The notes beneath the pieces were generated by a model, which ran no database searches, was not told the origin of the DNA, and saw only the letters and a program-made list of their open reading frames with translations. This document shows, one piece after another, positions 1 through 64,000 of a stretch of DNA of 64,000 nucleotides (the stretch's first letter is position 1; the number at the start of each line of letters is the position of its first letter). The DNA is from Sphingobacteriaceae bacterium (GTDB taxonomy: Bacteria; Bacteroidota; Bacteroidia; B-17B0; Aurantibacillaceae). Where the stretch lies: positions 1 through 64,000 of the forward strand of contig CANKBS010000008.1 of assembly GCA_947480015.1 (NCBI GenBank). The letters run 5' to 3'. The position numbers and the translations under genes were made by a program.

Positions 1-1334
1 CAGTAAGTATTAGCGGTAATGGTTTTATTTGTTCAGGTGATACAACGATTCTAACAGTTGCAGGTGCAAACACCTATAGTTGGAGTAATGCCGCAACAAG
101 CACTACCATTGGTGTGAGTCCGGCTAGCAACGTAAGTTATTCGGTTGTTGGAACAACTACAAACGGCTGTTCAACAAATAGCGTAAAAACGGTAACCGTA
201 AATGCACGACCAACACTTAGTTTAACTGGCAACACGGCTATTTGCGCAGGCGACAGTCAAACGTTAACCATTAACGGAGCGAACTCATACACTTGGATTA
301 CCGGATCAAATACAACCAGCATTGTGGTAACGCCAAGTATGACTGTAGGTAATTACACATTTAGTGTGATTGGTAGTTCTTCGGTAGGTTGTACAACATC
401 AAAAGTAGATTCAATTTTAGTCAATGCAGTTCCAAACTTAACAATTGCCGGTGGTAATTATGTGTGTAATGGAAGTACATTAACATTAAACGCTTCCGGA
501 GCCTCTACCTATAGTTGGAATACCGGTTCAACAAGTACTAGTATTGCGGTGACGCCTTCGGTTAATGCCTCTTACTCTGTTGTAGGCACTAGCACGGCAG
601 GTTGTAACAGCTCAGCTGTAAACAACGTAACGGTGGTTGCTTTCCCGGTATTATCTATTACCGGTAACACGGTAATGTGTTCTGGTGATTCGTTAAGCCT
701 TGTTGCAAATGGTGCAAATACATACACTTGGAGCACAGGAGCAACAAATAGCCTTGTGGTTGTAAAACCAGGCGTTAGCACCTCATACACTTTAGTAGGT
801 GAAATTGGTGTTGGATGTTCAGACACCGCTCAAGTAAATATAACGGTAAACGCATTGCCAAGTTTAAGTTTAACGGTAAGTTCAAAAACCATTTGTTTAG
901 GTGAAAACACAAGCATACTGATAAATGGCGCAAACACGTATACCTGGAGCACAGCGGCAACCGCTACAAGCATATCGGTGAGTCCGACGATTACAACAAC
1001 ATACAGTGTTATAGGTGTTGATGTAAATATGTGTGTGAGTAAAGACAGTGTTGTGATGGTCGTTTCAAAATGCGATGCGATTAGTGAAGCAGCACTAATT
1101 ACTAATTTAACCAAGGTTTATCCAAATCCAAACCATGGGTCGTTTGTAATTGAGATGCCTGAAACAACAAATGCCGAAATTCACATCAGTAATATGTTGG
1201 GACAGAAAATACTTAGCACCAAAGCAAAATCAATAAATACAATTGACTTGCTCGGGTTTGATAATGGTATTTATTTTATTCACGTTACTCAAAACAATAC
1301 CATCGTTTATAGAAATTCAATTATTAAAAAATAA
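1..1334 (+). CDS. T9SS-secreted Ig-like repeat protein (5'-partial)
   Basis: The reading frame is open from base 3 and continues off the left edge, so this is the C-terminal part of a larger surface or secreted protein. The visible 443 residues hold five Ig/PKD-like repeats of 70-74 residues, each with a Cys-x-Gly-Asp-type turn near its start, a central Gly-Ala-Asn-Thr-Tyr-x-Trp motif and a Gly-Cys near the end. About 80 C-terminal residues form a type A sorting domain: a VYPNPN motif, a middle segment LGQKIL and a final GIYFIHV strand. Known members of this family cross the outer membrane by the type IX system and lose the sorting domain. A strong hairpin terminator follows. An adhesin-like or structural role is inferred; no enzymatic domain is visible in this part. 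Confidence 0.88.
   Translation, partial: VSISGNGFICSGDTTILTVAGANTYSWSNAATSTTIGVSPASNVSYSVVGTTTNGCSTNSVKTVTVNARPTLSLTGNTAICAGDSQTLTINGANSYTWITGSNTTSIVVTPSMTVGNYTFSVIGSSSVGCTTSKVDSILVNAVPNLTIAGGNYVCNGSTLTLNASGASTYSWNTGSTSTSIAVTPSVNASYSVVGTSTAGCNSSAVNNVTVVAFPVLSITGNTVMCSGDSLSLVANGANTYTWSTGATNSLVVVKPGVSTSYTLVGEIGVGCSDTAQVNITVNALPSLSLTVSSKTICLGENTSILINGANTYTWSTAATATSISVSPTITTTYSVIGVDVNMCVSKDSVVMVVSKCDAISEAALITNLTKVYPNPNHGSFVIEMPETTNAEIHISNMLGQKILSTKAKSINTIDLLGFDNGIYFIHVTQNNTIVYRNSIIKK
3..1070 (+). repeat. Five in-frame Ig-like coding repeats of about 215 bp
   Basis: Units lie at about 3-212, 213-434, 435-647, 648-860 and 861-1070 and encode 70-74 residues each. They are diverged at DNA level but share the pattern I/L-T-G-N, Cys, Gly-Asp/Asn, GANTYxWS, a TSI-V-P stretch, YSVVG and Gly-Cys. 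The first unit begins before the window. Confidence 0.8.
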
Positions 1335-1357
1335 TCACTTAAGTAAAATTAATTCTC

Positions 1358-1393
1358 AGCACCCCCCCCAAATCAACTTGGAGGGGGTGCTTT
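1358..1393 (+). terminator. Rho-independent terminator after the repeat protein
   Basis: AGCACCCCC (1358-1366) pairs perfectly with GGGGGTGCT (1383-1391) around a 16-nt loop, followed by a short T run. It lies 24 bases after the stop codon. Confidence 0.75.
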
Positions 1394-1496
1394 GTAATAT
1401 ACATTGGCTAGTTTGAGTTAAAACTAAATGGGTCTAGTTAGTCGCCGCGCAAAAACCTGAAGTCGTTATTAACACATATTTTTTAATGAAAAACAT

Positions 1497-1673
1497 GTGT
1501 TTTGGTTTCCAAATGCAAGCGTTTTAGAAGATAGGCTAAACGATGAGGTATACCGCATACAGTTAAAAAACACCTTGAATACTAAGTATTATGGGCTTTT
1601 GTTTTGCTTTGATAGCTACTGGTGGAGAAATAGGATTATCTCCGTTGATCCCAACTTCCTGACTGATTCGTAA
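1497..1673 (+). CDS. Small hypothetical protein, 58 aa (possible gene remnant)
   Basis: A 58-codon frame from a GTG at 1497 to TAA at 1673 encodes a Trp/Tyr/Phe-rich basic-acidic peptide with segments FWFPNAS, EDRLNDEVYR and FDSYWWRNR. The frame is open only to about 1473 upstream and has no ATG. A hairpin terminator begins 10 bases after the stop, which is the main reason to list it. I do not recognise the family; it could be the 3' remnant of a larger gene. Confidence 0.3.
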   Translation: MFWFPNASVLEDRLNDEVYRIQLKNTLNTKYYGLLFCFDSYWWRNRIISVDPNFLTDS

Positions 1674-1682
1674 TGCAAAAAC

Positions 1683-1709
1683 AAAACGCTAAGGCGTTTT
1701 ACTTTTTTT
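1683..1709 (+). terminator. Hairpin with T tract
   Basis: AAAACGC (1683-1689) pairs with GCGTTTT (1694-1700) with a 4-nt loop, then a T-rich run at 1703-1709. It would end a plus-strand transcript coming through the small frame ending at 1673. Confidence 0.55.
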
Positions 1710-1760
1710 GTTTGTCCAACCACGCCAGTGAGCAAGCTCCCTGTGTGTTTAATCAAACAA

Positions 1761-1793
1761 AAAAAGGGTTTGAGCAAAGCTCAAACCCTTTTT
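1761..1793 (-). terminator. Terminator of the tRNA-Ser transcript
   Basis: A perfect 15-bp stem, 1761-1775 with 1779-1793, and a 3-nt loop. Read on the minus strand it lies 12 bases past the tRNA 3' end and runs into a T stretch. It is symmetric enough to act in both directions. Confidence 0.8.
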
Positions 1794-1804
1794 GCATTTT
1801 TCAG

Positions 1805-1889
1805 CGGAGAAATAGGGATTCGAACCCCAGGTACCTTACGGTACAACAGTTTTCAAGACTGCCGCAATCGACCACTCTGCCATTTCTCC
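1805..1889 (-). tRNA. tRNA-Ser (anticodon TGA)
   Basis: Read on the minus strand, the 7-bp acceptor stem GGAGAAA/TTTCTCC, a D-arm, an anticodon stem around CTTGAAA (anticodon TGA), a long variable arm with a GTACC/GGTAC stem, and the T-arm GGTTCGAATCC are all present, with discriminator G. The long variable arm fits a class II serine tRNA. The 3' CCA is not encoded. A terminator follows directly. Confidence 0.95.
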
Positions 1890-1962
1890 AGAGATGGCAA
1901 AAGTAGTATTTTTTTTAATTTCAACAAGCGTATTTTCGTTTTTTTTTTCTAAATTTATACGA

Positions 1963-3474
1963 ATGCTTTTAACTTCTTTCCGAAATAAGCGCAAAGCCCT
2001 GATATTACTGCTTTTCATGCTAAGTGGTTCGCTTACCAGTGTTGGACAAATTTCAGCTTATTTTAATACGGCCCTCTTTAATACCCCTCAAAACAAGCCT
2101 TTTTTAGAGACTTATTTCACCATCGTGGGGTCTTCCCTAGCCGCAAAAGAAAAAAACGGCCAACTGCAAAATTCGGTCACTATCGTTTTTGAATTGTATA
2201 AAGACACCACTCTCTTTAAAACAAACCGATACAATTTATTAGGGCCAAGTTTTACATCCTCTGCCACAGCCGCTTCATTTATCGACCAACAACGTTATAC
2301 CATTCCCAATGGCACGTATACCTTGCGTATGAGCATCACTGATAATTACGATGCCACTAAAAAACCCTTACGCGTTGAAAAACAAATTCAAATAAACTTT
2401 TCTTCCATTCAATTACAAGCCTCTTCCATTCAACCGCTTGAGTCCTACAAAAAAAGTGAATCACCCGGACCCTTAAGTAAAAGCGGTTTTGAACTTATAC
2501 CTTATAACGTTAATTACTATCCGGAGACCTCTAAAGAACTGGCCTTTTATTTTGAAACTTATAATTCAAATCTGGCAGTTGGAGACCATAAAGCCTTTGT
2601 TTACAGCTATTACCTTGAGTTAAGCGATAACCACAACAAACTTAATAGTTACGGCGCTTTTAAAAAACAAATGGCTGCTGCCGCCAATCCTCTTCTCGCA
2701 AAAATTGATATCAGTAAATTAGGTACCGGAAATTATAATTTGGTTATTGAAGTGCGCGATGAAACCAATACCCTTCGTCTTCAGGAAAAATATTATTTTC
2801 AACGACTGAACCGAAATTTGGATATCGTGGTATTACAAAAAAGCAGCGAAAAAATAGATGAGTCGAGGTATTTTGGTAATTGTAATAATATAGATACCCT
2901 ACGGATGTTTGTGGAGTGTTTATGGCCCATAGCCGATGGACTCGACAAAGATCGCATCATCAATCAATCGCTGCAAAAAAACGGAGATCAAATGAAACGT
3001 TTTGTGGTTGATTTCTGGACACGCAGAGCTGCCGATACTGCTAATCCCCTGAAACTTTGGTCCAACTATTATAAAAATGTTCAAACTGTTATGGCCTTGT
3101 TTAAATGCGGTAAACAAAAAGGTTATTATTCCGATCGTGGTCGTGTGTACCTGCAATATGGCGCTCCCAGTCAACGTTCGATGCAGCCAAACGAACCCAA
3201 TGCTTATCCATACGAGATCTGGCAATATTACCGGACCACCGATGCAAGTACGGGTGCATTTTTTAGCAATCGTAAATTTGTATTCGTAAATAAAATGTTG
3301 GGCGACGAGTGTTATATGCTTATTCATAGCGATATGCGTGGCGAACTCAATAATCCGCGCTGGCAGTTTGAATTAACCCGACGCAACAACGACGGCCTGT
3401 CTAATCCAGATAACAATACCCCAACAGGTACCGAAAACAATCAATTTAATGACATTTATAGTAACCCGCGTTAA
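1963..3474 (+). CDS. GWxTD domain-containing exported protein
   Basis: The likely start is the ATG at 1963, giving 503 residues with a basic N-terminus and a hydrophobic signal segment ending in SVGQ. An upstream in-frame ATG at 1894 would put 23 unusual Phe/Ser-rich residues in front and nearly reach the tRNA gene, so it is not preferred. The C-terminal third matches the GWxTD family: the name-giving motif is seen as the degenerate GYYSD at about residues 387-391, followed by RGRVYLQYGAP and YEIWQYY. Family function is not established; members are exported proteins of Bacteroidota and related phyla. The GT2 gene starts 3 bases after the stop, so the two are probably co-transcribed. Confidence 0.8.
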   Translation: MLLTSFRNKRKALILLLFMLSGSLTSVGQISAYFNTALFNTPQNKPFLETYFTIVGSSLAAKEKNGQLQNSVTIVFELYKDTTLFKTNRYNLLGPSFTSSATAASFIDQQRYTIPNGTYTLRMSITDNYDATKKPLRVEKQIQINFSSIQLQASSIQPLESYKKSESPGPLSKSGFELIPYNVNYYPETSKELAFYFETYNSNLAVGDHKAFVYSYYLELSDNHNKLNSYGAFKKQMAAAANPLLAKIDISKLGTGNYNLVIEVRDETNTLRLQEKYYFQRLNRNLDIVVLQKSSEKIDESRYFGNCNNIDTLRMFVECLWPIADGLDKDRIINQSLQKNGDQMKRFVVDFWTRRAADTANPLKLWSNYYKNVQTVMALFKCGKQKGYYSDRGRVYLQYGAPSQRSMQPNEPNAYPYEIWQYYRTTDASTGAFFSNRKFVFVNKMLGDECYMLIHSDMRGELNNPRWQFELTRRNNDGLSNPDNNTPTGTENNQFNDIYSNPR

Positions 3475-3477
3475 ATT

Positions 3478-4518
3478 ATGACGGAAGCAAGTGTAGCGGT
3501 AGTGATCTTAAATTTTAACGGACTTTATTTTTTAGAGAAATTCCTTCCGAGTATCATTCAACATTCGGCGCCCCACCCGGTAATAGTGGCCGATAATGGC
3601 AGCAGCGATGAATCCATTCAGTTTGTAAAAACAAATTTCCCTGCAGTAAATATTATCACTAATGCTGGTAATTACGGCTATGCACAGGGTTATAATTTAG
3701 CCCTCGAAAAAGTTAAAGCCGATTATTTTGTGTTATTGAACAGCGATGTGGAAGTGACGGCAAACTGGATTGCTCCCATTATTAAACTCATGGAGGCTGA
3801 TAAAAACATTGCCGCCTGTCAACCAAAAATATTAGATTTTAAAACTCGTCAGCTTTTCGAATACGCAGGCGCCTCCGGAGGTTTTATCGACAAACTGGGA
3901 TATCCTTTTTGTCGTGGACGTTTATTTAATGCCATTGAGGAAGATAAAGGACAGTACAACAATGCCTGTGAAGTTTTCTGGGCAACCGGTGCCAGCTTGT
4001 TTGTTAGAGCAGATGCCTTTCATAAAGTAGGTGGTTTTGATAAGGATTATTTTGCGCACATGGAAGAGATTGATCTTTGCTGGCGCTTAAAGAATTTTGG
4101 TTATCAAATTTATGTCGAACCTGCTTCTGTCATTTACCACATTGGTGGCGGCACCCTCAACAAACTTTCTAAAAGAAAAACATTTTTAAATTTTCGTAAT
4201 AACCTTACCACCTTCACGAAAAATCATCCATCCAAAAAACTTTTTCTGAAAGTACTTTGCCGAATGATTTTGGATGGAGTAGCTGCAATTAAATTTCTAT
4301 TCGACGGACAACCCAAACATTTTTTTGCTGTGATTCGTGCGCATTTTAGTTTTTACGCCTGGTTACCAAAAATTATGCGTGAACGTAAACGTTTAAAAAA
4401 CAGCCCTGGCTTTAAATACCACTACTCCGGCATCTACAAAGGAAGTATCGTGGTTGAACACTTCCTCAAACATAAAAAAAGTTTTAACGATTTACACAAG
4501 GGCTTTTTTTCGGAATAG
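3478..4518 (+). CDS. Family 2 glycosyltransferase
   Basis: A 346-residue GT-A fold enzyme. The N-terminus shows the nucleotide-sugar fold: AVVILNFNG, then ADNGSSD, and LLNSDVEV as the DxD-like metal/sugar site at about residue 90. The motif FFAHMEEIDLCWR lies at about residues 195-205, typical of rhamnosyltransferase-like GT2 proteins that extend cell-surface polysaccharides. There is no membrane span, so it is probably cytoplasmic or peripheral. It sits 3 bases behind the GWxTD gene, and its last 27 bases overlap the convergent symporter gene. Donor and acceptor cannot be told from sequence. Confidence 0.88.
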   Translation: MTEASVAVVILNFNGLYFLEKFLPSIIQHSAPHPVIVADNGSSDESIQFVKTNFPAVNIITNAGNYGYAQGYNLALEKVKADYFVLLNSDVEVTANWIAPIIKLMEADKNIAACQPKILDFKTRQLFEYAGASGGFIDKLGYPFCRGRLFNAIEEDKGQYNNACEVFWATGASLFVRADAFHKVGGFDKDYFAHMEEIDLCWRLKNFGYQIYVEPASVIYHIGGGTLNKLSKRKTFLNFRNNLTTFTKNHPSKKLFLKVLCRMILDGVAAIKFLFDGQPKHFFAVIRAHFSFYAWLPKIMRERKRLKNSPGFKYHYSGIYKGSIVVEHFLKHKKSFNDLHKGFFSE

Positions 4519-5979
4519 CCATAAACAAACAAAGGTAATCACCCCGTTCACTAAAATTAATTCGTTACCAATCTGATATGAATCAGGATGCGCTAAAGTA
4601 AATTCTTTTAATACATAACACATTACAGGGCCCATCACACATGCTACCGGCACCATGGCATCTTTGAAGTTCAACTTCGTGAACAGGCCCGCTGTAAACA
4701 GCGCCAGTAGTGGTCCGTAAGTATAACCCGCGAGCATTAAAATAGTGGTAATAATAGCCTGACGGTTCATGAGATCAAACACAATAATGATAAGCCAGAG
4801 TAAAAAAGCAAATCCAATGTGTATAGCCGTTCGGTATTTTTGTTTAGTTTGAACGGATAATTTTTCATTATTATCAAGTTCTAAAATGTCGATGTAAGCC
4901 GAGGTGGTTAAAGTGGTGAGTACACTGTCGGCACTGCTGAAGGTGGCGGCCGTTAATCCGATTATAAAAACCAGTCCCGCAAAAACACCTAAATGATTTA
5001 AAGCCAAACTCGGGAAAACTTTGTCGGTGATGATCTTTCCTGTACTAGCATCTGTTGGTAAAGGAATATGCGAATAATCGTAATACTGATAGATTAAAGC
5101 CCCTAATGAGAGGAAGAAAAAAGTCACTACCACCATCACAATGCTGAACCAAAACATGTTCTTTTGTGCTTCCTTCAAGGATTTGCAACTCAGGTTCTTT
5201 TGCATCATGTTTTGATCGAGACCGGTCATGGTAATCGAAATGAATATGCCGCCAATAAATTCCTTAAAAAAGAAATTGGTTTTATTGATATTAAAAAAGA
5301 AAGTCTCTGAATAATCAGACCGATAAATATTAGCTACCGCAGTACCAAAAGAAATATCCATTTTAGAAATGATGGCCACAATAGACAAGACCACACCTAA
5401 CACTAAAAACAAAGATTGAAAGGTATCAGTAAATACAAGGGTTCTGATGCCACCACGATAGGTATATAAAAGCATGAGGATCAGTATCACTGAAACGCTC
5501 ATGGCAAAAGGAATTTTTACATTCGGAAACTGATCAAACACAAAAAACTGAATCACTGAGGCAGCCAGGAACAGGCGTCCGGCTGCGCCCAACAAACGTG
5601 AGACAATAAAAAATACCGAACCGGTTTTCTGACTCACCTTCCCAAACCGTTTTAAAAGATATTCGTAAACCGAAGTGAGATTCATTTTATAATATATGGG
5701 CATGAGCACATGCGAGATGATAAAATAGCCCACAAAATAGCCCATCACCAATTGCAGGTATGAAAAATGGGCCGTACCAACAGTACCGGGCACTGAAATA
5801 AAAGTCACCCCGCTGAGCGAATCACCGATCATACCAAAAGCCACCAAATACCAAGGCGATTGTTTATCCCCTAAAAAATAGCTGCCGGCCGTGCTGTTAC
5901 GGGACGTGTACCAACCTATTCCTAAAAGAAACAAGAAATAAACAGCAATAAAACTTATGATTAAAACAGGTGAGATCAT
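4492..5979 (-). CDS. Sodium:solute symporter (SSS family)
   Basis: A 495-residue integral membrane protein of the SSS (SLC5-like) family, with about 13 hydrophobic segments. The N-terminus YFLLFLLGIGWYTSR-like stretch, the GDSLSGVTFISVPG segment and the LGAAGRLFLAASVIQF segment match the sodium-site core helices of the family. ATG at 5979 is the natural start and gives a normal family length. The substrate (sugar, amino acid, sialic acid or other) cannot be inferred. It is monocistronic and convergent with the GT2 gene, overlapping its 3' end by 27 bp. Confidence 0.88.
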   Translation of the reverse strand: MISPVLIISFIAVYFLFLLGIGWYTSRNSTAGSYFLGDKQSPWYLVAFGMIGDSLSGVTFISVPGTVGTAHFSYLQLVMGYFVGYFIISHVLMPIYYKMNLTSVYEYLLKRFGKVSQKTGSVFFIVSRLLGAAGRLFLAASVIQFFVFDQFPNVKIPFAMSVSVILILMLLYTYRGGIRTLVFTDTFQSLFLVLGVVLSIVAIISKMDISFGTAVANIYRSDYSETFFFNINKTNFFFKEFIGGIFISITMTGLDQNMMQKNLSCKSLKEAQKNMFWFSIVMVVVTFFFLSLGALIYQYYDYSHIPLPTDASTGKIITDKVFPSLALNHLGVFAGLVFIIGLTAATFSSADSVLTTLTTSAYIDILELDNNEKLSVQTKQKYRTAIHIGFAFLLWLIIIVFDLMNRQAIITTILMLAGYTYGPLLALFTAGLFTKLNFKDAMVPVACVMGPVMCYVLKEFTLAHPDSYQIGNELILVNGVITFVCLWLFRKKALV

Positions 5980-6304
5980 CTTTGCAAAGAATTAATTTTT
6001 TAGGCTAAAATTAAAGTCATTTATGAAATAGTTCTGCACAATTATGGGGTGGATAAAAACCCCCAGTAATTTTTCACGCAGATTTCGCCGATTACACAAA
6101 TAGTAAAAAGAATAAGAACGCCTGCAGCGAAATTTCGCAGATCTTTGAGCTTATTAAGCTTAAATTTTCAACATTATCTGCGGAATTTTAAAACATAATT
6201 TTAGCACACCGTTCTTTGTTATCTGCGGAATCTGGGTTACCCTTTAGGATACCCACGTTCAATTTGATTTTACAATCCCAGCCCTATTCCCTATCTTTAC
6301 CATC
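5980..6304. other. Gene-free divergent region with short repeats
   Basis: This 325-bp stretch separates the symporter from recR. It contains CGCAGATTTCGC near 6079 and a matching inverted GCGAAATTTCGCAGAT near 6127, and two direct copies of ATCTGCGGAAT at 6176-6186 and 6221-6231. These look like relics of a dispersed intergenic repeat; a related sequence occurs at about 35398-35425. No coding frame is convincing. Confidence 0.5.
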
Positions 6305-6922
6305 TTGGAATTTAGCTCTAAAATAATTGAACAGGCCGTTGATGCCTTTGCCCAACTACCCGGTGTGGGAAAAAAAACCGCCCTACGTTTTGTATTGCAT
6401 GTAATTAAACAGGATAAATACCAATCCGAAAACCTGAGTTCAATTATAAATCAATTAAAAACCGACCTGAAATATTGCGTTAAATGCCATAACATTTCCG
6501 AACAGGATATCTGCGAAATCTGCTCCAATGCCGGTCGCGACGAAACAACGGTATGTGTGGTGCAGGATTACCGCGACGTGATGGCCATCGAAAACACAGG
6601 CTTATACAAGGGGCATTACCATGTTTTAGGCGGACTCATTTCTCCGCTCGAAGGCATCACCCCATCTAATCTGAACATTGAAACATTGGTAAATAAAATT
6701 AGCACCAATGCGGTGACTGAAATTATATTAGCCCTCAATGCAACCATGGAAGGCGAGACCACCTCCTTTTATATCTTCCGAAAAATTGCTCCTTACCATA
6801 TTAAATTAAGCACCATAGCCCGTGGTATTGCTGTGGGCGATGAGTTGGAATATGCTGATGAAGTGACGCTCGGACGTTCTTTAACCAACCGTATTCCGTT
6901 CGATTCTCTCCTTAAAAAGTAG
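6305..6922 (+). CDS. recR: Recombination protein RecR
   Basis: A 205-residue protein of normal RecR length. It has the helix-hairpin-helix LPGVGKKTALRFVLH (about residues 18-32), a four-Cys zinc finger CVKC...CEIC at about residues 57-71, and a Toprim domain with VVQDYRDVMAIE and LGGLISPLEGI. RecR acts with RecF/RecO in loading RecA at single-strand gaps. The start is a TTG at 6305, since the family N-terminus (hydrophobic-SSK-Ile-Ile-Glu-x-Ala) begins there and no ATG is available. A TATCTTTA box at 6292-6299 lies only 5 bases upstream, so the mRNA may have almost no leader. Confidence 0.95.
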   Translation: MEFSSKIIEQAVDAFAQLPGVGKKTALRFVLHVIKQDKYQSENLSSIINQLKTDLKYCVKCHNISEQDICEICSNAGRDETTVCVVQDYRDVMAIENTGLYKGHYHVLGGLISPLEGITPSNLNIETLVNKISTNAVTEIILALNATMEGETTSFYIFRKIAPYHIKLSTIARGIAVGDELEYADEVTLGRSLTNRIPFDSLLKK

Positions 6923-6997
6923 GACAATTTGAAGCAGGCTTTTTAACTGCTAAATAGTCACAAAACCAACAATTATCAGGTCATTTCGGCATAATTG

Positions 6998-7013
6998 GGC
7001 TTAATTTTAAGCC
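6998..7013. promoter_or_regulatory. Palindrome upstream of clpB (possible operator)
   Basis: GGCTTAATTTTAAGCC is a perfect inverted repeat with 7-bp arms and a 2-bp centre, directly followed by a TAAATTT box at 7014-7020. It lies 61 bases before the clpB start. It does not match the CIRCE element. Operator function is inferred from position and symmetry only. Confidence 0.35.
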
Positions 7014-7074
7014 TAAATTTCAGTGTTCTTGAATTGGAACAAAATGTGTTTCCCTCACCTTAAATGATAGTACC

Positions 7075-9690
7075 ATGAACCTAAACAATTACACCATTAA
7101 ATCGCAGGAAGCCATTCAACAGGCCGTTCAGTTAAGCACTAACAATGGTCAGCAAGCCATTGAACCTGCCCATATTTTAAAAGGCATTATTGAAGTAGAT
7201 GAAAACGTTACACCTTTCATCTTAAAAAAATTAAACATCAATCCCGCTTCCTTCTCGAAGATGGTGGATAGTGTGATCAACTCTTATCCTAAGGTAAGCG
7301 GTGGACAAGCCAATCTTTCGAATGCCGCAAACAAAGCCCTGGCAAAAGCAGCCAGTTATTTAAAAGAATATAACGACGAGTATGTGTCGATTGAACATTT
7401 ACTCTTAGGACTTTTACATTCAGGCGATAGTACCGCCAATTTAATGCGTGATGCCGGCTTAAAAGAAAAAGAAGTGAAGGCCGCCATAAATGAATTGAGA
7501 AAGGGTGAACGTGTTACCAGTCAGTCGCAGGAAGAAACTTATAACTCCCTGAATAAATTCGCCATCAATTTAAATCAACAAGCCCGTGATGGAAAAATGG
7601 ATCCGGTGATTGGGCGCGATGAAGAGATTCGCCGGGTATTGCAGATCTTATCGCGACGCACCAAAAACAATCCGATTTTAGTGGGTGAACCCGGCGTGGG
7701 TAAAACTGCCATAGCAGAGGGCTTGGCGCATCGTATCATTAACGGCGACGTTCCTGAGAATTTAAAAAGTAAACAAGTGTATTCACTTGATATGGGCTCA
7801 TTAATTGCAGGAGCTAAATACAAAGGTGAATTTGAAGAGCGTTTAAAATCGGTGGTGAAAGAAGTGATTTCGGCCGCCGGTGAAATTATTTTATTTATTG
7901 ATGAGATCCACACCCTGGTTGGTGCCGGTGGTGGTGGCGAAGGAGCCATGGATGCCGCCAACATTTTAAAACCGGCTTTGGCCCGTGGCGAATTAAGAGC
8001 CATTGGTGCAACCACTTTAAACGAGTATCAAAAGTATTTTGAAAAAGATAAAGCCCTCGAACGCCGTTTCCAAAAGGTAATGGTGGAAGAGCCAAGTGCC
8101 GAAGATGCCATTTCAATTTTACGCGGGATTAAAGAAAAGTACGAAACCCATCACCATGTGCGTATTAAAGACGAGGCTATCATTGCGGCCGTAGAACTAT
8201 CACAGCGTTATATCAACGATCGTTTTTTACCCGATAAGGCCATTGATTTAATGGATGAGGCCGCTTCTAAATTACGCATGCAGATCAATTCCATGCCCAT
8301 TGAGTTAGATGAAGTGGAACGTAAAATCATGCAACTGGAAATTGAACGCGAAGCCATTAAACGCGAAAACGCCGAAACGAAAGTAAATGAACTGAATAAA
8401 GAAATTGCCGAATTGCAGGACAAGCGCTCGGCCCTTAGAGCCCGCTGGCAGTCAGAAAAAGAAGTGATCGAAGGCGTGCAAAAAATTAAAGCGCAAATTG
8501 AAGAACTAAAACAACATGCCAACAATTTTGAAAAACAAGGCGATTACGGCAAAGTAGCCGAGATTCGTTATGGCAAAGTAAAAGAAGCCGAAACAAAACT
8601 GGCTGAACTGGAAGAAAAACTAAGTACAGCCAAAGCAAACGGTTCGCAGCTTTTAAAAGAGGAAGTAGACAGTGAAGACATTGCTTCGGTAATTAGTTCA
8701 TGGACCGGCATTCCGGTTAAGAGCATGTTGCAAAGTGAAAAAGAAAAATTATTAAGTCTTGAAGATGAATTACACAAACGTGTGGTTGGTCAGCATGAAG
8801 CCATAGAAAGCATTGCCGATGCGGTTCGCCGAAGTCGTGCCGGTTTACAGGATCCTAAACGTCCCATTGGTTCTTTTATCTTTTTAGGAACGACCGGTGT
8901 TGGTAAAACCGAACTGGCAAAGGCGCTGGCAGACTTTTTATTTAATAATGAAAACGCCATGACCCGGATTGATATGAGTGAATATCAGGAGCGTCATGCT
9001 GTGAGTCGCTTAATTGGCTCGCCTCCGGGTTATGTGGGTTATGAAGAAGGCGGACAATTAACAGAAGCCGTTCGCAGAAAACCATATTCAGTTGTGTTGT
9101 TAGATGAGATTGAAAAAGCGCATCCCGATGTCTTTAATATTTTACTGCAGGTGTTGGATGATGGGCGTTTAACCGACAACAAAGGACGTACGGTTAATTT
9201 TAAAAACACCATTATTATCATGACCAGTAACATTGGTTCACACATTATTCAGGAGAGTTTTGAAAAAATAACCGAGAAGAACAAAGAAGCAGTATTGGCT
9301 AAAACTAAACTTGAAGTGTATGACCTTTTGAAAAAAACCATTCGTCCCGAGTTTTTAAACCGTATTGATGAAGTGATCATGTTTGAACCCTTATCGCGTG
9401 AAAACGTGACTGAAATTGTTCGGATTCAGTTTGAACACATTCGTAAACAATTGGCCGACCAACAAATTGTGGTTTCAGCCACCGATGAGGCTATAGACTG
9501 GCTGGCGCAGCTGGGCTATGATCCGCAGTTTGGTGCCCGTCCAGTAAAACGTGTCATGCAAAAACAAGTGCTCAACGAATTATCCAAACAATTGTTGTCG
9601 GGAAATATTGATAAGAACAATGAGATTATTTTAGATGTTTTTGATAATAAATTTGTATTCAGAAATGAGGCCCTAGCTAAAACGGTTTAA
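7075..9690 (+). CDS. clpB: Protein disaggregase ClpB
   Basis: An 871-residue Hsp100 ATPase of the usual ClpB length. It shows a Clp N-domain pair (about 1-150), a first AAA+ domain with Walker A at residues 204-211 (GEPGVGKT) and Walker B LFIDEIH, a long heptad-rich coiled coil (about 400-530) that separates ClpB from ClpA/ClpX, and a second AAA+ domain with Walker A at 605-612 (GTTGVGKT), the pore loop GYVGYEEGG and the C-terminal D2 domain. It rescues aggregated proteins together with DnaK in the cytoplasm. The gene stands alone, with a palindrome in its upstream region. Confidence 0.97.
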
Positions 9691-9794
9691 TAATTTAATC
9701 AAAACCAGTTGGGTTAACATGGAAATAGGCAAAATTGAATTCCTTAAATTTTAGGCAAGTCTAGCATAATTTAACATTAGTACTTTTAAACTTA

Positions 9795-9824
9795 AAAGGT
9801 ATGAAGCAAAACTTCATACCTTTG
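9795..9824. promoter_or_regulatory. Hairpin overlapping a TAnnTTTG -10 box
   Basis: A 12-bp perfect inverted repeat (9795-9806 with 9812-9823, loop 5 nt) lies between clpB and the ABC gene. Its right arm contains TACCTTTG (9817-9824), a good Bacteroidota -10 element 25 bases before the ABC start. There is little T tract, so it could be a clpB 3' hairpin, an operator, or both. Confidence 0.5.
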
Positions 9825-9849
9825 TTGCTTCCAAAAATTTTAAAAAAAC

Positions 9850-11634
9850 ATGAAGGTACTTTTAAGCTATTTAAAACAACATAAACAATTACTCATCATT
9901 GCGCTTATTCTGGCAAGTATCAATCAGTGTTTTTCGCTCTGTGATTCGATTATTACCGGTAAGCTCATTAATAAATTTTCAATGCCTCATAGTGAGGAAG
10001 GCAGTTCTTATTACTGGCACACCGGTGATACCCTGAACCAATTCATTAAAAGTATTTTATTTTTCCTGGGTCTCTCTATTGGCGCCGCAATGATGTCGCG
10101 TATTGCCAAAAACTTTCAGGATTATTTTACCAATATTGTCATTCAACGAACCGGCGCTCAAATGTATACCGATGGCATTAAAAAGGCCTTATCGCTGCCC
10201 TACAAGGATTTTGAAGACCAACGCAGCGGTGAAACTTTGGGTAAATTACAAAAGGTAAAATCCGACACTGAAAAATTTGTCAATCTCTTTATCTCTCTCA
10301 TTTTTCAATCCATCATTGGCCTCGTGTTTGTGATCATTTACGCCATGAACATTCATCCCCTGCTCGGTCCACTCTACTTGGCAACTGTACCCATCATTGC
10401 CAGCATCTCATCATTTTTAGGTAAAAAAATAAAAATCGTTTCAACGCAAATTCTTGGTGAAACAACTGCATTGGCCGGTGCTACCACCGAATCCTTACGC
10501 AATATCGAACTGGTTAAAAGTTTAGGTTTAATTGAACAGGAAGAAAAACGGTTAAATTCAACCACCTTAAAAATTTTAAGTCTTGAACTCAAAAAAGTGC
10601 GCTTTATCCGCTCCCTGAGCTTTATTCAAGGTACCACCGTGCATTTGGTTAGAACCGCCTTGGTATTTAGTCTGTATTGTTTTGTGTTTAATGGGGTCAT
10701 TAAAATTGGCGACATGATCACCTTGATGTTCTTCTCCTTCTTTATTTTTAATCCCTTGCAGGAATTAGGAAATGTGATTGCGGTGTTTAATGAAACCAAA
10801 GTAAGCATGGATAATTTCGCTAAACTCATGCACTCCTCTTCGGAAGAAGTGCCTGAATCGCCTTCGCATTTGGGCGAAATTAATGAAGTGGATTTTAAAA
10901 ATTTATCGTTCGGACACAGCACCGCTATGGGTTATGCCGTAAAAAACATTAACATTCACATAAAAGCCGGCGAAACCATTGCCTTTGTTGGTCCGAGTGG
11001 TAGTGGTAAAACTACTTTAGTAAAATTATTACTCGGACTCTATAAACCCAATATAGGGCAAGTATTGTACAATAACATCGAATCGACCCAAATTAATTTA
11101 ACGGAGTTACGCATGCAATTGGGTTTGGTGTCGCAAGATTCTCAATTATTTAGCGGCACCATTCGCGATAATTTATTGTTTGTGAAACCAAATGCTAATG
11201 ATGCTGAATTGTTGGAAGTACTGCGCAAAGCGGCCTGTGACAATTTACTGTCACGCGCCTCAAATGGCATCTTAACCACTATTGGCGAAGGCGGCATTAA
11301 ATTAAGTGGTGGCGAAAAGCAACGTATCTCCATAGCACGTGCCCTGTTGAGAAACCCTAAACTGCTTATTTTTGATGAAGCTACCTCGGCATTAGATTCT
11401 ATCACCGAAGAGGAAATTTCTGAAACTATACGCGCTTTAAGTGCCAGCAAATCACAGATTACTATTTTAATTGCGCACCGTTTATCCACCATTATGCACG
11501 CCGATAAAATTTTTGTTTTAGAGCAAGGTGAAATGATTGAACAAGGTAAACATGCCGATCTCTTAGCTGAAAAAGGCTTATACTATGCCATGTGGAGACA
11601 ACAAATTGGTGAGCGTAAAAAAGAATTTGTTTAA
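9850..11634 (+). CDS. ABC exporter, fused membrane and ATPase domains
   Basis: A 594-residue half-transporter. The first 320 residues form a six-helix exporter-type membrane domain; the remainder is the nucleotide-binding domain with Walker A at residues 381-388 (GPSGSGKT), Q-loop near SQDSQLF, signature LSGGE at 485-489, Walker B ending D509-E510, and the H-loop in IAHRLST. It would work as a homodimer in the inner membrane, like MsbA-type lipid or drug exporters. The substrate is not deducible. It is transcribed alone, behind a possible promoter-overlapping hairpin. Confidence 0.92.
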   Translation: MKVLLSYLKQHKQLLIIALILASINQCFSLCDSIITGKLINKFSMPHSEEGSSYYWHTGDTLNQFIKSILFFLGLSIGAAMMSRIAKNFQDYFTNIVIQRTGAQMYTDGIKKALSLPYKDFEDQRSGETLGKLQKVKSDTEKFVNLFISLIFQSIIGLVFVIIYAMNIHPLLGPLYLATVPIIASISSFLGKKIKIVSTQILGETTALAGATTESLRNIELVKSLGLIEQEEKRLNSTTLKILSLELKKVRFIRSLSFIQGTTVHLVRTALVFSLYCFVFNGVIKIGDMITLMFFSFFIFNPLQELGNVIAVFNETKVSMDNFAKLMHSSSEEVPESPSHLGEINEVDFKNLSFGHSTAMGYAVKNINIHIKAGETIAFVGPSGSGKTTLVKLLLGLYKPNIGQVLYNNIESTQINLTELRMQLGLVSQDSQLFSGTIRDNLLFVKPNANDAELLEVLRKAACDNLLSRASNGILTTIGEGGIKLSGGEKQRISIARALLRNPKLLIFDEATSALDSITEEEISETIRALSASKSQITILIAHRLSTIMHADKIFVLEQGEMIEQGKHADLLAEKGLYYAMWRQQIGERKKEFV

Positions 11635-11655
11635 GAAAATTATATTTCTAGAGAT

Positions 11656-12951
11656 TTAGGGTGTGATCTTTATGCCGCCTACAATAACATTGTAGCGATA
11701 ATTAAACTTCTGTGGGTTTTCAACCTTATTTTCCAATTGATACAGGGCATACAAACCCAAGTGTTTGCTTAGGGTGAATGAAGTAAGTATCGACCAGCGA
11801 TTTTGAGTAAGATCGGACGAATTATTTACGAGATAAGCGTTTTCTTCAATAATGTTGTCGTTTTTATTTGAAAAATAACTCAACTTAAAAGACAGCTTTG
11901 TTAGTGGTTGCACATAAATAAAAGGAGCATAAGCCATATTGGTAATAGAATAAAAATTGCTCGTGTGCAAATAAGCCGTAGCAGCCAAAACGAGTTTGCT
12001 GTTTCCAAATACTGAATAAGAAGCAAAACCGGAATGTATGTACTGTGTTTGACCTAACATATTTGAATAAGTGTTTCCAAAAGTGAAAACAAATTTTCCC
12101 GAGGCTTTTTGAATAGCCAATGCTGCTACCATGTGATTATTTGTAGTAGCCGTTGTTTGAACAATGGGTCTGGGTGGTGGTGGCATACCCGGAGGTGGTT
12201 GAGTATTGGTGGTGGTAGAAGTAAGATTGTTGTGGATGAAATGAAATGCCGGTGAAATTAGCCAGCCGTTTTTTAATGGAACAGCCGCTTTGACATAATA
12301 CTGCATTTGTTTAAGAACGCTTACAAAATTGTCCTGACCAATGGTATAACCAGTGGTCTGACCAAAATAGGTGAGTCCGTGAAATAATGAAAATCGGTTT
12401 GCAATACTATGACTTAAACCGATTTGGGCATAAGTGGCAGGATTAAAATAAGTTGAACTTTTGTGTGTATTCTTATCATAATAATAAGCACTATCCGTAA
12501 TTTTTGTACCACCTTCCAGCATCATAAAATTCAAATCAGATGGATGACTGGTTTTTGTTTTTTCACTCAGTTCATGACTAAACCTTTTGCTTAACCAGCG
12601 GGCATCCTCTGTTCGTCCCATATACACATAACAATAAAATAAATACTCTTGTGCCAATTCATCCTGCGAAGAAAAAATCAAGGCCTTCCTGAATTGATTT
12701 TCCGCTAAGGCATAATTCGTTTGCTCAAAATAAGCGATGCCAATACGCATGCGCAAATAAAAATAATCCACATCATTTAGTAGTGCATCATTCACTGTAA
12801 GGATCAATGCTTTCCAATTCCCCTCACTGTAATGCTTATACGACTGAGCCTCTATTTCAGCCGTTGTTAAAGGCGCCTGGGCTAATACGCTACCACCTCG
12901 TATCAAAAGAGCAAAAAGCACAGAGTATTTTATAGATGACAACAAACGCAT
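11656..12951 (-). CDS. TPR-containing outer-membrane beta-barrel protein (YaiO-like)
   Basis: A 431-residue protein with a signal peptide ending SVLAQ. Residues about 25-130 hold two or three TPR-like helix pairs (for example AYFEQTNYALAENQFRKAL). From about residue 150 the sequence alternates polar and aromatic residues as in a transmembrane beta-barrel and ends with the strand VIVGGIKITP. A Pro-rich loop lies at about residues 255-265. The arrangement resembles YaiO-family barrels of Bacteroidota; that family name is my inference. It is the last gene of a minus-strand set, 44 bases behind the small TPR gene and downstream of the urea-transporter/M23 fusion. Confidence 0.68.
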   Translation of the reverse strand: MRLLSSIKYSVLFALLIRGGSVLAQAPLTTAEIEAQSYKHYSEGNWKALILTVNDALLNDVDYFYLRMRIGIAYFEQTNYALAENQFRKALIFSSQDELAQEYLFYCYVYMGRTEDARWLSKRFSHELSEKTKTSHPSDLNFMMLEGGTKITDSAYYYDKNTHKSSTYFNPATYAQIGLSHSIANRFSLFHGLTYFGQTTGYTIGQDNFVSVLKQMQYYVKAAVPLKNGWLISPAFHFIHNNLTSTTTNTQPPPGMPPPPRPIVQTTATTNNHMVAALAIQKASGKFVFTFGNTYSNMLGQTQYIHSGFASYSVFGNSKLVLAATAYLHTSNFYSITNMAYAPFIYVQPLTKLSFKLSYFSNKNDNIIEENAYLVNNSSDLTQNRWSILTSFTLSKHLGLYALYQLENKVENPQKFNYRYNVIVGGIKITP

Positions 12952-12995
12952 TGGTTTTAGTATGAATAAGTTAGGAAACTAGTTTGCGTTTGTAC

Positions 12996-13601
12996 TTACT
13001 TAATCATACTTAAACCTTCAAGAGCCGATTTGTCATTAGGACTGTATAATAAGGTTTTATTAAATAAAATACTGGCCTCGTTTTTATTACCCAAAAAATA
13101 ATTGGTCCATGCACTCATTAATAAGCTGTTATAATTAAAAGGTGCCAGATTTAAAGAAACATCAAAGTGTTTTTTTGCCGAAAAGTAATCTTTACGGTAA
13201 TAATAAATCATACCCAAATTATAATTGGCTGTGCTGTTCTTAGGATCGAGTTTTAGAATGGCGAAATACGTTTTTTCAATTTCCGTCCAGTTTTCCATTT
13301 TGGTTAAGGGGTAAATAATGGCCCATTTAGGCTCTGTTGCTGCCGGCATGAGGGCTGCTGCTTTTTGATAATAACTAAGCGATTCCTTGTTTTTGCCGAC
13401 CATATAATATAACCAACCCAAACGCAAATTCATTTCATAAGAACCTTCCGTATACACGGTGTTGAATGATGTAATAGCCGCATCATATTTTTGAATGGCC
13501 TCGTAATCATATGACTGACTAAACGCACTAATTAACTCCTTATTCTGAGCGCTGAGATTTATGCTGATAATTCCGATGACTAAAACGATGACTGATTTCA
13601 T
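12996..13601 (-). CDS. Exported TPR protein, 201 aa
   Basis: The start is taken at the ATG at 13601, which gives a clean signal peptide (MKSVIVLVIGIISINLSAQ); a longer in-frame extension to 13676 would overlap the upstream gene and hide the signal. The mature part has about five TPR units, with signatures LRLGWLYYMVGK, NYNLGMIYYYRKDY and AWTNYFLGN. It is clearly homologous to each half of the 403-residue TPR protein at 22218-23429. It sits between the urea-transporter/M23 fusion and the barrel protein. A periplasmic scaffold role is likely but unproven. Confidence 0.82.
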   Translation of the reverse strand: MKSVIVLVIGIISINLSAQNKELISAFSQSYDYEAIQKYDAAITSFNTVYTEGSYEMNLRLGWLYYMVGKNKESLSYYQKAAALMPAATEPKWAIIYPLTKMENWTEIEKTYFAILKLDPKNSTANYNLGMIYYYRKDYFSAKKHFDVSLNLAPFNYNSLLMSAWTNYFLGNKNEASILFNKTLLYSPNDKSALEGLSMIK

Positions 13602-13647
13602 AATTATTTTTTTGTGTGTTGATTGGATTATAACTACTAGTTGTGGT

Positions 13648-15858
13648 TTAAAGAAGATTAAAAAGATAAGTTTCACTTCGGTTTTTATGATGAATACTGA
13701 ATCGATTGAGCTTATGTTCTTTTAGTTCTAACTCAAAATTTATTTTTTTAAAACCGTAGTTCATCAATTTAGCTTCTACTTCCGAGCGAATGATAAGTTG
13801 TTGCGGAGCATACTGATTATCAGCATAAGTAAATACCGAACTGTAATTGGCTTTGGTAAATAAATAAAACGGTGCTAAAAAATCTTGAAAAAACTGTACC
13901 GGTTTATTACTAAAATGTATAAGCGGTACCTTATCCGTTACGGTGAGCGATTCATAATATCCCAACAACTGCCGGTAAGCAGCCAAATAAAACTGAAATA
14001 AAACTGAATCATGATCACCTTCAAAATCGGTGAAATACAACATCACCCCATCATTCACAAAATAAGCGTACGAGCGACTTTGAGCACAGTAGAGATACTT
14101 ACGGTTATATGCATCTGTAAACACTTCCCATAAAATGCTTGCAGAAGTTATTTCATTTTTTAATCCCAGTTTTTGCCCAGGTATAAAGGCAAAAGCGATG
14201 CTCAGTAACTCATTTACTTGAACATTTGAAATAAAACTTCCTTCTTGAGGCACTTCCGAAATACGTAGTGCTTTTTCATTGCCCTTGCGTTCAATAAAAT
14301 AAGAAACTGGATAAGCCAAGGTTTTTTCACCAATAACCGGATTGGTCTGAAACTGAAAATGGATGTGTGGCTCCGGTGAACGTCCTGAATTACCGCAGGT
14401 TGCCAGATAAGTGCCTTTGTAAACATATTGTCCCACAAATACAGCAAAGGAATCTTTTTTAACATGACTAATTTGTGAATACAAACCATTGAGGTGATTC
14501 AAAATAATGGTGTTTCCCCAATTGTAATCGGTATTCACTTCTCCCACATCGTTTTCTTCTACATTATTGATGATGTCGTAAACATAAGCATCGAAAGGAG
14601 CCAAAATTTCTTTGTTATAACAATAAAAATCCTCCCGCGAAAACCCTTCGCTCACATGTGTCGGCTCACGATAGGTATTCCCTTTAGAATCCACGATCAC
14701 AAAATCCAAGGCTTTACTCCAACCACCCAAATGGGTAATTTTGCCATCGTAACCTTGACTCACCTGCCACTCCCCAAAAAAAGGCAATGAGATTTTATAC
14801 AAATGTTCGTTCTTAAATCGTTGCAAGGAATTTAAATACTTGTAAATCGTTTTTTCAGCAGAAAAATATTGAATAGTCACCAATTGTAAATACCGTTGAA
14901 AAAAACGCTGATTTAGGGTGAACAAAAATGCGGTACAAACCATACTGAAAGAAAGGGAGTAGGCTCGTAACTGAAAAACGCCAACAATTTTACCTAAGGA
15001 CACTAAAACAAGCATTAGTACAGGAATTAAGATGACAACGGTGAGATAGCTGTAGGTATTTGGAATAAGAAAAAAACATCCAATGGCAATGGCCAAAAAA
15101 ATAAAATTGGCGCCTTGCAAATTATAATTCAGGTCGTTTACATCGGCACCAAACATGGAGTAAAACAAATACGCCAAAACAAAACCAATCACACTTAATG
15201 AAAAGGCTATGCGTGAAAAATACAACAGGCCAAACGCAATAAACATTCCACCTAAAACCGAGCTTTGAAAAAAGGTACCTGCTAAGGTTTTAAAATAATT
15301 TAGTGCAAAAGGAAATATACGAAGATTATCGGCGCTGTGTACCATATGATACCACCAATAGGAATCATTACGAGCCGCTTCATTAATCACATAAATATGA
15401 TTTTCATCGGGAAGAATACGGGTAAAATTAGAGGCGGCTAACGATACAATCCAATAGGTGATAATAAAGGGAAAAGACAAAAAGGGCAATTGGTACATGG
15501 CAAGTAAACCCTTCAACCAAACAGTCATTAACAGGAGCACCAAAACCGCACTTAAAAATAATAACACAAATGAAAAATTAAAACTAAAGTCATAAGCCAT
15601 GGCCAGTCCCAGAAACAAGGCGTTAAATCCAAAAAGTCCTCCTTTAATCTCCTCGCGGTTAAACCCAACGAAATAGGCTGAAAGATTAATCAAAACGATG
15701 GCTAATAAACCCATCAAACCCAAATAAGGAGAAAAAAAGGTAACCAGCAAAATAATGAAAGCAAATACCGGGTCGAGCGAAAAGAACATCAAACTATAAC
15801 TGTTTAAGATACACTGAAACCAGTAATTTTCTTTCGCCTTTGTTAACAGATCTTTCAA
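13648..15858 (-). CDS. Urea-transporter domain fused to M23 metallopeptidase
   Basis: A 736-residue protein. Residues about 15-330 carry roughly ten hydrophobic helices with motifs of the urea transporter family, for example GLMGLLAIVLINL and GGLFGFNALFLGLAMA. Residues about 360-540 form an M23 (lysostaphin-type) peptidase domain; the zinc ligands appear as H376, D385 (in SKALDF) and the HxH pair H498/H500 (in PEPHIHF), with GNSGRSP before it. The last 190 residues are unassigned. The start is a TTG at 15858, because no ATG precedes the conserved N-terminus; an ATG at 15789 would cut the first helix region. Orientation suggests one transcript with the two genes behind it. Coupling of a channel to a wall peptidase is inferred to be periplasmic. 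Confidence 0.8.
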   Translation of the reverse strand: MKDLLTKAKENYWFQCILNSYSLMFFSLDPVFAFIILLVTFFSPYLGLMGLLAIVLINLSAYFVGFNREEIKGGLFGFNALFLGLAMAYDFSFNFSFVLLFLSAVLVLLLMTVWLKGLLAMYQLPFLSFPFIITYWIVSLAASNFTRILPDENHIYVINEAARNDSYWWYHMVHSADNLRIFPFALNYFKTLAGTFFQSSVLGGMFIAFGLLYFSRIAFSLSVIGFVLAYLFYSMFGADVNDLNYNLQGANFIFLAIAIGCFFLIPNTYSYLTVVILIPVLMLVLVSLGKIVGVFQLRAYSLSFSMVCTAFLFTLNQRFFQRYLQLVTIQYFSAEKTIYKYLNSLQRFKNEHLYKISLPFFGEWQVSQGYDGKITHLGGWSKALDFVIVDSKGNTYREPTHVSEGFSREDFYCYNKEILAPFDAYVYDIINNVEENDVGEVNTDYNWGNTIILNHLNGLYSQISHVKKDSFAVFVGQYVYKGTYLATCGNSGRSPEPHIHFQFQTNPVIGEKTLAYPVSYFIERKGNEKALRISEVPQEGSFISNVQVNELLSIAFAFIPGQKLGLKNEITSASILWEVFTDAYNRKYLYCAQSRSYAYFVNDGVMLYFTDFEGDHDSVLFQFYLAAYRQLLGYYESLTVTDKVPLIHFSNKPVQFFQDFLAPFYLFTKANYSSVFTYADNQYAPQQLIIRSEVEAKLMNYGFKKINFELELKEHKLNRFSIHHKNRSETYLFNLL

Positions 15859-16321
15859 TTTTTCTTTAGTTAGAAATTCTAAGTTTTTTAAGCTTTGAAT
15901 TAACCTATAAATTTATCCTTTTATTTTTAACAATGCAGTTAAATGTTTTTATTGCAAAAATCCTTCTACCCCGTATAACTTCAATAATCACCTTATGATC
16001 TAATTTCTAGGTATTTAGACGGGTAACAGACTAAAATCCTTCTCGTTTATACCTTTATTTTAAAAAGAGTTCCAGTATGCTGTATAATTAGCTGCAGCCA
16101 TTCACTTTCAGCTCTTTTTAATTTCTTATTGATAAAAATCATTACTTTAAATCCATCAGAAGGATTTACGTCTAAAAGACGTCTAATAAACCGCCAACAG
16201 CGCTTAGCGACCAATAGACAAATTTATTTTTTCTTCGACACCGATTTGTTTACATGACCTGGCTGCTAAGCTGATTTATGCAGCTTTTTTTGTTACATTT
16301 AGTTCGAAATTATAAACACCT
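15859..16321. other. Divergent intergenic region with several inverted repeats
   Basis: This 463-bp stretch has no convincing coding frame. It contains TAAAAAGAG (16061-16069) with its complement at 16112-16120, the palindrome ACGTCTAAAAGACGT (16168-16182), and a terminator-like hairpin at 16268-16291. TACCTTTA at 16050-16057 could be a -10 box for a short transcript. TACATTTA at 16294-16301 is a candidate -10 box for the VOC operon. Confidence 0.5.
16268..16291 (+). terminator. Terminator-like hairpin before the VOC operon
   Basis: AAGCTG (16268-16273) pairs with CAGCTT (16281-16286) around a 7-nt loop, followed by a T run. No plus-strand gene precedes it, so it ends an unannotated short transcript or works as an attenuator. 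Confidence 0.5.
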
Positions 16322-16759
16322 ATGGGTTCTACAGTTAATTTAAAGAGCAAAATTCGGGAAGCAAACCTTTTAAAATTGAAGCAAAAAACGATTTTTAAAA
16401 ATTTTGTAACCTGGTTTGAAATCCCTGCCTACAATCATTACCGCTCTGTTGCCTTTTTTAATTACATCTATGGCATCGAAATTACCAGCGTTGAAATTAA
16501 TGGCCTTGCCATGGGTTTTTTCCCTGCAGAAAGCGGAATTGGTGGCGCCATTGTAACCGGACCGGGCTGTGTACCTAGCGAAATTGGTCCGCTTATTTAT
16601 TTAAACGGTGGTGAAGATTTGAACATGGTTTTATCAAAAGTGAACGAAGCGGGTGGACGCGTGGTGATGGAAAAAACATACATCAGCGATGCGGCTGGTT
16701 ACTTCGCCCTATTCATCGATTCGGAAGGTAACCGTTTGGCACTTCATTCTAAATACTAA
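16322..16759 (+). CDS. VOC-family (glyoxalase-like) protein
   Basis: A 145-residue protein with a single vicinal-oxygen-chelate module. The pattern WFEIPAYNHYRSVAFFNYIYG at about residues 36-56 is the classic first beta-alpha-beta unit, and DAAGYFALFIDSEGN near the C-terminus is the second; the rest matches the family's length. Unlike many VOC proteins it has about 30 extra basic residues at the N-terminus. VOC enzymes bind a metal and act on varied small molecules. It starts the tight operon with the PLP decarboxylase (gap 12 bases), which suggests it acts on or detoxifies a product of that pathway. The reaction is unknown. Confidence 0.8.
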   Translation: MGSTVNLKSKIREANLLKLKQKTIFKNFVTWFEIPAYNHYRSVAFFNYIYGIEITSVEINGLAMGFFPAESGIGGAIVTGPGCVPSEIGPLIYLNGGEDLNMVLSKVNEAGGRVVMEKTYISDAAGYFALFIDSEGNRLALHSKY

Positions 16760-16771
16760 TTTTTAAAGGGT

Positions 16772-19507
16772 ATGCATTCAAAACATTATAACATTAACCA
16801 ATTACGTATCGACCTGTGGAATGAACTTAAAGAAAAAAGCAATCAGGTAACCCGATTGCAAAACGAGAGTGGGGCCGACGAGCGTTTAAAGGAACTGCAA
16901 GACGTTTTACGGAATTTACTCGGTATCGAACAGTACTTTTCTTTTCCGGGAGCTGATTTGGTGCACCGAATCATGAAAGCTCTTAAAAAAGGTGAGCTAA
17001 AAGCCCTAAGTAACCGTGTAAGTGAGATTGTAGCCTTATTGGTTAGCGACAATTACCGCCTCTATCCCGAAATGATGGATGAAAATTCGAGTGGTGGTTT
17101 TGCTAACGATGCAAAAAAAGACAAACTCAATCCGGGACCTAAAAAAAATTATTTTGAAGTGCTTTATGTGGAGGACATGTCCACCAAAGAGGAAAACACC
17201 CTAAAAAGCCGAATAAAAGAACTCATCAATCCGCACGACACGCTTACCTACGAAATAGTGGTGCAACGCTCTTTTCAGGATGCACTCATCTGTCTCTTTT
17301 TTAATTATAACATTCAAGCAGCGGTAATCCGATATGCCCCGCTGCATGGCTCAACCAATAGTAACACACTCATTCGTCCTTTTATTGAAACCGTGCTAAA
17401 AATCAACATCTCTGAAGTGAGCGATGCCGATCTGGGACCATTATTGGGACAGTACATTCATCTATTCAGACCGGAACTTGATATTTATTATATAACGGAT
17501 ACCTCGTTGACGCACCTGGACGATGCCACCCTAAAATCCTTTCGCCGTATTTTTTACCGCATGGAAGATCTGCAGGAACTGCATCTCACCATTATCAGCG
17601 GCATTAACGAGCGTTACGACACACCCTTCTTTACTGCCCTCTGTGAATATAGCAAACGCCCCATATCGGTGTTTCATGCCATGCCTATTTCAAGAGGCAA
17701 CTCCGTTTTTCGTTCACGTTGGATCACCGACTTTGGTGATTTTTATGGCCGCAATGTATTTCTGGCAGAAACCTCCGCTACCAATGGTGGCCTCGATTCC
17801 CTGCTTCAAGCCAAAGGTCCGTTAAAAAAAGCACAAGAAAAAGCAGCTAAAGCCTATGGTGCCGAGCATTCGTTTTATGTGAGTAACGGTACTTCCACGG
17901 CAAATAAAATTGTACAACAGGCACTCATTAAACCCGGTGATGTGGTGCTGGTTGACCGTGATTGTCATAAATCACATCATTACGGTTTGGTCCTTGCCGG
18001 CGCTTTTCCAGCCTACCTCGATTCCTATCCCATTCAGGAATATTCGATGTATGGTGCCGTGCCACTGCGTGTAATTAAAGAAAAACTCATCCAGTTAAGC
18101 AACGCAGGCCGACTGGATAAGGTAAAAATGCTTTTGCTTACTAACTGTACTTTTGATGGTTTAGTTTACAACGTTGAAAAAGTAATGGAGGAAGTGCTGG
18201 CCATTAAACCCGACATGGTGTTTTTATGGGATGAAGCCTGGTTTGCTTTTGCCAGCTTTACCTACACCTATAAACAACGTACCGGCATGTATGTGGCGCA
18301 AAAATTATTTCATAAATACCGGAGCGCCGACTATAAACAACAATACAAATTACATCTTGAGGCTTTAAAGCCCGGTGAACGTCCTAGCCTACCAGATCCT
18401 GATCGTGTAAAAATTCGCGTCTATGCCACTCAAAGCACGCATAAAACACTTTCCAGTTTCCGTCAAGGTTCAATGATTCAGGTGTGGGACGAAGAGTTTA
18501 GCCGACGTGTGGCCGATAATTTTCAGGAAGCGTACATGACGCATACCACCACTTCACCTAACTATCAAATCCTGGCATCGCTTGATGTTGGCAGAAGACA
18601 GGTTGAACTGGAAGGTTATGAATTGGTAGAGAAGAGTATTGAAATGGCCATGATTCTTCGTTCAAAAGTTCAAGATCATCCAAAACTGAGTAAGTATTTT
18701 CATGTCTTATCGGTGAATGACCTCATTCCAAAAGAATTCAGAGCCTGCGGCACTAAAGAATATTACACGGTAGCTGAAGGTTGGGACCGTATGGAAGAAT
18801 CGTGGGAGAAAGATGAATTTGTACTCGATCCTACTAAAGTAACGCTCTCTGTAGGTAAGGCCGGAATTACAGGCGATGCCTTTAAGAATACCTATTTAAT
18901 GGATCGTTTTAACATTCAATTAAATAAAACTTCCCGCAACACGGTGCTGCTAATGACCAACATTGGTACCACCCGCGGCAGCATAACATTTTTAATTAAC
19001 GCCCTTCTACAAATAGCCGACGAGCTCGACGAAAGCAACCGCTCTTTAAATAAACGTGAAGCTGAAATTTCAAAACGTCATATTCAGTCCCTTATTTTAG
19101 ATGTGCCGCCACTACCCGATTTCAGCGCCTTTCACCGTTCCTTTTTAGCAGCGCCGGGCGTGCCAGGCGGTAACATTCGTGAAGCCTTTTTTCTGGCTTA
19201 TGAGGAAGATTTATGTGAGTACCTATTATTAAGGGATTGTGAAACCGCTTTAAAAAAAGGACGCGAATTAGTCTCCACCTCCTTTGTCATTCCATATCCG
19301 CCGGGCTTTCCCATTTTGGTACCCGGCCAGGTAGTCAGCGAAGAAATTATTCGTTTTATGATTGCATTAGATGTAAAAGAAATACACGGTTACCGTGCCG
19401 ATTTGGGTCTGAAGATTTTTAATCAGGAAGCTCTTAACCGCAAAAATACCGTATCGGCTATGGGCGCCATGCCATTATTGGAAAAGAAAATAAAAGCAAA
19501 AAAATAA
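16772..19507 (+). CDS. Orn/Lys/Arg decarboxylase-type PLP enzyme
   Basis: A 911-residue fold-type I PLP enzyme, longer than the 710-755 residues of the E. coli LdcC/AdiA/SpeF enzymes. An N-terminal wing-like region (about 1-300) precedes the PLP core. Visible core motifs are DRDCHKSHHYG at about residue 394, DEAW at about 487 (the PLP-N1 Asp) and the Schiff-base lysine K558 within STHKTLSS. The C-terminal region ends near IPYPPGFPILVPG, also typical of the family. Activity on arginine, lysine or ornithine cannot be separated from sequence. It is translated from an ATG 12 bases after the VOC gene and followed within 9 bases by the ATP-grasp gene. Confidence 0.88.
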   Translation: MHSKHYNINQLRIDLWNELKEKSNQVTRLQNESGADERLKELQDVLRNLLGIEQYFSFPGADLVHRIMKALKKGELKALSNRVSEIVALLVSDNYRLYPEMMDENSSGGFANDAKKDKLNPGPKKNYFEVLYVEDMSTKEENTLKSRIKELINPHDTLTYEIVVQRSFQDALICLFFNYNIQAAVIRYAPLHGSTNSNTLIRPFIETVLKINISEVSDADLGPLLGQYIHLFRPELDIYYITDTSLTHLDDATLKSFRRIFYRMEDLQELHLTIISGINERYDTPFFTALCEYSKRPISVFHAMPISRGNSVFRSRWITDFGDFYGRNVFLAETSATNGGLDSLLQAKGPLKKAQEKAAKAYGAEHSFYVSNGTSTANKIVQQALIKPGDVVLVDRDCHKSHHYGLVLAGAFPAYLDSYPIQEYSMYGAVPLRVIKEKLIQLSNAGRLDKVKMLLLTNCTFDGLVYNVEKVMEEVLAIKPDMVFLWDEAWFAFASFTYTYKQRTGMYVAQKLFHKYRSADYKQQYKLHLEALKPGERPSLPDPDRVKIRVYATQSTHKTLSSFRQGSMIQVWDEEFSRRVADNFQEAYMTHTTTSPNYQILASLDVGRRQVELEGYELVEKSIEMAMILRSKVQDHPKLSKYFHVLSVNDLIPKEFRACGTKEYYTVAEGWDRMEESWEKDEFVLDPTKVTLSVGKAGITGDAFKNTYLMDRFNIQLNKTSRNTVLLMTNIGTTRGSITFLINALLQIADELDESNRSLNKREAEISKRHIQSLILDVPPLPDFSAFHRSFLAAPGVPGGNIREAFFLAYEEDLCEYLLLRDCETALKKGRELVSTSFVIPYPPGFPILVPGQVVSEEIIRFMIALDVKEIHGYRADLGLKIFNQEALNRKNTVSAMGAMPLLEKKIKAKK

Positions 19508-19516
19508 TTACACAAT

Positions 19517-21004
19517 ATGCCAAACGCTTCAAAAGGACAAAAAACACTTTTAACTGTAGAAGATATTAAACAGTATTTCAAAGCCAATGAAATGCCTGTG
19601 TACTTTATTTCTGCTACTAATTTTAATTTATTGGGCATCGACGAATGGATCTCCAATTTTAAATTCATTAGTCACATCGATTGTTTTGATGGTGAACATC
19701 CTAATCTTTTTTCGCCGGCAGAAGAGCTGCCACATGACGAATTTAGCTGTATGGAAGACATCAATAACTACTTGCTTCAACATCCGGAAGTGAAAAATTT
19801 TATTCGCTCCAGAAGCAAGAATGGTAAAGCCGGAAAAGCCGTGTTTTTAATGTTTAACGAAAGAACCGAACAACTGTGTGCAGAACTGGGTCTGGATATT
19901 TGTTTTCCTTCTTCACAACTCCGCGCGTTTTTAGACAATAAAGTGAATACCAACCGCATAGCCGAAAAGGCTGGTGTAGCCTGTGTTCCATACGTTTTAT
20001 CGCCGGTTGAAAGTTACACCCACTTACAACACATATCGGCACATTTAGGTAATGATCTCGTTGTTCAAACACCTTTTGGTGATTCGGGACATACCACTTT
20101 TTTTATATCTACCGCAGGTGAGTTTGATCATTACGCCGAAGAGATTTTGAAAGAAAAGGAAGTGAAGATTATGAAGCGGATTAATTGTTTCGGAACAGCC
20201 ATTGAAGGCTGCGTGACGAAACAAGGTACGCTCGTGGCACCTTTAATGACCGAGTTAGTGGGCTTTAAAGAACTTACGCCATACAAAGGTGGTTGGTGTG
20301 GCAATGAAATTTTTCCGAATGCCTTTAATGAAGATATCCGTGAAAAAGCAAAACGCTATACTGCAAAATTTGGCGACCAGCTGCTAAAAGAAGGATACAA
20401 GGGTTATTTTGAACTGGATTTTTTAATTGATAAGGATAATAGTGAAATTTATTTGGGTGAATTAAATCCACGCATTTCGGGAGTGAGTTCACTCACCAAT
20501 CATTCAAAATTTGCCATGGAAGAAGTACCCTTGTTTTTATACCACCTGCTCGAATGGATGGAAGTGCCCTATGAAATAAATGTAGCCGAACTCTCCAATC
20601 GCTGGACCCAAGCCGAAAATATGGATAGCTGGAGTCAGCTCGTTATTAAACATACCCGAAAAACACTTGAGCTGGCAATTAAAGCACCGGCTTCGGGTAT
20701 CTGGGAAATGAAAATGAATGGCCATATTGCTTATAAAAAAATGGATGCACATCGTCAATCGGTTGTACAAGACACCGAAGCATTTTATTTACAAATCACG
20801 CAAAAAGACGGTTATTTGTACGAGGGCGCCGATTTAGGTATTTTAGTCATGCGCGGCAGATTAATGTCCAATGATTTTGAACTCAGCGAGCGCGGTAAAC
20901 GCTGGATTAGAGCCATTCGTTCACATTATAAATCACACATGATCGAAGCCGACATTCTTGATGAGAATGATCTCATCAACAGCGAGGGTTTTAAAATGAT
21001 GTAA
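19517..21004 (+). CDS. ATP-grasp domain protein
   Basis: A 495-residue ATP-grasp ligase-like protein. The ATP-grasp core runs from about residue 140 to 350, with the phosphate-binding loop near PFGDSGHTTF, a central VKIMKRI strand and the Mg-binding motif GELNPRISG at about residue 320. Such proteins join a carboxylate to an amine or thiol with ATP. Position 9 bases behind the decarboxylase suggests that the amine it makes, or its substrate, is one partner. The product is unknown. The stop codon abuts the convergent gene at 21005. Confidence 0.85.
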   Translation: MPNASKGQKTLLTVEDIKQYFKANEMPVYFISATNFNLLGIDEWISNFKFISHIDCFDGEHPNLFSPAEELPHDEFSCMEDINNYLLQHPEVKNFIRSRSKNGKAGKAVFLMFNERTEQLCAELGLDICFPSSQLRAFLDNKVNTNRIAEKAGVACVPYVLSPVESYTHLQHISAHLGNDLVVQTPFGDSGHTTFFISTAGEFDHYAEEILKEKEVKIMKRINCFGTAIEGCVTKQGTLVAPLMTELVGFKELTPYKGGWCGNEIFPNAFNEDIREKAKRYTAKFGDQLLKEGYKGYFELDFLIDKDNSEIYLGELNPRISGVSSLTNHSKFAMEEVPLFLYHLLEWMEVPYEINVAELSNRWTQAENMDSWSQLVIKHTRKTLELAIKAPASGIWEMKMNGHIAYKKMDAHRQSVVQDTEAFYLQITQKDGYLYEGADLGILVMRGRLMSNDFELSERGKRWIRAIRSHYKSHMIEADILDENDLINSEGFKMM

Positions 21005-22048
21005 TTATTTGGCTTTTAATTTTAAAACAAATTTACGCAATACGACTAGGGCATAAGCCAGAAGGCTTGACAGTATTAGTACTGCAAGATAGACGAAACC
21101 AATACGCATAGAACTTGATAGACTCCGATAAATTTCTGTAGCGGTATTCCCAATGATGAGCCATTGGATAACATAAATCAAGGTGACATTTTTTCCAAGA
21201 AATTTTACAAAGAGCATAAAGAGCGTATTTCCAATGCTTGCGTTTACGCTTTTAAGCATCATCGCATATGGACCAATAAATATAAGGGCCCAAACATAAA
21301 ACAACATGCCATGATGGTAATAATTCGGAAGGTCTTTTGAAATGTTAGAAGCCTCTTTATAGGTGAAAAACACAAAAACAAAAAAGCTCGCGAAAACAAC
21401 AATCTTTAAATAAACTGCATTTCGATTGTATTCAATTTTTGTTTTAGCAAATTGAAAAATAATAAATCCCGTTAAAGGATAAGCCAACCATGGCATTAAA
21501 GGGAAGTAAGACCATTCGCTTGAACCGTAAAAAAAAGAAATAACATAATTGAATTCAGTAGTTTGTGCAACATTCTTAGTTAAAAATTCGCCACCAAGTA
21601 ATATTATACCTATTAAAACAACCGGAACGAAAATGTTTTTTTCGAGCAGTTTTTTAAGCACAGCTAAAATGATTATGGCCAAACCTGCAAACAATAAGAT
21701 ATCTACCCCAAAAACATAAGGCCACACATTTAACTGTATTTCTCCTTTTGTGATCTTTATAATGAGATTGAAGTTTAAACCTAGGTTTAATAAAAGGCCC
21801 AAGCCAAAAGCCTTTATGCCCCTTAAACAAGTTTGCGCGGTGCTTTTTTTCGAGGCCGCTAAAAAATAACCCAAAACAATCATAAATACAGGTGCAACCG
21901 GAGCAGCGCCTAAAAAGAACAATAATGTAGCGAGCTTACTTTCCTGAAAGCCGGAAGTGGTGAATAATTCAAGCACATGTACCTGTATCATACAAATAAC
22001 GGCCAATCCTTTCAATAAATCGGCAACCTCAACTCGTTTTTCTTGCAT
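21005..22048 (-). CDS. Membrane acyltransferase-like protein (HGSNAT/DUF1624 type)
   Basis: A 347-residue protein with about ten hydrophobic helices. The first 60 residues match the HGSNAT-like catalytic module: R-x-EVADLLKGLAVICMIQVHV, with the conserved Asp and His inside the first helix. Members are heparan-alpha-glucosaminide N-acetyltransferase-like or bacterial membrane acyltransferases. Acceptor unknown. Transcribed alone; its stop codon directly abuts that of the convergent ATP-grasp gene. Confidence 0.72.
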   Translation of the reverse strand: MQEKRVEVADLLKGLAVICMIQVHVLELFTTSGFQESKLATLLFFLGAAPVAPVFMIVLGYFLAASKKSTAQTCLRGIKAFGLGLLLNLGLNFNLIIKITKGEIQLNVWPYVFGVDILLFAGLAIIILAVLKKLLEKNIFVPVVLIGIILLGGEFLTKNVAQTTEFNYVISFFYGSSEWSYFPLMPWLAYPLTGFIIFQFAKTKIEYNRNAVYLKIVVFASFFVFVFFTYKEASNISKDLPNYYHHGMLFYVWALIFIGPYAMMLKSVNASIGNTLFMLFVKFLGKNVTLIYVIQWLIIGNTATEIYRSLSSSMRIGFVYLAVLILSSLLAYALVVLRKFVLKLKAK

Positions 22049-22217
22049 GATCGTATAAACTAAAACCTAGGCCATTAGCCGGTCTAAAATACTGAAATAT
22101 CTCACGAATTGAAAGATTATTGCTTAAACAACTTTTGATCATACAAGATGTTTACTAAACATCATAAAAACTATATTATTAAAAATTTGGTATCTTAGAC
22201 CGCACAAATAATTTATA

Positions 22218-23429
22218 ATGAAAAAATCACAAGCTATTTTACTTTTAACGGCCGGTCTTTTTTACTCTTCTTTTGCGCAAAGCGATAAAAGGGTACTAAC
22301 CTTCGCCGCTAGTATTGAGCAGGAAAAAAAATCAGATTTTTTAGGTGCTATTGAAACTATGAAAAGTTTAAACGACACTGTTTCTTACGACATTACTTTG
22401 CGTTTGGGTTGGTTATATTATAAAGCCGGACTAACGGCTAAGTCCTTGGCACTTTACACCAATGCCATTAAAATTAAACCGCAAGCCATTGAACCCCGCT
22501 ATGGTTATAGTTTTCCTGCATACTTGGCAGGCGATTACAAAGACTTGATTGAACAGGATAATAAGATTCTTGAAATAGATCCTAAAAACAAAATCGTAAA
22601 TGCCAATTTAGGACTTATCTACTATTACAAAAAAGACTACACCAAAGCCATTCCCTATTTTGAAAAAGTGGTCAGCCTTTATCCTTTCGATTACGATAAT
22701 AATTTAATGCTCGCTTGGTCCTATTTAAAATTAAGTAAAAATGATTCAGCTGAACAATGTTTTAATACCATTTTACTTTATTCTCCTAAAGACGTCTCTG
22801 CCTTAGATGGTTTAAGTACTATAAAAAAAACACAAGCCATTAACGGAATAATGAATGCCGGCTTTTTAAAATCCTATGAATTGTCCGAAAAATCAGATTA
22901 TAAAGGGGCTTCGACCGCCTTACTAGAAATATACGACAAAGATTCTTATGCAATCAATTTACGTTTGGGTTGGTTAAATTATTTGGCCGGACTCCAAAAA
23001 GAATCGGTTAATTATTACAAAATTGCAGCCACTTTAAGGCCCCAAGCCCTTGAAGCCAAATTAGGTTGTGCTATTCCGGCTGAAGTACTCGGAAATAAAA
23101 ACGATTTAAAAGCGCATTACGAAAGTGCATTGAGCATCGACCCGCACAATACTTATGTGATTTATAAATTAGGTATGATTGCTTACGATCAAAAAGATTA
23201 TGCTGCAGCTAAGGCCCACTTCGAAAAGCTTCTTAATCTTTACCCTTGCGATACCGATGGATTATTGATGTTAGCCTGGACCAATTATTATTTAGGCAAA
23301 ACCACTGAATCAATATCATTATTCAATAAAGTACTCTGCTTGTCGCCAAGTAATGAATCTGCCATCTACGGTTTGAGTTTAAAAACTCTTGAGAAGACAA
23401 AAAACACACCCGTTTTAAAAGCAAAGTAA
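22218..23429 (+). CDS. Exported TPR protein, two tandem homologous halves
   Basis: A 403-residue protein with a signal peptide ending SSFAQ. The mature part contains two halves of about 190 residues that align with each other, and each with the 201-residue protein at 12996-13601: shared landmarks are LRLGWL-Y (one per half), DPKN/DPHN, LG-IYYY/AYDQKDY, ML-W-Y and LLYSPKD/LCLSPSN. It therefore seems to be an internal duplication of that unit. It has no transmembrane region and is probably periplasmic. Monocistronic with a strong terminator 20 bases after the stop. Function unknown. Confidence 0.85.
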   Translation: MKKSQAILLLTAGLFYSSFAQSDKRVLTFAASIEQEKKSDFLGAIETMKSLNDTVSYDITLRLGWLYYKAGLTAKSLALYTNAIKIKPQAIEPRYGYSFPAYLAGDYKDLIEQDNKILEIDPKNKIVNANLGLIYYYKKDYTKAIPYFEKVVSLYPFDYDNNLMLAWSYLKLSKNDSAEQCFNTILLYSPKDVSALDGLSTIKKTQAINGIMNAGFLKSYELSEKSDYKGASTALLEIYDKDSYAINLRLGWLNYLAGLQKESVNYYKIAATLRPQALEAKLGCAIPAEVLGNKNDLKAHYESALSIDPHNTYVIYKLGMIAYDQKDYAAAKAHFEKLLNLYPCDTDGLLMLAWTNYYLGKTTESISLFNKVLCLSPSNESAIYGLSLKTLEKTKNTPVLKAK

Positions 23430-23449
23430 GTTCAAAATTCCAGCACATA

Positions 23450-23484
23450 AAAAAGGCCATCATAGCGTATATGATGGCCTTTTT
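23450..23484. terminator. Bidirectional terminator
   Basis: A perfect 15-bp stem (23450-23464 with 23470-23484) with a GCGTA loop, flanked by A and T runs. It serves the plus-strand TPR gene ending at 23429 and the minus-strand gene ending at 23500. Confidence 0.85.
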
Positions 23485-23499
23485 TAATAATAAGATTTT

Positions 23500-23805
23500 T
23501 TAGTGCTTTTCTTTTATCGGTTCATTGTGCTGAGTAGCACCGGCATTAGGTACAGAACTTTCTGCTGCCAAAGTATCTCCAGCCACCGCATTAATCTCTG
23601 TAGCAGCTTTATGCTCATCAGTTGTAGAAGCTTCGGTAGCTGCCGGTTCGTGTTCGGTTCCTTCGGCATGATGCGGCTTTGGATCGCATAAACTTAAAAA
23701 TAAGACAACTGCTAAAATAGTAACTGCAGCCAAAATAAACGGAACTGTAAAAGATACCGGTTTTGGTTCGTTTGTTTGATGATCGTCGTGTGAATGCCAA
23801 GACAT
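23500..23805 (-). CDS. Small His-rich single-span membrane protein, 101 aa
   Basis: The N-terminus MSWHSHDDH is followed at about residues 18-40 by one hydrophobic span (TVPFILAAVTILAVVLFLSL), then an Ala/Glu/Thr/His-rich low-complexity tail of 60 residues. The ATG at 23805 and the shared terminator with the TPR gene support a real gene. I do not recognise a domain. The His-rich ends could bind metal; this is only a compositional hint. Confidence 0.65.
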   Translation of the reverse strand: MSWHSHDDHQTNEPKPVSFTVPFILAAVTILAVVLFLSLCDPKPHHAEGTEHEPAATEASTTDEHKAATEINAVAGDTLAAESSVPNAGATQHNEPIKEKH

Positions 23806-23928
23806 AGTTAATTAGATTTAATGTTGCGAAAATAAGAGAATATATTAATTTAAAAAAAATAATTTTAACAAATGACAGCAAATTCAGGCTAATCTTGATC
23901 TAAACCGACATCTTGCTTAGCTCCTTAT

Positions 23929-25047
23929 CTACTCAGTTTTAATAAATTTAAGATATGTCTCCTTGCTGCCGTAACTCACTTTTAAAACATATAAACCATT
24001 TTGCAGCAACGACACATCAATAAAACTTACAGTTCCGAAATTCTGAACCGTTGTTTGTGTAACTAATTTACCGGTCAAGTCAAAGATCTCTAATTGACCG
24101 TTAAAGGTGTTTTGACCATTAAACCACAATTTATCTTTCACCGGATTAGGATACAAGGACATGGCACTGATATCTTCAACCTGTGCAACACCCGTTGTAT
24201 TTACCACGGTATTGGTTGAGGCCGGTTTAAAGCCACGGTAACGCATTTGAGTGATCGTAAAATTATTGTTCACCAAATTACCTGTTACCTCAAAATAAGG
24301 AATTTTACTGGTTAAAGTAAACCACTGGTAACTTCTTACATTGTTTTGAATGCCGATCTTAAAAGGTGGAAAGCCAGGAATAGGTAATGCTATAGCGGTG
24401 GTATCGCGCGAATATTGTGTAGTTACCAAACGTAAACAATTATCGGTTCCATAAGGTGTTTTGATGGTACCCCAACCATCTACCGTAGTCGTTCTGTAAC
24501 CTTGTTTCGAATATTTGATTGGCAAGGCTCCAGCAGTGGTGGTAGCAAACTTAAACGTCGTACTGTCAAACTTAGGGTAAGTCATAGGGAAATTATACAA
24601 TTCATCCTTATCCGAATAATAACTTGGCACCGGTAATCCACTTATGGTCATACCCACACCATCAGCAACAAAAGCATTTACGGGCGTTGTTTGTTTTTTA
24701 TAAAAATTATAGTACTGAGTAATGGTTAATGTACCAGTACCACCCACTAAGGTGTCGGAAACCTTTTCTCCATATTCCGTTGAAGACAAAAAGAAAATGT
24801 AATAAGGGGTAGCAGAAGATTTTTTAAAATCCCGCACTCCCTCTGTCGTGGACGTTACATTACTAAAATCCCAGTTAAAATTTACACCGGTTTGGGTGTA
24901 ATTACTTACTGAATTCGTTTGAACATTGGTATATCTTAAGGTATCGCCACTGCCCGGCATGTTAGCGTTTCCAAGCGTGATGGCACTTTGCGCAATAATG
25001 GCTGAGCCAATTACGTTTAATGCGAATACTAAATAATTTTTTTTCAT
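23929..25047 (-). CDS. T9SS type A sorting-domain protein
   Basis: A 372-residue secreted protein. It begins with a signal peptide (MKKNYLVFALNVIGSAIIAQ) and ends with a type A sorting domain: SLYPNPVKDKLWFNG, FDLTGKLV and LLQNGLYVLKV. The middle 270 residues contain mostly beta-rich sequence without a recognised enzyme motif. Exported by the type IX system if the machinery is present elsewhere. Role unknown. Confidence 0.88.
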   Translation of the reverse strand: MKKNYLVFALNVIGSAIIAQSAITLGNANMPGSGDTLRYTNVQTNSVSNYTQTGVNFNWDFSNVTSTTEGVRDFKKSSATPYYIFFLSSTEYGEKVSDTLVGGTGTLTITQYYNFYKKQTTPVNAFVADGVGMTISGLPVPSYYSDKDELYNFPMTYPKFDSTTFKFATTTAGALPIKYSKQGYRTTTVDGWGTIKTPYGTDNCLRLVTTQYSRDTTAIALPIPGFPPFKIGIQNNVRSYQWFTLTSKIPYFEVTGNLVNNNFTITQMRYRGFKPASTNTVVNTTGVAQVEDISAMSLYPNPVKDKLWFNGQNTFNGQLEIFDLTGKLVTQTTVQNFGTVSFIDVSLLQNGLYVLKVSYGSKETYLKFIKTE

Positions 25048-25147
25048 GGTCGTTTTGATCTTGAATTAAACTTTGTGTGATGTTAAGGTTTAAATTAACT
25101 TAGAGCCTTATAAATATAGTTTATTTATTGCTTTTTATCAATTGTCG

Positions 25148-26890
25148 TTGAAAATTCCTTTAAAATATCTCTTTTTCATGCTTTTTCTGCTGAATTACAA
25201 GTATTTCAAGGCTCAATCCCTGACCTTAAAGGTCATTCCCAACAGTCAAAAAAGCATCATCACTAAACTCAATTACAAGAAAAAATTTAATAACCACAAA
25301 GAAGCCTATGTCGAACTCGATAATATTCTTCTTAGCCTACAATTCAAAGGTTATTTACTAGCTTCTGCCGATTCTGTGTTTTCCGATAGTAATTCCGTTA
25401 CCGCCTATATGAAAGAGAACGACTTATTTAAAACCGGCTTTCTTAAATTGGGTAATTTAGATCCTAACTTAGCTTCTAAATTGGGTATAAGCGAAAGACT
25501 TTATTTCCAAAAAGCTTTCCATTACCGCGAAGTGGCAAAAAGCATCGAGAAAATAATTCTCTATTACGAAAATAACGGTTATCCCTTTGTCACCGTAAAA
25601 CTCGATTCGGTTAAACGTAATGGACCCGAGCTCACTGCCCAATTTAATGTGCAAAAAAATAAATTATTCAAAATAGATTCCATTAAAGTGGTTGGCAACG
25701 CTCACATTAATCAAGGTTTTTTAAATCGCTACCTCAACATAAAAGAAAACATGCCTTATAACGAAGAAATTCTAAAAGGCATTTCAGGCAAAATTCGCCA
25801 ATTGCCCTTTCTTAGCGAGAAACAAACTCAGGTGGTACGACTCAGTGACAAAAGCAATAAACTCATTTTATTCCTCGATAAAAAAAACGCCTCTCAATTC
25901 GACGGTATTATTGGTTTTTTGCCTGATGCCGATACAAAAAAAACAATTATTACAGGCGACATTAAATTAAAACTGGTGAATGGTATTTTTAGAAACGGCG
26001 AAACTTTTGATATGGAATGGCGACGCTTGAAATCACAAACCACCGATTTCAACGGACGACTCACCTACCCCTTTTTATTTGGCACACCGGTGGGCACAGA
26101 TTATAATCTTAAAATTTACCGACGCGATACCACCTTTATAGACATCAACAATAACTTTGGTCTGCACTATTATTTCAGTGGACTAAATAACTTCAAGGTT
26201 TTTTACAAACAACGTAATGCCAATCTTATTTCTACTAATGGTCTGGAAACCGCTACCACCCTACCCGAATACGCCGATGTGGTGACACAGGCATATGGTC
26301 TCGGACTATTTTACGAAAAACTCGATTACCGTTTTAATCCCCACAAAGGAGCGGCCATTACTATGAACGGACAAACCGGAAACCGGGTCATTAAAAAGAA
26401 TCCGAAATTAAATCCGGTGGCTTATGACAAGTTATTGCTGCGCTCAACACAATATCAGTTTGAAGGCAGCGCCTCACTTTACCTGCATTTACGAGGCAAC
26501 CACGTATTAAAATGTAATTTACAGGCAGCATCAGTATTTGGTAACGCAACCATTTATAAAAATGAATTGTTTCGCATGGGAGGATTAAAAACCTTAAGAG
26601 GCTTTGATGAAGAAAGCATCTTTGCCTCTACTTACGCCATTCCCACCATCGAATACCGTTTTTTATTCGCACAAAACTCTAACTTATTTTTATTTGCCGA
26701 AGCAGCCTGGTACGAAAATAACAGCAATGGACATTACATGAACGACAAGCCAAGAAGTGTGGGTGCTGGTGTAAACATCGAAACCAAAGCAGGTATTTTA
26801 AGTCTCACCTATGCCCTTGGAAACCAATTGGGCAATGGTTTTGATCTGCGTAATGGGAAGATCCACTTTGGATTAACGGCTTTGTTTTAA
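25148..26890 (+). CDS. BamA/Omp85-family outer-membrane protein
   Basis: About 580 residues. A signal peptide MKIPLKYLFFMLFLLNYKYFKAQ is obtained from the TTG at 25148; a TTG at 25142 is two codons longer and no upstream ATG exists. A POTRA-like region (about 150-250, with KIDSIKVVGNAHI and LNIKENMPYNEEIL) precedes a C-terminal barrel. The conserved Omp85 loop motif appears as LRGFDEESIF, and the protein ends in a barrel strand (HFGLTALF). The family inserts or transports outer-membrane proteins or lipids; this one is shorter than BamA. Specific cargo unknown. Confidence 0.82.
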   Translation: MKIPLKYLFFMLFLLNYKYFKAQSLTLKVIPNSQKSIITKLNYKKKFNNHKEAYVELDNILLSLQFKGYLLASADSVFSDSNSVTAYMKENDLFKTGFLKLGNLDPNLASKLGISERLYFQKAFHYREVAKSIEKIILYYENNGYPFVTVKLDSVKRNGPELTAQFNVQKNKLFKIDSIKVVGNAHINQGFLNRYLNIKENMPYNEEILKGISGKIRQLPFLSEKQTQVVRLSDKSNKLILFLDKKNASQFDGIIGFLPDADTKKTIITGDIKLKLVNGIFRNGETFDMEWRRLKSQTTDFNGRLTYPFLFGTPVGTDYNLKIYRRDTTFIDINNNFGLHYYFSGLNNFKVFYKQRNANLISTNGLETATTLPEYADVVTQAYGLGLFYEKLDYRFNPHKGAAITMNGQTGNRVIKKNPKLNPVAYDKLLLRSTQYQFEGSASLYLHLRGNHVLKCNLQAASVFGNATIYKNELFRMGGLKTLRGFDEESIFASTYAIPTIEYRFLFAQNSNLFLFAEAAWYENNSNGHYMNDKPRSVGAGVNIETKAGILSLTYALGNQLGNGFDLRNGKIHFGLTALF

Positions 26891-26912
26891 ACGCTTAAAA
26901 AAACTACATTTG
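26881..26912 (+). promoter_or_regulatory. Bacteroidota-type promoter
   Basis: TTTG (26881-26884), 20-bp spacer, TACATTTG (26905-26912), an almost ideal TTTG-N19/20-TAnnTTTG promoter. The predicted start of transcription is close to 26918, ten bases before the ATG at 26928. It overlaps the stop of the upstream gene. Confidence 0.75.
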
Positions 26913-26927
26913 TATAAAGCCAAATCA

Positions 26928-28370
26928 ATGATGAAAAATAGTTTATTAGCTCTCCTTTTCTTTATGACTATTTCTTCCTTTGGCCAAATTTTCAGCAGTT
27001 ATAATATTGGATTAGTTAGTTTAATCACACCCAACACCAGCACGGTTTCATCAACATTAGGCAATAAATACTCGGGTTGCTGGGGCTGGTACCAACAAAG
27101 TAAAAATAAAGAATACGCCATTTCAGGTGCTAGCAATGGCACGTATTTTATCGATATCAGCAGTCCGGCCAGTCCAAGTGTGAGTGCCTTTGTGGCCGGA
27201 AGAAATGGAACATCCTGGCGTGAATTAAAAACGTATCAAAACTATTGTTACATCGTAAGCGACGACAAATCACCCAATGCTTTTCAAATTGTTGACATGC
27301 AATACTTGCCCGATAGTGTGCATGTGGTTCACAGCGGTACGATGTATTTTGAACGAGCGCATACCATTTGGATTGATGGAAATAAAATGTATGTTGGTGG
27401 GGTTACTTTTGCGGCCAATTTTGGCTCAACACCCATGGCCATTTATAGCTTGGCTACTCCTACCAATCCGGCCTTAATAAAAAAAATCGATACCGATATT
27501 CCACATACAGTAATTGAGTATGTCCACGACATGTATGCGCGCAACGATACTATTTTTGCCTCTTGCGGAAGTCAAGGTTTGCATATTTTAAAATTAGATC
27601 TCAGCAATGATAGCATTTACGAAATAGGCAATTACAGGGGCTATGCCGGTGCCGGATTCAACCATTCCAGTTTTATGACTCAAAATGGTAAATACCTTAT
27701 GTTTTGTGATGAAGAGCCTAGCTCCTTACCTCTGCATCTGGTAGATATTCAAAATCTCGGTAACATTCAACCAATGACTAGTTTTCATCCCTTTACCAAT
27801 ACTACGCCTCATAATCCCTACATTATTGGAAATAAATTTGCTGTTGTTTCTTGCTATTTGGATGGTTTGATGATTTACGACATTTCGCAACCAACACAAA
27901 TTAGTTTGGCCGGCTATTTTGATACCTATCCTCAAGGTGGCGCTAATACCGGTAGTTACGCAAATGGACCCTATAACGGAAATTGGGGCGCCTATCCATT
28001 TTTACCAAGTAAACTCATCATTGCTACCGATATGCAAAATGGTATTTTTTTGTTGGATGCTACCTCATCCTTCACAAGCAGTTTGGTAAATCTTGTAAAC
28101 CCGGTTGGACTCAAAGCTGAAAATAATGCCGCTGCTAGTTTTATTTTTTATCCTAATCCGGCTAATACTGTTTTAGCGCTGAATTACAATGGCACAGGTA
28201 CTTCTATGATTCGTATAAAAGACCTGTTAGGGCAAGTTATTTTACAAAAAGAATTTTCCGAAAAAATTTCAGAGAACCTTGATCTGAGCGCCCTGGCAAA
28301 TGGCTCCTATGTTATCAGTATTCAAAACGAAAACAAACACGAAACTAAAAAATTACTCATACAACATTAA
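26928..28370 (+). CDS. Choice-of-anchor-B family T9SS protein
   Basis: About 480 residues from the ATG at 26928 (a second Met follows). The signal peptide ends SSFGQ. The body consists of beta-propeller-like repeats with 'FIDISSPASP' and 'SDDKSPNAFQIVDM' sections typical of the choice-of-anchor-B family. The C-terminal 80 residues form a T9SS type A sorting domain (FYPNPANTVLAL, LGQVILQKEF, ANGSYVISI). It has its own promoter and lies 2 bases before the dehydrogenase gene. Function of the family is not established. Confidence 0.85.
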   Translation: MMKNSLLALLFFMTISSFGQIFSSYNIGLVSLITPNTSTVSSTLGNKYSGCWGWYQQSKNKEYAISGASNGTYFIDISSPASPSVSAFVAGRNGTSWRELKTYQNYCYIVSDDKSPNAFQIVDMQYLPDSVHVVHSGTMYFERAHTIWIDGNKMYVGGVTFAANFGSTPMAIYSLATPTNPALIKKIDTDIPHTVIEYVHDMYARNDTIFASCGSQGLHILKLDLSNDSIYEIGNYRGYAGAGFNHSSFMTQNGKYLMFCDEEPSSLPLHLVDIQNLGNIQPMTSFHPFTNTTPHNPYIIGNKFAVVSCYLDGLMIYDISQPTQISLAGYFDTYPQGGANTGSYANGPYNGNWGAYPFLPSKLIIATDMQNGIFLLDATSSFTSSLVNLVNPVGLKAENNAAASFIFYPNPANTVLALNYNGTGTSMIRIKDLLGQVILQKEFSEKISENLDLSALANGSYVISIQNENKHETKKLLIQH

Positions 28371-28372
28371 TT

Positions 28373-29545
28373 ATGTTTACAATTAAATCTACAGTTGGTA
28401 TTATAGGCTCAGGGGCCATGGGCAATGGCATTGCGCAAGTAGCAGCAACAGCTTCGCACGCAGTAATGGTATATGATTCGAACGAAAAAGCCCTTATAAA
28501 AGCAGAAGCTGCTTTAAGGTCATCACTCACAAAATTAGTAGAGAAACAAAAAATAAGCGCAGAAAAACAAACTGAGATTTTATCAAACATTCGTTTTGTA
28601 AAAAGCCTCAATGATCTTGCATCCTGTGATCTAATTATTGAAGCCATTGTAGAAAATCTGGAGATTAAAAAATCGGTTTTCTCCAATCTCGAAAAAATCG
28701 TAAGCGATACCTGTGTGCTTGCCTCCAATACGTCTTCCTTATCCATCACGTCCATTGCTGCTGCTTGTGCAAAACCGGAGCGTGTAATCGGCATTCACTT
28801 TTTTAATCCTGCTACCTTAATGCCTTTGGTAGAAATTATTCCGGGTATTGCCACGCGTAGCGACCTTGCTTTGGCTTGTAAAAAATTAATTGACACTTGG
28901 GGCAAAGTGACGGTGATTGCAAAAGACACCCCGGGCTTTATTGTAAACCGTGTGGCAAGACCTTTTTACAGCGAGGCTTTACGATTATACGAAGAAGGCA
29001 TTGCCGATATGCCCACCATCGATTGGGCCATGAAAGAGATTGGCGGTTTTAAAATGGGTCCGTTCGAATTAATGGATTTGATTGGTCATGATGTTAACTA
29101 TGTGGTGACCGAAACCGTTTGGAAACAATTTTACTACGATCCTAAATTCACACCTGCCCTTTCACAAAAACGTTTGTTGGAAGCCGGTTTTTTAGGTAGA
29201 AAAACAGGACGTGGTTTTTATTCTTATGCCGAAGGTTCCGTAATGCCCGAAGCCACTAAAAACAAAGAACTGGGCACCCAGATCTTCACCCGCATTTTAG
29301 TGATGCTCATTAACGAAGCAGCCGATACCTTCTACCATAAAATTGCATCCGCCGGAGATATTGATCTGGCCATGACCAAAGGGGTAAATTATCCCAAAGG
29401 ACTTTTAAAATGGGCCGATGAACTGGGTATTGACAATGTGGTAAAACAACTCACAGCCTTAAAAGATTTTTACGAAGAAGACCGATACCGGGTGAGTCCG
29501 GTTTTAAAACAATATTTTGTGTTAAAGAAAAAGTTTTATTCGTAA
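28373..29545 (+). CDS. 3-hydroxyacyl-CoA dehydrogenase
   Basis: A 390-residue NAD-dependent enzyme of the HBDH/FadB-type 3-hydroxyacyl-CoA dehydrogenase family (beta-oxidation or butanoate metabolism). The Rossmann GxGxMG motif is at the N-terminus (GIIGSGAMGNGIAQV), and the catalytic region has SNTSSLSIT and HFFNPATLMPLVEI with the active-site His and Glu. A second C-terminal dehydrogenase module is present (GFKMGPFELMDLIGHDVN and the repeat near residue 340), so it is the longer form. The start at 28373 is 2 bases after the previous stop. Its pairing with a secreted protein gene may be coincidental. Confidence 0.93.
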   Translation: MFTIKSTVGIIGSGAMGNGIAQVAATASHAVMVYDSNEKALIKAEAALRSSLTKLVEKQKISAEKQTEILSNIRFVKSLNDLASCDLIIEAIVENLEIKKSVFSNLEKIVSDTCVLASNTSSLSITSIAAACAKPERVIGIHFFNPATLMPLVEIIPGIATRSDLALACKKLIDTWGKVTVIAKDTPGFIVNRVARPFYSEALRLYEEGIADMPTIDWAMKEIGGFKMGPFELMDLIGHDVNYVVTETVWKQFYYDPKFTPALSQKRLLEAGFLGRKTGRGFYSYAEGSVMPEATKNKELGTQIFTRILVMLINEAADTFYHKIASAGDIDLAMTKGVNYPKGLLKWADELGIDNVVKQLTALKDFYEEDRYRVSPVLKQYFVLKKKFYS

Positions 29546-29888
29546 ACTTTTCACTTGTTGAATTTTTTGTTTCGTTGCCTTAGTCCCGTGTTAAAAATAA
29601 ATCATGACATGTATGATTTTTTCGACATAGTATAAAAACAGGTTGAATTGTTCAACCTATTCTAAAATCCATTGAATTAGCTTTTCACTTGTCTTTCTAT
29701 ACTGAACAGCAAAATAGTACCTCTTAACTAGGGAGGCATACCTGTAAACAGTTAGCGGTTATTAGCTTTATTTATTTTGTGATTAATCCTTATTTTTCAA
29801 GACTTCTAAACCTCTACAACCAAATCCATCAAAAATTTGCTCCATTTATAAGTTTTTTGTATTTTTGGATATACAGATAACTCATTTC
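29546..29888. other. Intergenic region, hairpins and promoter
   Basis: This stretch of 343 bp before the lipoprotein gene has no coding frame. Two stem-loops follow the dehydrogenase: AAATCAT/ATGATTT (29599-29605 with 29613-29619) and AGGTTGAA/TTCAACCT (29640-29647 with 29651-29658). Either may be a weak terminator. The downstream end contains a promoter. Confidence 0.5.
29836..29867 (+). promoter_or_regulatory. Bacteroidota-type promoter
   Basis: TTTG (29836-29839), 20-bp spacer, TATTTTTG (29860-29867). Transcription would start near 29873. This places the lipoprotein start at the ATG at 29889 and rules out an upstream in-frame codon at 29865, which lies in the -10 element. Confidence 0.7.
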
Positions 29889-30425
29889 ATGAAAAAACGC
29901 TTTCTTTTTATTGCCACATACACCCTACTCATTTCCCTTATTATTCTATCCTGTCAAAAGAAAAACGACAGCACGGCTATTACCCCAACCTATGGAACAG
30001 GTGGCAATCCGAACCCGAATAACCAAACCGTTACAGGTTCTACAACCTTCACCAACCCGGCAACGGAAAATACCAGCCTCGTGGTGGGTGGCAGCGGATG
30101 GAGTAATCCTACCTGTGTATCCTCTGCTAGTCTTATTTTAAAAGGCGTGAGCGGCGATGTAAGTGTTACACTTTCCTTTTTAACCGCACCTACTACCGGC
30201 ACCTTTGCTGTGTCGGCTAACTCCGGACAAGGTGTTTGTACGATGATGGTTCTAAACGCGCCGAATCAACCAGCCGGCACTGTATGGATAGGAAAAAGCG
30301 GAACCGTGATTATTAGCTCCAATGCAACTTCTATTAATGCCAGCTTTACTTCAGTGGTTTGTACACAACAAACCTTCAACTTCCCTACGGTGTCTGTTAC
30401 AGGTGCCATTGGTTGTAACCAGTAA
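29889..30425 (+). CDS. Lipoprotein, Thr/Ser-rich, unknown function
   Basis: A 178-residue protein with a lipobox-bearing signal peptide (MKKRFLFIATYTLLISLIILSC) and a Ser/Thr/Asn-rich linker. The folded part, from about residue 50, contains Cys residues and many beta-strand-like segments. No family recognised. The promoter position confirms this start. Confidence 0.75.
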   Translation: MKKRFLFIATYTLLISLIILSCQKKNDSTAITPTYGTGGNPNPNNQTVTGSTTFTNPATENTSLVVGGSGWSNPTCVSSASLILKGVSGDVSVTLSFLTAPTTGTFAVSANSGQGVCTMMVLNAPNQPAGTVWIGKSGTVIISSNATSINASFTSVVCTQQTFNFPTVSVTGAIGCNQ

Positions 30426-30487
30426 GTGTATATAGCCTTTTAAGGTCAGGATTTTATTAAGGAAGCTGAAAATTTTTAAAGCGTTTT

Positions 30488-31930
30488 ATGAATTCCTTTT
30501 TTGATCGCCTAAAAAAAAATCTGCTTCATTTCTCCTCCTATTATTTTCTCGATCTCAGAGCACTTTCGCTCATGCGCATTGGCGTTGCCCTCATTGTACT
30601 TTGCGACCTGATTATACGCGCACAGGATCTGAGCGCCCTTTATACCAATGCCGGCATCTGGCCGCTGCACATCCTTAAAAATTTTGGCTGGCAACCTGGT
30701 TTCTGGAGTCTGCATTGTCTCTATGGCAGCTATGCATGGGAAGTCCTACTGTTTTCGCTGCATGGTGTTTTTGCCCTGTTTTTACTCTTCGGTTACCAAA
30801 CAAAACTCAGCACCCTTTTCGTTTGGCTCCTTACCATCTCATTGCAAAACCGTAACATTTTTATCTTACAGGCCGGCGATGATCAATTACGTTTAATTCT
30901 TTTCTGGGGCCTCTTCCTGCCATGGAATGCCTGTTACGCCATCGATTCACGCCACACACAACAAAAAAAAATCTCCCTCATCGGCAACTTTGGTTATCTC
31001 TTCCTTATTGCTTCCGTTTATGCATTCACCGTCCTGCTTAAAACCGATAAAGAATGGACCAGTGAAGGCAGTGCCATTTATTATGCCCTCAGTCTCGACC
31101 AAATAAAGTTGCCCTTAGGTGATTTGTTGTATCGGTTTCCGAGTCTCATGAAAACACTCACCTACCTGGTTTTTATCATCGAAAGCATAGTCCCCATCTT
31201 AATTCTCTGGCCTTCAAAAAAAGGCAAGCTCCGACTAACGGCTTTCTGCTTGTTGCTTTTACTACACCTCAGTATAGGTTTAACAATGTATGTCGGACTC
31301 TTTTTTATCATTTCATCTGTGTCGGCCATAGGCTTAATTCCTTCCTTGGCTATGGATTGGATCGAAAAAAAATTCAGGTTAAAAAGCAAAGAGCATAGCG
31401 CCGAAACAACCGAACAGAGCTGGTATACCCCGTTTACCGCTAGTTTTGGCACCTTGGTGATTCTGCTTTGCCTCCTCCTTAATTTAAGTACGGTGCCATG
31501 GTTTAACTATGAATTAAAAAGCGAACTCAATTACCCGGTAAATGCGCTTCGACTTAATCAATTTTGGGGAATGTTTTCACCGGGCATTTTAAAAACCGAT
31601 GGCTGGTTTGTATACCATGGCATGGATTCCATCGGACGGCAATGGGACCTACGATTAAATCAGGATTATGTGGATTATAAAAAACCGGCCCACATTGTAA
31701 GCATGTACCGCAACGACCGCTGGCGCAAACTGGCCGAGAACATGCAGCGTGATAAATACACCTTTTTGCGTCCACTTTATGGCCGATATTATTTACACCA
31801 ATGGAATTTACATCATCCCGAAAAACAGATTCCAAGCATGAACTTATATTTTATGGAAAAAGAAAATTTATCGGATTATAAAAGCACCAAACCGAAAAAG
31901 ATCTTACTTTGTGTGAGCTATGACAATTAA
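30488..31930 (+). CDS. HTTM-domain membrane protein
   Basis: A 480-residue membrane protein with the HTTM (horizontally transferred transmembrane) module, related to vitamin K-dependent gamma-carboxylase. The N-terminal segment RALSLMRIGVALIVLCDLI and the LHGVFALFLLFGYQTKLST segment are typical, as are the hydrophobic helices to residue about 340. A C-terminal soluble tail of 140 residues follows, with no recognised domain. HTTM proteins' activities are mostly unknown. The last 11 bases overlap the methyltransferase gene, pointing to translational coupling. Confidence 0.85.
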   Translation: MNSFFDRLKKNLLHFSSYYFLDLRALSLMRIGVALIVLCDLIIRAQDLSALYTNAGIWPLHILKNFGWQPGFWSLHCLYGSYAWEVLLFSLHGVFALFLLFGYQTKLSTLFVWLLTISLQNRNIFILQAGDDQLRLILFWGLFLPWNACYAIDSRHTQQKKISLIGNFGYLFLIASVYAFTVLLKTDKEWTSEGSAIYYALSLDQIKLPLGDLLYRFPSLMKTLTYLVFIIESIVPILILWPSKKGKLRLTAFCLLLLLHLSIGLTMYVGLFFIISSVSAIGLIPSLAMDWIEKKFRLKSKEHSAETTEQSWYTPFTASFGTLVILLCLLLNLSTVPWFNYELKSELNYPVNALRLNQFWGMFSPGILKTDGWFVYHGMDSIGRQWDLRLNQDYVDYKKPAHIVSMYRNDRWRKLAENMQRDKYTFLRPLYGRYYLHQWNLHHPEKQIPSMNLYFMEKENLSDYKSTKPKKILLCVSYDN

Positions 31931-32714
31931 CAGCCATCAGATCCTTCACTTTATCTCCCATTTTTTTCAGGCGAAAAGAAAAGGTCATGGTGTACATTCG
32001 CCCTTTGTTTACAAACTTTGCGAAGAGGTGATTTATAACCAAAACAGTTATTATGATTTTATTGAACTCGAACGTTTGCGTGCCGCCCTATTAAACAACG
32101 AACAAGAAATAGAAATTACCGATCTGGGAGCCGGCTCTAAAACATTTAAAACTAAGCTGAGAAAAATAAAAAGCATTGCCGCCAAAGGCATCAGCAGCAG
32201 TCGACAATCTCAGATCTTTTATAAACTCATTAATGTGCTGGGTTTAAGATACAGCATCGAACTGGGCACTTCGCTTGGCCTCAACACCATGTATCTGGCA
32301 AAGGCCTGCAAAAAAGGACAGGTGCTGAGTCTGGAAGGCAGTGCCAATTTAATCCATGTTGCTAAACAATTAGTCTACCGACACGAAGTCAATAACATAC
32401 ATTTTATTGAGGGCAATTTTGATGACACTTTCAGCAAAGCCTTGGAACTTAATCCGGCTTTGGATTTTCTTTACATTGATGGTAACCATAGCTATGAAGC
32501 CACCTTACGGTACTTTGAATCAGCTCTTAGTTATAAAAACAAACATTCTGTTTTTGTATTCGATGATATTTACTGGAGTAAAGGCATGAGCAAGGCCTGG
32601 GAAATGATTAAAAAAAACCCTCAAGTAACATTAAGTGTGGATTGTTTTTATTTCGGGATGATCTTTTTCAGACCCGAGATCCTCGAAAAACAAGACCTTA
32701 AGCTTTACCTGTAA
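31920..32714 (+). CDS. Class I SAM-dependent methyltransferase
   Basis: A 264-residue enzyme of O-methyltransferase-like (Methyltransf_24) type. SAM-binding motif I is SIELGTSLGLNTMYLA, at about residue 115, followed by an acidic LSLEG and the metal/substrate segments LDFLYIDGNHSYEAT and VFVFDDIYWSKG. Its start overlaps the HTTM gene by 11 bases, so the two are co-translated. The substrate is not known. It ends 8 bases before the convergent ligA. Confidence 0.86.
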   Translation: MTINSHQILHFISHFFQAKRKGHGVHSPFVYKLCEEVIYNQNSYYDFIELERLRAALLNNEQEIEITDLGAGSKTFKTKLRKIKSIAAKGISSSRQSQIFYKLINVLGLRYSIELGTSLGLNTMYLAKACKKGQVLSLEGSANLIHVAKQLVYRHEVNNIHFIEGNFDDTFSKALELNPALDFLYIDGNHSYEATLRYFESALSYKNKHSVFVFDDIYWSKGMSKAWEMIKKNPQVTLSVDCFYFGMIFFRPEILEKQDLKLYL

Positions 32715-32722
32715 ATCCGAAG

Positions 32723-34762
<2,040 letters not shown>

Positions 34763-34771
34763 TTATGCATC

Positions 34772-35248
34772 CTAAAAAATTAGTAAATCCATGATCTGTT
34801 TCAGATACATGGCATCCGTTTCATCAAAACTGTTAAGTTCATCGCTATCCACATCCAACACCCCTACAACTTGTTTTTGTCTATTAAAAAGTGGCAAAAC
34901 AATTTCGCTTTTACTGGCCGAACTGCAGGCAATATGTCCCGGGAACAGGTCCACATCGGGCACCACAATGGTTTCACCGTTTTGCCACACGGTGCCACAA
35001 ACGCCTTTGCCTTTGTTAATGCGGGTGCAGGCAACCGGACCCTGAAACGGGCCTAATACGAGTTGATCATGTTTCACAAAATAAAAACCTACCCAAAAAA
35101 AATTCATTCCAAATTTAAGGGCTGCGCAAATATTTGCCAGATTAGCTGTTTGATCACTTTCACCTTCAATCAAAGCTTTTATCTGCGGAAGTAATTCCCG
35201 GTATTTTTCTCCTTTGCTGACAGCGGTTATTTTAAGTTCTTCGGCCAT
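34772..35248 (-). CDS. Free methionine-(R)-sulfoxide reductase (GAF)
   Basis: A 158-residue GAF-domain protein of the fRMsr family, which reduces free methionine-R-sulfoxide. The family core GPFQGPVACTRI...GKGVCGTVW and HIACSSASKSEIVLPL contain the conserved Cys residues used for catalysis (near residues 84, 94 and 118 by sequence order). The start at 35248 fits the family length. Probably co-transcribed with ligA. Confidence 0.88.
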   Translation of the reverse strand: MAEELKITAVSKGEKYRELLPQIKALIEGESDQTANLANICAALKFGMNFFWVGFYFVKHDQLVLGPFQGPVACTRINKGKGVCGTVWQNGETIVVPDVDLFPGHIACSSASKSEIVLPLFNRQKQVVGVLDVDSDELNSFDETDAMYLKQIMDLLIF

Positions 35249-35436
35249 AAGGCAAATTTATAAAATTAATTTAGGAGCAAATGTGCTACTATCAAAATAC
35301 ATGCAGAATTGCAGCCTAATAGGGCGCTGTTTGCAAGGATATCACAGAACAGTTTGCGTAATTTAAGTCGAAGGCTAACTTCACTTTTTACAAAAATCCT
35401 GCGAAATCAGTGAAATCTGCGTCAAACAGCGGAGAA

Positions 35437-36204
35437 TCAAATCACCAACTGCAAACCATCAAAAGCCAGTTCTATATTCGAAGGTAACTCTTTGTTTACC
35501 TCAGCATGAAGTCCTAACTGATGCGAAATATGCGTAAAATAAGCCTTGCGGGGTTTTAAGTCGTTTACCAGATCAATGGCTTCCTGAAAAGTAAAATGTG
35601 AAATATGCGGTTCACGTCTTAGTGAATTTAAAACCAAGACATCCAGATTTTTTAATTTTTCTTTTTCGGTTTCCGCAATAAAATTACTATCCGTTACATA
35701 AGCAAAATCATTTACCCTGAAACCTTTTACCGGAAGCTTATAATGCATGACATTAATGGGTTCAATCACTAAATCACCAATGGTAAAAACCTCGTTCTCA
35801 AAATCCACCAAGTCCACTTCCGGAATACCCGGGTATTTTTCATCTGCAAAAATATAAGCAAACTCCCGCTTCAAAGCGCCCTGAACACGCGTAGTAGCGT
35901 ACACCGGCATGCGCATCTTATTAATAAAATTAAAAGCTTTTACCTCATCCAGTCCCGCAATGTGATCTTTGTGTTCGTGGGTATATACTACGGCATCCAG
36001 TCGTTTAATTTTTTCGCGTAACAATTGTTGTCTGAAATCAGGACCCGAATCGATCACTATTCGCGTTTTGGCACTTTCAATTAAAATAGAAGAACGCAGG
36101 CGTTTATCTTTTGGATCGGCACTGGTACATACCTCGCAATTGCAGGCTATTAAAGGTACTCCTTGTGAGGTACCACTTCCTAAAAATGTAATTTTTATCG
36201 ACAC
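35437..36204 (-). CDS. MBL-fold metallohydrolase (PhnP-like)
   Basis: A 255-residue metallo-beta-lactamase-fold protein. The metal-site motif THEHKDHIAG at about residues 75-84 supplies the HxHxDH ligands, and a GTSQGVPL N-terminus and CNCEVC pattern (two to three Cys) resemble PhnP-like phosphodiesterases. The later VTDSN and FTHISHQLG supply further ligands. It could act on cyclic phosphates or thiol esters. 188 bases separate it from the fRMsr gene. Confidence 0.86.
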   Translation of the reverse strand: MSIKITFLGSGTSQGVPLIACNCEVCTSADPKDKRLRSSILIESAKTRIVIDSGPDFRQQLLREKIKRLDAVVYTHEHKDHIAGLDEVKAFNFINKMRMPVYATTRVQGALKREFAYIFADEKYPGIPEVDLVDFENEVFTIGDLVIEPINVMHYKLPVKGFRVNDFAYVTDSNFIAETEKEKLKNLDVLVLNSLRREPHISHFTFQEAIDLVNDLKPRKAYFTHISHQLGLHAEVNKELPSNIELAFDGLQLVI

Positions 36205-36231
36205 AAATTCGTTTTTAAAATTAAAAATTCA

Positions 36232-36597
36232 TCATTCCGTCACAGCCAGATCTGCCTTTATTTTTTCGTTGGTCCGTGGCTTCAGTGACAAGCCCCCTGA
36301 TACCGTTGCCGGTAATGAGGAATCGAAACCTACTGCGTAGAAATAATAACTGCCCTTGTAACATTTAAAACTGTAGGCGCCATTAGCATCGGCATTAACC
36401 TGTGCATTGTAAAGCGAAACATCGTCTCCCGGAAATTCGGTGGCATTAAATTTAATATACACCACAGCATTGGGTATTGGTTTACCGTGATGCGCCACTG
36501 TGCCAGAGATCTCGGATGACCCACCCAGTTGATTTTTTTTGCAAGCACCAATAAAAAACAAAGTAATGAGGCTAACGCAGAGAATTATGTGTTTCAT
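36232..36597 (-). CDS. Small lipoprotein with carboxypeptidase-regulatory-like domain
   Basis: Starting at the ATG at 36597 gives 121 residues with a lipobox (LFFIGAC) and an Ig-like beta-sandwich: ISGTVAHHGKPIPNAVVYIKF and NGAYSFKCYKGSYYFYAVG. An upstream in-frame extension to 36639 would overlap the peroxidase gene by 40 bases and lose the signal. It starts one base after the stop of the di-haem gene and is the last of the three-gene set. Confidence 0.8.
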   Translation of the reverse strand: MKHIILCVSLITLFFIGACKKNQLGGSSEISGTVAHHGKPIPNAVVYIKFNATEFPGDDVSLYNAQVNADANGAYSFKCYKGSYYFYAVGFDSSLPATVSGGLSLKPRTNEKIKADLAVTE

Positions 36598-36598
36598 T

Positions 36599-37651
36599 TT
36601 ATTTGATGTTAGGATCAGCAAATCGTGAATCAGAAGCAATGGTATTATCCGTAAGCGTTAATAAAAAGGCAATGAGGTCTTTTTTATCCTCAGCACTTAA
36701 TTTTAATCCGCCGCTTTGCAGGTAGGGATCTAAATTGGTGATATTCACCACGCCGCTTGTATAATGGTCTAAACAGGCCTGCAAGGTTGCTAAACTGCCA
36801 TCGTGCATGTATGGATAAGTATGTGCCAGGTTACGCAGACTCGGCGTTTTGAATTTGTAAAGATCGATCGCCTGATTGGTTATATGCGCCCTTCCCGAAT
36901 CATTCACCTGCGGATCAACGCGCATACCATTATTCCGGAATTGAAAATCAGTAAACAAAGGTTCTTTATGACAAGCATTGCAATTGGCCTGAAACAGCGC
37001 ATAACCGCGACTTTCGGCTTCGGTAAAAACCATGCCTTCTTCGTTACGAATTACCTTATCGTATTTACTGTTGTAAGAATAAATTAAACCCATAAACTGG
37101 GCCATGGCCCTGAACATCCGCTGAGTAGTGACTTCTTCGGTACCAAAGGCATTTTTAAAAAGTGTTTTGTATTTATCCGTTCCCTGTAATTTAGAAATCA
37201 CATTGTTGATATTCTCAGCCATTTCAATGCGGTTGCTGATGGGCCCCAATGGCTGCACCTCAATGTGGTTAATGCCTCCGTCGTGCATAAAATAAGGATG
37301 CCAGGTTAGATTAAAAATTCCGGGAGCGTTGCGTTTACCTAAAATGCCGTTAATGCCGTGACTCAGATTATGATCGGGATTTGAAAAAGCGGCCTTGTTC
37401 ATATGACAAGAGGCGCAGGAGATAGTATTGTCCTTACTTAACAGCGTTTCATAAAAAAGGGATCGTCCCAATACAAAAGCCTCTGCACTTATGGCATTCA
37501 CACTAAAGGTATACTTAGCAGCCGGCCAGCCTTGAGGAACAATTTCACGCAGATCGTTCACCGGCAAAACCGGAATGATGACCGGGTCAACCTTACAGCT
37601 GCTCAGTCCGAGCAATCCCATTAAAATAAGACTATAAAAACTTTTCATCAT
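36599..37651 (-). CDS. Di-haem cytochrome c peroxidase (MauG/MbnH-like) lipoprotein
   Basis: A 350-residue protein with a lipobox (LLGLSSC) and two haem c sites, CASCH at residues 79-83 and CNACH at 224-228, in the arrangement of the cytochrome c peroxidase/MauG family. The next gene upstream encodes an MbnP-like protein, and the ATG overlaps its stop. In studied methanobactin clusters MbnH oxidises a Trp of MbnP to kynurenine. That chemistry is inferred for this pair, not shown. Confidence 0.85.
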   Translation of the reverse strand: MMKSFYSLILMGLLGLSSCKVDPVIIPVLPVNDLREIVPQGWPAAKYTFSVNAISAEAFVLGRSLFYETLLSKDNTISCASCHMNKAAFSNPDHNLSHGINGILGKRNAPGIFNLTWHPYFMHDGGINHIEVQPLGPISNRIEMAENINNVISKLQGTDKYKTLFKNAFGTEEVTTQRMFRAMAQFMGLIYSYNSKYDKVIRNEEGMVFTEAESRGYALFQANCNACHKEPLFTDFQFRNNGMRVDPQVNDSGRAHITNQAIDLYKFKTPSLRNLAHTYPYMHDGSLATLQACLDHYTSGVVNITNLDPYLQSGGLKLSAEDKKDLIAFLLTLTDNTIASDSRFADPNIK

Positions 37652-38421
37652 GGGTTGTCAATACTTTTTAAACTGATCATATCAGCATAATTATCTGCGA
37701 GTTGTTTGGCATAAAATCCACCGGCAACAACGGTGGGTAGGCTCGAAAAATCAATAGCCACGGGTGTTTTAAAGATCTCGTTAACATTTACTTTTAAATT
37801 AAGTACCGGTAGTTTAGTTTGTAAAACATTCAGTCGACCGAAACCAAAATTAAAATTAAAATCACGCTGGGTTTTGTATTTACCGCCATAACCGCCAATA
37901 TGGTATTCAATTAATTTATCACTGGCCGGCGATTTCGGAGCCGTTCCTTCCAACTTTAAAAAAATATAGCCGCTGCTCCAGGTCCAGAACATATCACTGG
38001 CATACGACGATTCCAGATCCCCCGGCTGTGTTCCCGAAACATTGTGCGTGCTGTCGACACCGATCATAAACCGCACTGCTTTATAGCCACCTAATGGCAC
38101 TTGAGTAATGGTGAAAGAAGAAATGCCATTGGTATGACGAATTAAATGGTACGACTCAGGTTCCGTATATTCACTGCCATCTTCAAGTGTAAATACAAAA
38201 TTGCTTAGGTAATATTTAAACTTGCTCACCATAAAAGAATCGCCTGCAGAAGTAAAATAATTTTTATTCAAAACCAAAAGCGAATCATCCACCATATTGT
38301 TCAAATTAACTTGTATCGACGACAAGGGTGCCGGTGTAGGATCGTTTGTTATAGGATCCTTTTTACATGAAAAGAACAGCAATAGTGCAAAGAAAATAAT
38401 GTAAAAAAGCTGCTTCATCAT
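37648..38421 (-). CDS. MbnP-like lipoprotein
   Basis: A 257-residue lipoprotein (lipobox LLFFSC). The body shows the MbnP family pattern: LSNFVFTLEDG, VRFMIGVDST-HNVSGTQPGDL and the Trp-rich MFWTWSSGYIFLKLEG at about residue 155-170. The last motif carries the residues that MbnH-type enzymes may modify. It overlaps the di-haem peroxidase gene by four bases, an arrangement known for this partner pair. No methanobactin precursor is visible nearby. Confidence 0.82.
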   Translation of the reverse strand: MMKQLFYIIFFALLLFFSCKKDPITNDPTPAPLSSIQVNLNNMVDDSLLVLNKNYFTSAGDSFMVSKFKYYLSNFVFTLEDGSEYTEPESYHLIRHTNGISSFTITQVPLGGYKAVRFMIGVDSTHNVSGTQPGDLESSYASDMFWTWSSGYIFLKLEGTAPKSPASDKLIEYHIGGYGGKYKTQRDFNFNFGFGRLNVLQTKLPVLNLKVNVNEIFKTPVAIDFSSLPTVVAGGFYAKQLADNYADMISLKSIDNP

Positions 38422-38724
38422 GTTAAGCCGATACTAAACTCTGAATGTTAAAGTTTATTCGGTTTACTAATTTAATTAAAAATATGCAGATTTCTTTTTC
38501 GCTTCAGTTCCACTTACATAAAATTATTTCATAAGCTTTTAGCTTAAGGTTCATCCGCACAGCACTATGTTCTGCATTTCATTCTTCAAAATCCATTAAA
38601 AAAAGGCGTTTTTTGTATGAAGCCTTGATTTTCAGTTATTTACAAGCTATTTAGGTCGCTCAATTATTAGGGACTATTTTTCAAAAATTTCTATCTTTGC
38701 GCCCTAACTAATCTAAAACAAAAC
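38422..38724. other. Divergent intergenic region with accA promoter
   Basis: 303 bp without a coding frame between the MbnP-like gene and accA. It is AT-rich and holds a good -10 box TATCTTTG at 38692-38699, 25 bases before the accA ATG. No clear -33 TTG at the right distance is seen. Confidence 0.55.
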
Positions 38725-39687
38725 ATGACGTATTTGGATTTTGAAACGCCTATTGAAGAATTAGAAACCGAATTAACCAAACTGAAAGAAGTTGCTTCTA
38801 AAAGTAAAGTTGATTTAACAGATAAGATCAAAGAACTTGAATCACATATCGACGATAAAACCCGTGACATTTATTCAAAACTTACCGCCTGGCAAAGGGT
38901 TCAGGTAAGTCGTCACCCCGAACGTCCCTATACCTTAGCTTACATTAATTCGGTTACCAACAATACCTTTATGGAATTGCATGGCGACCGCACTGTGGGC
39001 GACGATAAGGCCATGGTAGGTGGATTTGGTGACGTAGATGGACAAACGGTCATGTTTATTGGTCAGCAAAAAGGGATCAACACCAAAATGCGTCAGATTC
39101 GTCGTTTTGGAATGGCCAATCCCGAAGGTTACCGCAAGGCCCTGCGTTTGATGAAGTTGGCCGAAAAATTCAACAAACCCATTGTTACATTTATTGATAC
39201 ACCCGGTGCTTACCCAGGCCTGGAAGCTGAAGAACGCGGACAAGGGGAGGCCATTGCCAGAAATTTACTGGAAATGGTGCAATTAAAAGTGCCTGTAATT
39301 TGCATAATAATTGGCGAAGGAGCCAGCGGAGGTGCATTAGGCATTGGCATTGGCGATAAAGTGTTAATGCTCGAAAACACCTGGTACTCGGTTATTTCAC
39401 CAGAGTCATGTTCGTCCATTTTATGGCGCAGTTGGAGTTTTAAGGAGCAAGCAGCAGAAGCGTTAAAACTGACTTCGCACGACATGAGTGAAAATGGTTT
39501 GATCGATGGCATCATCCCTGAACCTTTGGGAGGTGCGCACCGTCACCACGAAGAAATTTTTGCTACCGTTAAAGAGGAAATTTTAAAACACCTGAAAATC
39601 CTAAACAAAATTAAACCTGAGACACGCATCGATCAGCGCATCGAAAAATTCTCGGCCATGGGTGTGGTACATGATATTACCGAATAA
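38725..39687 (+). CDS. accA: Acetyl-CoA carboxylase carboxyltransferase subunit alpha
   Basis: A 320-residue protein of normal AccA length. Family segments are seen: an N-terminal helical region, the crotonase-like carboxyltransferase core with [23 protein letters not shown], the [13 protein letters not shown] oxyanion region, and the Asn/Ser active-site [12 protein letters not shown] segment. It forms the transferase with AccD for the first step of fatty acid synthesis. It is followed 40 bases later by efp. Confidence 0.97.
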
Positions 39688-39727
39688 GAAAAATTAAATA
39701 AAAAATAAATAATTCTAATTAACAACA

Positions 39728-40291
39728 ATGGCAGACACAGGCGATATTAACGTAGGATCCATCATCCGTTTTAACGGCGAGTTGGTACAGATTACCGATT
39801 ACCAACACCGTACTCCGGGTAATTTACGCGCGTTTTACCAAGCAAAAATGCGTAACTTAAAAAATGGCAAACAAACTGAAAACCGTTTCAGAAGTGGTGA
39901 ATCGGTTGAAATTGTGCGGGTTGAATTTCACATGATGCAGTTTATTTATACCGAAGGTGAATTTGCTGTGGTTATGGATAACAGCAGCTTTGAACAAGTT
40001 CATATACCCTTGCTTATGTTTGGTGATAGCGGTCGTTTCTTAAAAGAAGGCATGGAAGTAAAAATCAGCTTTGAAGGTGATGAAGCTATATTAGCGGAAG
40101 CTCCAACATTTGTTGAAGCGCAAATAACTTATGCAGAGCCGGGCTTAAAAGGCGATACAGCCACCAACACTTTAAAACCGGCTAAGATTGATACCGGTAC
40201 TGAAATCCGCGTTCCTTTATTCGTAAACGAAGGCGACTGGGTTAAAATTGATACCCGCAGCGGCGAATATGTTGAGCGTATTAAAAAATAA
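39728..40291 (+). CDS. efp: Elongation factor P
   Basis: A 187-residue three-domain EF-P (KOW-like N-domain, OB and C-terminal OB). The loop that in E. coli carries the modified Lys34 (KPGKGQAF) reads RTPGNLRAF here, so Asn32 aligns with that lysine and an Arg (34) is two residues on. Other Bacteroidota EF-P sequences that I recall share this form. EF-P relieves ribosome stalling at polyproline stretches. It probably shares a transcript with accA and is followed by a terminator. Confidence 0.94.
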   Translation: MADTGDINVGSIIRFNGELVQITDYQHRTPGNLRAFYQAKMRNLKNGKQTENRFRSGESVEIVRVEFHMMQFIYTEGEFAVVMDNSSFEQVHIPLLMFGDSGRFLKEGMEVKISFEGDEAILAEAPTFVEAQITYAEPGLKGDTATNTLKPAKIDTGTEIRVPLFVNEGDWVKIDTRSGEYVERIKK

Positions 40292-40309
40292 TTTTATTGA
40301 AAACAAAAT

Positions 40310-40344
40310 AAAAAGCGATGGGGTTTTTTCCATAGCTTTTTTTT
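40310..40344 (+). terminator. Terminator of the accA-efp unit
   Basis: Bases 40310-40321 pair with 40330-40341 (AAAAAGC, one G/A mismatch, ATGG) around an 8-nt loop, followed by T residues. It lies 18 bases after the efp stop. Confidence 0.75.
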
Positions 40345-40386
40345 ATAGGTTTATAATCAACATAGAGCCAAGATTGTATTTCACTT

Positions 40387-40408
40387 TTTTGGGCGCCCTG
40401 GCGGGCTG
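40387..40408. repeat. GC-rich dispersed repeat, copy 1
   Basis: A 22-base segment at 40387-40408 matches 56201-56222 at 21 of 22 positions (T to G at one). It stands out as a GC-rich island in AT-rich spacer. Both copies lie 3' of a gene. A CTATCC box follows in both. Confidence 0.65.
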
Positions 40409-40455
40409 CTCTTATTCGGACGGCTATCCACTGAGGTTTCTTAGAATCATAGGCT

Positions 40456-40536
40456 GGTCATCCTGAGCAAGTTTATGCTGAGCACGTCGTGTTGAGCAAC
40501 GTCGAAGTATAGTCGAAGCATCGAAGGATGCTGACC
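40456..40536. repeat. GAGCA/TCGAAG-type dispersed intergenic element
   Basis: An 81-bp element with GGTCA and TGACC at its ends, TCCT near the left end answered by AGGA near the right end, three GAGCA units on the left half and repeated GTCGAAG/ATCGAAG units on the right. It resembles the short intergenic repeats that are dispersed in many Bacteroidota genomes. Confidence 0.5.
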
Positions 40537-40669
40537 TGATTTCTACTCTGGTCGAATGCCAGCAGGCCCCCAGAAAAGGTTCGTTTTAAGTTCAAGCAAA
40601 TCGAATAATCACTTTTTTAACAAAGTACTAATGCGACAGAAGACTCAGTACCAGAGTAATTCAGGAGAT

Positions 40670-40713
40670 GAAGCCTATATGATGCCTATATGAAGCCTAT
40701 ATGAAGCCTATAT
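40670..40713. repeat. Four 11-bp tandem repeats
   Basis: GAAGCCTATAT, GATGCCTATAT, GAAGCCTATAT, GAAGCCTATAT in direct succession at 40670-40680, 40681-40691, 40692-40702 and 40703-40713. The second has one substitution. No coding frame uses it. Confidence 0.8.
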
Positions 40714-41692
40714 ATTGCCTGGTAAGACCAATGTAAACCAAACCTTATGCCAGCTTTATACTAGCATTAATCTCGTAATCAGTTGCTTGAATACTAATCG
40801 CAGATTACTGAATTTTCTAATTTTGTTTAGAGTCTAAGATTACACATGCAATAAAGTCTTTCTATTTAAAATTTAAAAAGTAGACTCGCTTTTAATTGCC
40901 TGATATTCTTACTGAATTTTGGTCAAGAATAATACTTTTAATTTATTTACATTTTAACGCTATTCTATTTCAACACATCTAAATCCATTTAATAAATTCT
41001 AATGTTAAATTGCTTGACTTACGCTTCGCACTTAGCTACCTTCATTAAACCAATATTAAAATTCTTTGCTTACCTAAAATCCACAAATAGCTCGAAGCCC
41101 TGAAAGCCTTGTAGGAGTGTATATATCCTTTGAGATTTTTAGTTTTGCTTTACCCAAACTGGCGAAAGGAGGTTTGTGGTTATAACTAATTATTCCCATT
41201 TTAGGTTTTTCCCGGTTTTTGTCCTGATTAATTTTTTTAAATAAAATCGTGAGCATTTCCAGTTGACCCAATTTTAAAACCCCTATCACTATTACAGCTA
41301 CTGTGATTTTATGGCACAGCTTTGCATCAACATTGCTTGCAAAGCCTGAAATGTTTTCCACATGCTTATTTAAATGCAAGGCTTTATCAATTTACTTGTT
41401 GTAAATCTTTTTTGAAAGTAAATCTATTGCATCAAAATAAATTTATTAGAACAAACACATATAAAATGCTAATACAAACAAAACACTTATGTCATAATTA
41501 AAAAATATGTAGCTAATAATTTTGAACCATTAATCCCAATTATGATGGTAAACGAAATCAACTATTTTGACGACAGCTGACTGTATGAAGTTACTTTCAG
41601 AACAAATAAGAAAAATTTATTTGAAGGGCCGATTCCCCTCACAACACATCAAAAGTACTTTTCATAATTATTAAAATTCAAAAAACTTAAAA

Positions 41693-43474
41693 ATGAAAAA
41701 ACTAAAATTAATTATAGCGCTATGTGCGCTAACAATCAGTATTCAGGCTCAAAACAGTTATGGTATTACAAAGTATCCTCACCTGGGTTCTTGGCTAGGT
41801 TCAGGCACTGTAACCACTATCTCTCCCGGTTTTCTTATGGCAGGTTATCAATTGGTAAGCACCGCTTCAAGTGATAATTTTACCATTGATCGTTTGAGTG
41901 TAGGTGGAACTCAAGGAACTGGCACACCATTTTTTCAAAGAGGATACAAATTATTTGGTGATCCCTATTGCACCACACCAAATAGAATTCTTAATTGCGT
42001 AGGTGTCACCACAATTGAAAAAGGAAATGGCAATACTCGAATAGTCGGAGTTATCGGAACTAATAAAAATCTTATTTTTTCAACATTTGATAATGCCGGT
42101 ATCCCAATTTCGTTGCGACAGTACCAACTACCCGGCACACCCTCCAATGTAACAAAACCACTAATCTGTCAATCGCAAATAAACCCAGATCGTTTTTTTA
42201 TTGTTGGCTCCTTTGATGGCATTATGTATATGTTAAAAGTTGACTCATTAGGTACAATTATTTCACAGTATGTTTGTGATGTGTCTGCTAATTACTATTT
42301 AACGCCTATGGCTATTATGGAATCACCTTATACCCCATTTGATTTAACTATAGTTGGGACATCTCTCAACAATCAAAGCCAGCAAGATGGTTTTTTCTAT
42401 CAAATTTCTAACGGGCTTCCCTGGTCTGGGTCTAATGTATTTAATACTTATGACATTACTTATGGTAACAAAACAAATAATGTGTTTACTTCTATTGTAA
42501 CAGCTAATTCAACTAATCCGGTAAGTTCAGGATTTTTAATTGGTGGGGGAAGCGATTCTCAATCGCCCGGTTTCCCTGGTTTCGCTTGGATGCTTAAAGT
42601 CGACCAGACAGGAACTCTCGTTTGGAATACGATCATTTCCGGCACCACAGATCCTAACTCAGGTAAAATATACGGCGTTGTAGAAAGGCTAAACACAGCT
42701 GGTGTTTATGAGTGTTACGGTGCCTGTGCAGCCAACTCCGGTTTAACGGTTTATAAATTAGATAATATGGGTGTTCCCATGAATGTAAATTACGGACCAA
42801 CCAATGATGAATTTGTTTATAATACAGGTTCAAGCAGCGCTGCATGGCCGGTGAGTATGACATATAATGATATCGGGGTTTTGCCACCTGACAGAGGATT
42901 ACACATGTTCGGGAATTTAGATAACACTGGTCCCGGTAATCATTACTTTGTTGAAGCCTATTTTAATGGTATCACCAGTTGTAATAGCCCATTAACCATT
43001 GCTGCATATGATAATACAAGTGCAATTGCAGTTACGAGTGTTCTTGATGCGAGCGGTGCAAATCTAGTATATTGTAATAATTTTTATATTACATCTGGCA
43101 TACTTAATCCTTATACTAGTATTTGCGGACCCTTCACCTCGGTAGCCGGAGGAAGTAATAACCGAAGCATTGCAACGAATTTAACAAATCTAAATGCCTT
43201 AGAGGATATGCATTTTTCTATAACCCCAAATCCAACTTCGCAAAAGATCGCAATTTCATACAATTGTCCCGAGAAGAAATCAATTGAGGTGCGGATTTTA
43301 AATAATTTAGGCCAATGTATCAAAGTTCTTCAAAGTGCTAATATAACTGGGCCGGAAAGACAAAGCATTAATGTTGATTTAGAAGCTTTAGGAATCGCGA
43401 ATGGTATTTATTTTATCAATGCTAACGTTAATGGCATTGTCTTTAACAAAAAGGTTATTTATTCAAAAGAATAA
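41693..43474 (+). CDS. T9SS type A sorting-domain protein
   Basis: A 593-residue secreted protein. A signal peptide (MKKLKLIIALCALTISIQAQ) precedes a long beta-rich body with several Cys residues and repeated 'VDSLGTIIS/VDQTGTLVWN' segments that resemble beta-propeller-type unidentified secreted proteins. The C-terminus has the type A sorting domain (SITPNPTSQKIAISYN, LGQCIKVLQ, ANGIYFIN). A strong terminator follows. Enzymatic function is not visible. Confidence 0.88.
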   Translation: MKKLKLIIALCALTISIQAQNSYGITKYPHLGSWLGSGTVTTISPGFLMAGYQLVSTASSDNFTIDRLSVGGTQGTGTPFFQRGYKLFGDPYCTTPNRILNCVGVTTIEKGNGNTRIVGVIGTNKNLIFSTFDNAGIPISLRQYQLPGTPSNVTKPLICQSQINPDRFFIVGSFDGIMYMLKVDSLGTIISQYVCDVSANYYLTPMAIMESPYTPFDLTIVGTSLNNQSQQDGFFYQISNGLPWSGSNVFNTYDITYGNKTNNVFTSIVTANSTNPVSSGFLIGGGSDSQSPGFPGFAWMLKVDQTGTLVWNTIISGTTDPNSGKIYGVVERLNTAGVYECYGACAANSGLTVYKLDNMGVPMNVNYGPTNDEFVYNTGSSSAAWPVSMTYNDIGVLPPDRGLHMFGNLDNTGPGNHYFVEAYFNGITSCNSPLTIAAYDNTSAIAVTSVLDASGANLVYCNNFYITSGILNPYTSICGPFTSVAGGSNNRSIATNLTNLNALEDMHFSITPNPTSQKIAISYNCPEKKSIEVRILNNLGQCIKVLQSANITGPERQSINVDLEALGIANGIYFINANVNGIVFNKKVIYSKE

Positions 43475-43514
43475 TTTGGTTTATTAATTAACAGATCCAA
43501 TGTATGGAAAGAGA

Positions 43515-43549
43515 CAGAAGGCTTCAAATAATTGAAGCCTTCTGTTTTT
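43515..43549 (+). terminator. Rho-independent terminator
   Basis: A perfect 13-bp stem at 43515-43527 and 43532-43544, loop ATAA, then TTTTT. It lies 40 bases after the stop at 43474. Confidence 0.88.
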
Positions 43550-43597
43550 ATTACGATTAAATTTAGCTATCTTTAAACACCTAAGTTTTTCAAGATT

Positions 43598-46500
43598 TTG
43601 CTAAAAAAACTAAAAAAAATATTTTTTATTTTATTTTATTCCAACGTAATTACCACGTTTGCCCAGCATCCTATTGCCAACAGTAACTTAATTTACTATA
43701 CAGATTTAGTTAGTAATTATATTAAAGTTTACAACTCTTCGTTACCGCTATCCATATCAAATCCTTCAATCACTAATGTTCCAACGGCTTGTCTCGGTTG
43801 TCAAGGCCTTTCCATTCTACCAAATATTAATGGCGGCACTTTAACACCTACTTTTTATTCGACTTCCTCCATTTATTATTATTACTGGAACGGCAGCTCG
43901 TGGGTTAATACAGGTCACACACAACCATCGCCGTATTCAAATGTGTCAGATTTTGGTGGATGTGGCAGTGGTATTTATACAATTGTTACTGGAAACTTTT
44001 CTTGCCCCTTGATCAAATATAATGGTACAGGTAATGCGAGCATATTAACTAATATTTCAGGTGGGCCTTTTGTTGGTGATGTTGAAACAGATTGCAATTG
44101 TAATTTTTATCTAATGAATCAAACTGAATTAAAGCTTTATAGTCCTTTAGGAACCGCCTTATGCACTTGGACACTTTCAAATTTAACAGGTAGTATTTCA
44201 ACAATGGGAGGTCTGGCTGTTGTTGGAAATAGTGTTTATGCTTGCAGTTTTGGTACTACAGGAGTACAGGTTGGTGTTATGGCTGGAGGTGTTGTTACAT
44301 TTAGTTATTTGACTTCCACATTCGGCGCTGATTTAGCAACCTATAAAGGTCCTTGTTCCACAACTCTTCAGGCCACGGCCTCAGTTAGTGGCTCACTTAA
44401 TTGTATCAGCCCAACGGTTAGCCTAACTTGTTCGGCTACAACAAGTCTTGGTCCTTTGGGTTATTTTTGGTCTGGTCCGGGTTTAGTCAGTTCGCCATAT
44501 TCCTCCGTTGCCGTGGTTAATGCACCTGGTAACTATGTTTGTTTTGTAAACACCATGTCTTGTCCAAGTACACAAACAAGCGTGGCTATTAGTGTTAATA
44601 GTTATACGGCACCGGTACTAAATATTACCACAAGCTCTGTTACCTGCGCTAATCTTGGTTCGGGCACTGTTACTGCTAGTGGAGGTACAGGTCCGTTTTC
44701 ATACACCTGGATGCCGGGCTTTTCAACAAACTCGGTCGTCAGTGGTTTAAGTCCGGGCACTTACTCCATTCATGTTTTAGATAACGGTAATGGTTGTATT
44801 TCAGATTCCACGGTAACTTTTTCTCCATTAATTCCTTTAACGGGTAATATTGTTTCAACAAATTCAGTAGCCTGTTTCAGCGCCAATACGGGCACGGGTT
44901 CCATCACCAATCTGGCCGGAGGTTCCGGCACTCAAAATTATTTATGGACAAACAGCACAACAAATTACACAACAGCTTTTACAAATAGTTTGGTCGCAGG
45001 CAATTGGTCTGTTACCGTTACCGATGCTTTAACAGGCTGTCAAGTCTTTTCTGTGTTTACAATTACACAACCACCGGCTACAACTTTAAACATTACAGCA
45101 AATACATCAACATCATGTGCAGGCGCCGGCATCGCCCTAACAGGCACCAATAGCGGAGGCACACCTGGTTACACATATACATGGACAAACGGTCCGCCAA
45201 TTAATACAAACACTGTAACGGAGTTTATAGCTGGCACTTATGTTTACACGCTTAACAGCAGCGATGCCAATAACTGTTTAACGAGTACTACCATAGCAGT
45301 TGATTTTATTACTATTCCTATATTAACGGTTTCAAATGCTTCTATTTGTCCCCTAACGGTCGGCACATTAACGGTAACAGGGGCGAGTTCTTATTTATGG
45401 AGTGATAATACAACTAACATTACATTTACAGCATCACCGCTTGTCAATACGCAATATACGGTTGTTGGTTCTGCCTTGGGTTGCACCTCGGTGGCTTATC
45501 CAACTATTATTTTATATCCAACACCTACACCCATTTTTACCAGTAATTCACCACGCTGTAACGGTCAGAATTTACAATTGAATGCAAGTGGGGGAGTGTT
45601 TTTTAATTTTGATGGGCCGCAAAGTTTTGTTTCTAATTTACAGAGTCCGGTTATTACTGGCGCTACACCATTATATTCCGGCGTTTATAATTTAACAGTG
45701 ACTTCGGTAAATGGTTGCACGGCTAGTACCAGTAAAACGCTTGTGGTAAATCCTTCACCAACGGTATCGGCATTGGGCAGCACGGTGTGCACCAGTCAAA
45801 ACATGCTGCTATTTGCAAACTCAGTAGCCGGTGCATTATATAATTGGTCAGGTCCTTTAAATTTTGTTTCTTCTGTTCAAAATCCAACAATCACTTCACC
45901 GTCGCTTAATCAAAGTGGCACCTATACCGTAAAGGTTACTGCACTTAGCTCCTGTACCAATTCTGCTTTTGCAACAATATCAGTTATTAGTCCACCTTCT
46001 TTAACCGTAGCTTTAAGCAGTCACAGTTTGTGTTCTCAGGCTTTTAATGGTTCACCAAACACCATCACGCTCACTTCCTTCGGAGCTTCCACCTACACAT
46101 TGTTCACTCCGAATATCATTGGAAGTAGTAATCCGGTTGCACCAAGCACTTCTTTGTTTGCCACACCACCTTTCTCTTCTTCTTTGTCTGTTGGCATAGC
46201 TACATTGCAAGGCTCCAATGGTGTTTGTAGTTCTAGTGCCGCCATGGTTTTTACAGTGGTGCCAAATCCAACAGTTGGCGTTAATTCATTCACGCCTGTA
46301 ATTTGTGCAGGCCAACATTTTACTTATACTTCTAGTGGGGCTAATTCTTATACCTGGTCATCTTCAAGCCCTAATTACACCACCTATTCCAATGGAGGCG
46401 TGGCAGTAGCGCATCCGAGTATTAATGCGGTGTTTAGTGTCTTTGGTTCAAGTTTGGGTTGTAATTCTGCTTTACAAACAACTAGCATTACAGTAAACCC

Positions 46501-47740
46501 TTTACCAATAGTTAGTATCACACCCATCAACCCAAGTATTTGTCTGGGTGATAAAATAAATTTAACCGCATTGGGCAATGGTACTTCTTTTGATTGGTCG
46601 CCTAACCTTGCCCTAAACACCACAACGGGCTCTGTTGTCAGCGCCGACCCTGTTAGCCAACAAACCTATCAGGTCATAGCCAGTTTGAATTCCTGTACGC
46701 AGGTCGCCATGGTAACGGTTTCCATCATAACGCTTCCGACACCCGAAATTATTTTACCAAGACCAAGATTGTGTATTAATGATGTGATTACTTTAATTGG
46801 TAAAGGTGGCGATACTTATAATTGGACGGGTCCGAATAATTTATTGTATGCGGGTCAAACCGTGAGTTTTGTAGCAAGCAGCTTAACCTACGGAGGCACT
46901 TATATTTTAAATGTAATTGATGGAAACAATTGTAAAAACAAAACCACAGCTGATTTAATTGTAGATGATCTGCCTTATGGTAGTTTAATACCGACTAGCA
47001 AATATAATTGTGTGCCATTTACCTCTGAGTTTGTTTTTGATTCGCACACAAAACCAACAACATCCTGGACTTTAGAAAATAGTTCTTACACAGGCAATAA
47101 ATTTTCTCATATATTTACAGTGCCCGGCGAGTACCTGATCACAGGGCATTTACAGGACACCAACACTAATTGCGTAAACACAGTTACTATTTTAGTAAAC
47201 GCATATCCTGTTCCAAAAGCCGATTTTAAATTCTTACCTGAAAAACCGGTGGAGAGTTTAGAAACAGTAATTTTTACTAATAGCTCAACAGGTGATTTTC
47301 AAAATAAATGGAATTGGTTTTTTATTTCGAACAATGGTTTTAAATCGAGTAATGAAAATACGTCCTACTTCTTTCAGGATGCGGGTCTGTACCCTGTTGC
47401 CTTCATTGTGCAAAACAAATACGGATGTTCGGATACCATTGTAAAAACAATTAAAGTAGAATCTGATTTTAATATTTACGTTCCAAATGCTTTCACACCG
47501 AATGGTGATGAGCTCAATGATATTTTCCTGCCAATTTTAAGAGGGACTAAATTTTATACACTTAGCATCTATAATCGTTGGGGTGCAAATCTCTTTGAAA
47601 CTAACAACACGGAAGCTGGTTGGGATGGGACTTATAGAGGTGAGGAAGCCAAGCAGGATGTGTATGTGCGGAAGATTACTGTGTCGAGTAATTCTGGAGA
47701 ACAGAAAACGCTGACCGGGCAGCTTACATTAACCAGATAG
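43598..47740 (+). CDS. Large T9SS type B sorting-domain (gliding-associated C-terminal) protein
   Basis: A 1380-residue secreted protein with a signal peptide (LKKLKKIFFILFYSNVITTFAQ). The body has Ig/PKD-like and SprB-like repeats from about residue 260 to 1240 with Cys-containing units; an example is GTVTASGGTGPFSYTWMPG. The C-terminal 95 residues form the type B (CHU_C/gliding motility-associated) sorting domain, with YVPNAFTPNGDELNDIF and IYNRWGANLFETN. The start is a TTG at 43598, directly before the Lys-rich signal; no ATG is available. A TATCTTTA box at 43568-43575 sits 22 bases upstream. Such proteins are SprB-like adhesins or cell-surface structures. Confidence 0.88.
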   Translation: MLKKLKKIFFILFYSNVITTFAQHPIANSNLIYYTDLVSNYIKVYNSSLPLSISNPSITNVPTACLGCQGLSILPNINGGTLTPTFYSTSSIYYYYWNGSSWVNTGHTQPSPYSNVSDFGGCGSGIYTIVTGNFSCPLIKYNGTGNASILTNISGGPFVGDVETDCNCNFYLMNQTELKLYSPLGTALCTWTLSNLTGSISTMGGLAVVGNSVYACSFGTTGVQVGVMAGGVVTFSYLTSTFGADLATYKGPCSTTLQATASVSGSLNCISPTVSLTCSATTSLGPLGYFWSGPGLVSSPYSSVAVVNAPGNYVCFVNTMSCPSTQTSVAISVNSYTAPVLNITTSSVTCANLGSGTVTASGGTGPFSYTWMPGFSTNSVVSGLSPGTYSIHVLDNGNGCISDSTVTFSPLIPLTGNIVSTNSVACFSANTGTGSITNLAGGSGTQNYLWTNSTTNYTTAFTNSLVAGNWSVTVTDALTGCQVFSVFTITQPPATTLNITANTSTSCAGAGIALTGTNSGGTPGYTYTWTNGPPINTNTVTEFIAGTYVYTLNSSDANNCLTSTTIAVDFITIPILTVSNASICPLTVGTLTVTGASSYLWSDNTTNITFTASPLVNTQYTVVGSALGCTSVAYPTIILYPTPTPIFTSNSPRCNGQNLQLNASGGVFFNFDGPQSFVSNLQSPVITGATPLYSGVYNLTVTSVNGCTASTSKTLVVNPSPTVSALGSTVCTSQNMLLFANSVAGALYNWSGPLNFVSSVQNPTITSPSLNQSGTYTVKVTALSSCTNSAFATISVISPPSLTVALSSHSLCSQAFNGSPNTITLTSFGASTYTLFTPNIIGSSNPVAPSTSLFATPPFSSSLSVGIATLQGSNGVCSSSAAMVFTVVPNPTVGVNSFTPVICAGQHFTYTSSGANSYTWSSSSPNYTTYSNGGVAVAHPSINAVFSVFGSSLGCNSALQTTSITVNPLPIVSITPINPSICLGDKINLTALGNGTSFDWSPNLALNTTTGSVVSADPVSQQTYQVIASLNSCTQVAMVTVSIITLPTPEIILPRPRLCINDVITLIGKGGDTYNWTGPNNLLYAGQTVSFVASSLTYGGTYILNVIDGNNCKNKTTADLIVDDLPYGSLIPTSKYNCVPFTSEFVFDSHTKPTTSWTLENSSYTGNKFSHIFTVPGEYLITGHLQDTNTNCVNTVTILVNAYPVPKADFKFLPEKPVESLETVIFTNSSTGDFQNKWNWFFISNNGFKSSNENTSYFFQDAGLYPVAFIVQNKYGCSDTIVKTIKVESDFNIYVPNAFTPNGDELNDIFLPILRGTKFYTLSIYNRWGANLFETNNTEAGWDGTYRGEEAKQDVYVRKITVSSNSGEQKTLTGQLTLTR

Positions 47741-47746
47741 TTTTTA

Positions 47747-47877
47747 CCATATACTGTCTTCGTTTAGCATCTACCATTTTAACCACTAAGGACACAAAGT
47801 TTGGCACAAAGGACACAGAGAAAAAAATTATTTCCCTGTGTTCTCTGTACCTCTGTACCTCTGTGTTAAATGGTCCA
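47747..47877. repeat. Inverted-repeat intergenic element, copy 1
   Basis: Left arm CACTAAGGACACAAAG (from about 47784) and ...GGACACAGAG pair imperfectly with CTGTGTTCTCTGTACC and CTCTGTGTTAAATGG at 47837-47872. The left flank CCATATACTGTCTTCG is repeated at copy 2. It lies directly after the large T9SS gene. Confidence 0.7.
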
Positions 47878-48004
47878 CTGAGTTTCGCTTGCGAAACATT
47901 GCTATGTTTTTCTTTGCTCTCTTGTTCAGCACAATCTAGGTACTTCTATGTTTCTATCCCGATAAATCGGGACAAGTTGTGGTTAAATTTTGGCAACATA
48001 GTTT

Positions 48005-48136
48005 TCCATATTCTGGCTTCGTTTAGCGTTCAACCTTGTTAACCACAAAGGCGCACAAAGAAAAGGCACAAAGAGCACAATGTTATTAATGCTTACATTG
48101 TGCTCTTTGTGTAAACCTCTGTGGACTTTGTGGTCA
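48005..48136. repeat. Inverted-repeat intergenic element, copy 2
   Basis: Flank CCATATTCTGGCTTCG is followed by AACCACAAAGGCGCACAAAG. The central stem (48067-48083 with 48095-48111) is a perfect 17 bp around an 11-nt loop, and the outer arms AACCACAAAG / CTTTGTGGTC (to about 48134) pair as well. A whole-element cruciform of about 90 bases is possible. It lies just 3' of the minus-strand msrA. Confidence 0.78.
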
Positions 48137-48145
48137 AACATCCAT

Positions 48146-48838
48146 TTAGTGTTTTAGTTTATTTTTAAACACTTTTTCGAATTTTTCTACCTTAGGCTGG
48201 ATCACAAATTTACAATAGCCTTCGCTGCCGTTTTGATTGTAATAATTTTGGTGATAATCTTCAGCCGGATAATAATTCGTAAAGGGTTTTATTTCTGTCG
48301 CAATAGGATTAGGATATACCTTGGCTTCGTTTAGTTCCTTTTTATATTTTTCGGCTAATTGTTTTTGCTCGGCATTGTGATAAAAAATAGCCGAACGGTA
48401 CTGGGTCCCGAAATCGTTACCCTGACTGTTCAAAGTCGTTGGATCATGCGTTTTCCAGAACACCTCCAGCAAGTCTTCAAACTTAATTTTTGTATTATCA
48501 AAAACAATTTGGCACACTTCGGCATGACCGGTGCTACCATTACAAACTTCACGATAAGATGGATTTTTTACCGTGCCCCCACTATACCCGCTTTTAATAC
48601 TCATCACCCCATCCAAACGTTGAAACACCGCTTCCACGCACCAAAAACAGCCGGCTCCAAAAGTAGCGGTATCAATGGTTTGATTTGGATCAGCGGCTCT
48701 ATCGGCTGCTAAATGCTCTCCGGTAAGTTTATTTTCTGTGTTCATGCTTGAATTGGTTTTTGTTTGCCCGCAGGCCGACATAAAAAAAACAGCTGCAACA
48801 AGGGTTACAGCTAATTTAAAGGATTTTACTTTTATCAT
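48146..48838 (-). CDS. msrA: Peptide methionine sulfoxide reductase MsrA (lipoprotein)
   Basis: A 230-residue enzyme. The N-terminus is a lipoprotein signal (FFMSAC). The MsrA catalytic motif GAGCFWCVEAVF lies at about residues 60-71 and is followed by TGHAEVCQIVFD and the NPYHQNYY-like C-terminal strand (DYHQNYY). It reduces methionine-S-sulfoxide in proteins, here probably at the periplasmic face. The stop is within 10 bases of the inverted repeat element. The gene upstream (48853) is 14 bases away and may be in the same transcript. Confidence 0.93.
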   Translation of the reverse strand: MIKVKSFKLAVTLVAAVFFMSACGQTKTNSSMNTENKLTGEHLAADRAADPNQTIDTATFGAGCFWCVEAVFQRLDGVMSIKSGYSGGTVKNPSYREVCNGSTGHAEVCQIVFDNTKIKFEDLLEVFWKTHDPTTLNSQGNDFGTQYRSAIFYHNAEQKQLAEKYKKELNEAKVYPNPIATEIKPFTNYYPAEDYHQNYYNQNGSEGYCKFVIQPKVEKFEKVFKNKLKH

Positions 48839-48852
48839 AGGATATCACGAAT

Positions 48853-49389
48853 CTATCTTTTAGGCGGATCAGGTACCGTGCCAGGCTCAATAATTTCAAA
48901 CAATTTGTTCTCTTTTTTTACTTTCACTTTTTTTGGCTTTCCACCCTTTTCGCGCCCCACAAAATCAAAGTACTTCTTTAATTTATCGTTTTTGGTAATT
49001 TTTATGGTTCCATCCAAATCCCATTCCTGAGATTCAAAATTAATGGTCACGGTGGTGTTATCAGGATTGGTAGCAGAGGCTTCCACCACCAGTAAACGCA
49101 CTTCAGTATCGGTTGAATCGGTAAATATAGAATCCTTGTTAATGCGGTAACGAATCCATTTATAACCAAACTTGTCGTATAAATAATCACTAAATAGTTT
49201 ACCCTCCTTAAACTCCAATTTATCACTAATTGCCTTTTTTCCTGCAACACCATCTTTCGATTCATCAAGCATTATATTAAATTTACGCTTGTGCAAAGGG
49301 TCTTTTTCTGTTTTGAAGGCCAGCGTAAAAAACAGAACCACTGAGGCAAGCATAAGATATTTAAAAGAAATTTGTTTTTTGATCATCAT
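48853..49389 (-). CDS. Hypothetical exported protein, 178 aa
   Basis: The N-terminus has a signal-type hydrophobic segment (YLMLASVVLFFTLAF) and the mature part is Lys/Asp/Glu-rich with aromatic repeats: LFSDYLYDKFGYKWIRYRI. It ends PGTVPDPPKR. No family recognised. It lies immediately upstream of msrA on the same strand. Confidence 0.68.
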   Translation of the reverse strand: MMIKKQISFKYLMLASVVLFFTLAFKTEKDPLHKRKFNIMLDESKDGVAGKKAISDKLEFKEGKLFSDYLYDKFGYKWIRYRINKDSIFTDSTDTEVRLLVVEASATNPDNTTVTINFESQEWDLDGTIKITKNDKLKKYFDFVGREKGGKPKKVKVKKENKLFEIIEPGTVPDPPKR

Positions 49390-49471
49390 AACACGTTAAA
49401 TTTTACTGACATTTGATACGTAAAAATAGGAATTTATTATTTATTCAACCGTTAAATATAATTAACAATCC

Positions 49472-50743
49472 ATGCAACCCCTAGCTGAACGAATTCGCCC
49501 CAAAAGCCTAGAGCAGTATATTGGGCAGCATCATATCATTGGCGAAAGTAGCGCTTTAAGATCGGCCATACGTCAAAATTTATTGCCCTCCATTTTATTA
49601 TGGGGACCGCCCGGTGTTGGTAAAACCTCACTGGCCCTTATTATTGCTAATGAATTAAAACGCCCCTTTTATTTACTCAGTGCCATTAATAGTGGTGTGA
49701 AGGATGTTAGAGAAGTGATTGAAAAAGCCAGCGATAATAATTTATTTAATCAGAATAAACCCGTTTTGTTTATCGATGAGATTCACCGTTTTAGTAAATC
49801 GCAACAGGATTCCTTGCTTGGCGCCGTTGAAAAAGGTGTGGTGACCTTAATTGGTGCTACGACCGAGAATCCATCCTTTGAGGTGATTCCGGCTTTATTA
49901 TCACGCTGTCAGGTTTATGTTTTAAAACCTCTGGAAGAGAAGGAATTACTGAGTTTATTGCACTATGCTATTAAGGAAGATGAATTTCTTTCAAAAAAAT
50001 ACGTCACACTGAAAGAGCATGAAGCCCTCATACGATTGAGTGGCGGCGATGCCCGCAAATTACTAAATGCACTTGAAATCACTGTTAATAGTTTTGATGA
50101 AAAGGAGGTCGTGATTACCAATGATGTGGTTTTACAAGTCATTCAACAAAACCTGGCCTTGTATGATAAAAGCGGCGAGCAGCATTACGATATTATTTCC
50201 GCCTTTATAAAATCAATCAGAGGCTCCGATCCCAACGCTGCTCTGTATTATCTGGCCCGCATGATTAAAGGTGGTGAAGATCCGCTATTTATTGCACGAC
50301 GTTTGCTTATCCTGTCGAGTGAAGACATCGGAAATGCCAATCCCAATGCGTTATTAATGGCCAACAATTGTTTTAATGCCGTAAATGTTATTGGAATGCC
50401 TGAAGCCAGAATTATTTTATCGCAGTGTGTAACTTATTTAGCTTGCAGTGCCAAAAGCAATGCCAGCTACATGGCTATTGACGAGGCTTTGGCGGCCGTT
50501 GATAAAAACGGTGATTTGCCGGTGCCTTTACATTTAAGAAATGCGCCTACCAAATTAATGAAGGCGATGAATTATGGCAAAGATTATCAATATGCCCATT
50601 CCTTTGAAAACAATTTCGTGGAACTGGAATTTTTACCAGATGAATTAAGCGGCACAAAGTTTTATGATCCCGGTAACAACGCGCGCGAAGCCGAACAAAG
50701 AAATTACCTTAAAAAATTATGGAAAGAAAAATACGGCTATTAA
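49472..50743 (+). CDS. rarA: Replication-associated recombination protein RarA
   Basis: A 423-residue AAA+ ATPase of the RarA/MgsA (WRNIP1-like) family. Walker [10 protein letters not shown] is at about residues 45-54 and Walker [15 protein letters not shown] follows; sensor 1 is [14 protein letters not shown] and the C-terminal MgsA domain contains [19 protein letters not shown]. It acts at stalled replication forks. Monocistronic; convergent to the gene at 50802. Confidence 0.95.
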
Positions 50744-50801
50744 ACGTATTTATTTTGTGCTTATAAAATTGATTGACGAGAGATAAGCATCTTTTAAAAA
50801 A

Positions 50802-51395
50802 TTACCATTCGTCTTTTGAAGCATCCTTAGATAATTTGGCCATACCAGCTTTTAAATCAATGACCACCTGTGCAGCACCACGAAGCGCTTCACCTCGTAT
50901 TTTTTTCCAAACAATATCATCTAAACCAATACTGCCGCATTCAGGTATTTTATTATCGATACTTCCACCACTGGTGTTACCGCTTTTACTTAGGTGCTTG
51001 ATTTCAGATACGGTGTATTTATACTTACTTGTTTTACACTCAATCACCACCTTCATACTTATTTTTCCGGTGTAATCAAATTGTGGATTCAAATCTTTTG
51101 GCTTAACAGGAAAAGTAACTGTACACTCAGCTTTGCCACTGGTGTTTGCGCCACTTGTTTTTTTATACATAGCATCACTTTCTTCCTTAATCCAGTTAAT
51201 AGCACGCAACACTAACTCACTGGCTGGTACCGAATCGGTTGGAATAACCTCTGTTAATTTTGTATCGGCCTTTTTCTTGGCGAATTCATCTTCCTCTTTT
51301 TTTGGCGATTCAGTTGTTACCGTTTGAGCCATTAGTGTACCGGAAATAAATAGAACTGATACTAACAGGAAACTTGCTTTTAATCTTTTAATCAT
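50802..51395 (-). CDS. Exported DUF4468-like protein
   Basis: A 197-residue protein with a signal peptide (ending TLMAQ). A Lys/Glu-rich linker precedes a beta-alpha domain with LRAINWIKEES, FDYTGKISMKVVIECK and KYKYTVSEIKH, characteristic of DUF4468 (TBP-like fold). Function unknown. It lies 65 bases upstream of the dehydrogenase E1 gene stop and on the same strand. Confidence 0.72.
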   Translation of the reverse strand: MIKRLKASFLLVSVLFISGTLMAQTVTTESPKKEEDEFAKKKADTKLTEVIPTDSVPASELVLRAINWIKEESDAMYKKTSGANTSGKAECTVTFPVKPKDLNPQFDYTGKISMKVVIECKTSKYKYTVSEIKHLSKSGNTSGGSIDNKIPECGSIGLDDIVWKKIRGEALRGAAQVVIDLKAGMAKLSKDASKDEW

Positions 51396-51460
51396 GTCTG
51401 ATTTATTTTTATCTAAATAATTTAGTTCTTTTTTAAATGAATGTTCGAATTTACAAATTT

Positions 51461-53869
51461 TTAGTAAATAGCGGGAAATTGATTCGGATTTGATTCTCTT
51501 AAAAGAGTATAAATCATATCAAAAACATCGTCCGAATTGGGTTTACTAAAATAATCGCCATCGCTGCCGTATGCCGGACGGTGTTCCTTAGACGCAATGG
51601 TGAGAGGTGCGGCATCCAAATAACGATAAGCGCCTTGTTCTTCCATGATTTTTTGCAAAATATAGGCTGAGGCTCCACCGGGCACATCTTCGTCCAATAC
51701 AACTAGTCGATTGGTTTTTTTAACCGAATCGACCAGACTTTTATGAATATCAAAAGGAATGAGGGTCTGGAGATCAATCAATTCAACCGAAACGCCATGT
51801 TTTTCGAGGTTTTTTACAGCATCCTGTGCCACACGCACACTGCTGCCATAAGTAACCAGGGTGACATCCTTTCCTTCTTTTAATACTTCAGGAATGCCTA
51901 AAGCCACTTTGTATTCACCAAAATTAGAAGGTTGTTTTTCTTTTAAACGGTAAGCATTTAATGGTTCTATGATTAACGCAGGTTCATCGGCCTGCAATAA
52001 AGTGTTGTAAAAGCCCGAAGCAATGGTCATGTTACGAGGCACACATACGTTGATACCGCGACATGCACTCACAATCATTCCCATAGGCGAACCACTGTGC
52101 CACACCCCTTCTAAACGGTGACCACGGGTACGAATAAGTACCGGTGCTTTTTGACGACCCTTGGTGCGCCATTGCAGGGTGGCCAAATCGTCGCTCATTA
52201 ATTGCAATGCATATAACAAATAATCGAGGTATTGAATTTCGGCAATTGGTCGCAGGCCACGCATGGCAAGACCTATAGCCTGCCCCATAATGGTAGCTTC
52301 ACGAATACCGGTATCAAAAACCCGGTGTTCGCCGTATTTTAACTGCAAGCCTTCTAAACCTTGATTTACACCGCCTATTTTACCGGAGTCCTCACCAAAA
52401 ATAATTACCTGCGGATACTTTTTTAAGATGGCATCAAAATTCTCACGTAAGATCTCTCGTCCGTCCATTTGCTTTTCTTCGCCATACTGCACCGGAGCCC
52501 CACTAATATTACCAACCTTTTGAGCCGATTGGGAATACAAATGTGAACTATAACGATCGTTGTTTTGCAAACGAGCCGTTTCGAGCCAGGAAACCAATTG
52601 CTGGCGAGCTTCTCTAGGACTGTTAATGGTTTCACGCAACACGTTTTTTACAGCCGAATGAAGATCGCGTCTGTTCGGTTCTTTAATACCTAAAATTTCT
52701 TTTTTTATGTTGAGTACCAGCTCTCCGCCTATTTCATCAAAGAAAACACATACGTCGGCAATTTCGTTTTTTATCGGACTCAGATACTCGCTCCAGGCAG
52801 CATTTTTGGCCAGTTTAACGAGTTCTTTAGCGTCTTCTTCAATCTTATTTAATTCTTCTTCATTGGCCAAGGCATTGGTGAGAATCCAGTCCCGCATTTG
52901 TTTGATACAATCAAAATCAATTTCCCATTGCAAACGTTCTTTACTTTTGTAACGCTCATGCGAGCCACTGGTACTGTGTCCTTGCGGCTGTGTGACTTCT
53001 TCCACATGCACTAAAACCGGCACGTGTTCTTCGCGACAAACCTTAATGGCTTTTTCGTATGTTTCGCATAAATGCGCGTAATCCCAACCTTTTGTTTTGA
53101 AAATCTCGTAACCTTTTGCGCCATTTTCACGCTGAAAGCCTTTTAATACCTCACTGATACTTTCTTTCGTAGTTTGATATTTTTTCGGAACAGAAATGCC
53201 ATGCCCGTCATCCCAGACGCTCATAAGCATGGGCACTTGTAAAACGCCGGCTGCATTAATGGTTTCCCAGAATAAACCTTCACTGGTGGAGGCATCGCCA
53301 ATGGTACCAAATGCCACTTCATTGCCTTTGTTGCTAAAATTAGTGAAAGGCTCTTGTTGCAAATCTTTATTTAGGCGATAAAAATACGAGGCATAGGCTA
53401 ATCCCAGTAAACGCGGCATCTGCCCGGCTGTTGGTGAAATATCGCTGCTTGAATTTTTTTGATTGATCAGGGCTTTAAAACTTCCGTCGTCGTTTAAACT
53501 GTGGGTGCCAAAGTGGCCTCCCATCTGCCTACCGCCACTCATGGGCTCCTGCGAAAGCTCAGTATGTCCGTATAAACCTGCAAACCACTGTTGAATGGTG
53601 AGCGCTCCTATAGAGAACATAAACGTTTGATCACGGTAATATCCACTACGAAAATCACCAGTATTAAAAACCTTGCTCAGCGCTATTTGCGCCAGTTCTT
53701 TTCCGTCACCAAAAATACCAAACTTGGCTTTTCCGGTTAATACTTCCTTCCTCCCCAATAAACTAGCCTGACGGCTTTCGTTTGCCAACCTAAAATCATT
53801 TAGCACAATAGTTTTAAATTCATCAAAACTCAAATTGCTGGTTTTGGCGGCACTGTCTTGTTTTCCCAT
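51461..53869 (-). CDS. Fused 2-oxo acid dehydrogenase E1 (alpha-beta)
   Basis: An 802-residue single chain with the alpha part (about 40-400) and the beta part (about 460-800) of the thiamine-diphosphate E1 component. The alpha TPP region has GDASTSEGLFWE and VWDDGHGIS; the beta part has IIFGEDSGKIGGVNQGL, RTRGHRLEGVWHSGSP, VTYGSSVR and VLDEDVPGGASAY. Closest assignments are branched-chain (2-oxoisovalerate) or pyruvate dehydrogenase; the substrate cannot be fixed. E2 and E3 genes are not in the window. A TATATTTG -10 box lies upstream at 53888-53895. Confidence 0.9.
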   Translation of the reverse strand: MGKQDSAAKTSNLSFDEFKTIVLNDFRLANESRQASLLGRKEVLTGKAKFGIFGDGKELAQIALSKVFNTGDFRSGYYRDQTFMFSIGALTIQQWFAGLYGHTELSQEPMSGGRQMGGHFGTHSLNDDGSFKALINQKNSSSDISPTAGQMPRLLGLAYASYFYRLNKDLQQEPFTNFSNKGNEVAFGTIGDASTSEGLFWETINAAGVLQVPMLMSVWDDGHGISVPKKYQTTKESISEVLKGFQRENGAKGYEIFKTKGWDYAHLCETYEKAIKVCREEHVPVLVHVEEVTQPQGHSTSGSHERYKSKERLQWEIDFDCIKQMRDWILTNALANEEELNKIEEDAKELVKLAKNAAWSEYLSPIKNEIADVCVFFDEIGGELVLNIKKEILGIKEPNRRDLHSAVKNVLRETINSPREARQQLVSWLETARLQNNDRYSSHLYSQSAQKVGNISGAPVQYGEEKQMDGREILRENFDAILKKYPQVIIFGEDSGKIGGVNQGLEGLQLKYGEHRVFDTGIREATIMGQAIGLAMRGLRPIAEIQYLDYLLYALQLMSDDLATLQWRTKGRQKAPVLIRTRGHRLEGVWHSGSPMGMIVSACRGINVCVPRNMTIASGFYNTLLQADEPALIIEPLNAYRLKEKQPSNFGEYKVALGIPEVLKEGKDVTLVTYGSSVRVAQDAVKNLEKHGVSVELIDLQTLIPFDIHKSLVDSVKKTNRLVVLDEDVPGGASAYILQKIMEEQGAYRYLDAAPLTIASKEHRPAYGSDGDYFSKPNSDDVFDMIYTLLRESNPNQFPAIY

Positions 53870-53983
53870 CGTAAATCCTTAGTATTACAAATATAACAGA
53901 TTGAGTGGAATGCGGAAAATATTTTAGTTTTTTGTCTAAAATTTAACCTTGTAAGTCCTTTTCCACCTCAAAATCAGCAATAA

Positions 53984-54014
53984 TTTAATCCTGACTTAAT
54001 TTTCCCTATCTTTA
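53984..54014 (+). promoter_or_regulatory. Candidate promoter of the M43 protease
   Basis: TTTA (53984-53987), 19-bp spacer, TATCTTTA (54007-54014), which deviates from TTTG and TTTG only in the last base of each box. The same TATCTTTA box precedes recR and the gene at 43598. The ATG is 36 bases downstream. Confidence 0.45.
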
Positions 54015-54050
54015 AATTTCCACTAATCAAAAACTGAATAAATAATAACC

Positions 54051-56168
54051 ATGCGTATCCACTTTACCAATCTCTTTTTACTTTTAACGGCCTCATTTTT
54101 CTCGCAAAATTTTTGTCTAAGTACCGAAATGCAAGCCAAATGGTTTAAACTGCATCCCGAATTAAAAGCCAATTTCGAGACGTTAAAACAACAGGCTGCC
54201 CAACAAGATCAACATGATTTCCAAAACGGATACAATCACTCGCAACATAAAAGTACTTCTGCAACGCCTATTTACACGGTTCCCGTAGTGTTTCATATTT
54301 TACATACAGGTGGACAAGAAAACATTTCAGATGCACAGGTAATTGACGCAGTAAATATATTAACCCGCGATTACAACCGCCAGAATGCCGATACCACAAA
54401 CGTAGTGGTACAGTTTAAACAACTCATTGGTGACATTCAGTTTGAATTTCGTTTGGCCACCAAAGATCCGAATGGCAATTGCACCAATGGCATTATCCGA
54501 CACTGGGATACCAAGACAGACTGGACTGGCGATTACAACGATTATATTTATAGCTGGCCCTCCAACAACTATTTAAATATTTATGTGGTGCGCACCATGG
54601 GTGGTGGCGCTGCTGGTTATACATTTTTACCGGGTACTGGTGTGCCAACAGCAGTGGACGCAATAGTTGTTTTAAGTTCTTATGTGGGAAGTATTGGCAC
54701 AAGTAACGTTGGCCTATCGCGGGTATTAACACACGAGGTGGGACACTGGTTTAACCTCGATCATGTTTGGGGTGGAACAAATAATCCCGGTGTGTCCTGT
54801 GGCGACGACGGTGTAAGCGATACACCCATTACCATGGGATTTAGTTCATGCAACTTAAACAACGCGGCCATTTGTAATCCCGGAATTGTTGAGAACGTTC
54901 AAAATTACATGGAGTATGCTTATTGCGATCGTATGTTTACCATTGGTCAAGCTGCACGTATGCAAAGCACCATCAATAGTCCGATTGCTGGAAGAAAAAA
55001 TTTATCAACGCCGGCTAATTTAATTGCTACTGGTATTGTGAACCCACTTTCCAATTGTGTGCCGAAATTAAATATCACTGCTTTTCCAACCTTTACGGTT
55101 TGTGCCGGCAGAAGCATTAGTCTGAATAGCTTTACTTATAACGCCATACCAACTTCGTATGCGTGGACTGTAAATAACGGTGCTTTATTATCAAATGCCA
55201 GTTCGGCAAATCCGAGCTTAACGCTTGTAAATACAGGTACTGTGGCAGTTCAATGTGTCGTAAGTAATGCCAATGGTAGCAGTACCGAAACCATGGTGGT
55301 TACCGGACTAAATTCGGCTCCACAAATTACCAACACCAAATTGGAAAGTTTTGAAGACCCGAGTGCTTTATTACCGGCTAACTGGAAGGTGATTAACCCC
55401 ACTACGCCAAGCGAAAAATGGGAAATCTTTTCATATGGCGGCTCTGAAGGTGCGGCCAGTATGTATGTGCCGGGAGAAAGCATGACTGCCAATTCAATTG
55501 AGCTTTTAGAAAGTCCTTCTTTTGATTTTAAAAATAATCCGGGTGCTGTGTTTACGTTTAAATGTGCTTATGCTAAAAAAACGGTTTCACAGAAGGATGT
55601 GTTTAAAGTTCAGGCCAGTAAAAACTGTGGTGGCAGTTGGAGTGATGTGCTAATACCGGGAATGAACGGACTGGCGAATGCTTCAGGAGGCATTGATTCG
55701 AATCTTTATTATCCGGTTCCTTATCAATGGGTTTTTAAAAATGTGAGCGATTTTAATAATCAAAATTTTTCACCATTCAGAAATGAGGAAAATGTCATCT
55801 TTCGTTTCTATTTTCAAGAAGATGTAAATGGTGCTGGACTCGGTAATCGTTTTTATTTGGACGAGGTGAACTTCTCAACACCTTTAGGCATTAATGATCT
55901 GAGCCGTTCAATAGGTTTTAGTGTTTATCCCAATCCAAGTAAGGCTTCTGTTAAACTTAATTTTCATTTATCAGATGCTGCTAACATTCGTGTGAAATTA
56001 CTAAACATCAGCGGTTCTGTTGTGGAGGAAACAAGTCTCAAACAATTTACAAACGGTGAACATGAAATTGAACTGAATAGTAATGCCACTTTATCGGCAG
56101 GAATTTATTTTGTAAATCTTGAATTGAACGGCACCAAACTCAGTCGTAAAATTGTGATCACCAACTAA
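54051..56168 (+). CDS. M43-family zinc metalloprotease with T9SS sorting domain
   Basis: A 705-residue secreted protein. A signal peptide and propeptide (about 1-75) precede the pappalysin-like catalytic domain; the zinc motif HEVGHWFNLDH gives H228, H232 and H238 with E229 as the base, and the family's Met-turn is probably in MEYAYCDRMF (about residue 285). Next come a PKD-like domain with two Cys (about 345-420), a CUB/MAM-like jelly-roll region (about 430-610), and the type A sorting domain (SVYPNPSKASVKLNF, LSAGIYFVNLE). It degrades proteins outside the cell. Confidence 0.93.
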   Translation: MRIHFTNLFLLLTASFFSQNFCLSTEMQAKWFKLHPELKANFETLKQQAAQQDQHDFQNGYNHSQHKSTSATPIYTVPVVFHILHTGGQENISDAQVIDAVNILTRDYNRQNADTTNVVVQFKQLIGDIQFEFRLATKDPNGNCTNGIIRHWDTKTDWTGDYNDYIYSWPSNNYLNIYVVRTMGGGAAGYTFLPGTGVPTAVDAIVVLSSYVGSIGTSNVGLSRVLTHEVGHWFNLDHVWGGTNNPGVSCGDDGVSDTPITMGFSSCNLNNAAICNPGIVENVQNYMEYAYCDRMFTIGQAARMQSTINSPIAGRKNLSTPANLIATGIVNPLSNCVPKLNITAFPTFTVCAGRSISLNSFTYNAIPTSYAWTVNNGALLSNASSANPSLTLVNTGTVAVQCVVSNANGSSTETMVVTGLNSAPQITNTKLESFEDPSALLPANWKVINPTTPSEKWEIFSYGGSEGAASMYVPGESMTANSIELLESPSFDFKNNPGAVFTFKCAYAKKTVSQKDVFKVQASKNCGGSWSDVLIPGMNGLANASGGIDSNLYYPVPYQWVFKNVSDFNNQNFSPFRNEENVIFRFYFQEDVNGAGLGNRFYLDEVNFSTPLGINDLSRSIGFSVYPNPSKASVKLNFHLSDAANIRVKLLNISGSVVEETSLKQFTNGEHEIELNSNATLSAGIYFVNLELNGTKLSRKIVITN

Positions 56169-56200
56169 TTAATTGGGCCTCAAAAAGAAATATTTTTTTA

Positions 56201-56222
56201 TTTGGGCGCCCGGGCGGGCTGC
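56201..56222. repeat. GC-rich dispersed repeat, copy 2
   Basis: Matches 40387-40408 at 21 of 22 bases. It is GC-rich in a very AT-rich spacer and sits behind a gene end, as does the other copy. Confidence 0.65.
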
Positions 56223-56460
56223 GCCGGGCTCTATGCACAGTCTGGCTCATCAAGCCAATGGCTTGCTGCCCTATCCCTCGCGCTCACAGGATTTAAAATT
56301 CGTGGATAATTCTTCTATTTTAGTTTAAAAATTAAAAGTTTCAAGGTATTTTGATTAAAGAATGATCATCCTGCAAATTGAAAAACTCACTGCTTTTTGC
56401 ATCTCTTTATTAATTTATCTTATAGACTAATTGATTCTCGACTAATTAAATATGGAAAAT

Positions 56461-56496
56461 AAAAAATCCCGACCTCTTAAGAGAACGGGATTTTTT
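56461..56496 (-). terminator. Terminator of trxA
   Basis: AAAAAATCCCG (56461-56471) pairs with CGGGATTTTTT (56486-56496), enclosing the palindrome CTCTTAAGAG. On the minus strand it lies 15 bases after the trxA stop and ends in a T run. Confidence 0.85.
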
Positions 56497-56511
56497 TTAA
56501 ATAAATTTTAA

Positions 56512-56829
56512 TTACAGTTGTGCGTCTAACTTAGCTGCCAGTGCCGATTTAGGAACTACCCCAACTTGTTTGTCAACTAACTGTCCGTTTTTAAAATATA
56601 ATAAAGTCGGAATGTTACGGATACCATAGTTAGCGCTGATGTTTGAATTTAAATCCACGTTAACTTTACCAACGATGGCTTTTCCTTCGTATTCTTTTGC
56701 TAATTCTTCTACAACAGGTCCAACCATTCTGCAAGGTCCACACCATTCTGCCCAAAAATCTATTAATACGGGTTTATCGCTTTTTAAAACTAACTCTTCA
56801 AAATTCGCGTCTGTGATTTCTAATGCCAT
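56512..56829 (-). CDS. trxA: Thioredoxin
   Basis: A 105-residue thioredoxin with the active-site motif WAEWCGPCRM (WCGPC at about residues 30-34), the cis-Pro segment NIPTLLYF and the correct length for a stand-alone TrxA. It reduces cytoplasmic disulfides. It has its own promoter upstream (56879-56910) and its own terminator. Confidence 0.96.
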   Translation of the reverse strand: MALEITDANFEELVLKSDKPVLIDFWAEWCGPCRMVGPVVEELAKEYEGKAIVGKVNVDLNSNISANYGIRNIPTLLYFKNGQLVDKQVGVVPKSALAAKLDAQL

Positions 56830-56878
56830 AATTTTTTGTTTTAAGATGTGTTGTTTCTAATCAACTTTTATTCCAAAT

Positions 56879-56910
56879 CAAATTTAAAGTCTTTCTGTCA
56901 GTTTTTCAAT
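56879..56910 (-). promoter_or_regulatory. Bacteroidota-type promoter of trxA
   Basis: Read on the minus strand: ATTG, 20-bp spacer, TAAATTTG (56886 down to 56879). It lies 49 bases before the trxA start. Close match to TTG-N19/20-TAnnTTTG. Confidence 0.72.
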
Positions 56911-56935
56911 CTCATTTTTAAAGATTAATGCCTTA

Positions 56936-59584
56936 TTAACTAACAATAACATTGTTCCTTTTGTGCATATAAAGACCGGCACCCACTGTTAGAATTAACA
57001 GGATGGAGCCAAGCAAAGCAATGGCATTGCCCCGTTTGTAGGTTTCAGGTTCAAATTTAAATACTATTTCATGTTTACCCGCAGGTACCAGCATGCCTCT
57101 TAATACGTAATTAACGCCTACATGAGGCAGTACTTTTCCGTCCACATAAGCATTCCAGCCTTTTGGATAATAGATTTCAGAAAACACCGCAAATTCGTCA
57201 GTACGACTGTCACTTTCATAAACCAATTGGTTTGGCAAATACGATTTAAGTTTAATTTTACCTTCGCCACTGTAAGAATCTTTTAAATGAAATTCCTTCA
57301 CAAATTTCTCATGACATACAGCCTGTGTTTTTGTGTCGATTTTTCGCAGAGCTAAAATCTCATCATCGGCCGAAGGCACAGGAAACAAGGTTTTAATGAA
57401 CCAGGCATTGCCATTGGCTTGTTTATTCAATAAGGGCATTTCAGGCCTGCCTTCACCACCTGGTAAAATAAAATAGCGGGTATTCAACATGTTAATAACA
57501 TTTAAACGCGCCATGAGATCTTTGGTAGCGCTATCGCTGGCAAAAGCCTTGCCTGCATGTTTATAGAAATAATCAATTTCCTTGTAGATATCAAAATCAA
57601 TCAACTCCTGATATTTTTTAAGTTTAGCGCCATGGTATCCGCCAACCGACTTGTGATAAAAAGAAGTAGACGCATCGTTAAACGTATTCACACTCAAATT
57701 CAACACACGGTAGTCGAGGGTTGGATCTTTTAAGATTTCTTCATCGGCAGGCGTTTTAGTAGCAATTAGTTGTTCATTTTGTTCTTTAGTAATGAAGGAT
57801 TGAGCGTTCAGATAACGGGTATCTACTGTCCAAAGATCGATTGCAATAAATAATCCAAGCGAGGCGAAAAATAATTCCTTCTTTATTTTGTTGGTAAAAT
57901 AAAGAAACAAGGTTCCCAAAGCCAGCAAAATAAAAATCAACGAACGCATGGCATCCGATTTAAAAATGGCTTTACGGGCCATTTCCAACTGCGGCATAAA
58001 CTCACCAACGGCTTGGCGTACCCGCTGTTCTTCATTGCCCGCTCTTACGGCTTCATTAATCATTCTTCCCTCTTCAAAGGATGCTTGAAAATTATTCACA
58101 AAATCAGGTGCTAAATAGCCTAGAAGACAAAATCCACCTACTACGGCGGCAACCATAATAACCAAACGCTTTAAAGAAATCTCTTTTTTCAAGACCGATA
58201 AATGGATTTTATCTTCCCAGTTTTTTACCTTCAACATTTCTGCAATAGCCAGTATAGCCAAAAGCGGGAGCGTCAATTCAGCCAAAACCAATATCATGGC
58301 AACGGCTCTGAATTTATTGTAACCCGGCACATGATGCATAAAAAATTCAGTTAAAGGCATAAAATTACTACCCCAAGCTAAAGCCACCGCTAAAACTGTA
58401 GCAAAGAAAAGTGGCCATTTAATTGCATTTTTTACAATAAACATACCCAACAAAGCCAGAAAAATAATGATGGCTCCAATGTAAACTGGCCCTGATGTGA
58501 ATGGTTGATCACCAAAGTAGGCGCTCGAACCGGCTACCTGATCGCGGTAATCGGCATTAACTTTTTTCAAAGAATTAGGGTCAGCATTGCGAATAGCCGA
58601 ACTCGCTCCACCTTTAAAATCGGGAATTAAAAAAGTAAAGGTTTCTCCAATACCATAACTCCATTGCGTAGCATAATCCGCGTCTAAACCGGTGGTTGTA
58701 TTTTTTTCGTACTGTTCTTTCTCAGGTTCTGAAGCTATTTCAGAACTGGCTGCCACGGCCTGATCATCCAAACCCTTGTTCTTTTTAAGATTGGATTTTA
58801 TAGTGAGCTCGGTTTTACCACGGGTGCTGTATTGCCCGTATTCATTGGTGGTAGAAAGATTACCCGCATTTGGTAACAAACCTATTATGGAGGCTAGGAT
58901 AAAAAACACCAGGCCTTTAAAAAATTTAGCGAGTTCTTTTTGTTTGATGGCCGTAATAAAATAACCAGCAATCACAAAACCGATTAAAATATAACCGTAG
59001 TATGAAATCTGCACGTGATTGGCATTTAACTCTAGGGCTGTAAATAAGGTTGCTACTGCTAATCCAAGCCAGTGCCTGCCTTTAAAGATTAAAATCACAC
59101 CGCCCAATAAAGCCGGTAAATACCCTAAGGCATTGGCTTTTGAATTGTGACCGGCTTCAATAATAATGAGAAAATACGAACTGAGTCCGTATGCCACAGC
59201 CCCTACTAAAGCTAGCCAGGGAGTTATATCGAGACAGAGCAATAAAATAAAAAAGCCTAAACAATATAAAAACAAATAAGCGCCCGGATGTGGCAGATAC
59301 AATTTAAAAACACGGTCCAGCGAATTGATCCAGTTACCCGGGTATTTGGTTGAAATTTGATAAGCCGGCATCCCGCCAAACATGGAGTTGGTCCAAAGTG
59401 GCTCCTCTTCATTATGGGCTGCACGGTAATCGGCAATTTCCTTGCTCATACCTTTGTGACGGGCAATATCATCCTGCCTCAATACTTTACCGCTTAAGAG
59501 GGGTTTAAAATAAAAAAGGGTGATGATGGCGAAAACCACAATGGCTGCGGCATGCGGGAGGTAGTTCTTATAGTTGAAATTCAT
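56936..59584 (-). CDS. YfhO-family membrane protein
   Basis: An 882-residue protein with about 12 hydrophobic helices in the N-terminal 560 residues, then a soluble C-terminal region, and a last helix near residue 860. The N-terminus (HAAAIVVFAIITLFYFKPLLSGK, LRQDDI, WTNSMFGGMPAYQI) and GHNSKANALGYLPALL match YfhO proteins. YfhO of Gram-positives is linked to wall-teichoic-acid or glycolipid glycosylation; this homolog's role is not known. A TATATTTG -10 box is at 59601-59608 in the divergent region with the sugar operon. Confidence 0.88.
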   Translation of the reverse strand: MNFNYKNYLPHAAAIVVFAIITLFYFKPLLSGKVLRQDDIARHKGMSKEIADYRAAHNEEEPLWTNSMFGGMPAYQISTKYPGNWINSLDRVFKLYLPHPGAYLFLYCLGFFILLLCLDITPWLALVGAVAYGLSSYFLIIIEAGHNSKANALGYLPALLGGVILIFKGRHWLGLAVATLFTALELNANHVQISYYGYILIGFVIAGYFITAIKQKELAKFFKGLVFFILASIIGLLPNAGNLSTTNEYGQYSTRGKTELTIKSNLKKNKGLDDQAVAASSEIASEPEKEQYEKNTTTGLDADYATQWSYGIGETFTFLIPDFKGGASSAIRNADPNSLKKVNADYRDQVAGSSAYFGDQPFTSGPVYIGAIIIFLALLGMFIVKNAIKWPLFFATVLAVALAWGSNFMPLTEFFMHHVPGYNKFRAVAMILVLAELTLPLLAILAIAEMLKVKNWEDKIHLSVLKKEISLKRLVIMVAAVVGGFCLLGYLAPDFVNNFQASFEEGRMINEAVRAGNEEQRVRQAVGEFMPQLEMARKAIFKSDAMRSLIFILLALGTLFLYFTNKIKKELFFASLGLFIAIDLWTVDTRYLNAQSFITKEQNEQLIATKTPADEEILKDPTLDYRVLNLSVNTFNDASTSFYHKSVGGYHGAKLKKYQELIDFDIYKEIDYFYKHAGKAFASDSATKDLMARLNVINMLNTRYFILPGGEGRPEMPLLNKQANGNAWFIKTLFPVPSADDEILALRKIDTKTQAVCHEKFVKEFHLKDSYSGEGKIKLKSYLPNQLVYESDSRTDEFAVFSEIYYPKGWNAYVDGKVLPHVGVNYVLRGMLVPAGKHEIVFKFEPETYKRGNAIALLGSILLILTVGAGLYMHKRNNVIVS

Positions 59585-59600
59585 GATAATTTTTCGTTCA

Positions 59601-59694
59601 CAAATATATCAAAATATTGCTCTTTGCTTTGGTTTTTACTGCCCAAATTAAACAGAAATTATATTTTCTCATCAGGCCAATTTTGTTACTTTTG
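59601..59694. promoter_or_regulatory. Divergent promoter region
   Basis: TATATTTG (59601-59608 on the minus strand) faces the YfhO gene; TACTTTTG (59687-59694 on the plus strand) faces the sugar operon. The two -10 boxes are 78 bases apart. Neither has a clear -33 TTG. Confidence 0.5.
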
Positions 59695-59708
59695 TTGCCT
59701 CTAAATTT

Positions 59709-60290
59709 ATGGAAACAAATCACTTTTTTGCACATCCCAGCGCCATTATCGACGAAGGTTGTGAAATAGGAGAAGGTACCAAGATCTGGCACTTTTCGCA
59801 CATTATGCCAAATTGTAAATTGGGCAAAAACTGCAACCTGGGTCAAAACGTGGTCATTTCGCCTGAAGTGGTTTTAGGTGAGAATGTAAAAGTGCAGAAC
59901 AATGTTTCCATTTACACAGGTGTTACCTGCGAAGATGATGTATTTTTAGGACCATCCATGGTTTTCACCAATGTTACCAATCCTCGGTCAGCAGTCAATC
60001 GTCGCGGTGAATATGCCAAAACTCGCGTTGGAAAAGGCGCCAGCATAGGAGCTAATGCTACTATTGTATGCGGACATGATATTGGCAAATTTGCCTTTAT
60101 TGGTGCGGGTGCTGTAGTTACCAAAACAGTTCCCGATTATGCTTTGGTGGTTGGAAATCCGTCGCGACAAATAGCCTGGATGAGTGAATTCGGACACAAA
60201 CTCGAATTTAATAAAGAAGGCTTGGCCCTTTGCAAAGAAAGCGGACAAAAATATAAACTCGAAAATAATCAGGTATCACGCATCAGTTAG
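59709..60290 (+). CDS. UDP-sugar N-acetyltransferase, WlbB/WbpD-like
   Basis: A 193-residue left-handed beta-helix acetyltransferase with hexapeptide repeats from about residue 13 to 150 (IGEGTKIW, LGKNCNLGQN, LGENVKVQNN, VGKGASIGAN). The N-terminal FFAHPSAIID and the loop NVTNPRSAVNRRGEY are shared with WlbB/WbpD, which acetylates the 3-amino group of UDP-GlcNAc(3N)A in making 2,3-diacetamido-uronic acids. First gene of the operon. The start has a -10 box TACTTTTG 15 bases upstream. Confidence 0.86.
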   Translation: METNHFFAHPSAIIDEGCEIGEGTKIWHFSHIMPNCKLGKNCNLGQNVVISPEVVLGENVKVQNNVSIYTGVTCEDDVFLGPSMVFTNVTNPRSAVNRRGEYAKTRVGKGASIGANATIVCGHDIGKFAFIGAGAVVTKTVPDYALVVGNPSRQIAWMSEFGHKLEFNKEGLALCKESGQKYKLENNQVSRIS

Positions 60291-60328
60291 ATTTACGTAA
60301 TTCAATTGGTGATGTCAGATTAAAAAGA

Positions 60329-61378
60329 ATGGTTTTAAAAATGGAAGAAAAAAATAAAATAAAATTCGCTGTCATTGGTCAGGGTCACATTGGCAAACGA
60401 CATGCCGAAATGGTACGTCGTAACCCTAACTGCGAACTAATAGCCGTGTGTGATCCGCTTTCTAAAGAAAAACTAGGCATCGAAAATATAAGTGAAAATT
60501 ATTATACACATATTGACGAACTTTTAAAAACACATCCTGAAATTGATGTAATTAATGTGTGCACACCTAATGGTTTGCACGCCGAACATGCTTTAAAATC
60601 TCTCGACTACAACAAACATGTGGTGGTTGAAAAACCCATGGCTTTAAGTAAAGCCGATTGCGAGAAAATTATTTACTCGGCTCTGCACCATCATAAAACT
60701 GTTTTTTGTGTGATGCAAAACCGCTATTCACCCCCCAGCGTTTGGTTAAAAGAAATTGTTGAAAATAAAACCTTAGGTGATATTTACATGGTTCAATTAA
60801 ACTGCTACTGGAACCGCGACGAACGTTATTACAAAACCGGTGGCTGGAAAGGCACACAGGACCTAGATGGCGGAACTTTATTCACACAATTCAGTCACTG
60901 GATCGACATCATGTACTGGATTTTTGGCGACATCACTAACATTCAAGCTAAGTTCGCCGATTTTAATCATCACAATACAACCGCCTTTGAAGACAGTGGA
61001 TTTGTGAGTTTTGATTTTGTGAACGGCGGCATGGGCTGTATCAATTACTCCACTGCTGTGTGGGATAAAAATCTTGAATCTTCTTTAACCATTGTTGGAA
61101 GCAAAGGCAGTGTAAAGGTTGGCGGACAATACATGGATCAGATTGAAGTATGCAACATTAAAGATTATAAAATGCCCGAATTGGGTGAAACCAATCCGGC
61201 CAACGATTACGGCGCTTACAAAGGTTCAGCCAACAATCACCACAGCGTGATCGAAAACGTTGTGAACACCTTACAGGGTACCAATAAAATTTCAACCAAT
61301 GCTTTAGAAGGATTAAAAGTAGTAGATATCATTGAACGTATTTATGCCTTAAGACCGGCCTCTGTTATTAAAAAATAA
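60329..61378 (+). CDS. Gfo/Idh/MocA dehydrogenase, WlbA/WbpB-like
   Basis: A 349-residue NAD-binding oxidoreductase of the Gfo/Idh/MocA fold. The Rossmann motif GQGHIGKRH is at the N-terminus, VVEKPMA at about residue 100 (catalytic Lys), and the C-terminal domain has a TQFSHWIDIMYWI motif. Context with WlbB and WbpA suggests UDP-GlcNAcA 3-dehydrogenase. The ATG at 60329 is used; one at 60341 is four codons later. It starts 38 bases after the acetyltransferase gene. Confidence 0.85.
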   Translation: MVLKMEEKNKIKFAVIGQGHIGKRHAEMVRRNPNCELIAVCDPLSKEKLGIENISENYYTHIDELLKTHPEIDVINVCTPNGLHAEHALKSLDYNKHVVVEKPMALSKADCEKIIYSALHHHKTVFCVMQNRYSPPSVWLKEIVENKTLGDIYMVQLNCYWNRDERYYKTGGWKGTQDLDGGTLFTQFSHWIDIMYWIFGDITNIQAKFADFNHHNTTAFEDSGFVSFDFVNGGMGCINYSTAVWDKNLESSLTIVGSKGSVKVGGQYMDQIEVCNIKDYKMPELGETNPANDYGAYKGSANNHHSVIENVVNTLQGTNKISTNALEGLKVVDIIERIYALRPASVIKK

Positions 61379-61393
61379 TTAGTTAAAAAAATT

Positions 61394-62686
61394 ATGAGCA
61401 TTTACAACAAACTAGTAAAAAAAGAAGCCACCGTAGCCGTTATTGGTCTGGGTTATGTAGGATTACCCATTGCACTGGCTTTTGCCCGCAAAGTAAAAGT
61501 GATCGGTTTTGACATCAATGCCAAAAGGGTCGAGATGATGAAAAAGGGTATTGACCCGAGTAATGAACTTACAAAAAAAGATTTTGCTAATACAGACATT
61601 AGCTTCACCCATAAATTAGAGGATCTTAAAAAAGCCAATTTTTTTATTGTCGCCGTGCCTACTCCAATTGACGAACATAATTTACCTGACCTGAAACCCT
61701 TACTGGGTGCATCAAGCACCGTTGGTAAGGTTTTGAAAAAAGGCGATTATGTGGTATTTGAATCAACCGTTTATCCGGGTTGTACCGAAGAAGATTGTAT
61801 TCCGGTATTAGAACAACACTCCGGATTAAAATTCATTAAAGACTTTAAAGTGGGTTATTCACCTGAGCGCATCAATCCGGGTGATAAAGAACATACCATA
61901 ACCAAGATTTTAAAAATTGTAAGTGGTTGCGATGCCGAGAGTTTGGAAAACATTGCCAAAACCTACGAGATTATTGTAGAACCGGGTACCCACCGTGCTT
62001 CCAGCATTAAAGTTGCCGAAGCCGCTAAAATTATTGAGAACACCCAACGCGATGTGAACATTGCTTTGATGAACGAATTATCGATCATCTTTAATAAAAT
62101 GAACATCAATACCTACGATGTTTTAGCAGCTGCAGGAACAAAATGGAATTTCTTAAAATTCTCACCGGGTTTAGTAGGCGGACATTGTATTGGTGTTGAC
62201 CCTTATTATTTAACACACAAAGCCGAATCGCTGGGTTACCATGCCCGTGTGATCAACAGCGGACGTTATGTGAACGACAGCATGGGTTTTTACGTGGCCA
62301 AGACCTGCGTTAAAAAAATTATTGCTGCCGGAAAAAACATTTCCAAATCAAAAGTACTGGTAATGGGCGCTACCTTTAAAGAAGATGTAAGCGACATTCG
62401 TAATAGCAAAGTGGCTGATATTGTTAAGGAATTAAAATCGTTTGGTGTAAAGGTAGAGATCGTTGATCCGCATGCCGACAGTGACGAATTAAAACACGAA
62501 TATGGCTTTGGTTTAAACAAATTAGCCAAAGGTTATGATGGCGTAATCGTTGCTGTTAACCACAAAGTATACAAATCATTGGACGAAAAATTCTTTAAAT
62601 CTATTTTATCCAACAAAGGGATTCTGGTTGATGTAAAAGGCCTTTACAAAAGCAAAATAAAAGGACTTACCTATTGGAGTCTTTAA
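61394..62686 (+). CDS. UDP-N-acetyl-glucosamine/galactosamine 6-dehydrogenase, WbpA/WbpO-like
   Basis: A 430-residue UDP-sugar dehydrogenase. It has a Rossmann fold AVIGLGYVGLPIA, the SPERINPGD substrate loop that separates acetylated-sugar dehydrogenases from Ugd, and the active-site Cys265 in GGHCIGVDPYYL. It oxidises UDP-GlcNAc or UDP-GalNAc at C6 to the uronic acid, the entry step for the pathway whose later steps precede it in the operon. Start is 15 bases after the previous stop. No WbpE aminotransferase is in the operon. Confidence 0.9.
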   Translation: MSIYNKLVKKEATVAVIGLGYVGLPIALAFARKVKVIGFDINAKRVEMMKKGIDPSNELTKKDFANTDISFTHKLEDLKKANFFIVAVPTPIDEHNLPDLKPLLGASSTVGKVLKKGDYVVFESTVYPGCTEEDCIPVLEQHSGLKFIKDFKVGYSPERINPGDKEHTITKILKIVSGCDAESLENIAKTYEIIVEPGTHRASSIKVAEAAKIIENTQRDVNIALMNELSIIFNKMNINTYDVLAAAGTKWNFLKFSPGLVGGHCIGVDPYYLTHKAESLGYHARVINSGRYVNDSMGFYVAKTCVKKIIAAGKNISKSKVLVMGATFKEDVSDIRNSKVADIVKELKSFGVKVEIVDPHADSDELKHEYGFGLNKLAKGYDGVIVAVNHKVYKSLDEKFFKSILSNKGILVDVKGLYKSKIKGLTYWSL

Positions 62687-62710
62687 AGATTTTAGATAAC
62701 TGATAAAACT

Positions 62711-62740
62711 AAAGCTGCTTAATTTTTAAGCAGCTTTTTT
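62711..62740. terminator. Bidirectional terminator
   Basis: AAAGCTGCTTAA (62711-62722) pairs with TTAAGCAGCTTT (62726-62737), 3-nt loop, followed by T residues to 62740. It ends the sugar operon and overlaps the stop codon of the convergent gene. Confidence 0.85.
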
Positions 62741-64000
62741 GTTATAACCCCACTTTCTGTTTCAAGATGTAAAAAATACAAGCCATTCAACCAGGCTGAA
62801 CTATTAAGATCAAAGTCTGTTTCATTCACAAGTTTCTCAAACATGACTTGCCCCAGTGCATTGGTTAAACTCAGTTTTTTTATCTTTAACTGAGACCGGA
62901 TCTGAACCTGCTCATTAAAAGGGTTGGGGAAGATCTTTACGCTTGTCTCGAGAGTCATTTCGTTAATGCCCGTCAATAAATAAACAACAGTATCACATCT
63001 TGCATCATTGGCAATTTCAATGTCATTGCTTTCATTTGGAATGCTTGTTAGATTTGGAGTTGGATTAAAACCAGTGTTGAGTTCAAAATCACCTGTATTC
63101 ACTTGCACAGTAGCCCCGGGTAATATTTGAGTGGTATACCTTTTATGAAAAAGGGAATAACACCACATGAATTTTGAATAATAATTTAAATAAAAATTAT
63201 GAATGGTATCGGTTCCGAAATTTTTTACGGTCACATTCATATTTATTGTGCCGCCATACTGATTGTTATAAAACGACGAATAGGTGGTACTTAAAACACT
63301 CGAGTTAATTATACCAATGTCTGACTTCGATTGAAAGCCACCGGAAACAGGAAATTGATAATATCCTGTAAAAGACATCTCAGGATTGGGTGTACTCCAA
63401 CCTCTGGTTATTACGTTTAATTTGTTTTTATTATCCAAAACAATGCCTGAAGGACTAATGTTTTTGTAGGATACACTTGATTGATACAATAAATTAAAAT
63501 TAAGATCGTAAATTTTATAAAATAAATTATCCGGACTAACCGAATTTCCTACTGTAAATATGGAATCGTTTCGTAGGTCATAATCACTCACTGTAAATCC
63601 TGAATTAGTAATTAAACTCAAATTTGAAGTGTAACTTTCGAGTTGCCCTTGAGCGTTCTTAGCAATAAAAACACTCCCGACAGTTGGTAGAATTTTACGT
63701 ATTGGGTACACACAGGCCTGCTGATTAACAAGCACTCCGCTTGTTGTTATTTCAACATTAGTTAACTGGTTGTTCATTGTTCCACTAATCAGTAAATGTC
63801 CGTTTGGAAGTTCATCAATAAAACTAAGACTGATCATACTCGCACTTTGTTGTGATAATAACTGTCCGGTTTTCGACTAATGATACAGATCTGTATAACC
63901 GATACCATAAAAAGAACTATCCGAAACACAAACTAAATCCTGCATTCCAGCCACAGTATCTTGAAATAGGGTAGTTCCTAAGGTGTCGAATTTCGTCAGG
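62719..64000 (-). pseudogene. T9SS type A protein gene with in-frame amber codon
   Basis: From an ATG at 63837 a 372-residue frame ends with a type A sorting domain (KIFPNPFNEQVQI, LGQVMFEKL, LNGLYFLHLE). Upstream the same frame is coding-like with no start: 13 codons to a TAG at 63879-63877, and 40 further open codons to the window edge, reading KFDTLGTT...LVCVSDSSFYGIGY. These look like the N-terminal part of the same beta-rich secreted protein, so the gene probably extends out of the window and is broken by one stop codon. Alternatives are a sequencing error or a downstream ATG start. Body repeats resemble beta-propeller strands; no signal peptide is visible here. Confidence 0.7.

Follow-up and report, generated by a model that had tools for sequence, protein, structure and literature searches.

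The window, by which we mean the whole 64,000-nucleotide stretch analysed here, comes from a genome of 3.77 Mb that is 99.99% complete and evidently belongs to a Bacteroidota species, its closest named relatives in the genome scan being of that phylum. It carries three consecutive genes for a VOC-fold protein, a PLP-dependent decarboxylase and an ATP-grasp protein (Table 1), and an ORF check placed 12 bp between the first two and 9 bp between the second and the third. The sequence-only reading had given the same three open reading frames, with the same coordinates, gaps and lengths (145, 911 and 495 aa), as well as an STHK sequence at residues 555-558 of the decarboxylase and the GELNPRISG motif of the ATP-grasp protein, and all of these are present as it described them. 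It had also called the decarboxylase unusually long; within its own subfamily the length is ordinary, and Rv2531c chains of 933-947 aa align with it end to end. Promoter and terminator scans gave signals not above chance level, and a search for a guanidine or other riboswitch as a clue to the substrate, in the window and seven related loci, returned tRNA matches only.

Table 1. Features of the locus, with positions counted from the first nucleotide of the window
Feature	Position	Strand	Basis or remark
VOC-fold protein	16322..16759	+	ORF, 145 aa; first core-operon gene in Bacteroidota
Fold-type I PLP decarboxylase of the Rv2531c family, 911 aa	16772..19507	+	OKR_DC_1; full-length Rv2531c match
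ATP-grasp protein, 495 aa	19517..21004	+	NF005096; predicted fold
Lys558 codon of the decarboxylase (STHK), expected PLP Schiff-base lysine	18443..18445	+	
Arg308 codon of the decarboxylase	17693..17695	+	Invariant in alignment
Arg564 codon of the decarboxylase	18461..18463	+	Invariant in alignment
Asn718 codon of the decarboxylase (NKTSRN)	18923..18925	+	Invariant in alignment
GELNPRISG motif of the ATP-grasp protein, residues 314-322	20456..20482	+	Alignment
Urea-transporter-domain protein with C-terminal M23 peptidase domain	13648..15858	-	PF03253, PF01551

Conservation and distribution of the operon

A scan of the ATP-grasp protein against genome contigs gave 331 relatives, 80 of which were taken as loci. 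By tblastn, 73 of the 80 have the decarboxylase upstream of the ATP-grasp gene; of the seven others, six begin at a contig end or close to it, and in the one true exception (L045) the ATP-grasp gene is preceded by a carbon-nitrogen hydrolase fragment instead, despite room on the contig. In 72 clustered loci the decarboxylase is directly 5' of the ATP-grasp gene (median gap 24.5 bp), and in 37 loci the VOC gene is immediately 5' of the decarboxylase (median gap 6 bp). The adjacency of decarboxylase and ATP-grasp gene spans Bacteroidota, Balneolota, Ignavibacteria, Gemmatimonadota, Planctomycetota and Proteobacteria. Co-occurrence was counted in 395 evenly sampled Bacteroidota genomes, where the ATP-grasp gene was found in seven and the decarboxylase in eight, the two being shared and adjacent in all seven ATP-grasp carriers (hypergeometric P = 2.8e-14). 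The eighth decarboxylase genome (G248) was considered as a case of a decarboxylase without an ATP-grasp gene and rejected, its decarboxylase running off the contig end. Only five of the 36 other genomes of the window's genus (G002, G022, G026, G027 and G028) contain a strong ATP-grasp match, and the operon is thus patchily distributed, a pattern that a mobile or frequently lost trait would be expected to show.

A conserved, patchily distributed amino-acid operon, present in many unrelated bacteria, has these three genes as its core. The 80 loci and 395 genomes rule out a random arrangement in relatives, the outcome that would have undone the unit proposed from the sequence. That proposal had recognised no described pathway, and a literature search, in which subscription papers were thinly covered, likewise yielded no account of the operon.

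Departures of the enzymes from their named families

The decarboxylase matches Pfam OKR_DC_1 (E = 4.6e-78; 263 bits against a cut-off of 27), and with this domain and the STHK lysine, which is invariant in 28 aligned homologues, it belongs to the fold-type I Orn/Lys/Arg decarboxylase superfamily. Against the NCBIfam models of AdiA/CadA/SpeF type it scores only 110-212 bits, the cut-offs being 794-1310, whereas residues 9-899 align to Rv2531c of Mycobacterium tuberculosis with E = 8e-239 (profile score 1112 bits), which places it in that family. For the active site, 22 family members were aligned with AdiA, CadA and SpeF of Escherichia coli, and a column was counted as replaced when at least 90% of the 22 differed. 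The three E. coli enzymes agree at 135 columns, and 37 of these are replaced across the family. Arg308 stands in place of a Gly of the PGHxGG motif (the window sequence reads MPISRG), and Arg564, six residues past the PLP lysine, in place of Ser373 of CadA and Ser392 of AdiA, both being Arg in 22 of 22 members. Asn718 is invariant, its counterpart being Glu in CadA and SpeF and Thr in AdiA, and the C-terminal PGE has become PGQ. The sites of the PLP lysine and of the PLP-binding Asp have been kept, and at the latter the DEAW sequence is as in AdiA. Two gained arginines and one lost acid fit an anionic substrate, short of proof, although PLP phosphate binding may be the sole role of Arg564. The loss of the substrate-binding Glu (CadA 'VEKTG') was considered as a mark of the family and is weakened by AdiA, which itself has Thr there.

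AdiA, CadA (LdcI) and SpeF thus share with the decarboxylase the OKR_DC_1 domain, the PLP lysine, DxAW and PYPPG, but keep the PGHxGG motif that it has lost, and by its sequence it is not a member of the AdiA/LdcC/CadA/SpeF decarboxylases proper. The sequence-only reading had called for a comparison with AdiA, LdcC and SpeF; the one made here, with AdiA, CadA and SpeF, puts the decarboxylase outside that group and in the Rv2531c family. The accompanying view of an Orn/Lys/Arg-type enzyme that supplies a basic amine finds no support, given these invariant departures and the pairing of solo relatives with aspT described below. Data on Sinorhizobium meliloti SMa0682/SMa0680 were set aside, as the S. 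meliloti 'arginine/lysine/ornithine decarboxylase' is 27% identical and of the canonical kind.

The ATP-grasp protein belongs to NF005096 ('biotin carboxylase', PRK06524; 723 bits against a cut-off of 684). Its predicted structure (mean pLDDT 85) has the ATP-grasp fold, aligning with the biotin carboxylase 3ouz at Z 22.9 and rmsd 4.0 over 387 residues, and is about equally near biotin carboxylase, PurK, PylC and GAR synthetase (Z 21-23). The catalytic base of E. coli biotin carboxylase is Glu296, within the motif E-x-N-x-R-x-Q-V-E. The corresponding stretch here reads ELNPRISGV, with Val323 at the position of the base and Val, Ala or Ile there in 33 homologues, and so the base is missing. No biotin carrier or carboxyltransferase is among the genes recurring around the 80 loci. 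The name of the model is doubtful on both counts, and the protein is more likely an amide ligase or a biotin-free N-carboxylase than a biotin carboxylase. Its motif and predicted fold are compatible with the carboxylate-amine-ligase type, which describes it better and agrees with the ligase-like character it had first been given. PylC, PurK and GAR synthetase, with carboxylate-amine or N-carboxylation chemistry, resemble it in predicted fold (Z 21-22.7), but are only 7-14% identical and give no sign of a common substrate.

The VOC protein of the window matched no Pfam or NCBIfam model, and a homologue (L041) matches PF00903. Its predicted fold (mean pLDDT 84) is that of the glyoxalase/VOC group, with E about 5e-7 to E. 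coli GloA (1f9z), and the structure search recovered the general fold only. The four metal ligands of GloA are H5, E56, H74 and E122; by hand alignment only, H5 corresponds to Trp31 and E122 lies near Ala140. In the operon it would be an accessory protein.

Both enzymes of the operon come from known families, and the gene order, the membership and the motif departures are observed, the chemistry being what we infer from them. Judged by their motifs, the two proteins contradict both database names, and the operon provides strong genomic context for two misleadingly named families, the 'amino acid decarboxylases' of Rv2531c type and the 'biotin carboxylases' of PRK06524.

Longer operons and other genomic settings

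Outside the window's clade the gene order is class-III aminotransferase, carbon-nitrogen hydrolase, VOC protein, decarboxylase, ATP-grasp protein, C45 Ntn-hydrolase and aldehyde dehydrogenase, with the VOC gene mostly in Bacteroidota and the C45 gene often present. The best NCBIfam models are GABA transaminase for the aminotransferase (TIGR00700, 483 bits against 507) and SSADH for the aldehyde dehydrogenase, both below the equivalog cut-off; N-carbamoylputrescine amidase and nitrilases, weakly, for the carbon-nitrogen hydrolase; and, above its cut-off, the C45 acyltransferase/hydrolase model for the C45 protein. Since the operon of most relatives also encodes an aminotransferase, an amidase, an Ntn-hydrolase and an SSADH-like enzyme, the module would be at least partly catabolic there. 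Two further genes were noted in some loci, one for an amino acid permease between the decarboxylase and ATP-grasp genes (L051, 6372-7814; L059, 3850-5295) and one for a protein of 233-236 aa without a Pfam match, between or near the ATP-grasp and aldehyde dehydrogenase genes (L115, 10288-10995; cluster c13, comprising L042, L043, L052, L057 and L058).

In several loci, among them L053, L061 and L117, the aminotransferase and carbon-nitrogen hydrolase reading frames share a few bases. This overlap, together with the lost PGHxGG motif, would suit a decarboxylase that carries out some other PLP reaction (oxidative decarboxylation to an amide, elimination or transamination), with the carbon-nitrogen hydrolase then cleaving an amide; the DavB/DavA lysine route is a precedent for oxidative decarboxylation to an amide followed by its hydrolysis. 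We consider this improbable, because the window's genome has the decarboxylase and no close homologue of the hydrolase, the lysine and the Asp at the PLP site are both in place, and a precedent was not found in the superfamily.

In the window's clade there is the three-gene core only, adjoining the divergent gene for the urea-transporter/M23 protein (PF03253, 4.8e-41; PF01551, 1e-11), a neighbour conserved in this clade alone (a cluster of 11 sequences plus L111 and L113). A search of the window's genome found no C45 protein, no close carbon-nitrogen hydrolase homologue (only a weak partial match at 27% identity) and no urease; its aminotransferases are about 30% identical to the operon type, none being a close homologue, and it has three ureohydrolase-family genes.

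On rhizobial plasmids, decarboxylase, ATP-grasp and C45 genes are followed by genes for a peptide-type ABC transporter and amidases. One such set adjoins nifHDKEN on a Rhizobium leguminosarum plasmid (L089, 1149-14477) and another lies near Nif11-type RiPP genes (L087); a role in symbiosis is possible for these two. Roseobacter ponti has hydrolase, decarboxylase, ATP-grasp and C45 genes in a row with gabT nearby.

Solo relatives of the decarboxylase, without an ATP-grasp gene, adjoin the aspartate:alanine antiporter gene aspT in Phyllobacterium, Rhizobium and Rhodobacter as well as in two Ensifer, and the antiporters score above the Asp:Ala equivalog cut-off. In Phyllobacterium an SSADH gene is also nearby. 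A parallel is seen in E. coli, where adiC, cadB and potE are beside or near adiA, cadA and speF. In a tree from which E. canadensis was left out, the aspT-linked decarboxylases form a separate clade with full support, and their substrate could be other than that of the operon enzymes. Furthermore, Rhizobium sp. T1473 and Ensifer canadensis have an aspartate 4-decarboxylase gene near aspT, and the antiporter may therefore serve that enzyme instead. As a side observation, a seemingly undescribed pair of decarboxylase and antiporter for acid resistance is suggested by the orphan decarboxylase with one or two flanking aspT genes (L101-L104 and L123), which in one case has an HdeA/HdeB-family gene nearby.

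In Shinella and strain XES5, ATP-grasp, C45 and hydrolase genes lie inside an AruI arginine operon without the decarboxylase. Compared with their counterparts in L041 and L073, the Shinella carbon-nitrogen hydrolase shows 51-52% and the Shinella C45 protein 45-52% identity; the accompanying AruI-type set leads from arginine to GABA (AruI, 737 bits against a cut-off of 500) and includes agmatinase-like and ornithine-racemase/arginase-like genes. Two genes annotated 'alanine racemase' (L091, 12785-14572; L088, 12804-14591) lie in an AruI-type arginine operon, and that of L091 joins an ornithine-racemase-like to an arginase-like domain. The XES5 solo decarboxylase gene is near arginase and ArgP genes.

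These last settings raise the alternative that the whole module handles arginine: the decarboxylase would make agmatine, aminotransferase and dehydrogenase would lead to 4-guanidinobutyrate, the ATP-grasp protein and hydrolases would act on guanidino compounds, and the urea-transporter-domain protein of the window's clade would move urea. The AdiA-like DEAW, the XES5 neighbours, the urea-transporter gene conserved beside the operon in the window's clade, and ureohydrolase-family genes without a urease in the window's genome all lean that way. The replaced active-site motifs and the solo pairing with aspT speak against it, as do the Shinella operon itself, which lacks the decarboxylase, and the flavobacterial operons, in which no ureohydrolase family recurs. 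An Rv2531c knockout of M. tuberculosis, moreover, grows normally on arginine (PMC4569260). We regard use of arginine as unlikely, though less so than a different PLP reaction.

Proposed function and comparison with known systems

We propose, at a probability of roughly one in three, that the decarboxylase acts on an acidic amino acid, glutamate or aspartate, and that the ATP-grasp protein joins the omega-amino acid product into an amide. The linkage to aspT, the GABA-shunt-like neighbours, the two gained invariant arginines and the change of PGE to PGQ would all suggest an acidic substrate; the evidence separates neither glutamate from aspartate nor, strictly, the decarboxylase from use of arginine. 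Conversion of glutamate to GABA is favoured, because GABA is the point common to the operon of flavobacteria, the gene surroundings in Phyllobacterium and the arginine operon of Shinella. Conversion of aspartate to beta-alanine comes next and is still possible, since GABA transaminases often accept beta-alanine and AspT carries aspartate. The ATP-grasp protein would then use ATP to link the omega-amino acid, by way of either its amine or its carboxylate group, to some partner as an amide. In the longer operons the C45 Ntn-hydrolase may split or transfer this amide, the carbon-nitrogen hydrolase may free ammonia from an amide, and the GABA-transaminase-like and SSADH-like enzymes may take the omega-amino acid to succinate. 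The window's genome is without C45 and has no hydrolase or aminotransferase closely related to the operon type, and here the conjugate would be an end product.

Closer to the sequence-only reading is a polyamine amide as a natural product, for which the decarboxylase would turn a basic amino acid into agmatine or a diamine and the ATP-grasp protein would couple this to a carboxylate. Such a product would accord with the OKR_DC_1 superfamily of the decarboxylase and with the nearness in fold of the ATP-grasp protein to PylC, which acylates a lysine amine. The motif replacements, the aspT pairing and the Rv2531c knockout count against it as they do against arginine, most loci outside the window's clade have catabolic companions (aminotransferase and SSADH-like enzyme), and no natural-product genes recur around the operon in the 80 loci; we hold this to be quite unlikely.

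An assigned function for the two operon enzymes would bear on a rhizobial-plasmid pathway, once beside nif genes, and on the orphan M. tuberculosis PLP enzyme Rv2531c. The latter ('probable amino acid decarboxylase'; PDB 9n0n, 9n0o and 9n0p) is a full-length relative with a solved structure, and its activity is given as unknown in a 2026 review (PMC12910592). It shares with the decarboxylase the residues at Lys558, Arg308, Arg564 and Asn718 as well as VPGQ, but has Ile where the operon enzymes have an invariant Arg722. A broader and more speculative idea, to which we give less weight than to the proposal for the operon itself, is that this widespread branch of the OKR fold, Rv2531c included, decarboxylates an acidic amino acid and, with the amide ligase and the Ntn-hydrolase, would make and split conjugates of GABA or beta-alanine in many phyla, in a bacterial parallel to the Black-Ebony-Tan cycle of insects.

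That cycle consists of an aspartate decarboxylase, a beta-alanyl-amine synthase and a C45-type hydrolase. By analogy, decarboxylase, amide ligase and C45 hydrolase in a row would amount to the same chemistry, with the differences that Ebony is not an ATP-grasp protein and that the window's genome is without the C45 step.
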